NCBI GenBank assembly: GCA_021773135.1
Contig: JAJFKP010000027.1
Span: forward strand, 1 to 64,000
DNA from: Woeseiaceae bacterium
GTDB lineage: Bacteria > Pseudomonadota > Gammaproteobacteria > Steroidobacterales > Woeseiaceae
Length of the DNA stretch: 64,000 bases
Direction: 5' to 3'
Numbering within the stretch: position 1 is the stretch's first letter; the number at the start of each line of letters is the position of its first letter. Made by a program: the position numbers and the translations under genes. Below are positions 1 to 64,000 of the stretch, in pieces. A model generated the notes under the pieces. It was not told where the DNA came from, searched no databases, and saw only the letters and a list, made by a program, of their open reading frames with translations.

Positions 1-1
1 G

Positions 2-517
2 GTGCAGTTGTTCCATGACCACGTGCTTGTGAAGGAGCCGGGTACGTCGAAAGCGACCCCGTGGCACCAGGATTCTCCCTACTATTTTGTTGCAGGTGAG
101 CAGACCGTGAGTTTCTGGTGCCCGGTCGATCCGGTGCGCGAGGCAACGCTGCGCTGTGTCGCCGGATCCCATCGGTGGGAAAAGCCGGTTCTGCCCACCC
201 GGTGGCTTGCCGAAACGAACTTTTATCCGGATGCGGAACGTTACCTGCCCGTTCCGGACCCCGACAACGATGCCATGCATGTGCTTGAGTGGCCAATGGA
301 GCCGGGCGACGCGGTGGCATTTGATTATCGAACGCTGCACGGTGCCCGCGGCAACCATTCGACGCAGCGTCGGCGCGCGTTTTCCGTACGACTGGTGGGG
401 GATGACGCTCGCTATGTCTCCCGGCCGGGCCCGACGTCACCGCCGTTTGATGGTCACAATATGCGCGATGGGGAGCGGCTGCGGGAAGACTGGTTTCCGG
501 TTATCTATACAGTCTGA
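2..517 (+). CDS. Phytanoyl-CoA dioxygenase (PhyH) family protein, 5'-truncated by the window edge
   Basis: This is the C-terminal part of an Fe(II)/2-oxoglutarate-dependent oxygenase of the PhyH family; the start lies upstream of the window. In the visible 171 residues the iron-binding HxD pair is H22/D24 in the context WHQDS. The distal iron histidine is H113 (LHGARGN), followed by an arginine-rich stretch (124-126) at the usual place for binding the 2-oxoglutarate carboxylate. Family members hydroxylate small molecules or lipid acyl chains; the substrate cannot be read from sequence. It converges on the esterase gene ending at 573. A complete relative lies on the opposite strand at 1489-2319. 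Confidence 0.85.
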   Translation: MQLFHDHVLVKEPGTSKATPWHQDSPYYFVAGEQTVSFWCPVDPVREATLRCVAGSHRWEKPVLPTRWLAETNFYPDAERYLPVPDPDNDAMHVLEWPMEPGDAVAFDYRTLHGARGNHSTQRRRAFSVRLVGDDARYVSRPGPTSPPFDGHNMRDGERLREDWFPVIYTV

Positions 518-572
518 AAGCGCGGATCTGGGTTGTACTGATGGCGCCGAAGCCGCGGGAAGCGGCAGCCGA

Positions 573-1316
573 TTAGTTGTTGTCCAGGAAAGCGATGGCC
601 TCAGCGAATCGCGCGGCGTCGGGATTCTGGTGACCCATACCAGCAATTTCGAGGTAGAAGCTGTTTTCTACGTCTGTGCGAAGATAACGGTTATAGACGC
701 GCTTGGTCTCGCCGCGATTGAAATCCTCGCTTCCCGTCAGGAAAACAAACCGGCCGGAACGAATCCGCTCCAGTTCTTCTCTTGACCTCCTGCCGAAACT
801 GTTGACGCCACATATATATATCGCACCACGAAACAGCGTCGGATACTCAGGTGCGACCATGCTGGCTACTCTTCCACCGCCGGATAGCCCCGCAATAAAG
901 ATGCGGCCTGTATCGATTTCGTAGTTTCGGTCGATAAATGCCGGTGCCAGCAGCGAGTAAACAATTCTGAGCCGGGGGTCCACGCTGTTACCTGATTGGT
1001 TCGCGGCCACCCAAATGAGATTCCTGTCCCCCAAGACCGCTTGCCAGTGTTCCGGAATCCCACCGGAATTGCTCGGGCTGATATAAACGAGGACGCCTGC
1101 CGGCAAATCCGGGTCGTAGGAGTCAGGCACAAAAACGGTCCAGTCGATCATCGCGTCGCCGCTGACGACGCTCTCGAAATTGCCGGCGAATCCCTCGCCG
1201 CCGATTTCTATGACCGTCGCTGATTCCTGGTAGCTACCGAGCTGCTGCGCGGCCGACATGCTGACCTGTGTCAAGCCGACGCAGAATGTCACAAGAATTA
1301 CGCTGGCTTTAGTCAT
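573..1316 (-). CDS. Exported alpha/beta-hydrolase (esterase-like)
   Basis: A secreted or periplasmic hydrolase of 247 residues. The start at 1316 puts a typical signal peptide at the N terminus (MTKASV, hydrophobic core, ending near SAAQ); a longer frame reaches 1361 but would bury the signal peptide behind 15 residues. The nucleophile elbow is GLSGGG with Ser145. A candidate acid is in GSEDF near residue 198, and the catalytic histidine is H229 in GMGHQ. The fold resembles PHB-depolymerase or feruloyl-esterase-like hydrolases, but the substrate is unknown. It lies 172 bp downstream of the PhyH gene on the same strand. Confidence 0.75.
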   Translation of the reverse strand: MTKASVILVTFCVGLTQVSMSAAQQLGSYQESATVIEIGGEGFAGNFESVVSGDAMIDWTVFVPDSYDPDLPAGVLVYISPSNSGGIPEHWQAVLGDRNLIWVAANQSGNSVDPRLRIVYSLLAPAFIDRNYEIDTGRIFIAGLSGGGRVASMVAPEYPTLFRGAIYICGVNSFGRRSREELERIRSGRFVFLTGSEDFNRGETKRVYNRYLRTDVENSFYLEIAGMGHQNPDAARFAEAIAFLDNN

Positions 1317-1488
1317 TTCATGCACACGTCCCTGATCAGGAATGGCCGAATTGTTACGCATATTCTTAACTGGCAGTCACATCGAGATTGAGATGGCAGC
1401 CGAAATAAAAACATTATTTGCAGCAACCGCGCCCCCTGCTGCAAATCCGTGGTCAGCCACTCCGCAGAAAGAATAGCATGCAAGCGCA

Positions 1489-2319
1489 CTAGTGGTTCGG
1501 CTTGATGACGCACGGCCAGAGGTCGGAATCAAGCGTGTCGCCCGCACTCAAGGGAGGCAGTGGCGGCATTTCCTGGAGCCCGTCACGTGGGTGAAACACG
1601 ACATCATCACCGGTCCAACGGGACACATAAGCCCGTCGTCGCCTGTCTGTTGACTGATTGCCGGGTGAGCCATGCACGGTCAGGCCGTGGTGTATCGTGC
1701 AGTCACCTGGTTCCAGGTCAAACTGAGCTATCTCGAATTCGTGCCGCGCCGCGTCGATGTCGGGTACCTCCGGCAGCGGCTCCCTGTACTGATTGCTACC
1801 GCTAAAACTCGCCGGTTTGAATTTCCGATTCCATTTGTGCGAGCCCTTTACGTATTCCACGGCACCACTGTGAGCGGTGACCGGGTCCAGGGCTAACCAC
1901 AATGTGGCGATTTGCTGCCCGTCAATCGGCCAATAAGTCATATCGTGGTGCCACGGCGTTTTCGTCACCGTGCCGGGCTCCTTGATCAGCCACTGATCGA
2001 AAAATATATTCACTTTTCGGGAACGCATGAATTCTGCGGCAATTGACGCGGCCGGCGAATCGAATACAAATTTTCGGCACCGCTCGTTGTGCGTCCAGAC
2101 AAATGTGTCGTGAAAAAATCGGCCGGGTTCGTCACGCAGTGAGGCGAGTTCTGCATGTAGCTCGCCGGGTTTCTCCAGCGAGCGTTCCGCGGCCTCTTGC
2201 AATCTTGCTACCCATTCTGTCGAAAAAAACGCTCGCAGGCACATGACGCCGTCCCTGTCGTAGTGTGCTATTTCCGCCGCCGTTATCGGCCGGGCAAGTT
2301 TCGACTCAGACATTGACAT
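1489..2319 (-). CDS. Phytanoyl-CoA dioxygenase (PhyH) family protein
   Basis: A complete Fe(II)/2-oxoglutarate oxygenase of 276 residues. The HxD pair is H124/D126 (TPWHHD), the distal histidine is H216 (VHGSPGN), and the arginine cluster 226-229 should hold 2-oxoglutarate. The start is placed at 2319 (ATG, reading MSMSES); a second ATG follows at 2313. The open frame continues to 2547 but the extra 76 residues overlap the upstream gene and do not look like protein. The gene lies 58 bp after the formamidase-like gene on the same strand, so the two are probably co-transcribed. It shares the KEPGT...TPWH(Q/H)D core with the partial protein at the window start. Confidence 0.88.
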   Translation of the reverse strand: MSMSESKLARPITAAEIAHYDRDGVMCLRAFFSTEWVARLQEAAERSLEKPGELHAELASLRDEPGRFFHDTFVWTHNERCRKFVFDSPAASIAAEFMRSRKVNIFFDQWLIKEPGTVTKTPWHHDMTYWPIDGQQIATLWLALDPVTAHSGAVEYVKGSHKWNRKFKPASFSGSNQYREPLPEVPDIDAARHEFEIAQFDLEPGDCTIHHGLTVHGSPGNQSTDRRRRAYVSRWTGDDVVFHPRDGLQEMPPLPPLSAGDTLDSDLWPCVIKPNH

Positions 2320-2377
2320 GGTGTATGCAGGATTCTGTCGGTAACGAAATGAATACAAATAATGTGTGCACGTTAAT

Positions 2378-3253
2378 CTATACAAGCCCCATCTGCAGTA
2401 AAGCCTGTTGCGCCAGCCATGTATTGCTGTCCGTGAGATCCAGTACGACATCGAAATGGTTGCGGTCGGCAACTTCATCAAATGCCACCGGGATATTGGC
2501 TCTTCTAAGCATGCTGCCGAATGCAGATGTCTGACGCTTGAATTCATCGGTCTCGTTGTCGCCGTATGCCAGGATGACCGGGCATCGATTGCGGACGCGA
2601 TGACGAATAGGGCTGTTCAGAATTGCCTCCTCATTGTCCATGCCTATGACCTCGTTGACGTAAGTCAGCACTATCGGTTCCAGGTCGAATATGCCGCTAA
2701 TCGCGCAGACGCCTTTAACGGTGTCTGCGGGAAGACCGTAGTCGGACCAGTCCGTGACAAGCATCATTGCAGCCAGGTGGGCGCCGGCAGAACTGCCGGA
2801 GATGAAAATCCGGTTGCGATCATAACCCCATTTCTCGGCGGTACTATATAACCACACAATCGCGCGGCGGATTTCCGCAACAATACCGGTCAGGGACTGC
2901 TGTGGTGCAAGCGTGTAATTGAGTGCCGCAAAATAGCTGCCTGCTTCCTGGAACATCGGTGCAGCAAAACAGGACTCGTTCTTGCTCAGTAACTGCCAAT
3001 AGCCGCCATGAATGAACACATGCAGTGGCGCCGATTCGGCGTGGTCCGGTACAAACAGGTCCAGAGTTTCCCCTGCGCCAGTCCCGTATCGCCGCTCTGG
3101 AAAACACGTGCCGTTGACCAGGGCAGCAGCTTTTGCGGTTTCACTAAGCTGCACATACCGCTCCAGGAAAACGTTGATATCGTCGATGCAACTGCTGGGC
3201 GAGTATTCCCGGTCGAGTTCGGTCTGGTCAAACATGGCATAGATTTTCGTCAT
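2378..3253 (-). CDS. Alpha/beta-hydrolase, arylformamidase (kynurenine formamidase)-like
   Basis: A cytoplasmic hydrolase of 291 residues. It has the oxyanion motif HGGYW (82-86), the nucleophile elbow GSSAG with Ser155, an acid candidate in GDNETDEF (about 232-236) and the histidine H266 in RNHFD. The HGGYW motif and length match the hydrolase family that includes arylformamidases, but there are no tryptophan-catabolism genes nearby, so an esterase acting on another substrate is equally possible. The start at 3253 (MTKIYAMFDQ) is preferred; the frame extends 8 codons further. It is transcribed divergently from the TauD-like gene at 3351, with about 100 bp between them for promoters. Confidence 0.8.
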   Translation of the reverse strand: MTKIYAMFDQTELDREYSPSSCIDDINVFLERYVQLSETAKAAALVNGTCFPERRYGTGAGETLDLFVPDHAESAPLHVFIHGGYWQLLSKNESCFAAPMFQEAGSYFAALNYTLAPQQSLTGIVAEIRRAIVWLYSTAEKWGYDRNRIFISGSSAGAHLAAMMLVTDWSDYGLPADTVKGVCAISGIFDLEPIVLTYVNEVIGMDNEEAILNSPIRHRVRNRCPVILAYGDNETDEFKRQTSAFGSMLRRANIPVAFDEVADRNHFDVVLDLTDSNTWLAQQALLQMGLV

Positions 3254-3350
3254 TGTCGTCCGGTCAAAAAACAGCAAAATGCTGACGGGGTTTTGACTAG
3301 AATAGCAAGAATAGACCTCGTTTCATTCGAAGGGATAATGACCAGCCAGG

Positions 3351-4391
3351 ATGCCGTCTGCTGTAAACAAACCGCCAACACCCGGTGCAGCGATTGTCGG
3401 TCCGCACGCGTGGATCGGCGCGCAAATGGCAGCGGCGCAGGATCAATGGCTGGTGACGCTGTCGCATGACCAGATTGCCGATCTTGAGGCGGCGGCGAAT
3501 CATTTTCTTGCATTGGGCAAAGACGTGGTCGAGATCACAAGCCGGGATTTTCCGCTGCGTCATTTCAATCGTTACCTCGTGGAATTGCACACCCGGCTTT
3601 TGCATGGCGCAGGTTTTGAGGTGTTGCGTGGATTGCCCACAGCTACATACTCTGAGGAATATACCGCTGTGATTTTCTGTGGTATCGGTTCACATCTGGG
3701 CAACGCCAGGTCGCAGAATAGGCATGGCGATATCCTGGGTCATGTTCGAAATACCGGCGCCAGCTCCGGCGATCCGAACACGCGGATTTACCAGACCAGC
3801 GAACGACAGACGTTTCACACGGATTCGGCCGATGTCGTCGGCCTGCTCTGTTTGCAGGGGGCCCGTGAGGGAGGTTTGTCACTTCTGGTCAGCGCACCTA
3901 CGATTTACAATCGACTGCGCGCGCTGCGCCCCGATCTCGCGGTGTTGTTGTTTGATCCCATTGCCACGGATCGCCGTGGCGAGGTGCCTGCAGGCGCGAA
4001 GCCGTACATGGAAATACCGCCATTGAACTGGCACGCCGGGCACCTGACTGTGTTTTACCAGCGCCAGTATATTAATAGCGCGCAACGCTTCGAGGGTGCG
4101 ATGACGCTGACACCGGCACATATTGAAGCGCTCGACTTGTTCGATGAACTTGCCAATAATCCTGAGCTCAATCTCTCCTTGCGACTCCGTCCAGGTGACA
4201 TGCAGTTCGTCTACAATCATAACCAGTTGCACGATCGAACCAGCTTTACCGATTGGCCGGATCCGACAAAACGTCGGCACCTGCTCAGGCTGTGGCTGTC
4301 AATGCCAGGTGATCGCCCGCTGCCGGACTGTTTCAAGGAGCGCTACGGCAGCATTGAAGTTGGCAACCGTGGCGGGATATACACGCGGTAA
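3351..4391 (+). CDS. TauD/TfdA-like Fe(II)/2-oxoglutarate oxygenase
   Basis: A protein of 346 residues with a clavaminate-synthase-like jelly-roll fold. The iron-binding residues are H156/D158 (TFHTDSAD) and the distal histidine H294 (NHNQLHDR); arginines at 298 and 308-309 are candidates for 2-oxoglutarate binding. Relatives act on taurine, alkyl compounds or aromatic ethers, and the substrate here is unknown. It is followed within 36 bp by a Rieske oxygenase gene, which suggests one transcript and one pathway. It heads the plus-strand run reaching to about 8.5 kb. Confidence 0.85.
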   Translation: MPSAVNKPPTPGAAIVGPHAWIGAQMAAAQDQWLVTLSHDQIADLEAAANHFLALGKDVVEITSRDFPLRHFNRYLVELHTRLLHGAGFEVLRGLPTATYSEEYTAVIFCGIGSHLGNARSQNRHGDILGHVRNTGASSGDPNTRIYQTSERQTFHTDSADVVGLLCLQGAREGGLSLLVSAPTIYNRLRALRPDLAVLLFDPIATDRRGEVPAGAKPYMEIPPLNWHAGHLTVFYQRQYINSAQRFEGAMTLTPAHIEALDLFDELANNPELNLSLRLRPGDMQFVYNHNQLHDRTSFTDWPDPTKRRHLLRLWLSMPGDRPLPDCFKERYGSIEVGNRGGIYTR

Positions 4392-4427
4392 CGAACCTGA
4401 AACTGTTAAAGTCGGCGACAGGCTGAG

Positions 4428-5552
4428 ATGACGAGCATTGGAATGACAGAGCAGAAATCCTACAGTGGCCGCGCCAACCTGGCGGATATTCACACGCCGC
4501 TTGTTTACAACCAGTGGTACGTTGCCGGACTGGCCGAGGAGTTCACTCGTGAGCTTCGGGAACGCTTCATTCTCGAACGTTCGATTGTTATGTATCGAAA
4601 ACAGGACGGCACGCCGGTCGCTTTGCAAAATCGATGTGCGCACAGATCTTATCCGCTGCATAAGAGCAAACTTGAGGGCGATGAAATTCGCTGCGGCTAC
4701 CACGGTATCAAGTACAGCACGACCGGCGAAATCATTGAGGTTCCGTCGCAGGAGATGTGTCCGAAAGTCAAAATCAAGAATTACGCGCTGGTCGAGATTG
4801 GCCCGTTTGTCTGGATCTGGATGGGCGAGGCCGAAGCGGCGAACGAAGACCTGTTGCCCGAATTGCGGATTCATGACGATCCCGCCTGGACGGTCGTTGT
4901 CGGTGAACACAATCATGTGGACGGAAACTATCTGCTGATGCAGGAAAACCTGTGTGACCTGAGTCATCTCCCTTATTTGCACGAAAAGACGTTTGCTACA
5001 CGGAAAGAGTATGCGGAAGTGCCGCTCCAGGTGGCACGGGAGGGCGATACTGTCGACTACCACCGACATACGAAGAATCAGTGGGACCTGGTCAAGTTCA
5101 TATATCCGCCGTTCATCGACTATAGCGACCAGGACTTCGAGCACCGGTCGGGCGGGACATTCCTGTCACCCGGGATGCTTATGGGTTACGGTAAACTGAC
5201 GCCTTCGAATGGCAATGCACAGCTGCATCATCATGTGAATCACTACCTGACGCCCGAACACCAGGACAGTTGTCACTATTTCTGGTATGTCGCGCGCAAC
5301 TACGCACTCGACAATGAGGAATTCGACGATCGGTTTCGAGGGTTCATAACGACTGGATTCGAAGAAGACAAAACGGCAACCCGACTGATGCAGGAAATGC
5401 TGACGAAGGACCGTCACGTGTTTCGTGAAATGAATGTTGCTGGCGACAAAGCGGGCACATTGATGCGCATGGTTGTAAAGAAACTCGCGGATGCCGAGAC
5501 ACAGGAAATGACCTTAGAGTGCCTGGACACAGCAAAACAACATCAGCAATAA
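4428..5552 (+). CDS. Rieske [2Fe-2S] oxygenase, vanillate O-demethylase (VanA)-like
   Basis: A terminal oxygenase of 374 residues. The Rieske cluster ligands are C70-x-H72 and C89-x2-H92 (CAHR ... CGYHG). The mononuclear iron site follows as D177-x2-H180-x4-H185 (CDLSHLPYLH). Length and layout match the VanA / Pdo branch, which demethylates or hydroxylates aromatic rings using electrons from a separate reductase. No VanB-type reductase is seen in the window, so the electron donor must be elsewhere. A second possible start is the ATG at 4443. The gene lies 36 bp after the TauD-like gene and 18 bp before the SnoaL remnant. Confidence 0.9.
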   Translation: MTSIGMTEQKSYSGRANLADIHTPLVYNQWYVAGLAEEFTRELRERFILERSIVMYRKQDGTPVALQNRCAHRSYPLHKSKLEGDEIRCGYHGIKYSTTGEIIEVPSQEMCPKVKIKNYALVEIGPFVWIWMGEAEAANEDLLPELRIHDDPAWTVVVGEHNHVDGNYLLMQENLCDLSHLPYLHEKTFATRKEYAEVPLQVAREGDTVDYHRHTKNQWDLVKFIYPPFIDYSDQDFEHRSGGTFLSPGMLMGYGKLTPSNGNAQLHHHVNHYLTPEHQDSCHYFWYVARNYALDNEEFDDRFRGFITTGFEEDKTATRLMQEMLTKDRHVFREMNVAGDKAGTLMRMVVKKLADAETQEMTLECLDTAKQHQQ

Positions 5553-5570
5553 ATTATAAAGGAAACTGGT

Positions 5571-6028
5571 ATGTTCACCAGGACGATTCGCACAGTGACT
5601 GTCGTCGTTGCGTTGGTATTTCTATCTGCAGGCTTGCTTGCGAAAGATTCGGCGATTGACGCTCATTCACAAGAGGTAACTGATGAAGAGCGTGCCGCGC
5701 TCGACGTCGTTGCGCGCCGCACCGCCGCATACAACGAGCATGATATTGACGCGTTCCTGGCGACCTACGATGCGAAGGTTCGGGTGTATGAATTTCCTGA
5801 AGAATTTCTTGGGGTGGGAGAGCGCGAATGGATGCTATTTTTAGGCCTCAATTTGCCGAGAACGATGGTCAGATAGTGGTCCACAGTCAGCATGCGCTGG
5901 GCAATACCGTGGTCAGCGATGAAACAACGACGGTCTACGGACATACCGAGCACAACATTGGCATCTACACCGTAAGCGAAGGTCTGATCATTGAGGTGAG
6001 GCTGATCGAACCATCCGAAGCCAGGTAA
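5571..6028 (+). pseudogene. Exported SnoaL/NTF2-like protein, frameshifted
   Basis: The frame opened at 5571 has a signal peptide (MFTRTIR, hydrophobic stretch, GLLAKD) and an NTF2-like beginning (RRTAAYNEHDIDAFLATYDA). Near 5826-5830 the NTF2 pattern leaves this frame and continues in another frame (MDAIFRPQFAENDG to the stop at 6028). Restoring one missing base around 5827 gives a continuous protein of about 152 residues with the usual SnoaL ending (TVSEGLIIEVRLI). The change therefore looks like a single-base deletion, either a real mutation or a sequencing or assembly error. It sits between the Rieske oxygenase and the DUF6152 gene, so the intact version probably belonged to the same operon. 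Confidence 0.75.
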
Positions 6029-6043
6029 CCGGGAGCCGTAGTC

Positions 6044-7180
6044 ATGACAAATTCAATCAACCGAGTGTATCCAGTGTTGGCCCGCATCGCGATGCGACGA
6101 GTGAATTTGTGCATCGTGCTCCTGATCGTTGGCCTGATCAGTGTGCCGGCGCTTGCGCATCATTCATTTCCGGCGGAGTTCGATAAGTCTCAACCCGGTG
6201 AAGTCAGTGGCAGAATTGTCGAGGTCTGGTACAAGAATCCGCATGCCCGTTATCGTCTCGAAGTCGAAGCAGACGATGGTTCCATGGAGGAGTGGGACAT
6301 ACAGACGACCAGCCTGATCAGTCTGCGCAGGGTGGGGTGGACAAAGGATACGCTGCAAGTGGGTGAGATGGTCCGAATCTGGGGTGACCTGGGACACAAC
6401 AACACCAGGAAACTCTTCATGCGCGGCTTAGAAAAATCCGACGGGACTGAGTTGTTACCCGGTGGTGCCAACAGAGATGCAAACGACGCCAGCAAGGAAA
6501 AGACGACTCAGAACAACACCTACACCTATGCACAGGTCAATCCCCATCATCCTTTCGATATCAGCGGTCCGTGGAACAATGCTTACAAATTTCGTCTGAC
6601 GGTCGATGACCTCGAGCCGAAGCCAACGCCGTTTACGCCAGAGGGCCAGCGTGTATTTGCTGCCACACAGTCGTGGCAGGATGACGTGCTGCGATGTATG
6701 CCCCTGGGCCTGCCACGCATATTCGGCTCGCCTTACGCGATGGAAATTATTGATGCAGGCAGTCACTACGTAATCCTGCATGTGCAAAACAACACGCCGC
6801 GCCGAATCTGGATGGATGGCCGCAAACCGGCAAGTGACCTGCCGCCAACGTCCATGGGATTCTCAGTCGGCCACTGGGAAGACGATGTGCTCGTGGTTGA
6901 GACAACGCACCTGTCGCCGGGAACGCTGGATGGTTCCCTGTTGCCGATGTCGGGTGCGCATACGCGCCTTGTCGAACACTGGAAATTCGACGCGGATCGA
7001 CTGTCGGTGGATCGAACGATGACGATTTACGATTCGTACTATTCCAAACCACTCGTACGCCAGCGCGGTTCGATTCGAAGCGACTCTGTCGAGATCATAG
7101 AGCCTGCACCATGCGATCCAGACGGGCACTATCGCGACCTTCTCGAAAGTAACCGCCTCGAGGAACATTTCAGTCTGTAG
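6044..7180 (+). CDS. Exported DUF6152 family protein
   Basis: A protein of 378 residues with an N-terminal signal peptide whose mature end begins AHHSFPAEFD, the hallmark of DUF6152. The N-terminal domain (about 38-145) reads as a small beta-rich fold (GEVSGRIVEVWYKNPHARY). The remaining 220 residues form a second domain with many WxDD and W-rich turns (GHWEDDVLVVETTHLSP) that I recognise from other uncharacterised environmental proteins; its role is unknown. A GGGAG ribosome site 8 bases before the ATG at 6044 supports this start. It lies 15 bp after the SnoaL remnant and 26 bp before the sulfatase-like gene. Confidence 0.8.
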   Translation: MTNSINRVYPVLARIAMRRVNLCIVLLIVGLISVPALAHHSFPAEFDKSQPGEVSGRIVEVWYKNPHARYRLEVEADDGSMEEWDIQTTSLISLRRVGWTKDTLQVGEMVRIWGDLGHNNTRKLFMRGLEKSDGTELLPGGANRDANDASKEKTTQNNTYTYAQVNPHHPFDISGPWNNAYKFRLTVDDLEPKPTPFTPEGQRVFAATQSWQDDVLRCMPLGLPRIFGSPYAMEIIDAGSHYVILHVQNNTPRRIWMDGRKPASDLPPTSMGFSVGHWEDDVLVVETTHLSPGTLDGSLLPMSGAHTRLVEHWKFDADRLSVDRTMTIYDSYYSKPLVRQRGSIRSDSVEIIEPAPCDPDGHYRDLLESNRLEEHFSL

Positions 7181-7206
7181 TTAAGTAGATAAAGGGGTTC
7201 TAGAAG

Positions 7207-8535
7207 TTGAAGCTGGATGTAATCGACTTTGCTCGCAGCCGTGCAATCGTTCTGTTCCTGTTGGCGGGCGCTCTGCTGACGACCAATGCGCATGCGCAGA
7301 GCACATCAGCGCGGCCCAATATCGTGCTCATTGTCTCGGACTATATGGGCTATCGAGATATCGAACCTTATGGCGCTGCGGATATTAGTACGCCGTCGCT
7401 CAGTCGCCTGGCATCTGAAGGCACCAGGATGACCAATTTTTATGCTGCGGCACCGGTTTGCGGGCCCGCGCGCGCTGCATTGTATACGGGACAATATCCG
7501 GCCAGAATCGATTTTGAGAAGAACATTCGCACCGAGGCCGACGGATTGTCGTCTTCAATCCCAACGTTGCCGCGCTGGCTGAAATCTGCCGGATACCGGA
7601 CGGCGCTCTTTGGCAAATGGCACCTGGGATCCGCTCCCGAGTTCACCCCGAACGCGCACGGGTTTGACGAGTTTGTCGGTCATCATATGTGGACGATTGG
7701 CTACTACAATCACAAGACGGCAGAGGGCGAGCCGGGGTTATTCGAAAATAACCAGATTGCAGATCGGGAAGGGTATCTGACAGACCTGCTGACAGTCGAG
7801 GCCGTCAACTTTATAGACAGAAACAGCGATCAGCCGTTCTTCGTTACGTTGGCTTATAACGCGGCGCTACCGCCGTATCAGCCACCGGGCCTGCCTGAGG
7901 CGCGCTGGGACGAGGGCTGGGATGTTAATGAGGCAAGTCGAACCGACTATGTCCACATGGTTGAGCGCATGGATGATGGCATTGGCAAAGTGCTCGACAA
8001 GCTCGATGAAAAACAGCTGTCGGCCAACACGTTCGTCATCTATACGTATGACCATGGCGGTCGGCACCTTGTGGATTCGTCACCTCTTTTTCATGGGTTC
8101 GCCAATTTGTGGGAGGGCGGCATTCGCACGCCCTTGATCATGCGGCTGCCGGGCGTGATCGAGGCAAACGAAGTATCTCCGGCACCGGGAATTGCGATGG
8201 ACATCGCCGCGACCATACTCGATGTAACAGGTTTGTCGGCAAACGCCGCATCTCTCGACGGTGTCAGCCTGTTGCCAATATTGCAGGGCGGCGCTGCAGC
8301 ACCGGTCCGTCAATTTTATTGGCAGGCTGACTTCTACAACTTTGGCCAACAGCGAGCGATTCGGGAGGGCAACTGGAAATTAATCGAGCATGACAATACG
8401 CAGTTCCTGTTTGACCTGACTGACAGTCCTGACGAGAGAAATAATCAATACTACCGTCGTCAGGATATCGCTAAGCGATTACGTGCAGCATTGGATAGAT
8501 GGCAAGACAATGTCAATGGGGTCGAACCGAATTAA
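7207..8535 (+). CDS. Exported sulfatase-family protein with altered active-site residues
   Basis: A periplasmic protein of 442 residues starting at TTG, with a signal peptide ending near NAHAQ. It has the sulfatase fold (RPNIVLIVSD, FGKWHLG with K137/H139, LWEGGIRTP). The formylglycine motif CxPxR is present as C85-G-P-A-R89. Several usual catalytic or metal residues are changed: the DD pair near 45-46 is D-Y, the YNAPH histidine position reads YNAALPP, the DN pair near 282-283 is D-H, and the usual lysine before YEGG is absent. Arylsulfatase activity is therefore doubtful, and another phosphatase-like or binding role is possible. The last codons and stop fall inside a 74-bp repeat element. 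Confidence 0.85.
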   Translation: MKLDVIDFARSRAIVLFLLAGALLTTNAHAQSTSARPNIVLIVSDYMGYRDIEPYGAADISTPSLSRLASEGTRMTNFYAAAPVCGPARAALYTGQYPARIDFEKNIRTEADGLSSSIPTLPRWLKSAGYRTALFGKWHLGSAPEFTPNAHGFDEFVGHHMWTIGYYNHKTAEGEPGLFENNQIADREGYLTDLLTVEAVNFIDRNSDQPFFVTLAYNAALPPYQPPGLPEARWDEGWDVNEASRTDYVHMVERMDDGIGKVLDKLDEKQLSANTFVIYTYDHGGRHLVDSSPLFHGFANLWEGGIRTPLIMRLPGVIEANEVSPAPGIAMDIAATILDVTGLSANAASLDGVSLLPILQGGAAAPVRQFYWQADFYNFGQQRAIREGNWKLIEHDNTQFLFDLTDSPDERNNQYYRRQDIAKRLRAALDRWQDNVNGVEPN

Positions 8536-8593
8536 TCGGCGCTCCGGCAATCGTGGCGGGATGAGAATTTTTGCCAGAAAATTCGGTTCGACC
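8520..8593. repeat. 74-bp inverted-repeat element, copy 1
   Basis: The ends are a perfect 14-bp inverted repeat: GGTCGAACCGAATT at 8520-8533 and its reverse complement at 8580-8593. The core contains GCAATCGTGGC-GGATGA. A second copy of exactly the same length lies at 9345-9418. The layout resembles a REP/MITE-type non-autonomous element. This copy provides the last codons and stop of the sulfatase-like gene. Confidence 0.75.
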
Positions 8594-8630
8594 TTTTTAT
8601 CAGATTCTTGTGCCTGAATACGTTTATGTC

Positions 8631-9329
8631 ATGTTGTTATCGCTTCTGGCTGGCGCTGCTATGCCTGTTGGGGCGCTGCTGGCTCGTTTTGACCTTATGC
8701 ATCCCGCTTTGTTGAAGCAAAAGTCTCGGCTGTTTATTGTAGCTTTCGGCGGTGGAGCGCTTATATCGGCAGTGGCGCTCGTTTTGGTACCTGATGGAGT
8801 CAGTCAGCTATCGCCATTAACTGCGACACTATGTTTCGGGGCAGGGGGAGTATTCTTCTACCTTCTCGATCTTATCTTGAGTCAGTTAGAAAGCTCGGCC
8901 AGTCAGCTGGTTGCCATGCTTTCAGATTTCATACCGGAAGCAATTGCGCTTGGGACCGCTTTCGCGGTTGGTGAGAGCACGGGCTTGATTTTGGCGCTGC
9001 TTATGATTCTACAAAATCTCCCCGAGGGTTTTAGTGCTTACGAGGAATTAGCAAACTCCACCGAATTGCCTCCAGCCGGAATCTTGTTGGCGTTTGCCAG
9101 TTTAGCGATTGCGGGTCCTGTATCTGCACTAACAGGATATTTCATGCTTGCCGACGCTCACCAATTTGTTGCGGGATTAATGCTATTCGCAAGTGCAGGC
9201 ATTCTATATTTAGTATTTCAAGACGTTGCACCCGTGTCCAAAACAGGAACCAGCGGGTTTCCGGCGCTGGGTGCGGTCGCCGGCTTTATGCTTGGACTGG
9301 CAGGCAACATGCTGATCGTGCCTGCATAG
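8631..9329 (+). CDS. ZIP-family metal transporter-like membrane protein
   Basis: An inner-membrane protein of about 232 residues with some seven hydrophobic segments. It carries degenerate ZIP signatures: SDFIPEAIALG (helix IV type) and QNLPEGFSAYEEL (helix V type). Canonical ZIP transporters have histidines before the PEG motifs; here these are replaced (FIPEA and QNLPEG), so metal choice or transport is uncertain. The ATG at 8631 is chosen. GTG at 8610 is an alternative, and the frame runs back to TTG 8571, but that part is the repeat element. No clear ribosome site is visible. The gene is bracketed by the two 74-bp repeats. Confidence 0.72.
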   Translation: MLLSLLAGAAMPVGALLARFDLMHPALLKQKSRLFIVAFGGGALISAVALVLVPDGVSQLSPLTATLCFGAGGVFFYLLDLILSQLESSASQLVAMLSDFIPEAIALGTAFAVGESTGLILALLMILQNLPEGFSAYEELANSTELPPAGILLAFASLAIAGPVSALTGYFMLADAHQFVAGLMLFASAGILYLVFQDVAPVSKTGTSGFPALGAVAGFMLGLAGNMLIVPA

Positions 9330-9344
9330 GTATAGTCTTAACGC

Positions 9345-9418
9345 GGTTGACCCCAATTAATCTCTGCTCCCGCAATCGTGGCAGGATGAAAACATACGGC
9401 AGAAAATTCGGTTCGACC
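9345..9418. repeat. 74-bp inverted-repeat element, copy 2
   Basis: This is the same length and orientation as the copy at 8520-8593. The right arm is identical (AATTCGGTTCGACC, 9405-9418); the left arm GGTTGACCCCAATT (9345-9358) differs at 3 of 14 positions. The cores share CGCAATCGTGGC and GGATGA. The two copies form direct repeats around the ZIP-like gene. Confidence 0.72.
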
Positions 9419-9433
9419 CCTTTTGCGCGGCAC

Positions 9434-9835
9434 TCAAGCCTTTCTGGAGCGGAGCAGCGCCTCCGCCAGGTCGGTAACCACCCACTCCTCTGCAATCTTG
9501 CCATGTGCAATTCGGCTAACAACCATGTCACGCCAAGTAATTCTTAGACCTGACGCAGGAAAGCCCTGGAAAGTGCCGGTCTGTATCCCTCGAATACATC
9601 GCCGCCACGCTAAACGGCTGCCAGACTCCAAGAAAATCTCGACCTCAACACTTAACGTCGGGAATGCCTCATGAATGGCCCTCGTAAAGCCGCGCACTCC
9701 CGCGTGACCGCTTTTTTTCGAGCCTCCAAAGTTCACGACATATTTTTCGCTGAAATACTTCTCTATTTCTCCGACGTCGCCGTCAACGATAATGCGTGCA
9801 TTAGCGTCCCGTATTGGTGTTGCTAATGCACTCAT
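9434..9835 (-). CDS. SnoaL-like / ester-cyclase family protein
   Basis: A small cytoplasmic protein of 133 residues with an NTF2-like cone fold. The pattern starts with an alpha-helical segment (MSALATPIRDANARIIVDGDVGEIEKYFSEKYVVN), then VRGFTRAIHEAFPTLSVEVEIFLESGSRLAWRR, and ends VVSRIAHGKIAEEWVVTDLAEAL, which is typical of SnoaL_2 / limonene-1,2-epoxide-hydrolase-like proteins. These bind or isomerise small hydrophobic molecules; no substrate can be named. It ends 16 bp from the second 74-bp repeat and may have shared a history with that insertion. Confidence 0.8.
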   Translation of the reverse strand: MSALATPIRDANARIIVDGDVGEIEKYFSEKYVVNFGGSKKSGHAGVRGFTRAIHEAFPTLSVEVEIFLESGSRLAWRRCIRGIQTGTFQGFPASGLRITWRDMVVSRIAHGKIAEEWVVTDLAEALLRSRKA

Positions 9836-9990
9836 ACCATTTACCTTGAATTCGTAATCCAGCTGGTGGGCATTATTGCGACCTCCGAACGGCGCCTTTG
9901 GGTCAAAACCAAGCCCACTTTAGTCTAGCCGCCCAGCCAATGATTTCGACGAAAAGCTGGCATCTGCGGAGACCTCTGCACATAAGATGC

Positions 9991-10851
9991 CTACAGTAAT
10001 GCGTGCGCCAGACTTGCCCGTGCGAGAAGTCGAGTCGAGTCGAGCGTTGGTAGTGGAGTGTCCTCGGTATTCACTAAAAGCGGGATTTCAGTGCAGTCCA
10101 AGACTACTGCATCGCATCCCTGATCTTTCAAATCAGCGATTACGCGATTGAAGTACTGGCGTGATTGCTCCGATAAAATGCCTTTTACAAGTTCATCGAA
10201 GATAATCTCGTTGATTCGATCAAGATCCGAGGCTTCCGGAATCGCCAGGTCTAATTGGTGCTTTGACAATATTTCCGAATAGACGGGTCCCGTCATGAGG
10301 TACTTAGTACCGGTAATACCGAGTTTACGAAAACCGCGCCGTTTGGCTGAAATTGCAACAGTTTCAGCAATGTGTAGCCACGGGATCGGCGAACGTTTTG
10401 CTACCAACTCGAATGCTTCGTGAATTGTATTGTCTGGACAAATTGCGAAATCGGCCCCGCAATCGGCAAGTTTTTCGGCAGACCGAACCATTAACTCGGC
10501 AACTTGTTTCCAGTTGCCTGATCTGATGGGCGCCATGTATTGCGACAGTGGATAGGAATGCATTGTTACTTCCGGGTGGCTGTGTTCTCCCAAATCGTCA
10601 GCACCTTCAGAACAAATGACACGGTAACAAAGCGCTGCGCCTTCAGCGCTGCAAGCGACGATCCCTATATGCTTAGGCACGATGGAATTACCTGGCCCAA
10701 TTGCAATTTCCTCGTCCAATTCTAAGGCCGCCTTTTTGTGCAACAATATTTCTCTCAGTATTTTAACAGCCCTGTCGCTGGAATCGGCAAAAGCAGTCGC
10801 TGGATTCTCGTAACGATACAAATATTCTCGGCTTAGTGGATTGTGTATCAT
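9991..10851 (-). CDS. Aspartate/glutamate racemase superfamily protein
   Basis: A PLP-independent racemase-type protein of 286 residues. The racemase core begins near residue 60 (KHIGIVACSAEGAALCYR), leaving a 60-residue N-terminal extension. The second catalytic cysteine is present (C253, LDCTEIPLL). At the first site, where many family members have C-N-T, the sequence is ICPDNTIH, so D140 precedes N141-T142 and the nearest cysteine is C138. The enzyme could be an aspartate or broad-range amino-acid racemase or an isomerase. It is transcribed divergently from the VOC gene at 10958, with about 106 bp between. Confidence 0.75.
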   Translation of the reverse strand: MIHNPLSREYLYRYENPATAFADSSDRAVKILREILLHKKAALELDEEIAIGPGNSIVPKHIGIVACSAEGAALCYRVICSEGADDLGEHSHPEVTMHSYPLSQYMAPIRSGNWKQVAELMVRSAEKLADCGADFAICPDNTIHEAFELVAKRSPIPWLHIAETVAISAKRRGFRKLGITGTKYLMTGPVYSEILSKHQLDLAIPEASDLDRINEIIFDELVKGILSEQSRQYFNRVIADLKDQGCDAVVLDCTEIPLLVNTEDTPLPTLDSTRLLARASLAHALL

Positions 10852-10957
10852 TTGGCCCGGCGTTGATGTCGAAGTCCTTGTTTCAAGGAACTGTATTGAG
10901 TCCTACAGAATTTTTGGCGTTTGTACACGCGTAACCCCTGCCACCTCAGGAGCATTC

Positions 10958-11317
10958 ATGTTCGACCATGTCGTATTCGGAGTGAGTGACTATGAAGCGA
11001 GCAAAGCCTTTTTTCTCAAGGCGCTCGAGCCGATTGGCCTGGCCATATTCTCAGAGGACCAGCTGGGCGTAGAGCTGAGCGCAGACGGCAAGTCCTCATT
11101 GTGCATCCGCAAAGGCGGGGAAAAGTCAGGGCATCTTCATCTGGCGTTTACAGCCAATAATCGACAGCAAGTCGAGGCTTTTTATCGCGCGGCCCTGGAG
11201 GCCGGTGCCGAAGACAATGGTGCACCCGGTCTGCGCCCGAACTACACAGGACAATACTACGCAGCTTTTGTCATAGGCCCCGACGGGCACAACATCGAAG
11301 TTGTTTACCACGAATAA
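10958..11317 (+). CDS. VOC (glyoxalase/bleomycin-resistance) family protein
   Basis: A protein of 119 residues with the paired beta-alpha-beta-beta-beta fold: MFDHVVFGVSDYEASKAFFLKALEPIGL opens the first module and GPDGHNIEVVYHE closes the second. Metal ligand candidates are the histidine of MFDH and the glutamate of NIEVVYHE. Family members include glyoxalases, epimerases and dioxygenases. The start at 10958 has AGGAG six bases upstream; the frame runs back to 10841 without support. No specific substrate is indicated. Confidence 0.82.
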   Translation: MFDHVVFGVSDYEASKAFFLKALEPIGLAIFSEDQLGVELSADGKSSLCIRKGGEKSGHLHLAFTANNRQQVEAFYRAALEAGAEDNGAPGLRPNYTGQYYAAFVIGPDGHNIEVVYHE

Positions 11318-11475
11318 GGGGCCGTAAATTTCGTCGCTGCACGCCATGCCATTCAGGTCGAAGTGCGACGCTCTTTTTTGGGTCAGCAGCAGCCTATTGA
11401 AAGTTTAGCCGCCTGGCGGATGGTTCAGGTCAGTAACGGTCGTTCGCAGTCAGCCGATTATCGCTGAGATAAAGA

Positions 11476-12378
11476 TTAACGAGCCTTGCCTGTAGCGATC
11501 GGAATACAGCGATACCCGTCCTCGGTTGGAATCCAGCGGGATCTCGGAGTTGCGCCAATCGAAGCCTCTGGCGGCAACAGGCCAGCTCCAAGCTCACCAG
11601 CACCGTCCGCGTCGGAGTAGTACCCCAGTGCGTAGTTTCCTCGCGTGTAGCCGAGTAGTTCCTGAAGATCGATGGGCAAATTCCGTGCGATGTCGGGAGG
11701 GCACGACAGGTACTGGTTCTCCTCCTGCCGGATCCAGCCCAAACTGTACGTGATGTTCAAACCCATTCTCGTTTCATCAGATCGATTTTTGCCACCTGAA
11801 TGGATCACGCTCCCTGTATGAAGTAACACCGAGCCCTTCGCCATTTCGGCGTGGCAAACTTCGGATGGCTCGGCTTTGCGCTCCCACGGCCACATTTGGC
11901 TACCCGGCACGACGCGGGTCGCGCCGTTTTTTGCGGTGAAGTCGGTCAGCGCCCACATCGCATTAAACTGGGGTTCAATCTCACGCGGGATGAAATCCCC
12001 CCAGCCAAACCTGTCCCGGTGAAGCTCCTGTGCTCCCTCGCCCGGTCCAATGAATACAGTTTGTGTAAGGTTCAACTGGATTCGGTCCGAGAAGCGTAAC
12101 AAGAACCCGTTTGCAGCAGCCAATACCGGCGCACTCATCACGATATCCCGACAGGCGGGTGAGCGAGCCACCAATGCGCCGGTTCGACGGGTTTTGCTGC
12201 CGGCAAATTCATCCTCACCATAACGTGTTCGCTCAACATACGGCATGAGTTCCGCGACCGTTGCCTCAACCAGCGAAGCGGGGAGCAGGTCTTCCACGAT
12301 GCACGCGCCATCACGGTCCATCGTTTCGAGAACCGCTTCCGATGAACAATCACGTGCCAGAGTTGTCAGCGCACCCAA
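11476..12378 (-). CDS. Phytanoyl-CoA dioxygenase (PhyH) family protein
   Basis: An Fe(II)/2-oxoglutarate oxygenase of 300 residues. Iron ligands are H120/D122 (ELHRDRFGWGD) and H193 (VIHSGGKNRS); R204 is the likely 2-oxoglutarate carboxylate anchor. The protein is diverged from the two PhyH proteins in the first 2.5 kb, lacking their KEPGT segment, so it probably has another substrate. It stands alone: 160 bp separate it from the VOC gene and more than 430 bp of non-coding DNA lie on its upstream side. Confidence 0.87.
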   Translation of the reverse strand: MGALTTLARDCSSEAVLETMDRDGACIVEDLLPASLVEATVAELMPYVERTRYGEDEFAGSKTRRTGALVARSPACRDIVMSAPVLAAANGFLLRFSDRIQLNLTQTVFIGPGEGAQELHRDRFGWGDFIPREIEPQFNAMWALTDFTAKNGATRVVPGSQMWPWERKAEPSEVCHAEMAKGSVLLHTGSVIHSGGKNRSDETRMGLNITYSLGWIRQEENQYLSCPPDIARNLPIDLQELLGYTRGNYALGYYSDADGAGELGAGLLPPEASIGATPRSRWIPTEDGYRCIPIATGKAR

Positions 12379-12811
12379 ATTGATCTCCCGTCCAAGTTAC
12401 CTTGTATTCCAGTTAGCCCAGGGTGCAAATCGCCCTTTCACCGGCTGTAGCCACCCTGCCTGGCGGTGTTTTCGATTCTCAATTACTGACAATCTTGGAA
12501 GTCTGCTTCGTACATGGACTCCTCCAGTCTAGCAAACAGTTAGCGTAATCAGAATTTAGACGCGTATTTATATTCGGCCTCTAGTTGAAGACGCTATCTC
12601 CGGGCCCACTATGAATGCGCACTCCAGTTCCTTGAATCGTTGCCGGTCATCAACAGACATCGAGCCTCACTGTCAGCTGTCAGCGGCATAGCAGAGCGTC
12701 TAAACATTAGATGTGTAAAGTCGCTGGTTTCTAACGACGTGCACCTCATAAAGGGTGTATTCAGTTAATCGTTCTTTTTGTGCTGCACGCCACACGGACA
12801 TTGCGCCAGCG
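12379..12811. other. Intergenic region, 433 bp
   Basis: Between the start of the PhyH gene and the end of the argininosuccinate-lyase-like gene, both on the minus strand. I see no convincing gene, repeat or strong terminator. It must hold the promoter of the PhyH gene. Confidence 0.5.
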
Positions 12812-14308
12812 TTATTTTAGGGATTCTCCGGAGTTCACCCTTATCGCCTGTCCAACTTCGTTCTCAAGCGCCAGGCGGGCACGCTCGAGATTCTGTCTGC
12901 GTTTCGTCAGCCAGGCAGAATCAGCTGCTTCCAGTTCAAGCTGTTCGTCCAGCGCCTTACGCGTCTCGGTGGGCGCCGGGCCGCCGTAGATAGTTCGTAT
13001 AGCCACGAAATTTTCTGCAGACATCGCGTTAGCCAGCTCATCATCAGTCAGGCTCAGTTTCCTACCAACCTTGGTTTCGGCAGCCTGTTGCAGAATTTCG
13101 TTTGTGACTTTGCCATCCGCTTCTGAGGATCGCTTTACACACTCTGCGACGATGGCGTGCGCCTTGCTGAATGGGAGCTTGTCGCGACGTACAATCGTGT
13201 CAGCAAGTTCGGTGACGGTGATGAAGTTGGCCTCGGATCTTTCGCGGAGGAGTTCGAGATTGAATTCGGCTGCACCGAGTGCGTGGCCGAGCAGTGAGAC
13301 GGCACGTATTGAGTCCCTGATTGCCGAATAGTTGAGCGGCTGCAGGTCGTCCTCCACGTCGTTGATGTCGCCGAAGGGCGTGTTATGCACGCTGGTCAGG
13401 ACGCCAAGCGTCTGGCCCAGCGCTTTACTCGCAATAGCCCGCACATGTTCTATGGCAACCGGGTTTCTCTTTTGCGGCATGATAGAGGACGCCTGTACAT
13501 AGCCGTCGGGCAGGCGGATCACGTCGAACTCCATCATCGCCATGAGCAGGAATTCCTGGGCGAACTTGCCAATATTGATGAGTAATGCCGAATTTGCACC
13601 TAACAACTCTGTGAAGTAATCGACAGAAGCTATTGATGCATAAGAGTTTCTGCTTGGTCCATCGAAACCGAGTAACTCGGCAACCCTGAATCGGTCGATC
13701 GGGAAGCCGGTCGTCGTAATGGCGCAAGCGCCGAGCGGGCATCGGTTCATGTTGTCGTACGCGCGCTGCAGCCGGCGGATGTCGCGGCTCGTATTTTCGG
13801 CCATTGCCAAAAGGTAGTGCGCCACGGTGGTCGGTTGCGCCGGCTGGGTATGCGTATAAGCTGGCATCAACGACTCATGATGCTGTGCGGCCAGTTTAAG
13901 GAACACCTGCCGCAGTTTGTTGGCGGCCTCGATCAGTTCGAGCGTTTGTTGCCTGAGGTACAGGCGATAAATGGTGACGTCTATGTCGTTGCGACTGCGT
14001 GCTGTATGTAGTTTGCCGGATACGTCTGCGTCTCCGCAGCCAGCCGTAATCTCGCGTTGGATGTAGTAGAACAGGTCCTCCACGCTGCCATCGTATTCGG
14101 CGCTGCGCATGTGCTCGATATCGAGGCCCTCGATCGCTGCAAGAATTGTGTTCAATTCCTCGCTGGTAATGATCTCCTGTTCCGCCAGCATGACGGCGTG
14201 GGCTCGATCGACATCGAGGTAGTGATCGAGGAAATAACGCTGTGCATCTGCGAAGCAGTCACTCAGTACGTTATCTTTGTACGCCTGCGCCGGAAATTTT
14301 TCACTCAT
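12812..14308 (-). CDS. Argininosuccinate lyase-like enzyme of the fumarase/aspartase superfamily
   Basis: A homotetrameric lyase-type protein of 498 residues. Hallmarks are HTARSRNDID (101-110), YTHTQPAQPTTVAHY (151-165) with H153, and the flexible catalytic loop SSIMPQKRNP (274-283). The ARSRND motif and loop match argininosuccinate lyase, which splits argininosuccinate to arginine and fumarate. No other arginine-synthesis gene is nearby, and the gene ends an operon with a PIG-L deacetylase and a symporter. It may therefore be a catabolic paralog acting on an N-substituted aspartate. It starts 12 bp after the PIG-L gene and is slightly longer than the usual ArgH (about 460 residues). Confidence 0.8.
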   Translation of the reverse strand: MSEKFPAQAYKDNVLSDCFADAQRYFLDHYLDVDRAHAVMLAEQEIITSEELNTILAAIEGLDIEHMRSAEYDGSVEDLFYYIQREITAGCGDADVSGKLHTARSRNDIDVTIYRLYLRQQTLELIEAANKLRQVFLKLAAQHHESLMPAYTHTQPAQPTTVAHYLLAMAENTSRDIRRLQRAYDNMNRCPLGACAITTTGFPIDRFRVAELLGFDGPSRNSYASIASVDYFTELLGANSALLINIGKFAQEFLLMAMMEFDVIRLPDGYVQASSIMPQKRNPVAIEHVRAIASKALGQTLGVLTSVHNTPFGDINDVEDDLQPLNYSAIRDSIRAVSLLGHALGAAEFNLELLRERSEANFITVTELADTIVRRDKLPFSKAHAIVAECVKRSSEADGKVTNEILQQAAETKVGRKLSLTDDELANAMSAENFVAIRTIYGGPAPTETRKALDEQLELEAADSAWLTKRRQNLERARLALENEVGQAIRVNSGESLK

Positions 14309-14320
14309 CGCTGAATACCA

Positions 14321-16942
14321 TCATTGCGGCGCTGCCGGCAGGCTGAGCAGGTTGGCGAACAGGCGATAGGCGCCTGGCACACCGTTGGGCAGCTGCCTGA
14401 ACCATGAGTAAGACGTGTAGACGTAGTGCCCTTCTCCAATCGATGCATAGACCATTCCGCCCTCGCTCTCAGGCTCTCCGTCATCGTGAGCTTCCGTTAG
14501 TGGTACATAGCGATCTCGATCGAAGCTCGTAAAGTTATAGTTGTTGCGCTCCTGGACCCAGCCGGCGAAATCCTGTGGTCCAATCCGATTCGGATAAGTA
14601 AAAGCCGGATGGTCCGGCTCAAGGATGACAATAGGTGCGGATTCATCAACAACGCGGACATTGCCATCCATGCTTGCCGGGTAAGGCGCGAGGCCCTTCG
14701 CAATGAAATCGGGTTGCTGATACTGCACGATCAGGGCGCCGCCCTGTTCTGCGAAATCGAGCAGACGCCGATTGTTGGCTACAAAGGCCGCTCGGGTCTG
14801 TGAAGCACGTATGCCGACAACAATTGTGTTGAAGCGAGACAGGTCGCCAGTGGTCAGGGCGGCATCGTCCAGCAGCACTACGTCCAGGCCGAGTCTGCGC
14901 AGTGCTTCCGGAACTTTGTCGCCGCTCCCCATTACGTAGCCAACGCGGACCGGCGCAACCTCGACATCGACCACCTCGAACTCGGTTTCGGAAGGGACGT
15001 AGAGGCGGTGCGTTCGAATGTGGGGGTAAGCAATTTCGCGCATTGTCTGCTGATAGTCTGTGCCGTCGATGGTTGCGCTCGCGACGAGCCTGTACTCGCC
15101 CGCGCTGACCTCGGCCGGCAGCGTCGCTGTGAACGCGAGCGTCGATGTTGCGGGCGCGGCCGGTAGCGAGAACGGTGCCGATGATGGTTCCAATGTCCAG
15201 CCGTCAGGCAATGCAAACTTTGCGATGCCGTGAACGCTTTCTTTCGCGTTATTGCGGAGCGTCAACAGCAGTTCATGCTGTTTGCGACCCGACGACGCAG
15301 GCACCACCAGGAGATCAGCTGCAGGTTCGACGGAGACGGCGGGAACAACATCAATACGTCCCCGAATTTCGCCGCGCACACGGTCGACCAGGCGATGCTG
15401 TACCTCTTTGCGAACGCCTATCTGCGCGTCGCCGACCTGCAGGGTGGCAACTGCTGTCAGGAGCGGCGGCGCAAACGGCTGGTTGCTGGCGTCGCCGGCC
15501 GCGCTCCAGTCGTAGGCCGCCGCTGCGCGCGGTCGTTCTAGCCAATACGGTTGGGTTGATCTGGCGTCGGCAGGAACCCCAACGTCATATAGCCTCTCCA
15601 TGTCAGGCTGCTCTCTGCGACGGTACGCACTTTCACTCGGGAGCACGTCGGTGTTTGACGCGGCGACCGACCAGCCGACAGGCAACGCAAGATGCACGTC
15701 GGTCATAGTCACCGGGGCCAGGTCAGGTATATATGTTCTGACCGCAACCGTCAGCGTGCTGCCTGGCACAACGGTCTCTGAGTCCGCGAGGGCATCGATC
15801 GTTATTCCAGCGGCGAGCATGAGCGCCGCCTCGAATTCTGCAACTTTTTCATCGAGCAGGCGTTGCGTATCCGCGCCCCTGGCAGCATCCCTGGCTGTAC
15901 GGGCGATTTCGAGTCCTTCGGCGAGTTTCGGAATGAGTGCCAGTGGATCAAGCGGGTCATATTGTGACAGCGCATCAGCAGCTGCCACCTGAAGTTCAGC
16001 CAGCGAGTCCGAAAAAATGGTGGTCGCGTTTTGCTCGTATGATGCAATTCCATTGATCGAGGTATCCATCCCGCTGAAGACGCTGGTTTCCGCATCGGCC
16101 ACGTCGAGGTGAGACGTAACGAGGTTCAGCCCCGAGAGCTGCCTGCCGCGAAGTTCCAGTGACCCCATCTGCTGGGTTTTCTGTTGACTCCGCCCCTGCA
16201 TGCCAATCTCGAAGTAGCTGCGTCCGGTGACGGGATCATATTCGCCGGTGTTCACCACCAGTGACGGCCTGTCGGTTGAGCGCAGATCAATGCGCTGACC
16301 CGTATACAGCTTCCTGACCTGCCAGGTTTGCAGGCCTGCCGCAATCTGGTCTGGGAATCGGCCTGGATCGGCAGCCGCCTCGAGTGCCAACGGCGTCAGG
16401 TAGCCAGCGAACTGGTGATGCCCGTGACCATCCGCAGGAGAGCCATTCCAGCGCGATACCACAACGTCGGGCCGAAACCGTCTGATGGCACGCACCATGT
16501 CGCCAAGCACGGTCTCTTCGGGCCAGATGCGCGATGCTTCGGTGCGGTACTTGGAAAAGCCAAAGTCATTGGCGCGGGTGAATAGCTGTTCTGCCCCGTC
16601 CAGCCGCCTGGCCTGAAGCAGTTCCTCCGTGCGTATGACGCCAAGCGCGTCCGACTGTTCCGTGCCGATGATGTTCTGACCGCCGGAACCGCGGGTCAGC
16701 GACAGGTAAGCCGTCCGGGCATTCTGGCGGCGTGCATGGTAGGCGACCAGCGCTGAGTCCTCGTCGTCGGGATGGGCGCCCGTGTGCAGCACACTTGCCG
16801 TCGTTTGCAGCCGTTGCAGCTGCCGGGTCAGTGCGCTGCTGCCCTGGTCGTAGATGGCACGCACCTGCGCCTGGGCAGGGACCGTGAGCGACCCTGCTAA
16901 CAGCGGCAATAAAAGCCAGGCACTTGGTATTCCGCGCATCAA
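14321..16942 (-). CDS. Exported PIG-L family deacetylase, large multidomain form
   Basis: A protein of 873 residues with a signal peptide (1-26, ending PAQAQ). The PIG-L domain (about 45-290) has the zinc motif AHPDDE (H57, D59, D60) and a second histidine cluster GHGHH (173-176). PIG-L enzymes remove acetyl groups from N-acetylglucosamine-type substrates. The middle part (about 390-680) is beta-rich and resembles the NEW3-type domains of glycoside-processing enzymes. The C-terminal part (about 690-870) looks like a class I glutamine-amidotransferase-like fold ([12 protein letters not shown]) without a clear catalytic triad. Its start overlaps the symporter stop by 4 bp, so the two are translationally linked. 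Confidence 0.85.
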
Positions 16943-18615
16943 CTTCCTCCCGTACGCACGTTGCTAATCACGTATCCAGCAGCAACTGTGACGAAGCAGC
17001 CGACGACATTAAACCAAAGGAAGGCAATCTCGGTGTAAGAACTCGCGATCCAGACAGATACCATACCAAACAACAATCCATAGAACGCGCCGGGCGCCCG
17101 TGCGGTGGGTACGCCAAAGGCGAGTACGAAGACACCCAGCAATGAACCGTAAAAAAACGATCCAAACGTATTAACGACTTCAATCAGTGATCCGAGGTTG
17201 GTCGCAAAAGTAGCGACAATGCAGGCAAACACACCCCAGACAAGGGTTGCCATTCTGCCAAAGGTGAGCAGCGCCTTTTCGGAACCATTGCGATTTATAT
17301 AGCGTCGGTAAAAGTCCATGGTCGAAGCGGTTGCAAGCGAATTTAGCTCTGCCGCCACGCTGGACATGGCGGCCGCGAGAATTGCAGCGACGATCAGACC
17401 AACCACGCCGATCGGCATGTTCTCGATGACGAATACCGGAAATACATAGTTAACATCGTTAAAAGATCTGTCGGCGTTTGTTTCACGGACAAACTCGGTC
17501 GCCTCCCGCCGCTTGTCCAGGTAGGCAGCGTTGGCAGCGATGTAGTCGTTCCTTGTGCTACTTTGATTGTTTGTCGTCCGCGCCTCGATGAAGCGCATGG
17601 CTGCGACGCGTCTGCGTTCGTGAATGTCAGCAAAATCCGTTTCGAGACGTTCGTGTAAGACAGGATTTATTGTCGCGGCACGGGTTACCTCGACAGCGTT
17701 GAAAATCATCGGTGGTTGCTGGAACTGATAAAAAACGAAAACCAGCACGCCGATGAGCAGTATCAGGAACTGCATTGGAATCTTCAGGAACGCAGACATC
17801 AGCAAGGAGGTGCGACCTTCGTCGACGGAGCGGGCGGTCAGATATCGCTGCACCTGGCTTTGATCGCAGCCGAAATAGGAAAGAAACAGAAACAGAGCGG
17901 CAAGCATTCCGGACCAGATCGTATAGCGTTCATTCAAATCAAAAGAGAAATCTAACGTTTGCAGTTTTTCCGCAGCTCCGGCAACGTGCAATGCGTCATT
18001 CAGAGAGACATCCGCCGGGAGGTTTGCGACGATAAAATATACGACCAGGGTCAGCCCTACGAAAATTATGACCATCTGCTTCACGTCAGTCCACGTTACC
18101 GCCTGTACGCCACCGAGCATTGTGTAGACAGTTGTCGAAAGTCCGATAACGAATATCGTGACCAGTTCATCCCAGCCGAGAACGATGGACAGAATTACGG
18201 CCGGCGCCGCAATGATGACACCAACGCCCAGTCCACGCGAAACCAGGAAGAAGAAACTGGTCAACGTGCGGGTCTTGGCATCAAAACGTTTTTCGAGATA
18301 TTCATACGCGGTGAAAACACGCGCCCTGTAAAAAAACGGTACAGCTGTGACGCACAAAATAATCATGGCCAGCGGCAACCCGAAATAAAACTGGATAAAA
18401 CGCATGCCGTCTTCATAGGCCTGGCCGGTGGTTCCAATCAGCGTGATCGCCGACATTTGCGTTGCCATCACGGACAGTCCAACGGCCCACCAGGGGAGGC
18501 TGCGTCCGGCCAGGAAAAATCCCGTTGTGTCGGTAAATCCTCGACTGAGTTTCAGGCCGTGCCAGATGACATACGCGAGGTACGCGAACACGATCGACCA
18601 GTCGTAAAAATGCAT
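16939..18615 (-). CDS. Sodium:solute symporter (SSF) family transporter
   Basis: An inner-membrane transporter of 558 residues with about 13 hydrophobic helices. The SSF pattern is clear: [25 protein letters not shown] near the N terminus, and [24 protein letters not shown] later. Relatives import sugars, sialic acid, proline or nucleosides with Na+. A charged loop of about 90 residues around 325-400 is longer than in most relatives. The downstream PIG-L gene overlaps it by 4 bp and suggests an amino-sugar or N-acyl substrate, which is an inference from context. Confidence 0.88.
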
Positions 18616-18618
18616 ACG

Positions 18619-18720
18619 TCAGCCGGAATAGTGTCGTGAGAACATGTACATCAGCAGAATAACGACGACCGTAAAGCCGGCCACGCCGGCATAGATACGT
18701 CCCCAGCGGGTTGGACGCAT
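18619..18720 (-). CDS. Small single-pass membrane protein upstream of the symporter
   Basis: A 33-residue peptide starting at MRPTRWGRIYAG and containing one hydrophobic helix (VAGFTVVVILLMYMF) with basic residues before it. It ends three bases before the symporter start, so it would be translated on the same message. The open frame extends to 18831, but the upstream part has no visible features. It could be an accessory subunit or simply a leader peptide; I do not recognise a family. Confidence 0.45.
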   Translation of the reverse strand: MRPTRWGRIYAGVAGFTVVVILLMYMFSRHYSG

Positions 18721-18932
18721 GTGTCTGTCGTTTTTTGAATCTAACTCGCTTCCGGCCAACGGTTTGACTTCTTGATTATTATTGAATTGCCGCAGCTCAC
18801 GATGCTTGCACAATAGTAACGACGGCCGCAACCTGTAGGGGGCGGCCGCGGATATATTTGGCGCCAGTCTGGATTTATCGGGAATTCAGGGATTAAATGC
18901 GGGTCTGAAGTTAAACGACGTGAATTCTACTG

Positions 18933-19397
18933 ATGCAAATCCGCTCGCAATCCATTCTTAGACCCCTGCTGGCATTAGTGCTTCTGCTGATGGGTGCTGT
19001 CACAGCATCCGCCCAGGAACAAAAATCAGCCGCCGAACGCATTAACGGCGTATGGCGCATGGACCCGCGAACACTGCGCTCCCCGGCGCTCACCTCCTAC
19101 CAGGAAGATGGCACGGTCACGTTCACGCAACTGGAAGACGGCCGGTTCAGTGCAATCGCCAGGATTACGACGCGTATGGTCTCGGAAACGGATGAGACAT
19201 TCACGATGCCGGGCTGCGAAGGCGAAACCGAGTGCACGATTGACAGTGCCTCTGAAGGAATCGCGTCGGTTTTTGGCAATTCGATGTATGTAGACTGGAT
19301 TAACGATGCCTGGATCGACGATTTCTTCAAGATATCCGGCAACGAGATGAATGGCGACGACGGTAACGGTCCGATTCACCTCGTAAAAGTAGAATAA
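18933..19397 (+). CDS. Hypothetical exported protein
   Basis: A protein of 154 residues with a clear signal peptide (MQIRSQSILRPLLALVLLLMGAVTASAQ). The mature part is acidic, with one possible disulfide (CEGETEC) and a lipocalin-like rhythm: GVWRMDPRTL, then short beta strands (DGTVTFTQLEDGRFSAIARI) and a terminal PIHLVKVE. No family is recognised. It is divergent from the minus-strand symporter operon; the roughly 100 bp between them contains a 7-bp GC-rich stem (18823-18829 with 18842-18848). Confidence 0.7.
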   Translation: MQIRSQSILRPLLALVLLLMGAVTASAQEQKSAAERINGVWRMDPRTLRSPALTSYQEDGTVTFTQLEDGRFSAIARITTRMVSETDETFTMPGCEGETECTIDSASEGIASVFGNSMYVDWINDAWIDDFFKISGNEMNGDDGNGPIHLVKVE

Positions 19398-19606
19398 GCC
19401 GTCCCCGGTGGTCTGGGCGGGAATCGCACACCGGCATCGCCGTGCGGGCGGGATAGCCTGGAATTTAGGACCCATTACGGGTCGCCCGTATTTGCGACAC
19501 CTGCATTTCTGGTCTATTTTAGTGTGGCCAGTTGAGACCCGCACCACAGCAGCCGCGAACGCGCCGCTGCGGCGGTCACCATAATTCACTATCGCGAGGC
19601 CACCCG

Positions 19607-20869
19607 ATGGACAAGAGAGATTTTCTTAAAGGCGTTGGAATGATGAGTCTTGCTGCGCCCTTGAGCTTTGCGCAGCTGCAAACGGCGGTTGCTGCCGTGG
19701 CAAACGTCAGTCCGTCCAAGCTCGCAGGCGACGAGGACTTCTGGATGAAGGTCCGCAGCGACTACGACCTCAAACCAGACTACATCAACCTCGAAAATGG
19801 CTACTACTGTTTCATGCCGAGACAGACGATGGAGAGGCAGATCGAGCACTTGCGCAACGTCAACTACGAAGGCTCGTACTATATGCGGACCGTGCGACTT
19901 GAAAACAAGAAGAAGTCTGCACAACAGGTGGCGGAAATCGTAGGCTGTTCGGCCGACGAAGTTGCAATCACGCGAAATACGACCGAGTCGCTGGACCTGA
20001 TCATTGGTGGCATCCAGTGGGAGGAGGGCGACGAGGCGGTCATGGCGGAGCAGGACTATGGCGCCATGCTGAACCATTTTAAATATGTTGGGCAGCGATA
20101 TGGCGTGGTCAATAAGCTGGTGTCGGTACCAAATCACCCGCGCGACGACCAGGAAATTGTTGATCTCTACGCCTCGGCTATTACCGACAAAACACGCCTG
20201 TTAATGGTTTGTCACATGGTTAACATCACAGGTCAGATACTGCCCGTGCGGAAAATCGCCGATATGGCCCACGCGCGTGGCGTCGAAGTCATGGTGGACG
20301 GGGCCCATGCGTACTCGCATGTCGATTTTAAAATGAAGGATCTTGATTGTGACTATTACGGCACAAGTCTTCACAAATGGCTGAGTGCACCGCTTGGAGC
20401 GGGCATGCTGTATGTCAGGAAGGAAAAAATCGACAGCGTATGGCCGCTCTTTGCGGAGCGGGAACTCGAGGAAAACGACATGCGGCGCCTGAATCATATC
20501 GGTACGCATCCGGTTCACGTTGATCTCGGGATCATTAATGCGATTGAGTATCAGAATACGATAGGACTCAAGCGTAAAGAGGAGCGCCTGAGATACCTGC
20601 AGCACTACTGGACCAGCCAGCTACGTGAGGTGCCAAAAGTCGTAATCAATACTCCCGTTGAGCAACACCGGCACGCCGGCATTGGAAACGTTGGCATCGA
20701 GGGTATTGAGCCGAGGGACCTCGCTGACAGATTGATGAAGGACTATCGTATTTTTACGGTGCCGATCAATCGACCGGGCGTGATCGGACTGCGCATAACG
20801 CCAAATGTTTATACGACTATCGATGAACTCGATGCCCTGGTTGCCGCTATTACAGAGATCAGTGCCTGA
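19607..20869 (+). CDS. Class V aminotransferase, isopenicillin-N-epimerase-like, possibly Tat-exported
   Basis: A PLP enzyme of 420 residues. The N terminus MDKRDFLKGVGMMSLAAPLSF resembles a Tat signal (KRDFLKG) although the twin-arginine pair is K-R. The PLP lysine is in the motif TSLHKWLSAPLG, and the cofactor aspartate is in VMVDGAHAYSHVDF. These are typical of the class V subgroup containing isopenicillin N epimerase and cysteine-desulfurase-like enzymes. Substrate and true location are unknown. The start at 19607 follows about 75 in-frame bases with no protein character. Confidence 0.85.
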   Translation: MDKRDFLKGVGMMSLAAPLSFAQLQTAVAAVANVSPSKLAGDEDFWMKVRSDYDLKPDYINLENGYYCFMPRQTMERQIEHLRNVNYEGSYYMRTVRLENKKKSAQQVAEIVGCSADEVAITRNTTESLDLIIGGIQWEEGDEAVMAEQDYGAMLNHFKYVGQRYGVVNKLVSVPNHPRDDQEIVDLYASAITDKTRLLMVCHMVNITGQILPVRKIADMAHARGVEVMVDGAHAYSHVDFKMKDLDCDYYGTSLHKWLSAPLGAGMLYVRKEKIDSVWPLFAERELEENDMRRLNHIGTHPVHVDLGIINAIEYQNTIGLKRKEERLRYLQHYWTSQLREVPKVVINTPVEQHRHAGIGNVGIEGIEPRDLADRLMKDYRIFTVPINRPGVIGLRITPNVYTTIDELDALVAAITEISA

Positions 20870-21032
20870 CAGAACGGGCCGGGCATTAGCGCACCCGAAA
20901 AATCAACGAGACGCCGTTGACGCTACGCCGTCATCACTTTGTGTTTTGTTAAAGCGCAACAGGGATGCGGTGTATCTGTGCTATATCTGACTGAATAGAT
21001 AAAAATCAGCCCGACGAAGATCGGAGTGAGAT

Positions 21033-21230
21033 ATGCATAATTTCAACGTAATCTGGGGAAGTGCACTGCTGCTGTTCGCAGTGGCTGCGTCGGTGTTCAT
21101 TGCCGCTACCAATCAGCCACCCTTATACTACGCGCTCAGCCTGGTGCCGTTCGTATTCGGTGCGAACAGTCTGCAAATCGGTTTGCGTGATTTAAACGGG
21201 AGTGCGCGAAAAAACAAGCCGCGCCGGTAG
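21033..21230 (+). CDS. Small membrane protein with two helices
   Basis: A 65-residue protein with two hydrophobic segments (VIWGSALLLFAVAASVFIAAT and YYALSLVPFVFGANSL) and a strongly basic tail (SARKNKPRR). A GGAGTGAG ribosome site stands just before the ATG. No family is recognised. It follows the aminotransferase by about 160 bp and converges on the gene ending at 21266. Confidence 0.6.
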   Translation: MHNFNVIWGSALLLFAVAASVFIAATNQPPLYYALSLVPFVFGANSLQIGLRDLNGSARKNKPRR

Positions 21231-21265
21231 CAGCGACGCGCAGCGCGCCTGATTGTAGGACCCGG

Positions 21266-21811
21266 TTATTGTCCCGGGATCATGATATGTGCGAAAGCGG
21301 TGCCTGCCAGCATCAGCCACGGCCGATTAAACTGCCGTTCCTCTGTCACGCCAATTGACGCTCCGGTTGAAAACGGCACGTAGACGACGGTAAGCGGCAC
21401 GGCAGTATCGAGACTGGGGCCGCGAAGGTTGTAATTGACCGCAACGGCCGGCCATTCTAGTTTATTGCTATCGATTTCATCGGCAATTATTTCATTGACC
21501 TCGGCGCTTTCCTTACCTTCGGCGGCCAGCTCGTACCAGCGCTGTGTGTAAGCATCGTGTGATTCTGGATAGCACCATACGGCGAAGCCCGGGGTATCAG
21601 GATCATCTGGCTGGCAGGTTAAACCGTTATTTCCTGCACGTAAGACAACTCGATTTTCATCTTCAAAATAGGCGACAGTCGTTCCATCACGCAGATGCTC
21701 CGGGAGCGCGAGAAGTGACTCTTCGACGAGACGATGGTCCGGCGATTCCTGGGCACTTGCGGCGACAGGGGCAATGAAGGCAAGCAGGATGAGTGACTTC
21801 GACAGCGACAT
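21266..21811 (-). CDS. Hypothetical exported protein
   Basis: A protein of 181 residues with a signal peptide (MSLSKSLILLAFIAPVAASAQ). The mature part begins with a helical stretch (VEESLLALPEHLRDGTTVAYF) and has two cysteines (TCQPDD and VWCYPE) that could form a disulfide. The C-terminal half reads like a dienelactone-like beta pattern without a nucleophile. No function is assigned. Confidence 0.7.
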   Translation of the reverse strand: MSLSKSLILLAFIAPVAASAQESPDHRLVEESLLALPEHLRDGTTVAYFEDENRVVLRAGNNGLTCQPDDPDTPGFAVWCYPESHDAYTQRWYELAAEGKESAEVNEIIADEIDSNKLEWPAVAVNYNLRGPSLDTAVPLTVVYVPFSTGASIGVTEERQFNRPWLMLAGTAFAHIMIPGQ

Positions 21812-22042
21812 GCATGTCTCCGGAAATTGGCGTGTATCGAGGTTCCAGCAGATACAGTATTACAGACACGTGCTGCTCGCAATTGGTGGTACGGCGAAAG
21901 GCAACTGTAGGTGGTTTGACAGAACGATTTGTGTCAATCAGGGAGCCGATAGCGAGTCGCTCCGGAAGGGCCGGACGTATCGGTTGTGTTGGTGCAGTTG
22001 TCGTTAGCGCTGCCTAAGCGAACTGAACCAGGATCTCCCGCT

Positions 22043-22171
22043 TTACTTACCGCAATGTGGGCACTGTCCTCTCAGCATCTTTACGATGTAGTGCAGCCAC
22101 AAGACCATTAATGCAACATTGCCGATGAAAAGCGAAGTCCAGATAAAAGAAGCATCCACGATGTACTCCAA
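22043..22171 (-). CDS. Very small membrane protein ending in a CPHCGK zinc-knuckle half
   Basis: A 42-residue reading frame, TTG start at 22171 and TAA at 22043-22045. It has one strong transmembrane helix (SFIWTSLFIGNVALMVLWLHYIV) followed by a short basic linker and the tail GQCPHCGK. The CPxCG knuckle at the C terminus suggests a metal-binding or dimerising tail on the cytoplasmic side. The weak point is the start: TTG with only a distant AGGGTG upstream. It lies in an otherwise gene-poor stretch. Confidence 0.42.
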   Translation of the reverse strand: MEYIVDASFIWTSLFIGNVALMVLWLHYIVKMLRGQCPHCGK

Positions 22172-22367
22172 ATAAACTTGCGCACCCTATATATCGTCAA
22201 GATTCTGCCAGGATTCAGTGATGGGTTTCCCAAAAAGCATGAATAACGGCCATTTTTGCTAAAAAACTCAAATTACGTCACACGAGTCAGAGTGGTTAAT
22301 AGCATGTCGTTCGCTGTAGCTCCGGTCGTATCGGTGGCTACCAATTGGGGTGCCCTGGAGATTGCAA

Positions 22368-22718
22368 CTAAACGAAACCCTTGGATGCGTAGTTCTCCAG
22401 GCCACGTTGTGTTAATTCGGCTAGCTCTGCAAACAGTTCGTCATCAACAGCTTTGAAGTTGAAACAGGATTTCCCCTGCATGCGCTTTCGTAATAGCGGT
22501 GAAATATCATCAAGCAAATCCGGATTAACGTATACCGGCATAAGGTGGTAACTCACATAGTTTTTCTTGATCTGGACGCCGCCAAACCAAAGCGGTTGTT
22601 CGTTTTGACGGATATAAAATGTATCCACGTAGAAATCGCCTGGTTCGTCACGCTTCACATCGAGCAAGTCAACCTGTGCTGCCATGATCGACCGAAGTTT
22701 ATCAAAAACCGCTTGCAT
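22368..22718 (-). CDS. Conserved hypothetical cytoplasmic protein
   Basis: A protein of 116 residues starting MQAVFDKLRSIM. The body has the order DFYVDTFYIR, WFGGVQIKKNYVSYHLMPVY, and MQGKSCFNFKAVDDELFAELAELTQRGLENY. This resembles small DUF1801/YdhG-like proteins, but I cannot confirm the family. The start at 22718 has AGGAGG 7 bases upstream (read on the minus strand), which decides against the longer frame to 22781. Confidence 0.68.
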   Translation of the reverse strand: MQAVFDKLRSIMAAQVDLLDVKRDEPGDFYVDTFYIRQNEQPLWFGGVQIKKNYVSYHLMPVYVNPDLLDDISPLLRKRMQGKSCFNFKAVDDELFAELAELTQRGLENYASKGFV

Positions 22719-22852
22719 GGAAGTCCTCCTGACATTATTGCTGACTTTCTTCAATAATAATTGGAACGCAGTGAACCTCAAGCAGGCGCAGGCGCAGCTT
22801 GTTCAAATATTCGGACGCAACATCGAAATCGGTGCCGTGTACGCAGACGAAC

Positions 22853-23229
22853 ATGCCCAGAATAACCATCACCGCTCAGGTTCAAGTCGCCGCGAATTGG
22901 TCGATAGAACTGCGAACCTACGGAGCACTTTTCAATGACAATAGTGCCTCTGCCACTTGCTTGACCATGACAGTTAATAACGAGGCGGTGATTCTTCGGG
23001 AGATTGCCGACGCTGGCAAGTATATGGAGCACCTGGATGCTCCGGAAACTGCCGATGCCGCGACGGGAAGCGCGCGACAGCTATAGTCTGTGTGCCGGAC
23101 AAAGAGTTCAAACTCTGGTTGGCACTGCTAGCCAGGGCATGGAGAGTACAGAAGCCGGTGCGATTCAGAGGTCCGTTTGGTTTGCCAAGCGATCACAGGA
23201 TTAGTTTGGGAGGGCTGATTGAACCTTGA
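22853..23229 (+). pseudogene. Decayed gene for a ~90-residue hypothetical protein, frameshifted
   Basis: The first part reads MPRITITAQVQVAANW, then LRTYGALF and VILREIADAGKYMEHL, ending near DAPETADA. From about 23059 the pattern continues in another frame as RDGKRATAIVCVPDKEFKLW. From memory, intact members of this family open with ITAQV-DAA-W and FRTHGDLF and end with a DKEF-L motif, so the two parts belong to one protein. A one-base deletion near 23053-23060 explains the break. The normal stop after DKEFKL is also missing, and the frame runs on to TGA at 23227. The family identity rests on recall and should be searched. Confidence 0.55.
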
Positions 23230-23663
23230 AAGAAAATGAAATGAGTCGGTGGCGATCGTTAGAATGGCTACGCTTGTCTTCGATCACAATAAAGCGCTCA
23301 GGGCAGGCCTGGGTCCGACCTAAACGTTTACAGCCTTGCAGGAAGAAGGAATCTTTAAGATGTGCTACCTGAGTCGCGCGTCCGCTGATGTCGAGGTTTG
23401 GTGCTCAAAAGCGGATGCAAATGAGTGGCATACGCCGGGATGGCATACGCGGCTCGATGGCAACTATGGTGCGAGGTCAACCGTTGTATTCTACGACTGG
23501 CTCGTTCAGGTCGACAATTCTCGGGATCAAGTGGTGTTGCGCGGCGCTGCATAGTAAACATGAACGTCCGGCCGAAAAAAATTGGGACATGCTGCCCTTA
23601 TCGCAGACCGCAAAAGCAGAATGTCCCCACTGCTCTGCGGCTTAACAAACTGATGGTGGAGAT
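23230..23663. other. Gene-poor region, 434 bp
   Basis: There is only one weak candidate gene: a 64-residue frame at 23360-23554 (plus strand, beginning MCYLSRASADVEVW) with a purine-rich stretch upstream and no family resemblance. Shortly after it, GGGACAT at 23584-23590 and its complement ATGTCCC at 23621-23627 form a small inverted repeat that may be a repetitive element relic. Confidence 0.35.
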
Positions 23664-24554
23664 ATGCGTAGAAAGATTTTAATTCTGTTTGTCCTGGTAA
23701 TATCCATGGCATCCCGTTGGGCAGCCGGGGAGGCGGACCTTCTCACCTCCGCGGATCTTGCCAGTTTTGAAAATCCACCAGCAGATGCTCGCATTCAATA
23801 TGGCGATGGTCCGTTGCAGTTCGCTGACCTGCGAATTCCGTCTGGAAGCGGCCCCCATCCGGTTGTCGTCTTCGTCCATGGCGGTTGCTGGTTGTCTGCA
23901 TTCGACATTACACACAGTGGGAAACTGGCCGCAGCGCTGGCGGGCCACGGTATCGCTTCATGGTCGCTGGAATACCGACGAGTAGGGGATCAGGGTGGTG
24001 GTTGGCCCGGCACGTTTCAGGATGTGGCGACCGGCGCTGATCACCTCGCGTCGATTGCCGCAGAATATGAGCTGGACCTCGGCCGGGTAATCTTCATGGG
24101 GCATTCAGCAGGTGGCCAGCTGGCTATCTGGCTTGCGGCGCGGCCGCAAATTCCACCCGCCAGCGCCTTCAGTCAACGGGATCCCCTGACCGCGTTGGGC
24201 GTGCTCGCGCTGGCGCCGGCGCCGGATCTTGCCGGTCTCCATCAGCAGCAGGTTTGTGGCGATGTCGTGGACAAGTTGATGGGCGGCTCACCCCTGGAAT
24301 TTCCGGAACGTTACGGCCTGGGTGACCCGATGCAGGTTTCACCCGGTGACGTTCCCCAGGTATTGGTCATTGGCGCACATGACTCCGACTGGGCACCGAC
24401 CGGTCTGCGTTATTTTCGAGCAGCGACGGCTCGCGGCGATAACGTCAGGCTGGTCGAAGCGCCGGACGCTGGGCATTTCGAGTTGATCGATCCCGATTCG
24501 AGTAGCTGGCCGGTTGTTTTAGAACTCGCATTGAGTTTTTTCACAGGTGACTAA
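23664..24554 (+). CDS. Exported alpha/beta-hydrolase (BD-FAE / carboxylesterase-like)
   Basis: A secreted esterase-type protein of 296 residues with a signal peptide (MRRKILILFVLVISMASRWAAG). It has the oxyanion motif VHGGCW, the nucleophile elbow GHSAGG, an acid in GAHDSDW and the histidine of AGHFELI near the C terminus. The layout fits the BD-FAE (bacterial feruloyl-esterase-like) or acetylesterase group. It lies 47 bp before the YhhN gene. A GGTGGAGAT ribosome site stands before the ATG. Confidence 0.82.
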   Translation: MRRKILILFVLVISMASRWAAGEADLLTSADLASFENPPADARIQYGDGPLQFADLRIPSGSGPHPVVVFVHGGCWLSAFDITHSGKLAAALAGHGIASWSLEYRRVGDQGGGWPGTFQDVATGADHLASIAAEYELDLGRVIFMGHSAGGQLAIWLAARPQIPPASAFSQRDPLTALGVLALAPAPDLAGLHQQQVCGDVVDKLMGGSPLEFPERYGLGDPMQVSPGDVPQVLVIGAHDSDWAPTGLRYFRAATARGDNVRLVEAPDAGHFELIDPDSSSWPVVLELALSFFTGD

Positions 24555-24601
24555 CAGGATGCGTCTGGTTTCCGACTGATGACTTTTCCGGCAAATCCAA
24601 A

Positions 24602-25240
24602 ATGTCATCGACGTCCAGCAGCTTAATTCTCGTTGCAGCGGTAGTGGCGCTCCTGTGGGCCGAAAGCAGGTCATCCCGTGTGGGTATCTGGCTGACGAAA
24701 CCGGTTGCCAGCACAATTTTTGTTGTGACAGCGCTGTTGGCGGGCGCGCTGGATTCGAATTACGGACAACTTATCTTGCTCGGCCTGCTTCTGTCCTGGC
24801 TTGGCGACATATTGCTCATTCCGAAAGTTCAGTATTTCTTTGTCGCGGGATTGGCAAGTTTCCTGTTTGCCCATCTCGCGTTCGCCGGCGCCTTCTACCA
24901 GCTGTCTTTGGACAGGGTATATCTGATTCTTGCGGCACTCGGAATGGTGGTGGTCGCCGTGATTATCATGCGCTGGCTATGGCCTCTTTTGCCGCACAGC
25001 CTCCGTGCCGCGGTCGTAGCCTATTTCGCGGCAATATCGCTAATGGTTGTAATGGCGATCGGGGCCATGCCTGACACTGGTCCGTATATTGCCATTGGCG
25101 CCGTAGTGTTCGCGGCGTCCGACGTGCTTGTTGCGCGGGAACGGTTTGATTGCTCTGCGGTCGCAAACAGGCTCTGGGGTTTGCCACTCTATTACGGCGC
25201 GCAGTTAATTTTTGCTTTGAGTCCTCAATGGCACTCATAA
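24602..25240 (+). CDS. YhhN/TMEM86 family membrane protein (lysoplasmalogenase-like)
   Basis: A polytopic inner-membrane protein of 212 residues with about seven helices. Family markers are the early TKP (residue 33), LSWLGDILL, the FVAGLASFLFAHLAF segment and AASDVLVARERF near the C terminus. Animal and some bacterial relatives hydrolyse the vinyl ether bond of lysoplasmalogens; the conserved aspartates of LGD and SD are the expected catalytic residues. The exact substrate is an inference from the family. It follows the esterase closely and may share its transcript. Confidence 0.85.
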   Translation: MSSTSSSLILVAAVVALLWAESRSSRVGIWLTKPVASTIFVVTALLAGALDSNYGQLILLGLLLSWLGDILLIPKVQYFFVAGLASFLFAHLAFAGAFYQLSLDRVYLILAALGMVVVAVIIMRWLWPLLPHSLRAAVVAYFAAISLMVVMAIGAMPDTGPYIAIGAVVFAASDVLVARERFDCSAVANRLWGLPLYYGAQLIFALSPQWHS

Positions 25241-25393
25241 CAGGATTGCACGCGGCGAATTGCAACGTTTGCAAATAGATGAAGAAAGCGGAACTTGCAG
25301 TTAACGGCGAAGGGCTGTCAGGAATCGGCGCGATACGAATGCCTGTGATATTGCGCGGTCACCTGGCAGACAGATGGCGGAATTATTTCCTGT

Positions 25394-26260
25394 CTAACCT
25401 CTCAATCCCTGACGAATCCCGTTTATTGCTTCGGCATGCTCATCCAGCGTAACTGCGGACTCATCGTGATCGGCTATGCCGAGTCGTTGCAGCAGGGGAT
25501 ACTCGCTGCAGGCCAGAGGCTCGCCAGAATTACTGTAGGACAGAATCAGCCGTGCCGCGGAGAGTACTTCGGTGAGCGTCGCCGACTCCTGTACCGGAGG
25601 ATCTGTATCCAGCTGCGATTCCAGTGCATTCACCAATTCGTCTGACATATCCCAGCTCTCCGCAATCGCTTTGCTAATGGACGGATGCCAATCGGCGAGA
25701 ATCGTCTCCAACTCCACGTAGTCCATGCTCCCATAGTCCTGCGACTTGAGGAAAATGTAGAGACGACCGAGTACGCTCAGGAGACCTGTCAGCAACGCTT
25801 CGTCCGCGTTCAGTTTTGTGAATTTTTGAGCAATCACATAACAGCGTGCTGCGAGTTCCACACTTTCTTCCCAGATCTCTTTGAGCACTTTGCGCGAATC
25901 ATCCGAAAGTCCTTCATTGCGTTCTGCCTGGCGAATTGCAAACGCTACAACTGAACTTTGCACCAGCTTGTTGCCCATGCGAATGACCGCCTGGCGGACT
26001 TCAGAAATTTCAGAAGCACCTCGAATGGCGGCAGAATTTGACAGCTCAAGAACGCGCGCTGCCAGCGAAGGATCGGAACTGATGATGCGGATGACTTCAT
26101 CAATATTGACGTCTTCCACCTGGAACGCCTGCTGGATTCGAATGACCGAGTCCGGGAACATGGGTAATTCGAGGTCGCCCTTGTTCAGGTCTCCCGCGAG
26201 TTGCTGGACGAATCCGGCAGCGGTTTGCATTGCTTCGGCTGACATCAGGCCATTCTCCAT
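25394..26260 (-). CDS. HDOD domain signal-output protein
   Basis: A cytoplasmic protein of 288 residues made almost wholly of one HDOD domain. The pattern LPMFPDSVIRIQQAFQVEDVNIDEVIRIISSDPSLAARVLELSNSA is typical, with further helices QAVIRMGNKLVQSSVVAFAIRQ. HDOD proteins lack the HD metal site and usually act as adaptors in second-messenger, chemotaxis or competence control. The gene stands alone, so no partner is indicated. Confidence 0.88.
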   Translation of the reverse strand: MENGLMSAEAMQTAAGFVQQLAGDLNKGDLELPMFPDSVIRIQQAFQVEDVNIDEVIRIISSDPSLAARVLELSNSAAIRGASEISEVRQAVIRMGNKLVQSSVVAFAIRQAERNEGLSDDSRKVLKEIWEESVELAARCYVIAQKFTKLNADEALLTGLLSVLGRLYIFLKSQDYGSMDYVELETILADWHPSISKAIAESWDMSDELVNALESQLDTDPPVQESATLTEVLSAARLILSYSNSGEPLACSEYPLLQRLGIADHDESAVTLDEHAEAINGIRQGLRG

Positions 26261-26722
26261 AAAGACATGAATCCAATGGCGTTTTTATCGGCAGCTTGGG
26301 TGAAATATTTAGCCGAAACGGCGAAAAAATCCGCAGAGACCGTATTTATGTCGCAATGCAGAAAACTGGCGTAAAAAGGCCAGATCCCGTGTTAATTCTG
26401 GAATTAGCGAATACATCTGACGTCCGCGTCGGCACCGATAGCGTTCGCTGGGTCAGTATCACAGGAGCAGTCACACCTGACCTGATTTACCTGAATTGGT
26501 TTGACCGTGCGACATTTCCTGGTCATGCAGAGGGCGCCCATCTATCGAGTTCCCACATCGGGCCAAGGCGTGTAATTATGTTCATGATAGAAACCCGGGT
26601 AGTTGGGAGCGATTTCGTAAATCAATGGAGATAGCAGCGTAGTTTGAGGCGCGATTTTCGAAAAACGCAGATTCGTCCGTCTCGGGTTTTCGGTTCCTCG
26701 ACCTGCTTCATTGGGAGTCAAA
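26261..26722. other. Intergenic region, 462 bp
   Basis: It contains an uninterrupted 112-codon frame on the plus strand (26296-26634) with an overlapping frame on the other strand. Neither shows a ribosome site, signal peptide or family pattern, so I do not call a gene. It should hold the promoter of the HDOD gene and of the VOC gene. Confidence 0.4.
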
Positions 26723-27112
26723 ATGAGAATAAAACTGAATAGCATCTTTGTCGATGACCAACAGAAGGCATTGGCATTTTATACAGATGTCTTGGGATTC
26801 AAGAAGAGTCAGGACATCCCCGTCGGAGAATATCGTTGGATTTCGCTCGCATCGCCGGAGGGCGGAGACGCAGAATTGTCGCTCGAGCCGAATGTCAATC
26901 AGGCTGCGAAGACGTACCAGCAGGCTCTTTTTGAACAGGGCATACCGATTACTGCATTCGAGGTTGACGACCTGGAATCTGAATTCAAGAAACTCTCGGC
27001 GCTCGGCGTAGAATTTACAACGGAGCCAATGCACGCAGGTGATGTGACGCTCGCGATGTTTAACGATACGTGCGGCAATATGATCCAGATATATCAGCCG
27101 ACATCGGCTTAG
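26723..27112 (+). CDS. VOC (glyoxalase/bleomycin-resistance) family protein
   Basis: A protein of 129 residues. The opening MRIKLNSIFVDDQQKALAFYTDVLGF is classic for the family, and the second half ends FNDTCGNMIQIYQP, where the glutamate usual in NxxEL is a glutamine (MIQIYQP). This suggests a protein that binds small molecules or lacks metal-dependent catalysis. The ATG at 26723 has GGGAG ten bases upstream. It is only distantly similar to the other VOC protein at 10958. Confidence 0.84.
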   Translation: MRIKLNSIFVDDQQKALAFYTDVLGFKKSQDIPVGEYRWISLASPEGGDAELSLEPNVNQAAKTYQQALFEQGIPITAFEVDDLESEFKKLSALGVEFTTEPMHAGDVTLAMFNDTCGNMIQIYQPTSA

Positions 27113-27331
27113 CGGCCCCGGATCGCGGGCAAGCCGTCGCTCATTGCGACAACTGAGATCGTGAAGGCATTCAATTGTTCTGACCTGCTTTACGCGTTTT
27201 TCTCTCGATGAGGCCAGGACGTCGTAAATGATAGCCGAGGCCCCTGAATATCGCGGCGGCGGAGCCTCAAAAACGGCCTATACCTGTGTCGCTAATTGGA
27301 GATTAAAGTCAGGTTTTTCATAAAGTTATAT

Positions 27332-27350
27332 GATATTGATAATAATCGTT
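27332..27350. promoter_or_regulatory. Candidate Fur-like box
   Basis: GATATTGATAATAATCGTT matches the 19-base Fur consensus at 14 positions by hand count. It lies about 70 bp before the broken gene at 27419, in AT-rich DNA that probably holds its promoter. Chance resemblance in AT-rich DNA is possible. Confidence 0.3.
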
Positions 27351-27418
27351 CTATGATCACATTAGTATAATCGTTGCTTCGTTAACGAATTCAATCTCCA
27401 ATCGTGAGGGCTCGACTT

Positions 27419-28091
27419 ATGAAGCGTATTGGATTCGCGATGACTATTTTTATCGCGACGGTAACGGTCGCGAATGACGACACAACGATCACACTTGCCA
27501 GCGATGCCGGGGACTATAACGGCCAGGGGCAGACGTATCACTACGATGACTCCAACGCTTAAATTGTCTACTCCCGCAACTACGACAATGGCATTGCTGT
27601 AACGATCAGGAATCTTCCGGGTGAGCCAGGTGATTGGTGGACACTCAACCTCGCGGCTCCAGGAAACGCCGAGATTCGGCCGGGTGTTTACGCAGGCGCC
27701 ATTCGCTTTCCATTCAGGCAGTTGACCAACCGGACTGTCGTTTTCCGGCAATGGTCGCGGCTGCAATACATTGACCGGCAGTGCCGACGTACTTGAGGTT
27801 GCCTACGATGGTGCCGGTGATGTGACCGCGTTATCTGCGAATTTTAAGCAGCATTATGAAGACGCGACGCCCACATTGAATGGCAGCATTGTATTCAACC
27901 CCGTGCCGCCAGTGGGCGCAAAAGCAATCGGGCAGACGCTTAACCGGGTGGTTTGCCGTAATCGAACGACGGGCCAGAAGGTGGTCACTGCATCTACTGA
28001 TAGCGCCATCGTCAAATGCAAGAAACTCGGACTGGATATCCGTCCTGGCGATCGCATTCAGCTGAACATGCGAGGTACTGCCGAGCAATAA
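27419..28091 (+). pseudogene. Broken gene for a small exported protein
   Basis: The gene opens with a signal peptide (MKRIGFAMTIFIATVTVA) and the segment ITLASDAGDYNGQGQTYHY. It is then stopped by TAA at 27560-27562. The same frame continues beyond the stop with WWTLNLAAPGNAEIRPGVYAG. Near 27738 one extra base shifts the frame, after which LSFSGNGRGCNTLTG continues to the end at 28091. The GDYxGQG, WW, PGxY and GRGCNTLTG blocks in this order are those I recall from a family of exported hypothetical proteins, so this is one gene with a nonsense codon and a frameshift. A terminator follows at 28117. Confidence 0.7.
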
Positions 28092-28116
28092 ATTCGTTGA
28101 CTATCTAAACAGTGGA

Positions 28117-28140
28117 AAGGGGCTTCGGCCCCTTGTTATT
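28117..28140 (+). terminator. Rho-independent terminator
   Basis: AAGGGGC (28117-28123), loop TTCG, GCCCCTT (28128-28134): a perfect 7-bp stem with a stable tetraloop, then a short T-rich tail. It ends the broken gene and faces the convergent subtilase gene. Confidence 0.7.
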
Positions 28141-28201
28141 GTTTTGACCGCATTGCATACCGTCGGACGATTGATAGAACATAACAATCTGCTACTCGTC
28201 T

Positions 28202-31039
28202 TCAGCCTCGCTTTTTTTTGACACGTTCGTTACCCGGCCCGTGCCGACACGTCAGCAAAGTCACCAGCAGCGCGAATACCAGCCAGATGTCCAGCGCGCC
28301 TCCGCCGCCCGACGAATTGCTTGCAGTAGCGACGTCATCATCATTGATATCTATCGATGCTGCGCTTGGTGAGCCAATGGCAGCGCCGATTGCGTTGGTC
28401 AGGAGGACTGTGAACGACTCGCGACTTTCCTGTGTGGAATCGTTCAGGATCCCTATAGCTATCGTCTGGCTGCCGCTCTCGCCGTCGGCCCAGCTCAGAG
28501 TGCCGGAAGCCGCTGTAAAATCCGAGCCTGCAGTTGCCTGACCTGGCTGCGTCGCATAGTCAATGCTTGCCGGTCCGAGCGATCCACTCGAGCGTGCTAC
28601 GGTAATTATCACCTGAGTTGCGGTCTCGGTGACTGAATAACTCGATTGACTAAAAGCCAGAAGCCCCGCCATGGACTCATTGTCGGCAATCTCCAATGTC
28701 GCGTTATTGTTCTGACCAAGCGTTGCACCTGTCACATTGCTCAAGGTCAATAGCACAGTTTCATCCGGTTCGATCTCCTGATCATCGATCACGGGGACCG
28801 TAAACGTCTTGTCACCATTTTCTCCCAGGCCCCAACTGAGGGTGCCGCTGGAGCTGGTGTAGTCTGAGCCGGCTTCGGCACTATTGTTTGCGGTGGCGTA
28901 GTTGACGGTTGCGCCGCCCACACCGCCGGTGCGACTCACCGTTATTGTGGCACTGCCGCCATCCTCAGCGACGTTGTAGGTGGGCGAGGAGAATCCAATT
29001 TCCCCGGCCGTCGGCAGCGTATAGCTTGCGGTAATTTCGTAAGTTTTCGGCTGCTGATCGTAATTGACGACGACCGCGTGGTACGTGCCCGGCAGGGGAT
29101 TCGCGATCGAGATTGATTCGTCAGAATCGTCCGTCGAGCTAATCCCGGTTTCGGCATCGACATAGTAAAAGCCGTTGCCAGGTGCGACGTTCAGCGATAT
29201 CAGATACTGGGGGGATTGGGCGAATCGCAGCAGTAGATCGACATCACCCGGACCGGTCGTCGAGACATTCAGATCCGTCGCGCCCGGCGGTACATCGATA
29301 TTAAAAGCCTGAAATTCATCCCAGTCAAAACGTTGCACGGCCTGGGCAATCGTTTGGGCATTTCGAAGTGTGCCTACTTCCTGGTAAAAGTAGCGGCTCG
29401 GAAGCATCGCGCTTGTGGCTGACGTCAAATCGAGGCGCATGAACAGCTGTCTGTTTCCGGAAACCGTATTTGATAGCGTAACGCTAAAGTTGGCAGTCGC
29501 CTGTGTGTCTTTCGCGATGTCGCCAAACAATACCGGGGTGACGTCGTTTACGCTGATGTCAGCACTGTCGGTGGTGGACAAACTGGCGGTAACGGCGGTT
29601 TCGTCAGTCCAGACATTGTGCAAAGTAACCTGCAGCTGAGCTGTTTCTCCAGGATCCAGCTTGCCATTGCCGTTACCGGTCGCCGCGTCGTCGACAGTCA
29701 CATCACTGAGCAGCAGAACGCCGCCAGAGGGCACGGATAAAGCCGTATTCGCATCCAACCGTCCCGTCGCCACACGGCCCGGAATGGCTTCTTTGCTTTG
29801 TCCCGGCGTTACCGGAGTTAGGGCGTCCCGGCCTTCGGTTGTGCCATTCAAAAGAGACGCTTTTACCTGGCGATAGTCCGTAGTACTTGCGTTGGCGTAA
29901 ATGAGTGCAGCAACGCCAGCTACATGTGGAGCTGAAAATGATGTGCCGCTGACGGTTGCGAAACTATTGTTGTTGGCAGTTGTTCTGATGAGGTCGCCGG
30001 GCGCCGCTAAATGCACGCTGTCGGCACCCCACTGGCTAAACCCGGATATCCTGTCCCGACTGTCTGAGGACGCGACAGATAGAATGTTGTTCTGGGTTGC
30101 GTTGGACGGGTAGTGAGAAGCAAAGCCATTATTCGCGTCCGCGTTGCCCGCTGATGCGATCATCAATATACCTGCCGACTCTGCTCGATCGATAGCTTGA
30201 GATAGTGCTTCGGTCCCAACCGGGCCGCCAAAGCTCATGTTGATAATGTCTGCATTCTGTGCGATCGCTTCGTCGATCGCTTCTATTATCGCAAAGTAGG
30301 ACAGATCGACTTTCAACGGCAACAGGTTGGTTTCCCAGGCTGCACCCGCTACCCCGATGCCATTATTGCCGCGAGCCGCCGCCGTGCCGCCGACCAAAGT
30401 ACCGTGAAAATCGTTGCCGTCAGCGGGATTCGGATCGTTCGGGCCATTAGTACACGGTCGAGCACTGTTTGGCGATGCGAAGCAGCGCCCGGTAGGCATC
30501 ACATTCGCAACCAGATCGATATGTGCCGTTTCCATCGAATCATCGATGATTGCAATCACAACCCCTGCAGCGGCCGATTGCGTATCCCAGGCAGCGACCA
30601 GATTGAGATCGGCGCCGGCATGGCCAAGTCCACCGGGAGCATTAACGCCCGTATTTTCCTTAGACCACTGCGTCGCAAACTCCAGGTCATTGGGAGTGGC
30701 CCACAGGTTTGTCGTGTAGTTAGGCTCGGCAAATTCAATTCCTGCGTCGGCTTCAAGAATCAGGATCGCTGTCTCAAGGTCCGTGTCATTGCTGATTGCA
30801 ACAACGTCGACCGAAGAGGTCGCGGAGGTCACAAGCACCGTGCCACCCAGCCCTGACAGCAGGTTCTCAATGACGGTCGTCGCTGTTCCGGATGCGCGCT
30901 TGACCAGAATCTGTGCTGGAACGTGTGGAACCGTATAAAGCGTTTGAGGTCCACCGGCGGGCGCCTCGGCCCATGCATTTATTGTAATAGTCGCCGACAA
31001 AATGAAAGCGGCGACCAGTGAAACCTGATTCCTGCCCAA
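28202..31039 (-). CDS. Exported subtilisin-like (S8) protease with Calx-beta domains and GlyGly-CTERM tail
   Basis: A protein of 945 residues with a signal peptide (ending NAWA) and a propeptide (VPAQILVKRASG ... FAEPNY). The S8 domain has the catalytic aspartate in AIIDDSME, the histidine in FHGTLVGG, the oxyanion asparagine in IASAGN and the serine in SGTSFSAPHVAG. A pre-peptidase-type beta domain follows. Two Calx-beta repeats come next, each ending in a TLSW-D/G-E motif. The C terminus is a glycine run, one hydrophobic helix and basic residues (GGGGALDIWLVFALL then RVKKKRG). That is the layout of rhombosortase-processed surface proteins. The start is TTG at 31039. Confidence 0.88.
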   Translation of the reverse strand: MGRNQVSLVAAFILSATITINAWAEAPAGGPQTLYTVPHVPAQILVKRASGTATTVIENLLSGLGGTVLVTSATSSVDVVAISNDTDLETAILILEADAGIEFAEPNYTTNLWATPNDLEFATQWSKENTGVNAPGGLGHAGADLNLVAAWDTQSAAAGVVIAIIDDSMETAHIDLVANVMPTGRCFASPNSARPCTNGPNDPNPADGNDFHGTLVGGTAAARGNNGIGVAGAAWETNLLPLKVDLSYFAIIEAIDEAIAQNADIINMSFGGPVGTEALSQAIDRAESAGILMIASAGNADANNGFASHYPSNATQNNILSVASSDSRDRISGFSQWGADSVHLAAPGDLIRTTANNNSFATVSGTSFSAPHVAGVAALIYANASTTDYRQVKASLLNGTTEGRDALTPVTPGQSKEAIPGRVATGRLDANTALSVPSGGVLLLSDVTVDDAATGNGNGKLDPGETAQLQVTLHNVWTDETAVTASLSTTDSADISVNDVTPVLFGDIAKDTQATANFSVTLSNTVSGNRQLFMRLDLTSATSAMLPSRYFYQEVGTLRNAQTIAQAVQRFDWDEFQAFNIDVPPGATDLNVSTTGPGDVDLLLRFAQSPQYLISLNVAPGNGFYYVDAETGISSTDDSDESISIANPLPGTYHAVVVNYDQQPKTYEITASYTLPTAGEIGFSSPTYNVAEDGGSATITVSRTGGVGGATVNYATANNSAEAGSDYTSSSGTLSWGLGENGDKTFTVPVIDDQEIEPDETVLLTLSNVTGATLGQNNNATLEIADNESMAGLLAFSQSSYSVTETATQVIITVARSSGSLGPASIDYATQPGQATAGSDFTAASGTLSWADGESGSQTIAIGILNDSTQESRESFTVLLTNAIGAAIGSPSAASIDINDDDVATASNSSGGGGALDIWLVFALLVTLLTCRHGPGNERVKKKRG

Positions 31040-31060
31040 GAGAAGACCCCGTCAGATAAT

Positions 31061-31076
31061 TGTGATGAGTGTCACA
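31061..31076. promoter_or_regulatory. CRP-type palindrome
   Basis: TGTGA-TGAGTG-TCACA matches the cAMP receptor protein core in both half-sites. It lies 22 bp upstream of the TTG start of the subtilase gene, so it probably overlaps that gene's promoter or transcription start. Confidence 0.5.
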
Positions 31077-31160
31077 CTGAGGCTGACGCGATTCATTGAC
31101 GCAATGCTCAGAATTTGAAACTACCGATGTTGTTGTGACGGCTGAGGTTTGAAGCATTAA

Positions 31161-31185
31161 AAAAGCCCGCTATTGGCGGGCTTTT
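31161..31185 (-). terminator. Terminator downstream of tRNA-Glu
   Basis: AAAAGCCCGC (31161-31170), loop TATTG, GCGGGCTTTT (31176-31185): a 10-bp perfect stem ending in a T run on the minus strand. It lies six bases after the tRNA 3' end. Confidence 0.8.
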
Positions 31186-31190
31186 GTTGT

Positions 31191-31266
31191 TGGTACTCCC
31201 TAGGGGATTCGAACCCCTGTTACCGCCGTGAGAGGGCGGCGTCCTGAACCGCTAGACGAAGGGAGC
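31191..31266 (-). tRNA. tRNA-Glu (anticodon CTC)
   Basis: A 76-nt cloverleaf with an encoded CCA end. The acceptor arm GCTCCCT pairs with AGGGAGT (first pair G-U). The anticodon stem CCGCC/GGCGG holds the loop CTCTCAC, giving CTC. The T arm has GGGGTTCGAATCCCC. The sequence is very close to bacterial tRNA-Glu. Most gammaproteobacterial tRNA-Glu genes carry TTC, so this is the less common isoacceptor for GAG codons. Confidence 0.93.
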
Positions 31267-31297
31267 AGTTTGTTTTGCCGGCTAAAGCCGGGCGGCT

Positions 31298-31325
31298 ATT
31301 ATACGGCCGCGTTTGGTTTGCTCAA
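31298..31325 (-). promoter_or_regulatory. Sigma-70 promoter of tRNA-Glu
   Basis: On the minus strand, TTGAGC (-35, 31320-31325) and a perfect TATAAT (-10, 31298-31303) are separated by 16 bp. The GC-rich stretch after the -10 is typical of stringently controlled stable-RNA promoters. Confidence 0.7.
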
Positions 31326-31702
31326 GCCCCGCGACGCGATAAATGAATAGTGCGGCCTGTTCGGGGATGGACTCGAATCGCCTCGGGGCGATTCTTAGGG
31401 TTGCGACCCGCCTGCGGCGTCTAAAACGCTGGCGCGCTTCGTCGAACTCCGGCTACTGCCGTCACGCAACCACCGAGCCAGGTTCCGATATCGCGCCACT
31501 TCTGTGAGAAAAAGTGGTCAGTCGATAGTTTCCTGAGCGGCCGCAGCCGTCGCGAACAGGGCAGCGATAAGGATGCAGGAGACTGCCCCACGAATGCAGA
31601 AATGGTTTGTATTCTTGTGCGCAAGTTTGCTTCAAATTCCTTGATAACAGACTCACGACGAGGTCGCCGTGGGCCTCCGGTCTTGCCAGTGCGAATTAAT
31701 TC
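31326..31702. other. Non-coding region with stacked hairpins, 377 bp
   Basis: It lies between the tRNA promoter and pcnB. Three adjacent stems are visible: GAATCGCC-TCGG-GGCGATTC (31375-31394), GGGT-TGCG-ACCC (31398-31409) and CGCC-TGC-GGCG (31410-31419). No gene is supported here; a long frame on the minus strand overlaps pcnB and is not credible. It must contain the pcnB promoter. Confidence 0.4.
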
Positions 31703-33124
31703 GTGCTTCGGCGTCCCGTGGCATTTACTATACGCACGTATCCAGAGTCGCCTAACAAGGTAGAATTGCCGGGCGGCGATCTTCCAGCGGAATCCAATTT
31801 GAGTAATAACGGCAAGAAGAACCAACCCAAGCCAAAAATAATTCCGCGCCCTTCCCACAACGTCTCCCGGGACGCAATATCCCGGAGTGCGTTGAAGGTC
31901 CTCTACCGGCTGCATAAATCCGGTTTTCAGGCCTTCCTCGTTGGCGGTGGCGTGCGGGATGCGCTTTTGGGTCTGTACCCCAAGGACTTCGACATTGCGA
32001 CCGATGCGAACCCTGATGAAGTGCGGGCGTTGTTTTCGAATTGCCGTTTGATTGGCCGTCGGTTTCGACTCGCACACGTTCGATTCGGCAGAGAAATAAT
32101 CGAGGTCGCAACTTTTCGCGCCGCGACAGACGGTAATGAAAAACATCTGGATGTCGAGCACGATCGCGAAGGCAGAATACTGCGTGATAACGTGTATGGC
32201 AGCATTGACGAAGACGTATGGCGCCGCGACTTCACCTGCAATGCACTCTATTACAACATTGCCGATTTCAGCATCTGGGACTACGTTGACGGGGTGAAGG
32301 ATATCCAGCGTCGCCGTCTCGAACTCATCGGCGATCCGGATACGCGACTTCGTGAAGATCCGGTGAGAATGCTTCGCGCTGTACGATTTTCCGCCAAGCT
32401 GGATTTCCACATTGCCAAAGACGTGGAGAAATCGATGCTGAAGAATCGAGATTTACTTTCCAATGTTCCCCCGGCCCGCTTGTTTGACGAGTTTCTCAAA
32501 ATGTTTCAGGCAGGGTATGCAGAAAAGGTGTTCGAGGAATTGCGACAATACAACCTTTTCAGTCAGCTTTTCCCGGAGACCAACACGGCGATGGATGAAG
32601 ATGACAATTTCCTGCGCTTCGCGCGAAGCGCACTTGCCAATACCGACCGTCGGGTTGCCGAAGAGAAATCCGTCACGCCTATGTTCCTGCTTGGCGTTTT
32701 TCTATGGAAGCCAGTTAAGCAATTGGCGGAAAAACTGCGCTCTGCGGAGAAGATGTCTGAGGCACAATCATTAAGCCTGGCGTCGTTCGAGATTGCTGGC
32801 ATGCAGCAATCCCGTATTTCGATTCCACGAAGATTCACGGCGCCAATGCGAGAAATGCTTGCCATGCAGCCGCGTTTCGAAGTCACACGCGGTAAGCGCG
32901 GTCTCAAACTCCTGGAGCATCGACGTTTTCGTGCGGCATACGATTTCATGATGCTGCGCGCAGAGTGCGGAGAAATTGACCACGAACTGGCGGATTTCTG
33001 GACCGAGGTGCAAAAGCAAAGCGCGGCAGAGCGTCACGAAAGTTTCAAACTTGGCAACCAGCCGCGTTCCGACAAGCGCCGCAAATCGCGACGACGCAGA
33101 AGACCGGGAGCGAATACGGCGTGA
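31703..33124 (+). CDS. pcnB: Poly(A) polymerase I
   Basis: A 473-residue nucleotidyltransferase that adds poly(A) tails to RNA and so speeds decay. The catalytic core reads LVGGGVRDALLG, KDFDIAT with its two metal aspartates, FRLAHVRFGREIIEVATFR, and RRDFTCNALYYN. The basic C-terminal tail (KRRKSRRRRRP) is usual for PcnB and distinguishes it from CCA-adding enzyme. The GTG start at 31703 is uncertain; homology proper begins around IPRPSHNVSRDAIS. Its stop overlaps the folK start by 4 bp. Confidence 0.93.
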   Translation: MLRRPVAFTIRTYPESPNKVELPGGDLPAESNLSNNGKKNQPKPKIIPRPSHNVSRDAISRSALKVLYRLHKSGFQAFLVGGGVRDALLGLYPKDFDIATDANPDEVRALFSNCRLIGRRFRLAHVRFGREIIEVATFRAATDGNEKHLDVEHDREGRILRDNVYGSIDEDVWRRDFTCNALYYNIADFSIWDYVDGVKDIQRRRLELIGDPDTRLREDPVRMLRAVRFSAKLDFHIAKDVEKSMLKNRDLLSNVPPARLFDEFLKMFQAGYAEKVFEELRQYNLFSQLFPETNTAMDEDDNFLRFARSALANTDRRVAEEKSVTPMFLLGVFLWKPVKQLAEKLRSAEKMSEAQSLSLASFEIAGMQQSRISIPRRFTAPMREMLAMQPRFEVTRGKRGLKLLEHRRFRAAYDFMMLRAECGEIDHELADFWTEVQKQSAAERHESFKLGNQPRSDKRRKSRRRRRPGANTA

Positions 33125-33630
33125 GTGAGCCGCATTGGCGGCCGGCTTATATAGGTATCGGGAGCAATCTTGAGTCCCCTTCCGAGCAGGTTACCCGTGG
33201 CATTGCCGCATTAGCGCAGATTTCAAAATCTGTTCTTGTGTACTATTCAAGCCAGTATCGGTCCGCGCCAATGGGCCCGAAAGATCAGCCGGACTTTGTG
33301 AATGCCGTTGCGGCGGTGCTGACGCAGCTTGATCCACACGATTTTCTACGCGCTTTGCAGGCGATTGAGCTTGAACAAGGTAGGCAGCGAGACGGAGATC
33401 GTTGGGGGCCGCGAACGCTGGACCTCGATTTGCTTGCCTATTCCAACCTTACGGTTTCCGATGCCACGCTCACACTGCCGCATCCGGGCATTGCCGAGCG
33501 AAATTTTGTATTGTTGCCGTGGCAGGAAATTACGCCCCACTATCGTGTTCCAGGACTGGATAGTGTCGTCGAGCTGGCGCGAACTGCGTCCCTCCAGAAT
33601 CCCAAAATTGAAATTATGAGCACCAGTTAG
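33121..33630 (+). CDS. folK: 2-amino-4-hydroxy-6-hydroxymethyldihydropteridine pyrophosphokinase
   Basis: A 169-residue HPPK that transfers pyrophosphate from ATP to 6-hydroxymethyl-dihydropterin in folate synthesis. Signature residues are YIGIGSNLESP at the start, YRSAPMGPKDQPDFVNAV, GPRTLDLDLLAY (metal aspartates) and LPHPGIAERNFVL. GTG start, overlapping pcnB by four bases. In related genomes folK is usually followed by panB and panC; here a deoxynucleoside kinase comes instead. Confidence 0.95.
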   Translation: MSEPHWRPAYIGIGSNLESPSEQVTRGIAALAQISKSVLVYYSSQYRSAPMGPKDQPDFVNAVAAVLTQLDPHDFLRALQAIELEQGRQRDGDRWGPRTLDLDLLAYSNLTVSDATLTLPHPGIAERNFVLLPWQEITPHYRVPGLDSVVELARTASLQNPKIEIMSTS

Positions 33631-33634
33631 CCGC

Positions 33635-34312
33635 GTGATCGTTGAAACACTGAAAACTGTACCGAGAGAGTCGCGCTTTATTGCCGTTGAAGGTCCTATC
33701 GGCGTTGGCAAAACCAGTCTTGCGAAGCGCCTGGCAAAGCGCTTCGACGGCGATCTCGTGCTGGAAAGCGCTGTGGAAAATCCGTTTCTCGAAGAGTTCT
33801 ATCGATCGGGCCGAAAAACAGCCCTTCCGGCGCAACTTTTTTTCCTCTTCGAGCGATCGCGTCAGCTACAGGCACTCAACCAGTCAGACATGTTTTCGCC
33901 AGTCAGGATCGCAGACTTTCATGTTTTGCGAGACAGATTATTCGCGGAGCTAAACCTGAGTCCGGACGAGATGAGTCTTTACTCGCAGATCTACGATAGC
34001 CTTGATATGGATGTGCCGGTTCCCGATCTTGTCATTTACCTGCAGGCATCTGTCGATGCATTGATGTCGCGAATATCACGGCGCGGGGTCGACTACGAAC
34101 GCCATATTGATCGCCGTTACGTCGAGCGTGTCGCAGAAACTTACGCGCGATTCTTTCATGATTATGACGAGTCGCCGTTACTCATTGTTAATGCGTCTTC
34201 GATCGATCCGGAGCAAAATGATGCTGATTTCGACACGTTATTCGATCAGGTGCGACGTATAACCGGCGGTCGCCATTTTTTCAATCCGGCATCAACCGTT
34301 GCATTTGCCTGA
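33635..34312 (+). CDS. Deoxynucleoside kinase family protein
   Basis: A 225-residue kinase of the deoxyguanosine/deoxyadenosine kinase type. It has the P-loop EGPIGVGKTS, the segment ADFHVLRDRLFAEL, and the lid-region arginines RISRRGVDYE followed by IDRRYVERVAETY. It would phosphorylate deoxynucleosides in salvage. GTG start at 33635, five bases after folK, so it is in the same operon. It occupies the place where panB is often found. Confidence 0.88.
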   Translation: MIVETLKTVPRESRFIAVEGPIGVGKTSLAKRLAKRFDGDLVLESAVENPFLEEFYRSGRKTALPAQLFFLFERSRQLQALNQSDMFSPVRIADFHVLRDRLFAELNLSPDEMSLYSQIYDSLDMDVPVPDLVIYLQASVDALMSRISRRGVDYERHIDRRYVERVAETYARFFHDYDESPLLIVNASSIDPEQNDADFDTLFDQVRRITGGRHFFNPASTVAFA

Positions 34313-34356
34313 ACTTTGTCTTTGAACACTAGCAATCAGATCGGAGCAGAAAACTG

Positions 34357-35205
34357 GTGGAAGTAGTAACAACAACCGAAGAGCTGCGTGAACTGTTATC
34401 TGGCTGGCGCCACGAGGGCGACCATATCGCGCTGGTGCCTACGATGGGCGATCTCCACGATGGGCAGGTGAGCCTTGTGGAAATTGCGCGCGAGCATGCG
34501 GAACGTGTAGTCGTGTCCATATTCAGGCTTCCCGACCAGCCCGTGGTTGCAGAAGCAGGCGGCGACCTGGCCGGCATCCTGGAGAGAGACAAGCGCAGAC
34601 TCAAACTTCTGAAAACGGATTTATTGTTTCTGCCGGACGTAGAGACGGTCTACCCGTACGGAATCGACGGTGCAACCACTGTTTCCGTTCCGGCGTTGAC
34701 GAAGGATCTGTTTGGTCCAACCAAGCCGGACGAATTCGACAGCGTCACCTCAATGGTCACCAGGCTGTTTGGCCTGGTAGCGCCTGATGTTGCTGTGTTT
34801 GGCCAGAAGGACTATCAGCAGCAGCTTGTGATCAGTCGAATGGCCAGGGACCTGAGTTTGCCAATCAAGATAATCTGCGGCCCGACAGTGCGAGAAAAGG
34901 ACGGCCTGGCGATGAGTGCCATGAACCGGTATTTGTCTGCAGAAGAGCGTCAATTGGCGCCAAAATTATATAGCGTGCTAGAGGAAATCGGTCGCGGACT
35001 TGAGACCGGTCAACGCAACTATCGGCAGCTGGAAGAGCAGGGGATTGAAAGTCTGGAGGCGTTGGGCTTCCGGCCGGAATACGTGAGTATTCGTCGCGCA
35101 GAGAATCTGGAGGTGCCAGACCGCGACTGCGACGAGCTGGTCGTGCTTGTCTCAGCGTGGCTCGGCGACTTTCGGCTACTCGATAACCAGGTCGTGCATA
35201 TCTGA
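34357..35205 (+). CDS. panC: Pantothenate synthetase-like protein with changed ATP-site motifs
   Basis: A 282-residue protein with the PanC fold, which joins pantoate and beta-alanine using ATP. VPTMGDLHDG and FGQKDYQQQ are close to consensus. Several normally fixed residues differ: the second histidine of HxGH is Q (LHDGQ), SIFVNPxQF is SIFRLPDQP, and SSRN is SAMN, which loses the arginine. These bear on ATP binding and transition-state stabilisation, so activity may be changed. The start is GTG 34357. No panB or panD is seen beside it. Confidence 0.85.
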   Translation: MEVVTTTEELRELLSGWRHEGDHIALVPTMGDLHDGQVSLVEIAREHAERVVVSIFRLPDQPVVAEAGGDLAGILERDKRRLKLLKTDLLFLPDVETVYPYGIDGATTVSVPALTKDLFGPTKPDEFDSVTSMVTRLFGLVAPDVAVFGQKDYQQQLVISRMARDLSLPIKIICGPTVREKDGLAMSAMNRYLSAEERQLAPKLYSVLEEIGRGLETGQRNYRQLEEQGIESLEALGFRPEYVSIRRAENLEVPDRDCDELVVLVSAWLGDFRLLDNQVVHI

Positions 35206-35212
35206 ACAGGCG

Positions 35213-36184
35213 TCAATTCGAAACGGTATTTCTGCCAGCATTCTTGGCACGATACAGCGCCGCATCGGCGTCTTTCAAAAGTGCTTCGAAGCCACCGTGA
35301 TTTCGCAATTCCGCGACGCCCATCGAAATCTCGATCGGGATCTGGATCAGGGAATCGTCGCTCGACTCAGTACTGCCAGAAACGGCGGTTCTGACTCTTT
35401 CCGCAATTTGCATACATTCTTCTTCATCGATGCCAGGCAGCAACACGGCAAACTCATCGCCGCCATAGCGGACCAGCAGATCGCGCGGCCGAAATTGCTT
35501 GCCGAGAACGTGGGCGACCGCTGACAGGGCCCGATCTCCGGCCACGTGGCCGAACTTGTCGTTGAACGACTTGAACTGGTCGACATCGATCATAATCAGG
35601 GATACCGGGTCGCTGTCCTGTGCGCAACGATTCACCTCCCGCGAGAATGATTCCTCCATTGCGTGACGATTGCCGAGTCCTGTAAGGGCATCTGTGGTCG
35701 CGTGTTTCTCAAATTTTCGCCAGTCACCAATGCTTTCGGCAATAAAGTGATTGTGGCTGCGCACCCTTTCAGAAAGTACAACCAGCAGATTCTTGGAGAA
35801 CGCATGCGATGCGTTAACCATGTCCCACAGCACATCTTTGTGAATGACGAGCAGGTGGGTTGCCTCGGCCGCAACCACGTAGGCTGACGGGTCGCGGTCT
35901 TCGATGATCGACATCTCACCCGCACATTCGCCAGATGCCATGGTCGCGAGGACCGGTGAATCGGTCGATCCCACATGCACATTCAGCTCACCCGACAGCA
36001 CGACGAAGACGTTTTCATTTTTTGCCCCGGGAGAAAGGAGCAATTCGCCCGTTTCAAGGTCGAGCCGATCGCAATCCTGTAACAACGCCTGTACGTCGTC
36101 CGGTTGGACGCCCTGAAACAATTCGAGCCCGGCAAGCAACGATTTCTTGTAGTCGGACGTAATTTCAACGGCTTCAGTTGACAC
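35213..36184 (-). CDS. Cyclic-nucleotide-binding-domain diguanylate cyclase
   Basis: A 323-residue protein. The N-terminal half (about 20-140) is a Crp-type cNMP-binding fold (LFQGVQPDDVQALLQDCDRL, GELNVHVGS, GECAGEMSIIEDRDPSAYVVAAE). The C-terminal half is a GGDEF domain with intact YGGDEF and an RxxD inhibitory site (RPRD) five residues before it. It should make c-di-GMP under control of the N-terminal sensor; the CNB phosphate cassette is degenerate, so the ligand may not be cAMP. GTG start. It converges with panC, with 7 bp between stops. Confidence 0.9.
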   Translation of the reverse strand: MSTEAVEITSDYKKSLLAGLELFQGVQPDDVQALLQDCDRLDLETGELLLSPGAKNENVFVVLSGELNVHVGSTDSPVLATMASGECAGEMSIIEDRDPSAYVVAAEATHLLVIHKDVLWDMVNASHAFSKNLLVVLSERVRSHNHFIAESIGDWRKFEKHATTDALTGLGNRHAMEESFSREVNRCAQDSDPVSLIMIDVDQFKSFNDKFGHVAGDRALSAVAHVLGKQFRPRDLLVRYGGDEFAVLLPGIDEEECMQIAERVRTAVSGSTESSDDSLIQIPIEISMGVAELRNHGGFEALLKDADAALYRAKNAGRNTVSN

Positions 36185-36328
36185 GGTATTCTCGGTTGGA
36201 CTCGGTAAAGTTTAATAATTTCTATTACTTAGCCGCAGTTTTACCGGAATTGGTAATCCATAACCATGACCGCCGTCGCGCTTTCCGGCTACAGACACAG
36301 GCGTTGCGACGCGGTTCTCGGTTTTGCT

Positions 36329-37198
36329 TTATTTTCCGTCCGATTGCAATAACTCGGCACGGCAGGCATCGAATTCGGCCACATCAGCAGGATTGGGCCT
36401 GGGATACTTCAAGCCGATGCTCTTTAAGGCACTGACTATGAGCGTGCCTATGGTGGCGCGCATGAAGGGCTTGCTGTCTGCCGGAATCGCATACCACGGC
36501 GCCCAGTCCCTCGAAGTTTGATTTAAAGCATCCTCATAGGCATGCATATACTCTTCCCAGTGTTTTCTTTCTTTCAGGTCACCCGGATTGAATTTCCAGT
36601 GTTTGCCTGGGTCGTCGAGACGCGACAGGAAGCGGACCTTTTGTTCTTCCCTGGAGACATTCAACCAGAACTTGAGAATGACGGTGCCATTGCGGGCGAG
36701 ATGATGCTCGTGTTCCCGTATGGATTCGAAACGTTCCTCCCAAATAGTTTCTCGATCGATAGTTTCGGGCAACTGCTGGTAGTCGAGAATTTCGGGATGA
36801 ACGCGTACGACGAGCACTTCTTCATAATGGCTGCGGTTAAATATTCCAATTCGACCGCGTTCTGGCATTGATTTGGCGGTTCGCCACAGGAAGTCGTGGT
36901 CAAGTTCCTTTTTTGATGGTCGCTTGAAACCGAATACCTGGAAGCCTGCCGGATTCACGCCCCTGGTGACGGCGCTGATCGTACTGTCCTTGCCTGCCGC
37001 ATCCATGCCCTGAAAAACGAGCAATACGGAGTGCCGGTCCGATGCGTATAGCGCTTGCTGCTGGTTACTGAACTGCTTGATCGCTTTCTTGAGGACTTTT
37101 TTTTGGTCCTGCTCGCGCCGGTCGCGTGTTGGCGCATCTGCAATGCGAAAACTGCCATCGAACGGTACCAGGAATTCAGATTCTATTGCTTTGAACAT
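36329..37198 (-). CDS. ppk2: Polyphosphate kinase 2 family protein
   Basis: A 289-residue PPK2 that transfers phosphate between polyphosphate and nucleotides. The Walker A is GMDAAGKDS and the lid/Walker B region reads GRIGIFNRSHYEEVLVVRVHPE. RFLSRLDDPGKHWKFNPGDLKER and YEDALNQTSRDWAPWY are also typical. The single-domain form fits AMP- or ADP-phosphorylating classes; the class is not decided from sequence. It is about 20 bp downstream of queG on the same strand. Confidence 0.9.
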   Translation of the reverse strand: MFKAIESEFLVPFDGSFRIADAPTRDRREQDQKKVLKKAIKQFSNQQQALYASDRHSVLLVFQGMDAAGKDSTISAVTRGVNPAGFQVFGFKRPSKKELDHDFLWRTAKSMPERGRIGIFNRSHYEEVLVVRVHPEILDYQQLPETIDRETIWEERFESIREHEHHLARNGTVILKFWLNVSREEQKVRFLSRLDDPGKHWKFNPGDLKERKHWEEYMHAYEDALNQTSRDWAPWYAIPADSKPFMRATIGTLIVSALKSIGLKYPRPNPADVAEFDACRAELLQSDGK

Positions 37199-37221
37199 AG
37201 TGGGTTCCGCGCCTTTTAAAA

Positions 37222-38313
37222 TTAGATTTCGGTTTGGTGTTCATGCTCGTGCTCATGCAATGCCCACTCTACGTGATCATTGACCAGTTGCGAATCAGTG
37301 TGCTGCTTTTCTTTGAGTGCGTCGATTACGTCCGGCGTTGACGCGGCGTTACCAAGTGCAACCGCTAGATTGCGCAACCATCTTTCATAGCCCAATCGCC
37401 GCATTGCGCTGCCCTCGGTCTTCGACAACCACTCCGTTTCTGTCCAGGAGAATAGCTCCACCAGGTCGGCAGATTCGAGGTGATGTCTTGGCTGGAAGTC
37501 TTTCTCCTTTGTTGGCTGTGCAAACTTGTTCCAGGGACAAAAGAGCTGGCAATCATCACATCCGTACACGCGATTGCCGATGCTCTTTCTGTGTTCAACC
37601 GGAATGGCGCCTTTCAGTTCGATCGTGAGGTAGGAGATACATCGACGTGCATCCAGTTTGTACGGCGCAACGATTGCGCCAGTGGGGCAGACATCCATAC
37701 AGGCTCGACAGGTGCCACAGTGGGAAGACTCGGCTGCATCAGCCGGCAACTCAAGATCGGTAAAGAGCTCGCCCAGGAAAAACCACGAACCATCGTCACG
37801 ATTGATCAGATTGGTGTGTTTGCCGATCCACCCCAGGCCGGCTTTTTCGGCGATGGGTTTTTCGAGCACTGGCGCACTGTCTACGAAAACGCGATAGCCG
37901 AGTGGTCCGATACGCGCTTCAAGCTTCATCGCCAGTCGTTTCAGGCGCGACCGCAATAGTTTGTGATAGTCGCGACCCAGTGCATACCGCGAGATATAGG
38001 CTTTTGCCGGATGATCCAGTAACGATGTGGGCGATTCCGGTTCGTCGGGCAGATAATCCATACGGACCGAGATGACGCTCAGTGTGCCCGGCACCAGCAT
38101 GTTCGGCCGACTTCTTTTTCTGCCATGGCGCGACATGTATTCCATCTCGCCGTGATAGTTGTTCTGCAGCCACGCTTCTAAGCGGGCTTCAGCTTGGTCC
38201 AGCTCAATATTGGAAATGCCTACCTGCTGAAACCCGAATTCGCTCCCCCAGCGACGGATTTCTGGAACCAGGTTGCGTGGCATTTCGTCATCGTCTTGGC
38301 AATCGGTGTTCAA
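37222..38313 (-). CDS. queG: Epoxyqueuosine reductase
   Basis: A 363-residue cobalamin- and Fe-S-dependent enzyme that performs the last step of queuosine synthesis in tRNA. Two 4Fe-4S cysteine sets are visible: CGTCRACMDVCPTGAI and CDDCQLFCPWN. The N-terminal part has the QueG pattern MEYMSRHGRKRSRPNMLVPGTLSVIS. It is divergent from nnr, with some 77 bp between. A second in-frame ATG lies at 38283. Confidence 0.94.
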   Translation of the reverse strand: MNTDCQDDDEMPRNLVPEIRRWGSEFGFQQVGISNIELDQAEARLEAWLQNNYHGEMEYMSRHGRKRSRPNMLVPGTLSVISVRMDYLPDEPESPTSLLDHPAKAYISRYALGRDYHKLLRSRLKRLAMKLEARIGPLGYRVFVDSAPVLEKPIAEKAGLGWIGKHTNLINRDDGSWFFLGELFTDLELPADAAESSHCGTCRACMDVCPTGAIVAPYKLDARRCISYLTIELKGAIPVEHRKSIGNRVYGCDDCQLFCPWNKFAQPTKEKDFQPRHHLESADLVELFSWTETEWLSKTEGSAMRRLGYERWLRNLAVALGNAASTPDVIDALKEKQHTDSQLVNDHVEWALHEHEHEHQTEI

Positions 38314-38390
38314 GAATGTTCTTCGTATTCAAGCAGTGGTTCACGAGTATAATTGGAATTCACGACATCCCTAAGACGTATTCTCAATCC

Positions 38391-39866
38391 ATGCATTTGC
38401 CTGCAGAAATATACTCGGTTGCCAGTGTGCGCAATATGGACCGGGCCGCCATTGATGACGCCGGCATAGCGGGCTACACGCTCATGAATCGCGCTGGGCT
38501 GGCTGCCTTCGAAGCGGCTGCACACCCGCGTCCGCGCGCGCGGCGGTGGCAGGTGATTTGCGGTGGCGGGAACAATGGTGGCGATGGTTATGTTGTCGCA
38601 CGTCTTGCGGTTGAAAAGGGGATCGCCGTCTCCGTAGTGGCGCTCTCGCCACCCGCCTTGCTAGGCGGCGACGCAGCTACGGCCTATGCAGACTTCACGG
38701 CGCTGGGCGGCATAACTGTCGAATTTGAGGACGAACTCGACGCTGAAGCTGAACTGCTGGTCGACGGCTTGCTCGGCAGCGGTCTTGAGCGGGATTTGCA
38801 AGGTGACTATGCGCGTGTCGTGGCTGCGATGAACGCCCACAATGCGCCCGTGCTGGCGCTGGACATTCCGTCCGGACTGCATGCCGATTCCGGGCGTGTG
38901 CTTGGCCATGCCGTGCGGGCGGATATCACCGTAACTTTCGTCGCTCTCAAGGCAGGCCTGTTCCTGCATGAAGCGCCTGACTACGTTGGCCGCCTGGCAT
39001 TTTCCGACCTCGAGATACCTGCCGTTTGCCGAGCTGGCGAAACGCCCGTCTTACGAAGGATTGACCCGGCAATGATCCGTTCCGTCTTGCCGGTTCGACC
39101 GCGAACCGCGCACAAGGGTGACTTTGGGCACGTGCTGATCGTGGGCGGGGCGCCGGGTATGCCAGGTGCTGTACGAATCTGCGGCGAAGCGGCATTGCGG
39201 GCCGGCGCCGGCGCGGTGACCGTTGCAACCCATCCGTCGCACAGTGCGAACTTGCCTGGCAATCGGCCGGAACTAATGTGCGCCGGCGTTGCTGGCGCCA
39301 GTGATCTCGCGCCGCTGCTGGAAAACGCTGACGTCATTGCGATAGGCCCCGGACTGGGGACGAATAAATGGGCATCCGAACTACTTGCCGCTGTCACCGC
39401 GAGCGGTTGCCCCCTGGTCGTGGACGCAGATGCCCTGAATCTTCTTGCGGCGAATCCGCGGGTTTTTAAGCAGGCGGTCCTGACACCACATCCCGGTGAA
39501 GCAGCACGAATGCTGGGCAAGTCGGCGGCCGAGATTCAGGCTGATCGTCCGGCAGCCTTGCTTGCTCTTGCGGAACGCTATGGCGGCACCGTCGTTCTGA
39601 AAGGGTCGGGATCGCTGGTCTCTTCGGCCGCCGGCATTCCCTGGCTCTGCTGCGCCGGCAACCCCGGTATGGCCGCTCCCGGGATGGGTGACGCATTGAC
39701 GGGAATCATTGCGGGCCTGCTGGGGCAGGGATTGTCAGCCGAGATGGCGGCCGCAATTGGTGTGCAGGTACATGCTGAGGCTGGAGATGATGCGGCAGCG
39801 AGCGGTGCAAGAGGTCTGCTCGCCTTGGACCTGGTCAGCCACATTCGCGCCAGGGTCAATCCGTGA
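38391..39866 (+). CDS. nnr: Bifunctional NAD(P)H-hydrate epimerase / ADP-dependent dehydratase
   Basis: A 491-residue repair enzyme for hydrated NAD(P)H. The N-terminal epimerase domain has CGGGNNGGDGYVVARL and LDIPSGLHADSG; the C-terminal kinase-like dehydratase domain has HKGDFGHVLIVGG, LTPHPGEAARML and CCAGNPGMAAPGMGDALTG. The ATG at 38391 (MHLPAEIYSV) is the right start; the open frame before it has no protein character. Its stop overlaps the tsaE start by 4 bp. Confidence 0.93.
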   Translation: MHLPAEIYSVASVRNMDRAAIDDAGIAGYTLMNRAGLAAFEAAAHPRPRARRWQVICGGGNNGGDGYVVARLAVEKGIAVSVVALSPPALLGGDAATAYADFTALGGITVEFEDELDAEAELLVDGLLGSGLERDLQGDYARVVAAMNAHNAPVLALDIPSGLHADSGRVLGHAVRADITVTFVALKAGLFLHEAPDYVGRLAFSDLEIPAVCRAGETPVLRRIDPAMIRSVLPVRPRTAHKGDFGHVLIVGGAPGMPGAVRICGEAALRAGAGAVTVATHPSHSANLPGNRPELMCAGVAGASDLAPLLENADVIAIGPGLGTNKWASELLAAVTASGCPLVVDADALNLLAANPRVFKQAVLTPHPGEAARMLGKSAAEIQADRPAALLALAERYGGTVVLKGSGSLVSSAAGIPWLCCAGNPGMAAPGMGDALTGIIAGLLGQGLSAEMAAAIGVQVHAEAGDDAAASGARGLLALDLVSHIRARVNP

Positions 39867-40345
39867 CAGTCAAGGTGACTTTGCCAGATCAGGAATCGAC
39901 CGAATTACTTGCACGCCAGATCGTGGCAGCGCTGCCGGACTTGCCGGCGGGTTGGCTGGTTCTGCTCGAAGGGGAACTGGGCAGCGGCAAGTCGACTTTT
40001 GCCCGCGCTGTGCTGCGCGAGTATGGCTACCCAGGCCCGGTGCCGAGTCCGACCTACACCCTGGTTGAGCCCTACAGCTTGCCGGGTTTCGATGCTTATC
40101 ACATTGATTTATATAGAATAGCAGATGGCGGCGAGCTTGAATTCCTGGGTTGGTCGGACCTCGAGAACGGGCTCAGGCTGGTCGAATGGCCTGCACGCGT
40201 GCCGCAACTCTATGCCGGCTCCGACTTGTTGCTAACCCTCAAGTATGCAGATCAGGGCAGGCTGGCCGAGCTGTCGGCGCAGAGCGAACGGGGCGAGGAG
40301 CTGATTCGCAATCTGCCTGGTTTATCAACTTCTTATCGACCTTAG
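39863..40345 (+). CDS. tsaE: tRNA threonylcarbamoyladenosine biosynthesis ATPase
   Basis: A 160-residue P-loop ATPase needed with TsaB and TsaD for t6A37 in tRNA. Key parts are GELGSGKSTFARAVL, SPTYTLVEPY and YHIDLYRI, and LEFLGWSDL. GTG start in a 4-bp overlap with nnr. A promoter for amiB follows about 40 bp after the stop. Confidence 0.94.
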   Translation: MTVKVTLPDQESTELLARQIVAALPDLPAGWLVLLEGELGSGKSTFARAVLREYGYPGPVPSPTYTLVEPYSLPGFDAYHIDLYRIADGGELEFLGWSDLENGLRLVEWPARVPQLYAGSDLLLTLKYADQGRLAELSAQSERGEELIRNLPGLSTSYRP

Positions 40346-40381
40346 GTAAATTACGTATCTTTATAATTTTGAACAAAAATA

Positions 40382-40409
40382 TTGGCATTTTCGTCAGGAT
40401 TCGTATACT
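40382..40409 (+). promoter_or_regulatory. Candidate sigma-70 promoter for amiB
   Basis: TTGGCA (40382-40387) and TATACT (40404-40409) with a 16-bp spacer in an AT-rich gap. It would start transcription about 34 bases before the amiB ATG. Confidence 0.5.
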
Positions 40410-40449
40410 CATCGAACATAACCTTTCTTGTGCAGGATCCAGAACGCGC

Positions 40450-41775
40450 ATGAGCTTCACAGAGCGAATGACACTCATTGCATTGGCAATGCTTGCCCCG
40501 GCACTCGCCGGCGCGGCAACGACTGTGGAAGACGTGCGCCTGTGGTCCGAAAACGGTCGCACCCGGGTTGTGCTGGATCTGAGTCGCCCGGCGGAACACA
40601 GCATATTTACGCTGCGCGGGCCAGACCGGCTGGTCGTTGACCTGAAAGACAGTCGCCTTGCCGGTTCGTTGAAGAAACTTCCGGCCGGTGGCGCGATTCG
40701 GGCCATTCGGACCGGCGTCCGATCCAACGGACAGCTGCGGGTTGTCCTGGATCTAAATCATTCAGTGCGCTCGAGAAGCTTTACGGCCGGTGCCAACAAG
40801 CAATACGGCGATCGCCTCGTTATCGATCTGCAGCAGCAGGGGAACCTGAAGACCGTCAAGCGGGCATCCGAAGAACATGTGGCAGGCAGAGATATCGTCG
40901 TCGCAGTCGATCCGGGACACGGTGGCCATGATCCAGGCGCCGTGGGCCGCGCAAGAACGCGAGAGAAGGATGTCGCGTTGGCCATCAGCAAGCTTCTGGC
41001 AGAGCGCATTAATGCCCAGCGGGGAATGAAAGCGGTCCTCGTCAGGAAGGGCGATTACTACGTAGATCATCGTGAACGCATGGAAGTGGCCAGGCGTGCG
41101 AATGCTGACCTGTTTGTATCGATTCACGCAGACGCTGTCGAAGATCGCCGGGCTAACGGTTCATCTGTTTACGTGCTGTCTCTAAAGGGCGCGAGCGACG
41201 AAGCGGCCAAGCGACTGGCTGAACGAGAAAACGCGTCTAATCTCGTGGGCGGCGTATCGCTGGCCGACAAAGACGCCGTGTTGGCTTCAGTGTTGCTGGA
41301 TTTGTCGCAAAACGCGGCGTTGAGCGCCAGCCTGGATGTGGGCGGCGAAGTCATCGGGCAGCTGGCGCAAATCGGCAAAGTGCATCGCCGCAAAGTGCAG
41401 CAGGCTGGGTTCCTGGTGCTGAAATCGCCGGATGTGCCGTCCATACTGGTCGAGACCGCCTACATTTCGAATCCGACCGAGGAAAAGAGGCTCAATAGCC
41501 GCGCGCACCAAAGCAAACTTGCGAACGCCATTCTGGCCGGTGTGCAGCGCTACTTCTACGCAAACCCGCCGCCAAATACGATGATCGCGCTGAATCAGAA
41601 GCGTGGGCCCGCGAAGCAGGTGCGGCACGTCATATCTCGTGGCGATACGTTGAGTGAAATTGCTGAGAGATACAATGTCAGCATGTCCGAGCTGAAAGTG
41701 GAAAACAAACTCTCCAGCAACAGGGTGCGAATCGGTCAAACACTGCGCATTCCAGTCTACGCAGGCTCCCGCTAA
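40450..41775 (+). CDS. amiB: N-acetylmuramoyl-L-alanine amidase
   Basis: A 441-residue periplasmic hydrolase that cuts peptides from the septal cell wall. After the signal peptide (ending AGAA) comes an AMIN domain (about 25-135), then an amidase_3 domain with zinc ligands in DPGHGGHD, TREKD, SIHAD and LVETAY, and one C-terminal LysM (RHVISRGDTLSEIAERYNVS). The regulatory helix region (SLADKDAVLASVLLDLSQNAALS) suggests control by an EnvC/NlpD-type activator. The gene lies before mutL as in E. coli. The frame runs back to 40150 but the signal peptide fixes the start at 40450. Confidence 0.92.
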   Translation: MSFTERMTLIALAMLAPALAGAATTVEDVRLWSENGRTRVVLDLSRPAEHSIFTLRGPDRLVVDLKDSRLAGSLKKLPAGGAIRAIRTGVRSNGQLRVVLDLNHSVRSRSFTAGANKQYGDRLVIDLQQQGNLKTVKRASEEHVAGRDIVVAVDPGHGGHDPGAVGRARTREKDVALAISKLLAERINAQRGMKAVLVRKGDYYVDHRERMEVARRANADLFVSIHADAVEDRRANGSSVYVLSLKGASDEAAKRLAERENASNLVGGVSLADKDAVLASVLLDLSQNAALSASLDVGGEVIGQLAQIGKVHRRKVQQAGFLVLKSPDVPSILVETAYISNPTEEKRLNSRAHQSKLANAILAGVQRYFYANPPPNTMIALNQKRGPAKQVRHVISRGDTLSEIAERYNVSMSELKVENKLSSNRVRIGQTLRIPVYAGSR

Positions 41776-42014
41776 GACGCTTCCACAGTGGCGCCGCGGC
41801 CAATGCGGCAATGGCGGCTAACGCCCATGCCGCTGAAATATCGGGCACTTCCGTACTGACGATCGCGGCTTGCTGTTTAGCGCCAAGATTGATCGCGTAG
41901 TGAAGCGTTCATCATGCGGTTGTTGGGTCACGGCACGACACGATTCCCTATTGAGCTACACATTCGCACTGGCATTTGAAAGAATGTCAGGCTTTCTGGC
42001 TCGTTGTTGCACTC

Positions 42015-43775
42015 ATGCCAATTCGTCAATTACCTGGCCACCTGATTAACCAGATCGCTGCCGGCGAGGTCGTCGAGCGGCCCGCGTCTGTGGTCAAGGA
42101 ATTGGTGGAAAACAGCCTGGATGCCGGGGCGCATGCAATTTCCATCGATATTATCGCCGGCGGGCAAAAGTTAATCAGAATTCGCGATGATGGTGCGGGC
42201 ATACCCAGGGACGAGATACCGCTCGCACTGTCACGCCACGCAACCAGCAAGATTGTAAGCCTGGAAGACCTTGAAGCAGTGGTCTCGCTCGGCTTTCGTG
42301 GCGAGGCGCTGCCCAGCATAGCGTCGGTCGCCCGCATGTCTTTAGTGTCCCGCCATGGCACCAGCGCCTGGCAGGTAGAGGCGGACAACGGCCAGATAAG
42401 CGAGCTCGTTCCGGCCGCTCACCCCATCGGAACGACCGTCGAAGTGCACGACCTTTTTTATAATACGCCGGCACGCAAGAAGTTCCTGCGCACCGAGCGG
42501 ACAGAATTCAATCACGTTGACAAGTGGATTCGGCGCCTCGCACTGGCGCGGCCGGATGTAGCTTTTTCGCTGTCACATAATCGTCGCGTGTCTCTCAATC
42601 TCAAGGCGGCGAACAACGCAGACGAGCGGCTCGAGCGCGTCCGCAAGATTTGCGGCGACACTTTTGCGACGCAGGCGATGTTAATCAGTCGCGAGGCCGA
42701 GTCTATGGCACTGTCAGGCTGGATAGGCCTGCCGACCTTCAATCGCAGCCAGGCGGATATGCAGTACTGGTTCGTCAACGGGCGCAGTATCTCCGACAAG
42801 ACGTTGAGCCACGCAGTTCGACACGCCTATCGGGACGTGTTGTTTCATGGACGATTCCCGGCCTATGTATTGCACCTTTCCATGGACCCGGCGCAGGTCG
42901 ACGCAAACGCACATCCGGCCAAACACGAGGTTCGATTTCGGGATGGCAGAAGCGTGCACGGCTTCGTTTCGCAAGCCGTTGAGAACGCTCTGCGCGATAC
43001 CCGACCGGGCGGCCATGACGTTAGCCCGGTGCCCTCCAGCGCATTCCTCGGTGCCGGAATCCGGCAGTCGGCGATGGCGTTGCCAGCATCTGCGGCAAGT
43101 CCTTCGCTATCGGCGTCGGCAGTAGCGGAGGCCGCGGCCGGCTACGAAATGCTGACCGGCACTTCAAGTGCAGTGCCGGCCAGCGATACGATTCCACCGC
43201 TCGGATTCGCCATTGCGCAACTTGCCGGCGTTTACATACTCGCGGAAAACGTCAATGGACTGGTGGTCGTCGATATGCATGCAGCGCATGAACGTATTGT
43301 CTATGAAAAATTGAAGGCAGCGTTCGATACGAGCGACATCACGCGCCAACCGTTATTGGTGCCAACCAGCCTGGCAGTATCCGAAAGTGAGGCGGCCATC
43401 GCGGAAGAAGCGGCAGAATCATTTGTCAGGCTGGGACTATCGGTCGACCGAAGCGGACCGTCCACGCTGCTGATTCGCGAAGTGCCGGCATTGCTCAAAC
43501 AGGGTGATGCCGAAGCCCTGGTACGCGACATTCTCGCCGACCTGCAAGATAGCGGCGCATCGAATCGTGTGGAAGACAGCTGTCACGAAATACTGGCAAC
43601 AATGGCCTGCCATCATTCCATCCGGGCCAACCGGCCAATGACCATCCCGGAAATGAATGCGTTATTACGCGAAATGGAAACTACCGAACGTGCGGATCAG
43701 TGCAATCATGGGCGACCGACCTGGACCAACCTGAGTCTGGCCGAGTTAGACCGGCTTTTTCTGCGCGGTCAGTAG
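42015..43775 (+). CDS. mutL: DNA mismatch repair protein MutL
   Basis: A 586-residue GHKL ATPase. The N-terminal motifs are INQIAAGEVVERP, ELVENSLDAGA, DDGAGI and SLGFRGEALPSI. The C-terminal domain has DMHAAHERIVYE and CNHGRP, close to the DQHA-x2-E-x4-E and CPHGRP motifs of nicking MutL proteins. The protein may therefore cut DNA itself, as in species without MutH. The start is ATG 42015 (MPIRQLPGHLINQI). About 240 bp separate it from amiB; this gap has no gene. Confidence 0.94.
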   Translation: MPIRQLPGHLINQIAAGEVVERPASVVKELVENSLDAGAHAISIDIIAGGQKLIRIRDDGAGIPRDEIPLALSRHATSKIVSLEDLEAVVSLGFRGEALPSIASVARMSLVSRHGTSAWQVEADNGQISELVPAAHPIGTTVEVHDLFYNTPARKKFLRTERTEFNHVDKWIRRLALARPDVAFSLSHNRRVSLNLKAANNADERLERVRKICGDTFATQAMLISREAESMALSGWIGLPTFNRSQADMQYWFVNGRSISDKTLSHAVRHAYRDVLFHGRFPAYVLHLSMDPAQVDANAHPAKHEVRFRDGRSVHGFVSQAVENALRDTRPGGHDVSPVPSSAFLGAGIRQSAMALPASAASPSLSASAVAEAAAGYEMLTGTSSAVPASDTIPPLGFAIAQLAGVYILAENVNGLVVVDMHAAHERIVYEKLKAAFDTSDITRQPLLVPTSLAVSESEAAIAEEAAESFVRLGLSVDRSGPSTLLIREVPALLKQGDAEALVRDILADLQDSGASNRVEDSCHEILATMACHHSIRANRPMTIPEMNALLREMETTERADQCNHGRPTWTNLSLAELDRLFLRGQ

Positions 43776-43791
43776 ACAGGAATATTCCTCT

Positions 43792-44724
43792 ATGTGCGGT
43801 ATACCGGTAGTTTGCCTGATGGGGCCAACCGCGTCCGGCAAAACAGGTCTGGCGATGCAGCTGGCCGATGCATATCCGATAGAGCTAGTCAGCGTCGATT
43901 CGGCGCTTGTCTATCGGGGCATGGACATTGGGACCGCAAAACCCGGACCTGACGAGCTGCGCCGGCACCCACACCACCTGGTGGATATCCGGGAGCCGGA
44001 GGAATCGTATTCGGCAGGAGATTTTGTCCGCGATGCGAATGAGCTAATCAATACCATTCACGCAGCAAAGCGTGTACCGCTACTCGTTGGCGGCACCATG
44101 ATGTATTTTCGGTCATTGATTGACGGAATCGCGAATCTACCCGCGGCCAATCCGCAGATTCGCGCCAGCATAGATCAGGATGCGAAAGTGCGGGGCTGGC
44201 CCGCACTGCACGACGAGCTGGCGCAGGTCGATCCAGTGACCGCACAGCGAATCAGTGCCAATGACTCGCATAGAATTCAGCGGGCGCTCGAAGTATTTCG
44301 CATCAGCGGCAAGCCGCTGTCGACCTGGCAGTCGAACACCCGTCCGGGCTGTCACCACTTCTTAAAGCTTGCATTGATTCCTGAACCGCGCTCCGCGTTG
44401 CATGGGAGCATTGCAGCACGGTTCGACAAAATGATTGAATCAGGCTTCATTAATGAAGTGAAGAAATTGATGGAACGTCCTGATTTAACAGCAAATCATA
44501 GTTCCATGCGGGCCGTCGGTTACCGCCAGCTATGGTCACATCTCAGCGGCGCAATTGATCTCGATCAGGCGCGAGCAATGGCGGTGGCAGCAACCCGACA
44601 GCTCGCGAAAAGACAGCTGACCTGGTTGCGTAGCGGACAAGATATCTATTCCATCAACCCGCTTGAAATCGACAGTTACGGTGCAATATCCGCCTATCTT
44701 CGAGAGCGCCTGGTACGCAGATGA
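43792..44724 (+). CDS. miaA: tRNA dimethylallyltransferase
   Basis: A 310-residue enzyme that prenylates A37 of tRNAs reading UNN codons. It has GPTASGKT, SVDSALVYRGMDIGTAKP, HHLVDIREPEESYSAGDF and VGGTMMYFRSL. It follows mutL by 16 bp and precedes hfq, the conserved gammaproteobacterial order. Confidence 0.95.
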   Translation: MCGIPVVCLMGPTASGKTGLAMQLADAYPIELVSVDSALVYRGMDIGTAKPGPDELRRHPHHLVDIREPEESYSAGDFVRDANELINTIHAAKRVPLLVGGTMMYFRSLIDGIANLPAANPQIRASIDQDAKVRGWPALHDELAQVDPVTAQRISANDSHRIQRALEVFRISGKPLSTWQSNTRPGCHHFLKLALIPEPRSALHGSIAARFDKMIESGFINEVKKLMERPDLTANHSSMRAVGYRQLWSHLSGAIDLDQARAMAVAATRQLAKRQLTWLRSGQDIYSINPLEIDSYGAISAYLRERLVRR

Positions 44725-44726
44725 TG

Positions 44727-44753
44727 TTGGCAAATACTGATATCGCGTATACA
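44727..44753 (+). promoter_or_regulatory. Candidate promoter for hfq
   Basis: TTGGCA (44727-44732) and TATACA (44748-44753) with a 15-bp spacer, just after miaA. The spacer is shorter than ideal. An AAGGAGA ribosome site precedes the hfq ATG. Confidence 0.35.
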
Positions 44754-44889
44754 GGCTTGTGATAGACTTTTTCTTCGCTGGGGTGATCAGGGCAAGTGGG
44801 CAACCGGCGCCACCGGACTGTGCTGATCTTTGAATGTTTTGCTGCTAACAACAAAAAAAGCAAAAGAAGAATAATAAGGAGACCCATAA

Positions 44890-45138
44890 ATGGCTAAAGG
44901 GCAATCATTGCAGGATCCGTTTCTCAACATATTGCGTAAGGAAAAGGTGCCTGTATCCATCTATTTGGTAAACGGTATCAAGCTGCAGGGTCAGGTCGAT
45001 TCTTTCGACCAGTTTGTTGTTTTGTTGAAAAACAGCGTAAACCAGATGGTCTACAAGCACGCAATTTCCACGATTGTGCCGGCGCGCAACATCCGTTTGC
45101 CGCTGCCTGATGGCGAAACGGGTGATCCTGAAGATTAA
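44890..45138 (+). CDS. hfq: RNA chaperone Hfq
   Basis: An 82-residue Sm-like hexameric RNA chaperone for small RNAs. Sm1 and Sm2 are clear: [39 protein letters not shown] and [13 protein letters not shown]. It has a short acidic C-terminal tail (ETGDPED). Strong ribosome site upstream. It starts the hfq-hflX-hflK-hflC run. Confidence 0.97.
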
Positions 45139-45161
45139 CCATTTAATTCCGGAGGTCGTCT

Positions 45162-46475
45162 TTGTTTGAACGACCACAGAGCGGCGAACGCGCCATTCTG
45201 CTTCACGCATCACCGGCCGGGTCACCGGCACTCAACGAACGCGAGGAATTTGTTGAACTTGCAGTGTCAGCAGGTGCGGTCGTAGTTGATCAACTGATCA
45301 GTTCGAGGAAACGCCCGGATTCGCGCTATTTCATCGGCAAGGGAAAGCTTGACGATGTGCAGCGCAGTGTCAAAGCGCATCACGCCGACCTGATAATATC
45401 CAGTGCGTCCCTGAGCCCCAGCCAGGAGCGCAATCTTGAACGGACATTGCAATGCCGGGTGCTGGACCGCGCCGGATTGATTCTGGACATATTCGCGCAA
45501 CGCGCCCGCAGCTTCGAAGGCAAGCTACAGGTCGAGCTCGCCCAGCTTCGGCATCTGTCCACCCGCCTCGTGCGGGGATGGACTCACCTCGAACGACAGA
45601 AAGGCGGCATCGGTTTGCGGGGCCCGGGCGAAACGCAGCTTGAAACGGACCGGCGTCTCGTGGGCAAGAGAATTCGACAGCTCAATGAACGCCTGCAACA
45701 GGTCGATTCGCGCCGGACGATGAATCGCCAGAACCGTATTCGGGCAGAGATTCCAACGGTTGCGCTGGTGGGCTACACGAATGCGGGAAAATCCACGTTG
45801 TTCAATGCGTTGACGGCGGCCGGTGTGTATGTGGAAGACAAGCTCTTTGCGACGCTGGATCCTACGGTCAGAAAGCTGGAACTGACAGATGGTATGGAAG
45901 TCGTACTGGCGGATACGGTTGGATTTGTCCGGGATTTGCCCCATGAGCTGATTGCCGCGTTCAGGTCGACGTTGCAGGAAGCGCGCGAGGCAGACCTTAT
46001 TCTGCACCTGATCGATGCAAGTGATACGCACCGCTGGCAACGCGTCAGGCAGGTTAATGCAGTCCTCAAGGCGCTTGATGCGGATCGCGTGCCACAGATT
46101 AGGGTGTACAATAAGATCGATAAGCTGGACCGGCCGCCGCGGCTGACGAATAATCGGAATGGCGAGGGGCGCGCGGTCTGGTTGTCTGCCGTGTCCGGCG
46201 AGGGTATCGAGCTGCTGTTGGATGCAGTTGCGAACCGCCTCAGTAGAAAGAAGATACATGGAGTGATTCGACTAACCGCCTCCCAGGGCCGTCAGAGAGC
46301 GCTGCTCTTTGATATGGGCGCTGTAATCCGGGAGAGTCTCGGTGATGACGGCGGCTGGACACTCGACATATCAATGATTGAGCGGGATTTTCGTCGTTTC
46401 CTGAAACGCGAAAATCTTCCGCCAGAGATTTTGGAAACGTCGCAGGCTACTACGCCTGCGATTTCGGCAATTTAG
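45162..46475 (+). CDS. hflX: Ribosome-associated GTPase HflX
   Basis: A 437-residue GTPase that rescues or splits stalled ribosomes under stress. The N-terminal HflX domain has KGKLDDVQ and GPGETQLETDRR. The G domain has GYTNAGKSTLFNAL (G1), DTVGFVRDLPH (G3) and NKIDKL (G4). TTG start with GGAGG six bases before it. It lies between hfq and hflK. Confidence 0.95.
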   Translation: MFERPQSGERAILLHASPAGSPALNEREEFVELAVSAGAVVVDQLISSRKRPDSRYFIGKGKLDDVQRSVKAHHADLIISSASLSPSQERNLERTLQCRVLDRAGLILDIFAQRARSFEGKLQVELAQLRHLSTRLVRGWTHLERQKGGIGLRGPGETQLETDRRLVGKRIRQLNERLQQVDSRRTMNRQNRIRAEIPTVALVGYTNAGKSTLFNALTAAGVYVEDKLFATLDPTVRKLELTDGMEVVLADTVGFVRDLPHELIAAFRSTLQEAREADLILHLIDASDTHRWQRVRQVNAVLKALDADRVPQIRVYNKIDKLDRPPRLTNNRNGEGRAVWLSAVSGEGIELLLDAVANRLSRKKIHGVIRLTASQGRQRALLFDMGAVIRESLGDDGGWTLDISMIERDFRRFLKRENLPPEILETSQATTPAISAI

Positions 46476-46489
46476 AGAAAGAAAATATT

Positions 46490-47617
46490 ATGGCCTGGAA
46501 TGATTCTGGTAATGGGAAAGATCCCTGGGACAACAAGGGTGATAAGCCCAACGATCTCGACAAGATCGTGCAGGGCTGGCAGCGCAAACTGTCCGGCGTT
46601 GTAGGTAGCAGTCGCGGCACTGGTGGACCCGGTGGCGCCGGCTCATATGTCATCATAGTACTGCTTGTGGTCGCCTGGCTGGGCACCGGTCTGTACCGTG
46701 TTGACGAGGCTGAGCGCGGCATCGTGCAGCGCTTTGGTGCCTTTATGGAAACTACGATGCCTGGTCTGCACTGGCATTTTCCGTACCCTATTGAGTTTGT
46801 TGATATTGTCAATGTAACGTCCGTAGAGAATTTTCCGTTCCAGACGGAAATGCTAACGGCGGATCGACAGTACGTATTCATCCAAATGGTCGTGCAATAT
46901 CGTCGCACAGACCCCTATGACTACAGTTTCAAAGTCGTCGATCCGGAATCGACATTACAAGACGTGACAGAAAGCGGTCTGCGTGAGGTCGTTGGCACCA
47001 GCACACTGATTCGTCTGGTAACGGAACAACGTGATCAGATCGCGCCGCGGACACAGGAAATTGTCCAGAACACGCTCGACAATTACGGCGCCGGTATCAC
47101 GGTAACCTCCATCAGTATCGAAGACCTGGATTATCCGGGTGCCGTTCAGGAGGCTGTAGATGATGCTCAGCAGGCCGAAAACGACGCGGGGCGTTACGTA
47201 CTTGAGGCTGATACTTACGAAAAAGACATCATTCCGAAGGCGCGCGGCGAAGCTGCCAAGATTCGACTTGATGCAGAGGCCTATCGTGATCGGGTAATTC
47301 GTGATGCGGAAGGTGATGCCGGTCGATTTGAGGCGCTGCTGGCGGAGTATCTGAAAGCACCCAGGGTGACCCGTGATCGTCTCTACATCGAGGCTATCGA
47401 AGAGGTTTACGGCCGATCCAACAAGGTCATCATCGATTCAACGGGCAGCGGAAACCTGTTGTATCTGCCGCTTGATCAGCTCATGCGCCAGGGCAATCGT
47501 CCTGCCACGGGAGGTGAATCCAACCGCTCTGCGGATACCCAGCCCTCCGAGCTTGTCGTACAACCGGAACGAATATCGGAAGATGCCAGGCAACGCACGC
47601 GGAGGGACCCACGATGA
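46490..47617 (+). CDS. hflK: HflK, membrane FtsH-modulating SPFH protein
   Basis: A 375-residue inner-membrane protein that forms a cage with HflC around FtsH protease. The N-terminal part is glycine- and charge-rich (NDSGNGKDPWDNKGDK), followed by one helix (YVIIVLLVVAWLGTGLY) and an SPFH domain (VDEAERGIVQRFGAF ...). A coiled segment is seen at QEAVDDAQQAENDAGRYVLEADTYEKDIIPKARGEA. The stop overlaps hflC by 4 bp. Confidence 0.94.
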   Translation: MAWNDSGNGKDPWDNKGDKPNDLDKIVQGWQRKLSGVVGSSRGTGGPGGAGSYVIIVLLVVAWLGTGLYRVDEAERGIVQRFGAFMETTMPGLHWHFPYPIEFVDIVNVTSVENFPFQTEMLTADRQYVFIQMVVQYRRTDPYDYSFKVVDPESTLQDVTESGLREVVGTSTLIRLVTEQRDQIAPRTQEIVQNTLDNYGAGITVTSISIEDLDYPGAVQEAVDDAQQAENDAGRYVLEADTYEKDIIPKARGEAAKIRLDAEAYRDRVIRDAEGDAGRFEALLAEYLKAPRVTRDRLYIEAIEEVYGRSNKVIIDSTGSGNLLYLPLDQLMRQGNRPATGGESNRSADTQPSELVVQPERISEDARQRTRRDPR

Positions 47618-48489
47618 GCAATGCAAGATTCGGAGCAATGGTGCTCATTGGGCTGTTTGTCATTGGTCTCGGCCTGTCGGCATTCACCGTCAACGAACGC
47701 GAAATGGCGATCAAACTTCAGGTCGGACGGGTCGTCGAGGCAAACTACGAACCCGGACTGCACTGGAAAATTCCAGGCTATCAAACGGTACGAAAATTCC
47801 CTCGGCGAATCCTGACAATCAGCGATCAGCCAGAACGAATCTTCACCGCCGAGCGACGGGCGCTACAGGTCGACTTCTTCGTAAAATGGCGCATCGTTGA
47901 TCCGGTAAACTTTTATACCTCAACCGGAGGTTCTGTAGATATTGCAGATAATCGTTTGTCTGAGATCATCCGCAACTCTATCGTCACCGAGTTTGGCAAG
48001 CGATCCGTCGAGCAGGCGATATCGGTTGAACGTGCGGATTTGATGCAGGACATGTTGGAAACGGCCTCGGTGACGGCGGAAGGACTTGGTGTCCAGCTGG
48101 TTGACGTGCGCGTGAAGCAGGTCGAATTTCCGAATGACGTGAAAAATGCGGTGTATCGGGAAATGCGTGAGGAACGCGCGCGTGTAGCAGCCGAGTTACG
48201 TGCAGAGGGCCGCGAAACTTCAGCAGAACGTCGCTCGCAGGCAGATAAGGATAGAACCATCATACTTGCCGATGCTTATCGTGATAGTCAACTAACGCGT
48301 GGTGAAGGGGATGCGCTGGCTGCAGAGATTTACGCAACCGCGTACAACAGGGACCCGGAGTTCTACCAGTTCTATCGCAGTATCGACGCGTACAAAAAAT
48401 CGATGGGTAAAGACGGTGATGTGCTCGTGCTGGATCCGAATAACGAGTTTTTCCGTTATCTGAATCAATCGTCCGGTGAGCAAAACTAG
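47614..48489 (+). CDS. hflC: HflC, membrane FtsH-modulating SPFH protein
   Basis: A 291-residue partner of HflK: one N-terminal helix (GAMVLIGLFVIGLGLSAFTV), an SPFH domain beginning EREMAIKLQVGRVV, and a coiled region EMREERARVAAELRAEGRE. Overlaps hflK by 4 bp. The rest of the gene is typical for the family. Confidence 0.95.
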   Translation: MSNARFGAMVLIGLFVIGLGLSAFTVNEREMAIKLQVGRVVEANYEPGLHWKIPGYQTVRKFPRRILTISDQPERIFTAERRALQVDFFVKWRIVDPVNFYTSTGGSVDIADNRLSEIIRNSIVTEFGKRSVEQAISVERADLMQDMLETASVTAEGLGVQLVDVRVKQVEFPNDVKNAVYREMREERARVAAELRAEGRETSAERRSQADKDRTIILADAYRDSQLTRGEGDALAAEIYATAYNRDPEFYQFYRSIDAYKKSMGKDGDVLVLDPNNEFFRYLNQSSGEQN

Positions 48490-48666
48490 CAGCCTGCTGC
48501 TATGACTGCGAGCGATTTGTCGTACGCATAACCCCGGTTCCGCATCGGCCTGACAGGTGACGTTCGATTGCTGGCATTTCATGGCCCGATTTCGAACGGA
48601 TCAGATAGTAATGACTCTGCTGGCAGGTGACGAAATCATGGCCGGGCGCAATAGTGAGAGTAAAGA

Positions 48667-48852
48667 ATGTGGCAAGATATTCTGACGGCAGTTTCGCTGT
48701 TCCTGATTATTGAAGGTATGGTTCCGTTTATTGGACCAAACTTTTATCGTCAGGCGGTTCTTCGCATTGCGCAGATGGATGACAACGGTTTGCGCGTGAC
48801 AGGGTTGACGATTGCCTCCGTTGGTATTTTCATTCTTTATATCGTCCGGTAA
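48667..48852 (+). CDS. DUF2065 family small membrane protein
   Basis: A 61-residue protein with two hydrophobic stretches (DILTAVSLFLIIEGMVPFIGP and VTGLTIASVGIFILYI). It matches the DUF2065 family (YjeT), which is usually found between hflC and purA, as here. Function is unknown. The 177 bp before it contain no gene. Confidence 0.88.
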   Translation: MWQDILTAVSLFLIIEGMVPFIGPNFYRQAVLRIAQMDDNGLRVTGLTIASVGIFILYIVR

Positions 48853-50151
<1,299 letters not shown>

Positions 50152-50175
50152 CTGGACGTTCACTGCGCTGGCGCA

Positions 50176-50206
50176 GCGACGTGGACAATGCGTGTCGCGT
50201 TTTTTT
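50176..50206 (+). terminator. Terminator after purA
   Basis: GCGAC (50176-50180) pairs with GTCGC (50194-50198), then a run of seven T residues. The stem is short, so strength is uncertain. It lies between converging genes. Confidence 0.5.
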
Positions 50207-52986
50207 CAGACTCGCCTGATTATTCTATCGGGAGCCGCTTGAGGTTTTTGTCGCCTACCCACCCAGGTAGCAAACATTGCAAGCAAATAGAATATGCCCA
50301 GTGTCCCACCGCCGCCACCACTAACTGCAGGAGGTGGGGCGCTAACAGTCTGCGTCACAGTCACCGTCGTTGTCGCCGTATTCGATAAACCACCCGGGTC
50401 AGTGACCGTTAACTCGAATTGCAGCAGCGTGTCAGAGACGATTGTCGGTGCGGTGAATGTGGCGATCTCGGAGTTTGCAGCGCCCAGCGTCACTGCCGGA
50501 CCGCCGGTCTGTGTCCAGGCAAAACTCAGGATGTCGTTGTTGGGGTCACTCGATTGACTGCCGTCGAGCGTAATCTGGCTGCCCGATGGACGCGTTTGGC
50601 TTGTGCCGGCAATGGCAACGGGCGGCAAATTTGTGCCCGAACCATCTAAAATGATTGCATCAAAACTTGCGGAGGGTCCGATTGTGACGTTGACGGGGTT
50701 GAACAGCGTCATTGTCACGTTCTCATCGCCCTCTGGCTGACCGTCATCGACAAGTGACAGCACGACTGTTTTCGGTTCGCCGTCCCCGTCAGCCCAGCTG
50801 ACCGTCGCCGGGGGGCCGCCAGTATAGTCTGTGCCAGGCGTCGCACTGGCGGCTGTTGAAATATCAACGCTTGCAGCGCCGATCGCACTGCCGCTGCGTT
50901 TGATAACGGCGACGATCGTGCCAAATCCCCGTTCCGCTACTGCCGCGCCGGGGTCGGTGAAATTGACCTCGGCGGCGGCGCCGGGATCACTAATGAACGC
51001 GCTCGTTGTATTCAGATTTCCGAGCGTTGCGCCGCCGGTTGGATTTACCAATCTGACGATAAGGCGCTCCATTGACTCGCCGACGCCATCGTTGGTGGCT
51101 GATAGTGTAAATGCCTGGTCTGCGGCGTCGCCGTCCGCCCAGTTCAGAACGCTTACGTCAAGCGTATAGTCATCGCTATCGGTCGTGGCGTTTACCACCT
51201 CGACATTCACGCTGGCAGCGCCAGAGGAACCGCCGCTTCGACGTACTGTGAGCGCTGCTTGCTGACCTTCACTGGCGGCAAAACTGGTCGACGCGAATTC
51301 GAATTTGCCCTGTGGGACATCGCGTGTTTTGTCGGCCGCCATGTAAAAGCCGCTGTCAATGTCGCTGATGGCAATGTTGCCGCTATGGAAAAACGGATAC
51401 GCGCCCCACGCTCCGTTAAAAATTGAGTCGTTCGGATCGTCAAACGGGAATGTATCCAAATTGCCTGTTTCGATCGGTGCGGCAGGGTCAGTGATATCCA
51501 ATATCGTCAATCCCCGCGAGTAATTCGACATGTAATAGCGATTGCCGCGCACAAAACCATTGTGGTCAATTGCATTTGTCGGGCCGGTCCAGGTGGCGGC
51601 AAGCGTTGGTGATGTCAGGTCGCTAACAAGAAATACGCGCAGCGTCGTTGGCAGATTTGAATTTCTTTCGTCCAGTTCGTCATGGACGAATACATACTGT
51701 TTGTCTTCTGACCACCAGCCAGAGTGAACATAGCCCACGTTCGGGTATGGCGTACTGCTAAGCTGCACTGGGGTGCCAGCGTTCGTAACGTCCCAGATTT
51801 CAAACGTGTTTTCATTGAAGTCGAGCAGCAGCTGGCAGTAATCGCCGGCATTGACGCACTGGCTGTCTTTCCTGGGATCATCGATAAGCATAGAAGCCGC
51901 ATCATGCATGTAACCGGTACCCAGACCACCAGGCACGAGAGTGGGCGACTCGGGATCCGCCAGGGAATAGGTTCGAAAACGACCGTTACCGTTGCTTGTC
52001 GCTCCGGCCACAATCAGGGCCGGGACGTCATCTGTCAGCGCCAGGCCGGTACCAAAATCCGTATTGGTCGCGTAAACGTTGTGTGCGCGCGTAATGTCGC
52101 TGGCATAACTGACTCGCTGAATTGAATGTGGCAGGCCGGTCATATCGATGACGAACAGACCATCGGTCGAACCATCAGTCGTCACAAATGCGTAGGCCTT
52201 CCAGCGATCAGCTGCCGGGTCGAAAAACTGGTAGACCTTGATGTCCCGCCACACCGCGTCCTGCCCGTCGATGAAGCCAACTTCAAGCGGGTTCTCAGCA
52301 TCGCTCACGTCAAACACGGCGGTTCCGATATTAAAGCCGACAATCGCGTATTCCCGACCCGTGTTTAAATCAACGAAGCCCCAGATATCGTTGCCGACTG
52401 ATGGCGTCGTGCTGATGTCGGTGAAACCAACATGCGACAGAAGGTCGACGTTGCTGCAGGGCAGTCCTGCCGCAAACCCGCCCGTGCACGGAGTTGCCGC
52501 GAGACTGGACTTTAACTGCTGATGTAAACCCAGCAGCGCGTTGGCACGAGAAATTTTCGCGTTGCTCATGCCCTTGCTGTCTGCAATAACCTGGATGCCC
52601 TTGCCCTGCAGCAGGTCACGGTATTGCGGTGGCACACCTTCGAGCAGGGACACACCTCGCTCGGTTGTGCCATTCGGGTTGCCCGGCTTAAAGCCGCCCG
52701 ATACGTCTACCACGCCGCTTGTCAGGTGAAAGATGTCCTCCGCACTGTCGACTTGGTAGGAGCCTTCCATTATGCGCAGCTGGCTGCCTTTGCCTGCTCT
52801 GGAAAGCGCATATCCGATAGATTTGCAGGGCGTGCTTTCGGTCAGGCAGTCTCCTGTATCCGTGCCATCCTCCGCCACATACAGTGGTAACTCTGTGTCG
52901 CCGTGAGCGACTGCGGTTCGATCCGCAGCGATGACTGCACATGCGGCAAGGAGAACATGAAATGGGTAAAGTTTTTGCATGGTCAT
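50206..52986 (-). CDS. Exported choice-of-anchor B protein with Calx-beta domains and GlyGly-CTERM tail
   Basis: A 926-residue surface protein. After the signal peptide (MTMQKLYPFHVLLAACAVIA) comes a short conserved region (YVAEDGTDTGDCLTE). LVIVD-type beta-propeller repeats of the choice-of-anchor B domain follow (WGFVDLNTGREYAIVGF, AVFDVSDAENPLEVGF, LTILDITDPAAPIETGN). Two Calx-beta repeats and a PKD-like domain (AGTSQTRPSGSQITLDGSQS) come next. The C terminus is SGGGGGTLG, one hydrophobic helix and basic residues, the form cut by rhombosortase. ATG at 52986 is preferred; 52980 is possible. Confidence 0.85.
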   Translation of the reverse strand: MTMQKLYPFHVLLAACAVIAADRTAVAHGDTELPLYVAEDGTDTGDCLTESTPCKSIGYALSRAGKGSQLRIMEGSYQVDSAEDIFHLTSGVVDVSGGFKPGNPNGTTERGVSLLEGVPPQYRDLLQGKGIQVIADSKGMSNAKISRANALLGLHQQLKSSLAATPCTGGFAAGLPCSNVDLLSHVGFTDISTTPSVGNDIWGFVDLNTGREYAIVGFNIGTAVFDVSDAENPLEVGFIDGQDAVWRDIKVYQFFDPAADRWKAYAFVTTDGSTDGLFVIDMTGLPHSIQRVSYASDITRAHNVYATNTDFGTGLALTDDVPALIVAGATSNGNGRFRTYSLADPESPTLVPGGLGTGYMHDAASMLIDDPRKDSQCVNAGDYCQLLLDFNENTFEIWDVTNAGTPVQLSSTPYPNVGYVHSGWWSEDKQYVFVHDELDERNSNLPTTLRVFLVSDLTSPTLAATWTGPTNAIDHNGFVRGNRYYMSNYSRGLTILDITDPAAPIETGNLDTFPFDDPNDSIFNGAWGAYPFFHSGNIAISDIDSGFYMAADKTRDVPQGKFEFASTSFAASEGQQAALTVRRSGGSSGAASVNVEVVNATTDSDDYTLDVSVLNWADGDAADQAFTLSATNDGVGESMERLIVRLVNPTGGATLGNLNTTSAFISDPGAAAEVNFTDPGAAVAERGFGTIVAVIKRSGSAIGAASVDISTAASATPGTDYTGGPPATVSWADGDGEPKTVVLSLVDDGQPEGDENVTMTLFNPVNVTIGPSASFDAIILDGSGTNLPPVAIAGTSQTRPSGSQITLDGSQSSDPNNDILSFAWTQTGGPAVTLGAANSEIATFTAPTIVSDTLLQFELTVTDPGGLSNTATTTVTVTQTVSAPPPAVSGGGGGTLGIFYLLAMFATWVGRRQKPQAAPDRIIRRV

Positions 52987-53199
52987 CTGCCCGGGTAGCG
53001 CAGCTTGCAGAATAATACTGGGTGACCGGCTACACAGCCGCTGCGGCAATTCTATGAGGCGTTCATTGTACAATGAGTATTCGATCACGGCCCGTGAAAT
53101 TGGTTCGGTTTTACGCGTCCAACAAGACGAATATCAGCCGTGCATAAGGCTGGAAAGCGTCTCAGACAATGACCTTTGTGTCATAACGCCGGTGGTAGC

Positions 53200-54267
53200 G
53201 TGAGCGGAAAACAATTACTGCGCTTCTGGGCGGGCCCGGGGGCACTTGCGAAAATCCGTGATGAGGGCTTCAGTCCGGAGAAGATTGGAACAATCGCCGG
53301 CGCCTCTGGCGGTGCAAAATGGCTGGTTCTGAGTCAGATCGACCGGGTTGTCATCACCAGGATTTTGCCCCGGCTGATTGGCCCGGTGCACCTGATTGGC
53401 TCATCAATCGGCTCCTGGCGTTTCTCCTGTTATGCACAGGAACAACCGCTCGCCACGTTAGAGAGTTTTGAGGACGCGTATTTAGAACAACGCTACAGCG
53501 AGGCGCCCGACCGCGATGAAATAACCACCCGCAGTCGTCAAATCCTGCAAGAACTTCTCGGCGACAATGGCATACGGGAAATTATGACGAATCCTGTGCT
53601 CAGGACACACATCATGACGGTTCGCAGTCGCGCGCTGACGGCGAGCGAAAAGGCGCCGCTGCTGGCAGCCGGACTTTTTGCCGCGGCATCCGCCAACCTG
53701 ATAAGTCGCCGAACGTTAGGCGCTTTTTTCGATCGTGGTTTGTTTTTCGATCGCCGCGATCTGCCGCCGTTTTTTGAGGCCGCCGGTTTTCCGCTCCATC
53801 GCGTCGCACTGACGGATGATAATTACGCGGCAGCCGTGTTGGCATCCGGCGCAATACCGCTGGTACTAAACGGTGTGCGTAATATCAGTGGCGCACCGGC
53901 TGGCGTTTATCGTGATGGCGGCATCATCGACTATCATCTCGACCTGAACACAAGTCCCCCCGATCGAATTACGTTGTTTCCGCATTTTTACGATCACCTT
54001 GTTCCCGGCTGGTTTGACAAGAAGCTCAGTTGGCGACGACCTGATCCGCGACATACTGATCGAACGCTTTTAATCTGCCCGTCGCGAGAATTTGTTGCTT
54101 CACTACCGCGTGCCAGGATACCGGATCGAACGGATTTTCAAACGATGACTCCCGACGAACGCAGAAAAACCTGGCGATCCGTCTTAGCCGAGTGCGAAGC
54201 GCTCGCCGAGGAGTTAAACACCGTCCTGGACAAGGATCAGTTGCCGGCGCGTCTCGAATCGTTATGA
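53200..54267 (+). CDS. Patatin-like phospholipase
   Basis: A 355-residue cytoplasmic hydrolase with the patatin Ser-Asp dyad: GASGGAKW (nucleophile serine in AGASGG) and the aspartate in YRDGGIIDYH. Patatins cleave acyl chains of phospholipids. The usual glycine-rich oxyanion loop is reduced to FWAGPGALAK. The start is set at GTG 53200 because the upstream in-frame residues (53176 on) show no pattern. It is upstream of the OPT gene, with about 90 bp between them. Confidence 0.8.
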   Translation: MSGKQLLRFWAGPGALAKIRDEGFSPEKIGTIAGASGGAKWLVLSQIDRVVITRILPRLIGPVHLIGSSIGSWRFSCYAQEQPLATLESFEDAYLEQRYSEAPDRDEITTRSRQILQELLGDNGIREIMTNPVLRTHIMTVRSRALTASEKAPLLAAGLFAAASANLISRRTLGAFFDRGLFFDRRDLPPFFEAAGFPLHRVALTDDNYAAAVLASGAIPLVLNGVRNISGAPAGVYRDGGIIDYHLDLNTSPPDRITLFPHFYDHLVPGWFDKKLSWRRPDPRHTDRTLLICPSREFVASLPRARIPDRTDFQTMTPDERRKTWRSVLAECEALAEELNTVLDKDQLPARLESL

Positions 54268-54356
54268 TAATCTTCGAGCACCTAACGGAGACGGATAAAA
54301 AATGATCAATAAACGTCGCCAGCGGCTGATCGGACCTGCAGTGTGAGTGCTTCGCC

Positions 54357-56084
54357 ATGAGTAATGGCACCAGCATTTCTCCTGTATCCGGCCCTGTTTA
54401 TCCGGAATTAACCTGGACAGCCGTAATCGTCGGTTGGATTCTGGGTGTGATCATTGCGATTTCGATCGGGTACGCCGCCCTGATCCTCGGGTTTTCGATA
54501 GAAGGATCCGAGCTTGCTGCGATCCTGGGCTTCGGAATCCTGCGTGGCATGCTCCGCAGAAAAAGCATCATCGAAAATAACATTGTTCAGACGATCGCCA
54601 GCGGCGTTAATGGCGCGTCGTCTGGCATGATGTTTTCTGTTCCTGCCATTTTCATCCTGGGCTACGGCGATCAATTCGACCCCGTGATCATGACATTTGG
54701 CTGCATTGCCGGCGCTTTCATGGGCATCGCATTTATCGTGCCGCTGCGCAAGCACATGATCGATTTCGAACGGCTTACCTATCCCGGCGGCGTTGCTGTT
54801 GCGACCATTCTCAAATCACCTGGCGCGGGCGTGCAGAAAGCCCTGGTCCTGCTGGCAGCTGCAGGTGTCAGTGCGACTGTGCATCTCATTTCAAAAATAA
54901 CCGGATTTGAAAACTGGGATCTCGGCAGCCTGGTCGGACTGCCGCCCTACATGAACGGCATATGGTACCTGTCACTGATGACTGTCGGCGTTGGCTTCAT
55001 TGCCGGTCGTGGCGGCGTCGCTTTTATCATTGGCGGATTTGTTGCGTACTGGTTTCTGTCGCCCATGCTGGCTGCAACAGGCGGATTTCCACTTGATGCA
55101 GCCGGGCAAATTGTCAGTGATCCTGGTCAGCTGCGCCTGCTTTTGTATCGGCCGCTGGGTATCGGCATGCTGATCGGTGGCGCAATGATGGGCGTCGCGC
55201 TGGCATTGCCGCTGATTGTCAGCACCGTGCGATCGATGCAGAACGCCTCAAAAATGAAGTCAGATGCATCGGCCGATGAAATGCCGATCAAACTGCTGTA
55301 TTTCGCAATTATTGGCGCGATGATCGTGCTATCGATTATCGCGATAAATTCCGTTGAATCTGTCGGCGTTGCCAGGGGAATCGGAATGGCCCTGTTGGGC
55401 ACGGTGTGGATCTGGATGTCGGGCATTATCTTGTCGGAGGCCATAGGCAGAACCAACTGGTCACCGCTCTCCGGCATGACGCTGATCGGCATAACTTTGC
55501 TGATTATCATGACGGCCGGTATGGAGCGGGGCGATTCAATTGTCGCCGCGATAATGGTGGGGGCTGCAACGTGTGTTGCTATGTCACAGGCTACGGACCT
55601 GATGCTGGATCTCAAGACCGGTTATCTCGTTGGTGCCACACCGCGGATGCAGCAAATGGGGCAATTCATCGGCGCGTGGCTGGGACCAATTGTCGTCATC
55701 GGACTCATCTTCGTGCTGCACGAGGCGATGACGCTGGGGAGTGAGGCTTTGCCGGCGCCCCAGGGACAAGCGCTCGCAAGTATGGTCGAAGGTATTCTCG
55801 GCGGTGATGTTCCGGTTGAAAAGTATGCGGCGGGGGCAGTGCTCGGCGGCATACTCTCTGCCGTAATTGGCGGCCTGGGTATCACAGTAGGGCTTGGATT
55901 CTACCTGCCGTTCAATATTGTCCTGACCTACTCACTGGGGACCCTGGCCAGGGAACTTGCTGATCGCTACAAGGGCAAGTCATGGAGTGAAAATATCGGC
56001 ATTCCGATTGCGGCGGGACTGATCGTCGGCGAGGCGCTGGTTGGCGTTGGGCACGCCATTAATATCGTGTTGTCGGCGACATGA
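54357..56084 (+). CDS. OPT family oligopeptide transporter
   Basis: A 575-residue inner-membrane transporter with about 14 to 16 helices. Features are PVYPELTWTAVIVGWILGV at the N terminus, the repeated glycine-rich helices (GFGILRGMLRRKSIIENNIVQTIASG) and DLMLDLKTGYLVGATPRMQQMGQ. Members import peptides or metal-chelates with protons. It is followed at 16 bp by a small membrane-anchored protein. Confidence 0.9.
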   Translation: MSNGTSISPVSGPVYPELTWTAVIVGWILGVIIAISIGYAALILGFSIEGSELAAILGFGILRGMLRRKSIIENNIVQTIASGVNGASSGMMFSVPAIFILGYGDQFDPVIMTFGCIAGAFMGIAFIVPLRKHMIDFERLTYPGGVAVATILKSPGAGVQKALVLLAAAGVSATVHLISKITGFENWDLGSLVGLPPYMNGIWYLSLMTVGVGFIAGRGGVAFIIGGFVAYWFLSPMLAATGGFPLDAAGQIVSDPGQLRLLLYRPLGIGMLIGGAMMGVALALPLIVSTVRSMQNASKMKSDASADEMPIKLLYFAIIGAMIVLSIIAINSVESVGVARGIGMALLGTVWIWMSGIILSEAIGRTNWSPLSGMTLIGITLLIIMTAGMERGDSIVAAIMVGAATCVAMSQATDLMLDLKTGYLVGATPRMQQMGQFIGAWLGPIVVIGLIFVLHEAMTLGSEALPAPQGQALASMVEGILGGDVPVEKYAAGAVLGGILSAVIGGLGITVGLGFYLPFNIVLTYSLGTLARELADRYKGKSWSENIGIPIAAGLIVGEALVGVGHAINIVLSAT

Positions 56085-56100
56085 AGGTAAGGAATAGATT

Positions 56101-56631
56101 ATGAATGGACTGGGATTCCTGTTGCTGGCGGCCGGTTTCCTTACCGGGGCCTATTCGACGGCGCTCGATATTGAGTCGACTAACTGGGCCCTGTTTGTAC
56201 CGGCGGCGCTTGCAGCGGTTGCCGGCGTTTTCATGATCAAGCGACAGGCGAGTGGCGTCGCCACGTCGGAAAGTGTTCTCACCGCGAATCGGACCGAGTT
56301 GAGTGAGTCGTTGCGCAGTATTGTCAGCAACCTCGATGAACTGATTGACGCCGGCTCCAAAGTGCCAAACGAAGAATTGCGCAACGAGATCGATCAGCGT
56401 CTGCGCGATGACCTGCGACGTTTTGCTGATGCTCGTGAAAGCCTCGTGCACCTGTACAGCTTGCAGATTTATGCCGATATCATGAGCGAATTTGCTGCGG
56501 GTGAGCGCTATGTAAATCGCGTATGGTCAGCATCAGCTGACGGTTACGAGAGAGAAGCGCGAACCTACCTGGAACGTGCCGTAAAGCAGTTTCGCGAGGC
56601 AATCAAGCAGTTGGATGCGGTCGCAGGCTGA
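56101..56631 (+). CDS. Hypothetical membrane-anchored helical protein
   Basis: A 176-residue protein with two N-terminal hydrophobic segments (LGFLLLAAGFLTGAYSTAL and WALFVPAALAAVAGVFM) and a long helical, charged C-terminal region (LSESLRSIVSNLDELIDAG to AVKQFREAIKQLDAVAG). It is 16 bp after the OPT gene, so the two are likely co-transcribed, and a role beside the transporter is possible. No family is recognised. Confidence 0.75.
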   Translation: MNGLGFLLLAAGFLTGAYSTALDIESTNWALFVPAALAAVAGVFMIKRQASGVATSESVLTANRTELSESLRSIVSNLDELIDAGSKVPNEELRNEIDQRLRDDLRRFADARESLVHLYSLQIYADIMSEFAAGERYVNRVWSASADGYEREARTYLERAVKQFREAIKQLDAVAG

Positions 56632-56638
56632 CTGCGGT

Positions 56639-57505
56639 TTACGCAAATCGTGTACAACGTTCAGTAAGCATGCCCTGTATCGCTTCGACATCTTCGTCTA
56701 ATAGATAGTCTTTCTGATCTCGCCAGCCGGTGAGCATCGAAACATTACGCTCGTTTACCACCAGGTAATCTCGGCTGGCTTGTGATTCGATTTCCCATCC
56801 CGGTATGGCAATTACGGAACGGACGCGAAGTGTATGAGCAGTTACTTTCCTGATTTCTTTCGCGAGCTGGGCCGACTTCGCACCACTTCGCTGCACCGAA
56901 ACGGCGTCCTGGCCGGCGAACATGAGTTGGTCGCCTTTGAGCCTGGCCGTGTTGTTTTTGCCAGGTTTCCTGGCAATAACACTGACCGTATAAATACCGT
57001 GCAGGCCGACAATGACACTGTCTATAGTGCCGACACCGCAGCGTACGTCATGAAACACCCGGTTTCGGTTCGCTGTTAATTTTTGCAACGAGTGTCCCGT
57101 TGCCATGTTGGCATCCCGAATAAAAAACAGTTTGCGACGTTCAAGCATGATGGTTGTGAGTCTGTAGGCCAGAATACCCGTCGCAATGCCTAACACGAGC
57201 AGCACAACAATATGCTGCCAACGAGGAATATCGACGAACATTTCTTCAGGACGAAACAGGTACGCGATGGAAAACACGACGGCAAACATCAGTCCGGACG
57301 CCAGATAGATCGACTGCTCGCGGCCGCGTTTTGCCAAGGCGTCGCGATACCGCTGTGCGGCTTCCAACATGATGCTTTTAGGGAATCTCGTGCCAGAAGA
57401 TGACGCTGCAAAAGCTGACCAGGCCTTGATGACCAGGAGAAAGAATATTGTGCCGGTCAGCGCGATCAGAGTGGCGCCGCCTAGTGCTGTCAGATCCATC
57501 TGCAA
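56639..57505 (-). CDS. NERD-like domain membrane protein
   Basis: A 288-residue protein with three hydrophobic N-terminal segments (TLIALTGTIFFLLVIKAW, IYLASGLMFAVVFSIAYLF, HIVVLLVLGIATGILAYRL). The rest resembles a NERD nuclease-related domain (RVFHDVRCGVGTIDSVIVGLHGIYTVSVIARKPG). The lysine and acidic residues of the NERD core are partly kept. Role unknown. It converges with the preceding gene. A CRP-type site is 62 bp upstream of its start. Confidence 0.65.
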   Translation of the reverse strand: MQMDLTALGGATLIALTGTIFFLLVIKAWSAFAASSSGTRFPKSIMLEAAQRYRDALAKRGREQSIYLASGLMFAVVFSIAYLFRPEEMFVDIPRWQHIVVLLVLGIATGILAYRLTTIMLERRKLFFIRDANMATGHSLQKLTANRNRVFHDVRCGVGTIDSVIVGLHGIYTVSVIARKPGKNNTARLKGDQLMFAGQDAVSVQRSGAKSAQLAKEIRKVTAHTLRVRSVIAIPGWEIESQASRDYLVVNERNVSMLTGWRDQKDYLLDEDVEAIQGMLTERCTRFA

Positions 57506-57566
57506 TTAGCCTTGAAAACAAGCCTTTCCAAGGCTGGCAATTTAGCTTTAGTCCGGGTGCAACCAC

Positions 57567-57582
57567 TGTGACGTGGATCACA
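57567..57582. promoter_or_regulatory. CRP-type palindrome, site 1
   Basis: TGTGA-CGTGGA-TCACA matches both half-sites of the CRP core. The flanking CCA...TGG extends the symmetry. It lies between the NERD-like gene (62 bp from its start) and the DUF2799 lipoprotein gene (149 bp). Confidence 0.55.
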
Positions 57583-57638
57583 CTGGTTCTATTTCACCTG
57601 GCTGTGGTTCGCCAATCTCAATGCCCCGGCAGGTGATA

Positions 57639-57654
57639 CGTGAATCAAGTCACA
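57639..57654. promoter_or_regulatory. CRP-type palindrome, site 2
   Basis: CGTGA-ATCAAG-TCACA matches 9 of the 10 core bases. Its centre is 72 bp from site 1 and about 84 bp before the DUF2799 gene. Confidence 0.45.
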
Positions 57655-57730
57655 GCCAATTGAGCGACACCGCTGGTAAATTGTACGACCGGATCACACT
57701 ACATTCGCTCCCGATTCATGGAGGAGACTA

Positions 57731-58363
57731 ATGAAAAGCAAATGGACAAGCTCATTATCGATTGTCGCCGTTCTGGCACTGAGTGGATGTGCCAGTATGA
57801 GTGCCGACGAATGCGCAGTCAGCGATTGGAAAGCGATTGGATTTGAAGACGGCGTAAAAGGTTATACCGCTGATCGTGTTGGAAATCACCGCAAAGCCTG
57901 CGCGAAACACGGGATAGCGCCCGATTTTGAGTTGTATCAGTCAGGCAGGCAGCAAGGCTTACGCCAGTACTGCCAGCCATCTCGTGGCTTTAACGTAGGC
58001 ACCAGTGGCGCGCGTTATAACGGGGTCTGTCCGTCCGACATGGAACCGGATTTCGTCGCCGCCTATAACTCCGGTCATCGATTGTATAACCTGCGTGCTG
58101 CGGTCAATTCGGCAAGCAACCAGATCAATTCACGACGCGCCGAGCTCAAACGCTCAGAGGATCGTGCGGTCGAGGCAGGCGTTGAGCTTGTTAGTCCGGA
58201 TACGACAACCGAAAATCGTATCCTTCTGCTGGCTGAACTCAAGGACATTTCTGAAAGAACGGGTCAGCTCGAAGCCGAAATTGTCGAACTGATTGAAGAG
58301 CGTGTACTGTATGAGCAGCAGTTGACTGAATATGAGGAAATGATTGCAGACGCCAGGTACTAG
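57731..58363 (+). CDS. DUF2799 lipoprotein
   Basis: A 210-residue outer-membrane lipoprotein. The lipobox is LSGC (cysteine near 20). The mature part matches DUF2799 (ECAVSDWKAIGFEDGVKGY, RKACAKHGI, YQSGRQQGLRQYC), followed by a long coiled coil (LRAAVNSASNQINSRRAELKRSEDRAV to EEMIADARY). GGAGGAG ribosome site. The function is unknown; the coiled coil may bind a partner in the envelope. Confidence 0.85.
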   Translation: MKSKWTSSLSIVAVLALSGCASMSADECAVSDWKAIGFEDGVKGYTADRVGNHRKACAKHGIAPDFELYQSGRQQGLRQYCQPSRGFNVGTSGARYNGVCPSDMEPDFVAAYNSGHRLYNLRAAVNSASNQINSRRAELKRSEDRAVEAGVELVSPDTTTENRILLLAELKDISERTGQLEAEIVELIEERVLYEQQLTEYEEMIADARY

Positions 58364-58394
58364 CTTTCATTTTGCAGCTGCCAGCATTTCGACG

Positions 58395-58427
58395 AAAAAG
58401 CCCCGGTTCAAATCCGGGGCTTTTTTT
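58395..58427. terminator. Bidirectional Rho-independent terminator
   Basis: AAAAAGCCCCGG (58395-58406), loop TTCAAAT, CCGGGGC-TTTTT (58414-58425): a 12-bp perfect stem with T runs on both strands. It serves the DUF2799 gene and the gene ending at 58431. Confidence 0.88.
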
Positions 58428-58430
58428 GCT

Positions 58431-58844
58431 TCAGAATTCTTCGTCACCTGCGTCAAGTCGACGTTCGCCTGAATGACGCAGGTCAACCTGACGTGCCGCG
58501 ATTTCGGCGGCGCCACCGCGTGTGGCGAAGGGGCTGCGACGATCCTCATAGACACGCCGATCCTTGTGATGCACGAACCTGCACTGGCATTCGCTGGCAT
58601 CGCAATTGAGCAACGGGATTCGGGGTGCGGCGCCGGAAAGAAACCGTCGGCCGTGCATATTCTTTGCGGGGTCGCATGCGTTGCCCGAAAACTGTAAGGA
58701 AACTGCATGAAACGCTGAGTCAGGCACTGGCGACGACTTCTTCAGTTGGTCCGGGCGCACACTTTCGCGCACGCGTCGCTTGCGCAGAATCATATAGACG
58801 CTGACCATTGCTATGACGACAAAAATGCCGAACCACATCCCCAT
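58431..58844 (-). CDS. Conserved membrane-anchored protein with a Cys/His cluster
   Basis: A 137-residue protein with one N-terminal helix (WFGIFVVIAMVSVYMIL) followed by a basic turn (RKRRVRESVRP). The core contains CDASECQCRFVHHKDRR and a repeated DRR motif (KDRRVYEDRRSPF). The cysteine-histidine cluster could bind a metal, perhaps a haem or Fe-S group. I recall similar uncharacterised proteins in other gammaproteobacteria, but give no function. Confidence 0.72.
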   Translation of the reverse strand: MGMWFGIFVVIAMVSVYMILRKRRVRESVRPDQLKKSSPVPDSAFHAVSLQFSGNACDPAKNMHGRRFLSGAAPRIPLLNCDASECQCRFVHHKDRRVYEDRRSPFATRGGAAEIAARQVDLRHSGERRLDAGDEEF

Positions 58845-59011
58845 GTCGGGACCCCCTGAAAGTTAGTGCAACAAGAATATAATCCTAGACGGCCAAAAAA
58901 CATAAGCACGGCAGCACGAACGTCACACTATTCACAAATTGAGTGGTAGTTACGTCAAATTCCAGCGCGTAACGAGGAGGTATTGGGCTGATCGCCCGAA
59001 ACCTATGCCAA

Positions 59012-61351
59012 TTATTCCTGCTGTTTGTCAGTTATTGACTGTATCGGCAACAATTCGATTCGCTTTACCTCGTGTTCGAGGATTTTCTCGCGACTATATA
59101 GCAGCGGAAACTCGCCTTCCGTAGCCCACCCGTCAAGCAAATTGTCATAGAAGGGAGAGCGCGGATCACCGGACTGACCCGGTGCATTGGTCATCGTTGA
59201 CGCATCCCAATTGCCGACATCAATAACCTGTCGATAGGATGCGCCTGCACGAACGAGCATGTCGCGGGCGCTGAAACCGGTGTTGTTAGTAGTGTTTCCA
59301 CTGCCGCCGCGCGGGTATTGCGGATAAGTCATTGCTGCAGCAAGTTCGTCGCCGGCAAACGCCAGGAGCGGATGCTGGAACGCAATTCTGTGCAGCGTCC
59401 CCCATTGCCAGGCGGACACGTCAGTTCCCATAACAGATTCGGATTCGGCGTAGGCGCTTTCAAGGGACGTTGCGATCGCGTCGCGGGTTCTGCTTTCGGC
59501 CATCAATCGCAGAACGCCGAGAGAATCAATGTCGCTAACCAGCTGCGGTGCGTCCGGCAACAGCAATTCTGCGAGCGCCGGACGGAGGTGGCGGTAGTAC
59601 CAGATTGCGAAGTAGGCGCCTGCACTCGAGTCAGGGCCAAGCACGCCGTCCCAGTTTCGCAGGAGTGTCGGGCCCGGGCCGTCATTATCATCAGGGATGC
59701 TGTCGATAGCCTGCAACGCCATCAGCGACAGGTAATCGCGCTGCAGCGCAGTCGAATCTGCAAGCGTGTGCTGTGGCTGATTTGCCAGGGTCGTCCACAA
59801 ACGTTCGTAGCGCCAGGGCGGGGTCCACTCAAATCCCATCGGGTATTTTTCAATCGGATAGCCTTCTGGCAGATTCATCGAATTGGCAGTGCCGGTATAG
59901 CCCCTCTCAGGATTGAATTCTTCAGGCAAGACATCCATATCGAAAAAACCGTTCCATTCGTAGCGGCCGTCACCAGGAACTGGCAAGAGTCCGTCCCATC
60001 CTGTGCGCCGTGGGAATAACCCGGCTGGCTTGTAGCCGATGTTACCGTCGATGTCTGCAAAGACCTGGTTCTCTGACGGCGCCCCCCACCGATTCAGGGC
60101 GGCGAGAAATTCCCGCCAGTTGCGAGCCCGCATATATTCGACGCTGCCAAAATACGGCGCCATTCCGGGCTCGAGCCAGGCCGCTCGGACTGCAAAAGCA
60201 TGCGACGCGGTTTCGTAAACGACGGGCCCATGCTGTGTGAATTTCATTTCTACGTCGCTGGCTTCGTCATCTCTGACCTGAACGGATTCAACCACTGAAT
60301 CAAACGGGCGGTTCTGCCCCTGGTAGCGGTATCCGCCGTCTGCTTTTTCGTAGACGTACAGGTCCTCCTGGTCGATCGGAAAAATAGTCAGGCCGAAAGC
60401 GATGCGTTCGTTATGCCCGATTGAGATGCCGGGCAGGGCGGGCTCGCCGGCACCGATGACATTGAGGCCGGGCCCAACCAGGTGAGCGATATAACGAAGC
60501 GAGGGGACTGCGTGCGTGCGGTGTGGATCGTCCGCCAGAATGGGGCGACCGGTTGCGGTGCGTGATGGTGCTACGACCCAGTTGTTACTGCCCAGGCTGC
60601 GATCATAGGATTGCCGCATGCTGTCAGCAATGGCGAGCGCCGGATTGTCGAAACGAACCGGTGCTTTCGCGAGGTAATAATCGTCCAATACGTTCGCCGG
60701 AATCAGGCAGGGATCCAATCCGTCAGGTATACGAGTCTTCCATTGCGGTTGTAGCGTTTGCCAGTAGTCCGCTGTTTCCAGGTCAGCCTTGCAGGTGATC
60801 TGAGCACGCAAGACTTCCTGATCGACATTTGCCCATAATCCATGTCCGCGGATTCTGACGACGTCTTCGGCATTCCAGCGTGCCGGACTGTAATCGAGCA
60901 GTTCGAATTCAGGTGGCAGCAACTCAGGGTGTTCTTCAATAACGTCAAGGTAGGCATTAACGCCAGCAGTAAACGACTGTGCAATTTTCTTGGCATCCGA
61001 ACCGTAGGCCAACCACTCCCGATACATGTCGCCGCGATAGAGGAATAACCGCGTCGCCCGATCCTGCGACAGATAAGATCTGCCGAATACGGCAGACAGT
61101 TGTCCAAGACCGCGCCGTCTCCAGGTATCAATTTGCCAGAGCCTGTCTCTGGCGGCGTTAAAGCCCTGGACAAAAAATGCGTCGTAGTGCGTATTAGCGT
61201 ATATGTGCGGAACGCCCCATTCGTCGACGATAATCTCGGCCGGTAGCTCCAGTCCAACCACCGAGTAGACCTCCTCATCAGCCAGCACGGATGTGCAAGG
61301 GCAAAGTGAGCCTATCCACAATAAATGTAGCCATCGCAAATTGGTTTTCAT
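59012..61351 (-). CDS. Penicillin acylase family (Ntn) amidase
   Basis: A 779-residue exported precursor. The signal peptide ends near SVLA. The alpha chain (about 25-254) has WGVPHIYANTHYDAFFVQGFNAARDRLWQIDTWRR. The nucleophile is Ser255 of the beta chain (SLGSNNWVV), reached after self-cleavage. These enzymes cut acyl groups from penicillins, homoserine lactones or other amides; the substrate is not known. Its start overlaps the end of the HAD gene by 4 bp. Confidence 0.9.
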   Translation of the reverse strand: MKTNLRWLHLLWIGSLCPCTSVLADEEVYSVVGLELPAEIIVDEWGVPHIYANTHYDAFFVQGFNAARDRLWQIDTWRRRGLGQLSAVFGRSYLSQDRATRLFLYRGDMYREWLAYGSDAKKIAQSFTAGVNAYLDVIEEHPELLPPEFELLDYSPARWNAEDVVRIRGHGLWANVDQEVLRAQITCKADLETADYWQTLQPQWKTRIPDGLDPCLIPANVLDDYYLAKAPVRFDNPALAIADSMRQSYDRSLGSNNWVVAPSRTATGRPILADDPHRTHAVPSLRYIAHLVGPGLNVIGAGEPALPGISIGHNERIAFGLTIFPIDQEDLYVYEKADGGYRYQGQNRPFDSVVESVQVRDDEASDVEMKFTQHGPVVYETASHAFAVRAAWLEPGMAPYFGSVEYMRARNWREFLAALNRWGAPSENQVFADIDGNIGYKPAGLFPRRTGWDGLLPVPGDGRYEWNGFFDMDVLPEEFNPERGYTGTANSMNLPEGYPIEKYPMGFEWTPPWRYERLWTTLANQPQHTLADSTALQRDYLSLMALQAIDSIPDDNDGPGPTLLRNWDGVLGPDSSAGAYFAIWYYRHLRPALAELLLPDAPQLVSDIDSLGVLRLMAESRTRDAIATSLESAYAESESVMGTDVSAWQWGTLHRIAFQHPLLAFAGDELAAAMTYPQYPRGGSGNTTNNTGFSARDMLVRAGASYRQVIDVGNWDASTMTNAPGQSGDPRSPFYDNLLDGWATEGEFPLLYSREKILEHEVKRIELLPIQSITDKQQE

Positions 61352-61980
61352 TGAAATAATTCCAGCAGTTCGTCGGGCGAATTGACGATATGGTCGGGCG
61401 AGGCGACTTCGAGTTCGTTGGCGCCGGCGAAACCCCAGGTTACGCCAACCGATTTCATATCGTTGTGTTTTGCGGCATTGATGTCGTAATGACGGTCGCC
61501 AATCATGATGGCAGTCTGCGCTTTAAGACCGGCGGCAATAAGCCGCTCGATTTGCAGTGATTTGTGTATACCGGCACCGCCGTCAACAAACTCAAAATGT
61601 GCTGACAGCCCGAACATCTCGACAATCGCCGCTGCGTAGTCACCGCGTTTTGAGGTGCATATGCCAAGCCGGTAGCCCGAATTTGACAATGTAGAAATCA
61701 AGTCCGGAATATCGTCGTAGAGGACGTTTTCTGTATAACCGACTACCGCATAGCGCTCGCGATATTTGTCGACAAGCGCAGCGGTTTCCGTTGTGCTGAT
61801 TTCACCGACCAGAATCTCGAATATGTCCGCAAGCGGGGGGCCAATCAGGGGGCGAATTCTCTCCGGATCGACGGCACCATGATTCAGCGATTCCAGCGCA
61901 AAGTTCACGCTCTTCGAAATTCCCTCGAACGGATCGCTAATCGTTCCGTCGAGGTCGAATATCAGAGTCTCGAATTTCAT
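61348..61980 (-). CDS. HAD hydrolase, phosphoglycolate-phosphatase-like
   Basis: A 210-residue phosphatase of the HAD subfamily I. The nucleophile motif is DLDGTI, motif II is CTSKRG, and the last motif GDRHYDINAAK holds the metal aspartates. Cap type resembles PGP/GPH enzymes. The start at 61980 (MKFETLIFDLDG) is preferred; the frame extends to 62016. Its last four bases overlap the acylase start, so the two are translationally coupled. Confidence 0.85.
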   Translation of the reverse strand: MKFETLIFDLDGTISDPFEGISKSVNFALESLNHGAVDPERIRPLIGPPLADIFEILVGEISTTETAALVDKYRERYAVVGYTENVLYDDIPDLISTLSNSGYRLGICTSKRGDYAAAIVEMFGLSAHFEFVDGGAGIHKSLQIERLIAAGLKAQTAIMIGDRHYDINAAKHNDMKSVGVTWGFAGANELEVASPDHIVNSPDELLELFQ

Positions 61981-62070
61981 ATACGGAGGATAGGAGTCGA
62001 CAGCGTTTAATGTCAAAGAACAGTTTGCCGCTGGTTAGCCAGGAGTGGGTTGCTTACCCGACCTGTGCGC

Positions 62071-62460
62071 CTACCGAAAAAGATTGTTCTTTCTCGCATA
62101 TTGCCAACAGAGGAATCCCACGACGACAAACACGCCGCCATACGCCGGATAGAAAGCGGCGCCGAAAAACTGGCCGGGCCTCGCCGGACCTGCCCAAAAT
62201 AACGCGAAAAATGTGTGGGCGGCCACCAGGAAAAACATCCAGAACAGCATATGTTTGGCCCAGCGTTCACCCTGTATGCCGAAGCGTGCGAGATTGCCGA
62301 AAAACACTGCCAGCAACAGAACCATCGTCGGAATCACGAAGTGTTTGCCAATAATAAATGTCTGCAAGACGCCAAGTCCTGCGGCAACGGCAAAAAGTGC
62401 CGCAATGGCCTCTAGAGAATTTTCTGCACTGAATAGTTTTTTCATCCGCTCGATCCCCAT
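62071..62460 (-). CDS. Hypothetical membrane protein, four helices
   Basis: A 129-residue protein with four hydrophobic segments (ALFAVAAGLGVLQTFIIG, VIPTMVLLLAVFFGNLARF, MLFWMFFLVAAHTFFALFW, YGGVFVVVGFLCWQYA). No family recognised. A second in-frame ATG is at 62445. It is in the same direction as the HAD gene, with 90 bp between. Confidence 0.65.
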   Translation of the reverse strand: MGIERMKKLFSAENSLEAIAALFAVAAGLGVLQTFIIGKHFVIPTMVLLLAVFFGNLARFGIQGERWAKHMLFWMFFLVAAHTFFALFWAGPARPGQFFGAAFYPAYGGVFVVVGFLCWQYARKNNLFR

Positions 62461-62568
62461 CTTTCTTATTGTTCAGTGGTTGCACCTGCCGTTATTGTAC
62501 CCGACGGGTTCGGCGCATGATTCATTTCGATATACTTAAGTTGCATTATTCTCGTGGAGGGTCAAACC

Positions 62569-63762
62569 TTGAATAGAATTGGCGTCAAATGGCTTGCACT
62601 GGTGTTATTGCTGAACAGTGGCAGTGTTCTCGCTCAGGAGGCCGAGAATCCGCCAGTCCTGAAACTTGACCGAATTCCCTCCGCTCCGGCGTTTGCCGGC
62701 CAGACGCGGGCGCCGGCGGCGCCACAGTCTATGTATACGGTTGCAACGGTAGCCGCAGGACTCAGCACGCCCTGGGCACTTGCCTTCCTGCCTGACGGGG
62801 CGTTTCTCGTCAATGAGTACACCGCAGGACAGATGCGAATTATCGACGCTGACGGCAATGTATCGGCACCGTTAGGTGGCCTGCCCGACGTTTCGCATGA
62901 GGGGTGGGCAGGACTCTTCGACTTAGCGCTTGATCCGCAGTTTGATACCAACAGGCGCGTCTATTTTTCGTATACCGCGCCGAGTGATAATGCGGACGCG
63001 CCGAATATACCGCGAGTGGCGCGCGCACGGCTGGATGTCGAATACTTACGGCTGGAAGACGTCGAGGTCATCGTGGATGGTGCCGGCCAGCAGGAATTAC
63101 ACTTCGGCGCCGACGGAACTCTTTATCTCTCAGGCGCCGCCGTTGTCGGTGACGGACAGGATATTCTGTCGCATGCCGGCAAATTATTGCGCCTCAATGC
63201 CGATGGTTCGATACCAGTCGACAATCCCGTATTTGGAGATTCGAATGCCCCCGGCGCGATCTATTCCATCGGGCATCGTGATATATCAGGCATCGCTACC
63301 CATCCGGAGACCGGCGAAATTTGGATTACCGAGCACGGTCCGCGCGGCGGCGATGAACTCAACCGTATCCGGGCAGGCGGCAACTACGGGTGGCCACTTA
63401 TTTCATTTGGTACCGAGTACAGCGGCGCTGACATCGGTGAAGGTGCTACAACCGGTGAGGGGCTGCTGCAACCGCGTTACTACTGGCGGCCGTCGATTGC
63501 CCCGTCCGGATTAATGTTTTATTCGGGCCAAATGTTCCCGGAATGGCGCGGCAACCTGTTTGTGACCGCACTGTCTGGTCAGCATATCAGTCGGCTGGTC
63601 ATGGCTGGCGATCGTGTAGTCGCGGAGGAACGACTGCTACTTGAACGTGGCCAACGCATACGTGAATTGCGCGAGGGACCCGACGGTGCGCTTTACGCCT
63701 TGACCAATGAAGAGAGCGATGCGCCGAAAGGTACCGGAGCACTCTTGCGTATCAGCAGATAG
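62569..63762 (+). CDS. PQQ-dependent sugar dehydrogenase (aldose dehydrogenase-like)
   Basis: A 397-residue exported beta-propeller dehydrogenase. Features are WALAFLPDGAFLVNE, GLFDLALDPQFDTN, ITEHGPRGGDELNRIRAGGNYGWP and LRISR at the end. These fit the soluble, PQQ-using sugar dehydrogenase family, which oxidises aldose sugars in the periplasm. TTG at 62569 has a strong GGAGGG site eight bases before it, which makes it a better start than GTG 62554. The SDR gene begins 5 bp after it. Confidence 0.85.
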   Translation: MNRIGVKWLALVLLLNSGSVLAQEAENPPVLKLDRIPSAPAFAGQTRAPAAPQSMYTVATVAAGLSTPWALAFLPDGAFLVNEYTAGQMRIIDADGNVSAPLGGLPDVSHEGWAGLFDLALDPQFDTNRRVYFSYTAPSDNADAPNIPRVARARLDVEYLRLEDVEVIVDGAGQQELHFGADGTLYLSGAAVVGDGQDILSHAGKLLRLNADGSIPVDNPVFGDSNAPGAIYSIGHRDISGIATHPETGEIWITEHGPRGGDELNRIRAGGNYGWPLISFGTEYSGADIGEGATTGEGLLQPRYYWRPSIAPSGLMFYSGQMFPEWRGNLFVTALSGQHISRLVMAGDRVVAEERLLLERGQRIRELREGPDGALYALTNEESDAPKGTGALLRISR

Positions 63763-63767
63763 CCGAC

Positions 63768-64000
63768 TTGAAAACGCCACTGAGAACGGCTGTTGTGACC
63801 GGTGGCGGACACGGCATCGGCCGAGCGCTTTGTCACCGACTCCGCAAGGAAAACTGCGATATCGTCGTTGCCGATATCGAGGAAACAGCGGCCAAGAAAG
63901 TCGCAGAGACTGTTGACGGGCGGGCATTTGCGCTGGACGTCGGCAACGAAACCGAACTCTCCGAATTCGTAAACCAGGTGGAACAGGAGATAGGGCCCAT
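63768..64000 (+). CDS. Short-chain dehydrogenase/reductase, N-terminal part (cut by window)
   Basis: The first 77 residues of an SDR. It begins LKTPLRTAVVTGGGHGIGRAL with the TGxxxGIG cofactor motif and continues DIVVADIEETAAKKV and LDVGNETELSEF. The aspartate after the second strand (VVADIE) suggests NAD preference. TTG start. It directly follows the sugar dehydrogenase and is likely in the same operon. Confidence 0.8.
   Translation, partial: MKTPLRTAVVTGGGHGIGRALCHRLRKENCDIVVADIEETAAKKVAETVDGRAFALDVGNETELSEFVNQVEQEIGP

Follow-up and report, generated by a model that had tools for sequence, protein, structure and literature searches.

An orphan PanC with replaced active-site residues in a panB-less Woeseiaceae genome, a candidate retained pseudoenzyme

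In the stretch of Woeseiaceae DNA analysed here (64,000 nucleotides, hereafter the window), the pantothenate synthetase gene panC stands without panB. This raises the question of whether its product still makes pantothenate, is decaying, or has been kept for another role. The open PMC literature, outside which most subscription papers lie, yielded nothing on pantothenate in Woeseiaceae and nothing joining panC, panB and pseudoenzymes.

Gene order and loss of panB

The genes of the locus are listed in Table 1. Pfam signatures assigned every gene of the row to a family, and all except the deoxynucleoside kinase gene (dNK) also scored over the NCBIfam cut-offs. In relatives the conserved row reads pcnB-folK-dNK-panB-panC, with pcnB as its first gene; the GTG start listed for pcnB may sit too far upstream. 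An earlier note, made from the window sequence alone, had placed dNK in the usual panB slot. This is incorrect: dNK occupies the same place in relatives that have panB after it, and it is therefore the ancestral, ordinary neighbour between folK and panB, panB simply being missing between dNK and panC. A replacement of panB by dNK is thus ruled out. The window panC runs for 282 codons from GTG to stop without internal stop or frameshift, and its product matches PF02569 (Pantoate_ligase) over its full length (251.1 bits, residues 3-278) and passes the cut-off of TIGR00018 panC (235.8 bits for a cut-off of 212.75). A protein similar to its cNMP-binding/GGDEF-like neighbour also comes after panC in two other genomes of the family, G032 and G114.

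Table 1. Coordinates of the features discussed, in the window unless a locus label (L) is given
Feature	Position	Strand	Basis or remark
Large subtilisin-like protease with repeated Calx-beta-like stretches	28202-31039	-	by eye
pcnB (poly(A) polymerase)	31703..33124	+	ORF; TIGR01942, 489.9 bits; order in relatives
folK (HPPK)	33121..33630	+	ORF; Pfam HPPK; NCBIfam over cut-off
dNK (deoxynucleoside kinase)	33635..34312	+	PF01712, 118.1 bits
44-base gap, panB position in relatives	34313..34356	+	ORF list
Orphan panC, 282 codons, GTG start, open frame	34357..35205	+	ORF; Pfam; NCBIfam
HDGQ (residues 34-37) for HxGH	34456..34467	+	H37 taken as M. tuberculosis His47 by motif
LPDQP (58-62) for NPxQF	34528..34542	+	N58 = Asn69; Q61 = Gln72, kept (by motif)
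LAG (71-73) for YPR	34567..34575	+	flexible wall by position
KPDEF (123-127) for RPGHF	34723..34737	+	R123 taken as Arg132 by motif
KDYQQ (151-155), kept	34807..34821	+	counterparts of Lys160 and Gln164
SAMN (187-190) for SSRN	34915..34926	+	R189 taken as Arg198, S188 as Ser197
cNMP-binding/GGDEF-like protein	35213..36184	-	ORF; domain name by eye; convergent with panC
panB C-terminal remnant of G001	L040, about 7924-8061	-	
Orphan PanC of G032	L043:6434-7282		282-codon open frame
Orphan PanC of G114	L223:2831-3679		282-codon open frame
panB-panC-coaX cassette of G032	L044:6026-8357		tightly packed
panB-panC-coaX cassette of G114	L225:5279-7631		tightly packed

Profile searches of the window genome (G000; 4.55 Mb, 99.67% complete, a draft in 64 contigs) returned the window panC as the sole PF02569 match and no PF02548 (panB) match. 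The absence of panB noted earlier from the locus thus holds for the genome, and the search for a second panC that the note had proposed found none. Nothing significant was found in the 44-base gap when we looked for a panB remnant, the one blastn match (15 bases) being chance-like. Of six dNK-panC gaps without panB, the one in G001 was alone in giving significant panB matches, in a decayed stretch with two stop codons that matches PanB residues 230-275 and shows that panB was lost in place in G001. Compared with G010, 15 of 66 first and second positions of this remnant differ, for 6 to 13 in five intact tails; at 33 codons it is too short to carry weight as a neutral clock. No relative was found among viral contigs.

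We collected 107 Woeseiaceae genomes, G000 included and mostly drafts, of which 92 match the panC profile and 90 the panB profile. Four genomes of a single genus (G000, G001, G007 and G011) have panC without panB, and a tree built from pcnB, folK and dNK separates them as one group (94% support). G010 has kept a panB cut by the contig end but is absent from that tree, so panB may have been lost once or more. In G032 and G114, panC follows dNK without panB between them, and a separate panB-panC-coaX cassette is present. Thirteen genomes, several of them incomplete, have neither gene; dNK is still present in G002, G013, G023 and G034 of this group. The panB and panC of G022 (L016 / L032) look distant from those of the family, perhaps through another replacement, with a weak match to the window PanC and the highest panB profile score. 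In G012, G016, G020, G070, G071, G090, G101, G110, G114 and G120, more distant PF02548 matches lie outside the panB-panC row and count on sequence grounds as PanB paralogs.

The downstream steps are retained. coaX was found in 16 of 17 genomes tested, G000 included, and is missing only from the 84% complete G011; the CoaB domain (PF04127) was found in all six genomes tested, and coaBC is kept in G000. The panB-less genomes therefore probably still make CoA from pantothenate, which the window cell probably imports. An ApbA_C (panE-like) gene is kept in G000 and seven other members of the genus (17 genomes tested); ApbA_C genes have several functions. The earlier note had also suggested looking for panD, which a profile search did not find in G000. 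This absence is uninformative, and was rejected as a sign of pathway loss, since most of the family lacks panD (present in 11 of 60 relatives, of which 2 of 36 in Woeseiaceae); the family presumably obtains its beta-alanine from another source. Similarly, panF gave no match over the model cut-off in any of 60 genomes and says nothing about pantothenate uptake.

Active-site replacements and predicted fold

Alignment with relatives confirmed the motif changes reported in the earlier note, namely HxGQ for HxGH, LPDQP for NPxQF and SAMN for SSRN, which correspond to H37Q, to N58L and F62P, and to S188A and R189M, respectively. It also revealed changes that the note had missed: D67A, Y71L, P72A, R73G, R123K, G125D, H126E and G129S. 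To name these positions after M. tuberculosis PanC, we transferred the numbering of residues given in PMC5772511 by motif rather than by structural alignment. The active-site residues listed there are His44, His47, Asn69, Gln72, Lys160 and Gln164. So mapped, four of the six are kept in the window PanC (His44, Gln72, Lys160 and Gln164), His47 being replaced by Q and Asn69 by L.

We gauged how unusual these replacements are from 94 panB-linked PanCs of the family (84 distinct sequences), which define 45 strictly invariant columns. Left out of this set were the six orphans, G113 and G086 (contig edge), G060 (partial), the partial match of G126 and the cassette PanCs of G032 and G114. In leave-one-out analyses of the 84 sequences, 77 broke no invariant column, five broke one and two broke two, whereas the window PanC breaks 13 of the 45, which exceeds chance. 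Fewer columns are broken in the other orphans: two in G001, three in G007, whose C-terminus is in addition cut off by the contig end, four in G011, four in G032 and five in G114. The changes differ among the four orphans of the genus, S188A alone being common to two of them; the window motif set is thus not a lineage-wide functional variant.

We also surveyed 80 named loci more widely, ten of them already part of the earlier analysis; 20 key residues are intact there except for single changes in five loci (M30L, F127M, and H126F three times). Five of the 80 have no panB within the locus, panC lying near a contig end in two of these; with panB read at the locus level, their motifs are intact in three cases and changed by H126F only in two. 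On its own, a missing adjacent panB is therefore no predictor of PanC damage outside Woeseiaceae.

A structural model of the window PanC, built from 33 aligned sequences, has a mean pLDDT of 91.8, with a weak stretch at residues 65-68, by position the flexible wall. It superimposes on three Yersinia PanC chains with TM scores of 0.89-0.93, and the best 50 PDB matches listed are PanCs. The model lends weak support to the PanC fold being kept, because the input alignment itself pulls it towards that fold. In structural alignments, the window protein is 38-42% identical to the PanCs of Yersinia, E. coli, Salmonella, Neisseria and Burkholderia. It thus shares with known pantothenate synthetases (PF02569, TIGR00018; M. 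tuberculosis PanC, E. coli 1iho) a full-length profile match and a predicted fold, but differs from them in that the counterparts, by motif, of His47, Asn69, Ser197, Arg198 and Arg132 are replaced and that no PanB was found in its genome.

Constraint on the orphan genes

We compared five motif blocks, set after the changes had been seen, with the rest of PanC. Identity between G000 and three members of its genus is 0.50-0.54 inside the blocks (control pairs, 0.78-0.96) and 0.61-0.67 outside (control pairs, 0.63-0.71); the other three genus orphans are intermediate, at 0.72-0.83 inside and 0.64-0.72 outside. Of the conserved columns, 12 of 31 inside the blocks are changed in the window PanC, as against 4 of 36 outside (p = 0.009). 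The pooled counts for five orphan lineages are 24 of 155 and 8 of 174 (p = 0.0007), and taken singly the lineages other than the window give no significance (p = 0.06 to 0.59).

Most pairwise dS values within the genus are saturated, and pairwise dN/dS was set aside for a codon-likelihood branch model with ten taxa on the tree of PanC itself. Synonymous branch lengths were shared between partitions, as a fit with free lengths per partition was unusable inside the blocks. On the G000 branch, omega, which averages over the time before and after the loss of panB, is 0.197 inside the blocks (background 0.047) and 0.067 outside (background 0.080). A common factor for both partitions fits worse (2dlnL 26.8), as does an omega of 1 outside (2dlnL 34.9). 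The calibration is imperfect: two controls, G003 and G008, deviate in the reverse sense, with 2dlnL of 11.9 and 9.2. Among the orphans, G007 tends in the direction of the window gene (2dlnL 6.0), and G001 and G011 have no excess inside the blocks. The window panC thus has neither a broken frame nor, with an omega of 0.067 outside the blocks as a whole-branch average, a gene-wide release of constraint. In neutral simulations that left indels uncounted, the share of stop-free copies among those with at least 13 invariant columns changed was 8-9% at t = 0.11, compared with 2-5% at t = 0.15-0.2.

In G011, the sister of G000, panC lacks an ATG, GTG or TTG where the start is conserved, and a short deletion seems to have shifted its first codons, so that decay seems to be under way. 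The window gene, whose species is represented by one genome, could be going through this process at an early stage or in an unusual form. Its pattern nevertheless agrees better with continued selection on the fold once pantothenate synthetase activity was lost than with uniform decay. The earlier suggestion of a lost or changed function with the fold kept is supported by the concentration of change in the motif blocks, normal constraint elsewhere and a confident fold model.

The orphan PanCs of G032 and G114 resemble that of the window in their locus, the absence of panB from its place and an intact 282-codon frame. They differ from it in that the ATP residues are kept, the pantoate side is changed and a second, panB-panC-coaX cassette is present. 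R123H, H126Y, Q155E and I275L are common to both. According to PMC9780415, pantoate is bound in M. tuberculosis PanC by Gln164, and Arg132 belongs to a positive region over the site; their counterparts, Q155 and R123, are both changed here. The pair shows strong purifying selection (omega 0.028 at dS 0.98), within the range of its neighbouring genes, at 0.018 for dNK, 0.041 for pcnB and 0.094 for folK. In an exact-pattern search of 396 genomes drawn from the order, no further HPGYFDGV PanCs were found. In the cassette PanCs the key motifs are intact apart from R73, and the cassette coaX is the only PF03309 match in either genome. The G032 cassette PanC matches the window PanC with an E-value of 2e-34, other full-length PanCs of the family that were scored giving 5e-47 or better, and the cassette was likely acquired. 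Judged by these sequences, G032 and G114 form a cleaner case than the window lineage and give the strongest indication that a different role can preserve an orphan PanC.

Competing explanations and significance

We lean, with slightly better than even confidence, towards the window protein being a retained PanC-fold pseudoenzyme, no longer a pantothenate synthetase, in a panB-less lineage that imports pantothenate. This lineage, unlike its relatives, has no panB between dNK and panC; it retains coaX and coaBC, and would take up pantothenate instead of making it. In its PanC, residues whose counterparts hold the ATP phosphates and line the active site are replaced, with the frame, the length and most of the constraint kept. 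Adenine nucleotide may still bind, because T29-M30-G31, H34, G36, K151-D152 and Q154-Q155 are still present; pantoate activation should fail without H37, S188 and R189, and the protein would presumably be kept for binding or structure. Somewhat more tentatively, at a little under an even chance, the PanC fold may have been kept and repurposed at least twice in Woeseiaceae after panB loss, as a conserved ligase with an altered pantoate pocket in G032 and G114, and with a dismantled site and the rest under selection in the window lineage.

That PanC became useless after panB loss and is drifting neutrally, its frame still unbroken, strikes us as unlikely. The damaged-looking start in G011 and the panB remnant, interrupted by two stop codons, next to panC in G001 point that way, as do the largely different active-site changes of the genus orphans and the 13 of 107 family genomes, some incomplete, that lack both genes, PanC therefore being dispensable nearby. 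Yet outside the blocks the window gene has diverged no further than panB-linked PanCs have, its 282 codons are free of stop or frameshift, and a single factor shared by both parts gives a worse fit (2dlnL 26.8). A ligase that still uses ATP and joins other partners is improbable for the window protein. This reading draws mainly on G032 and G114, where, of the changes R123H, H126Y and Q155E, the last falls on the counterpart of the pantoate-binding Gln164 and the first on that of Arg132 in the charged region over the site (PMC9780415), the ATP motifs are kept under an omega of 0.028, and the separate cassette could supply the normal function. Although the window protein has retained K151 and Q155 too, the phosphate-side H37, S188 and R189 are gone from it, which makes adenylation doubtful, and no gene among the neighbours seen suggests a pathway.

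PanC-only genomes are known from human gut bacteria as 'Apt' variants, which PMC6593275 reads as possible pantoate salvage. The window genome resembles them in having kept PanC, CoaX and the CoaB domain without PanB, and its PanC scores over the TIGR00018 equivalog cut-off. A working synthetase fed by imported pantoate is nonetheless quite improbable here: the gut PanCs are taken in that text to work on salvaged pantoate, whereas the active site of the window PanC is not intact but dismantled, with 13 of the 45 invariant columns broken, among them the counterparts of His47, Asn69 and Arg198. panD was also not found, though most of the family is without it. Scarcely credible, finally, is an artefact in which panB was lost in assembly or panC carries sequencing errors. 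The genome is indeed a draft in 64 contigs, but dNK and panC are contiguous across a 44-base gap, three other species of the genus have dNK and then panC without panB, and the changes take the form of clustered substitutions and not of frame errors.

The retained-pseudoenzyme reading bears on how such genomes are annotated. The window gene passes the equivalog cut-off, and annotation would therefore call it a working PanC; a 'PanC only' genome of this kind would be read as capable of pantoate salvage though key catalytic residues are gone. The Woeseiaceae provide a natural series, from PanB-linked PanCs through orphans in which two to four of the invariant residues differ, one dismantled and one conserved with an altered pocket, to full loss. 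This series allows a test of whether an enzyme deprived of its substrate decays or gains another role, and the window gene suggests that a leftover PanC may do something other than vitamin B5 synthesis.
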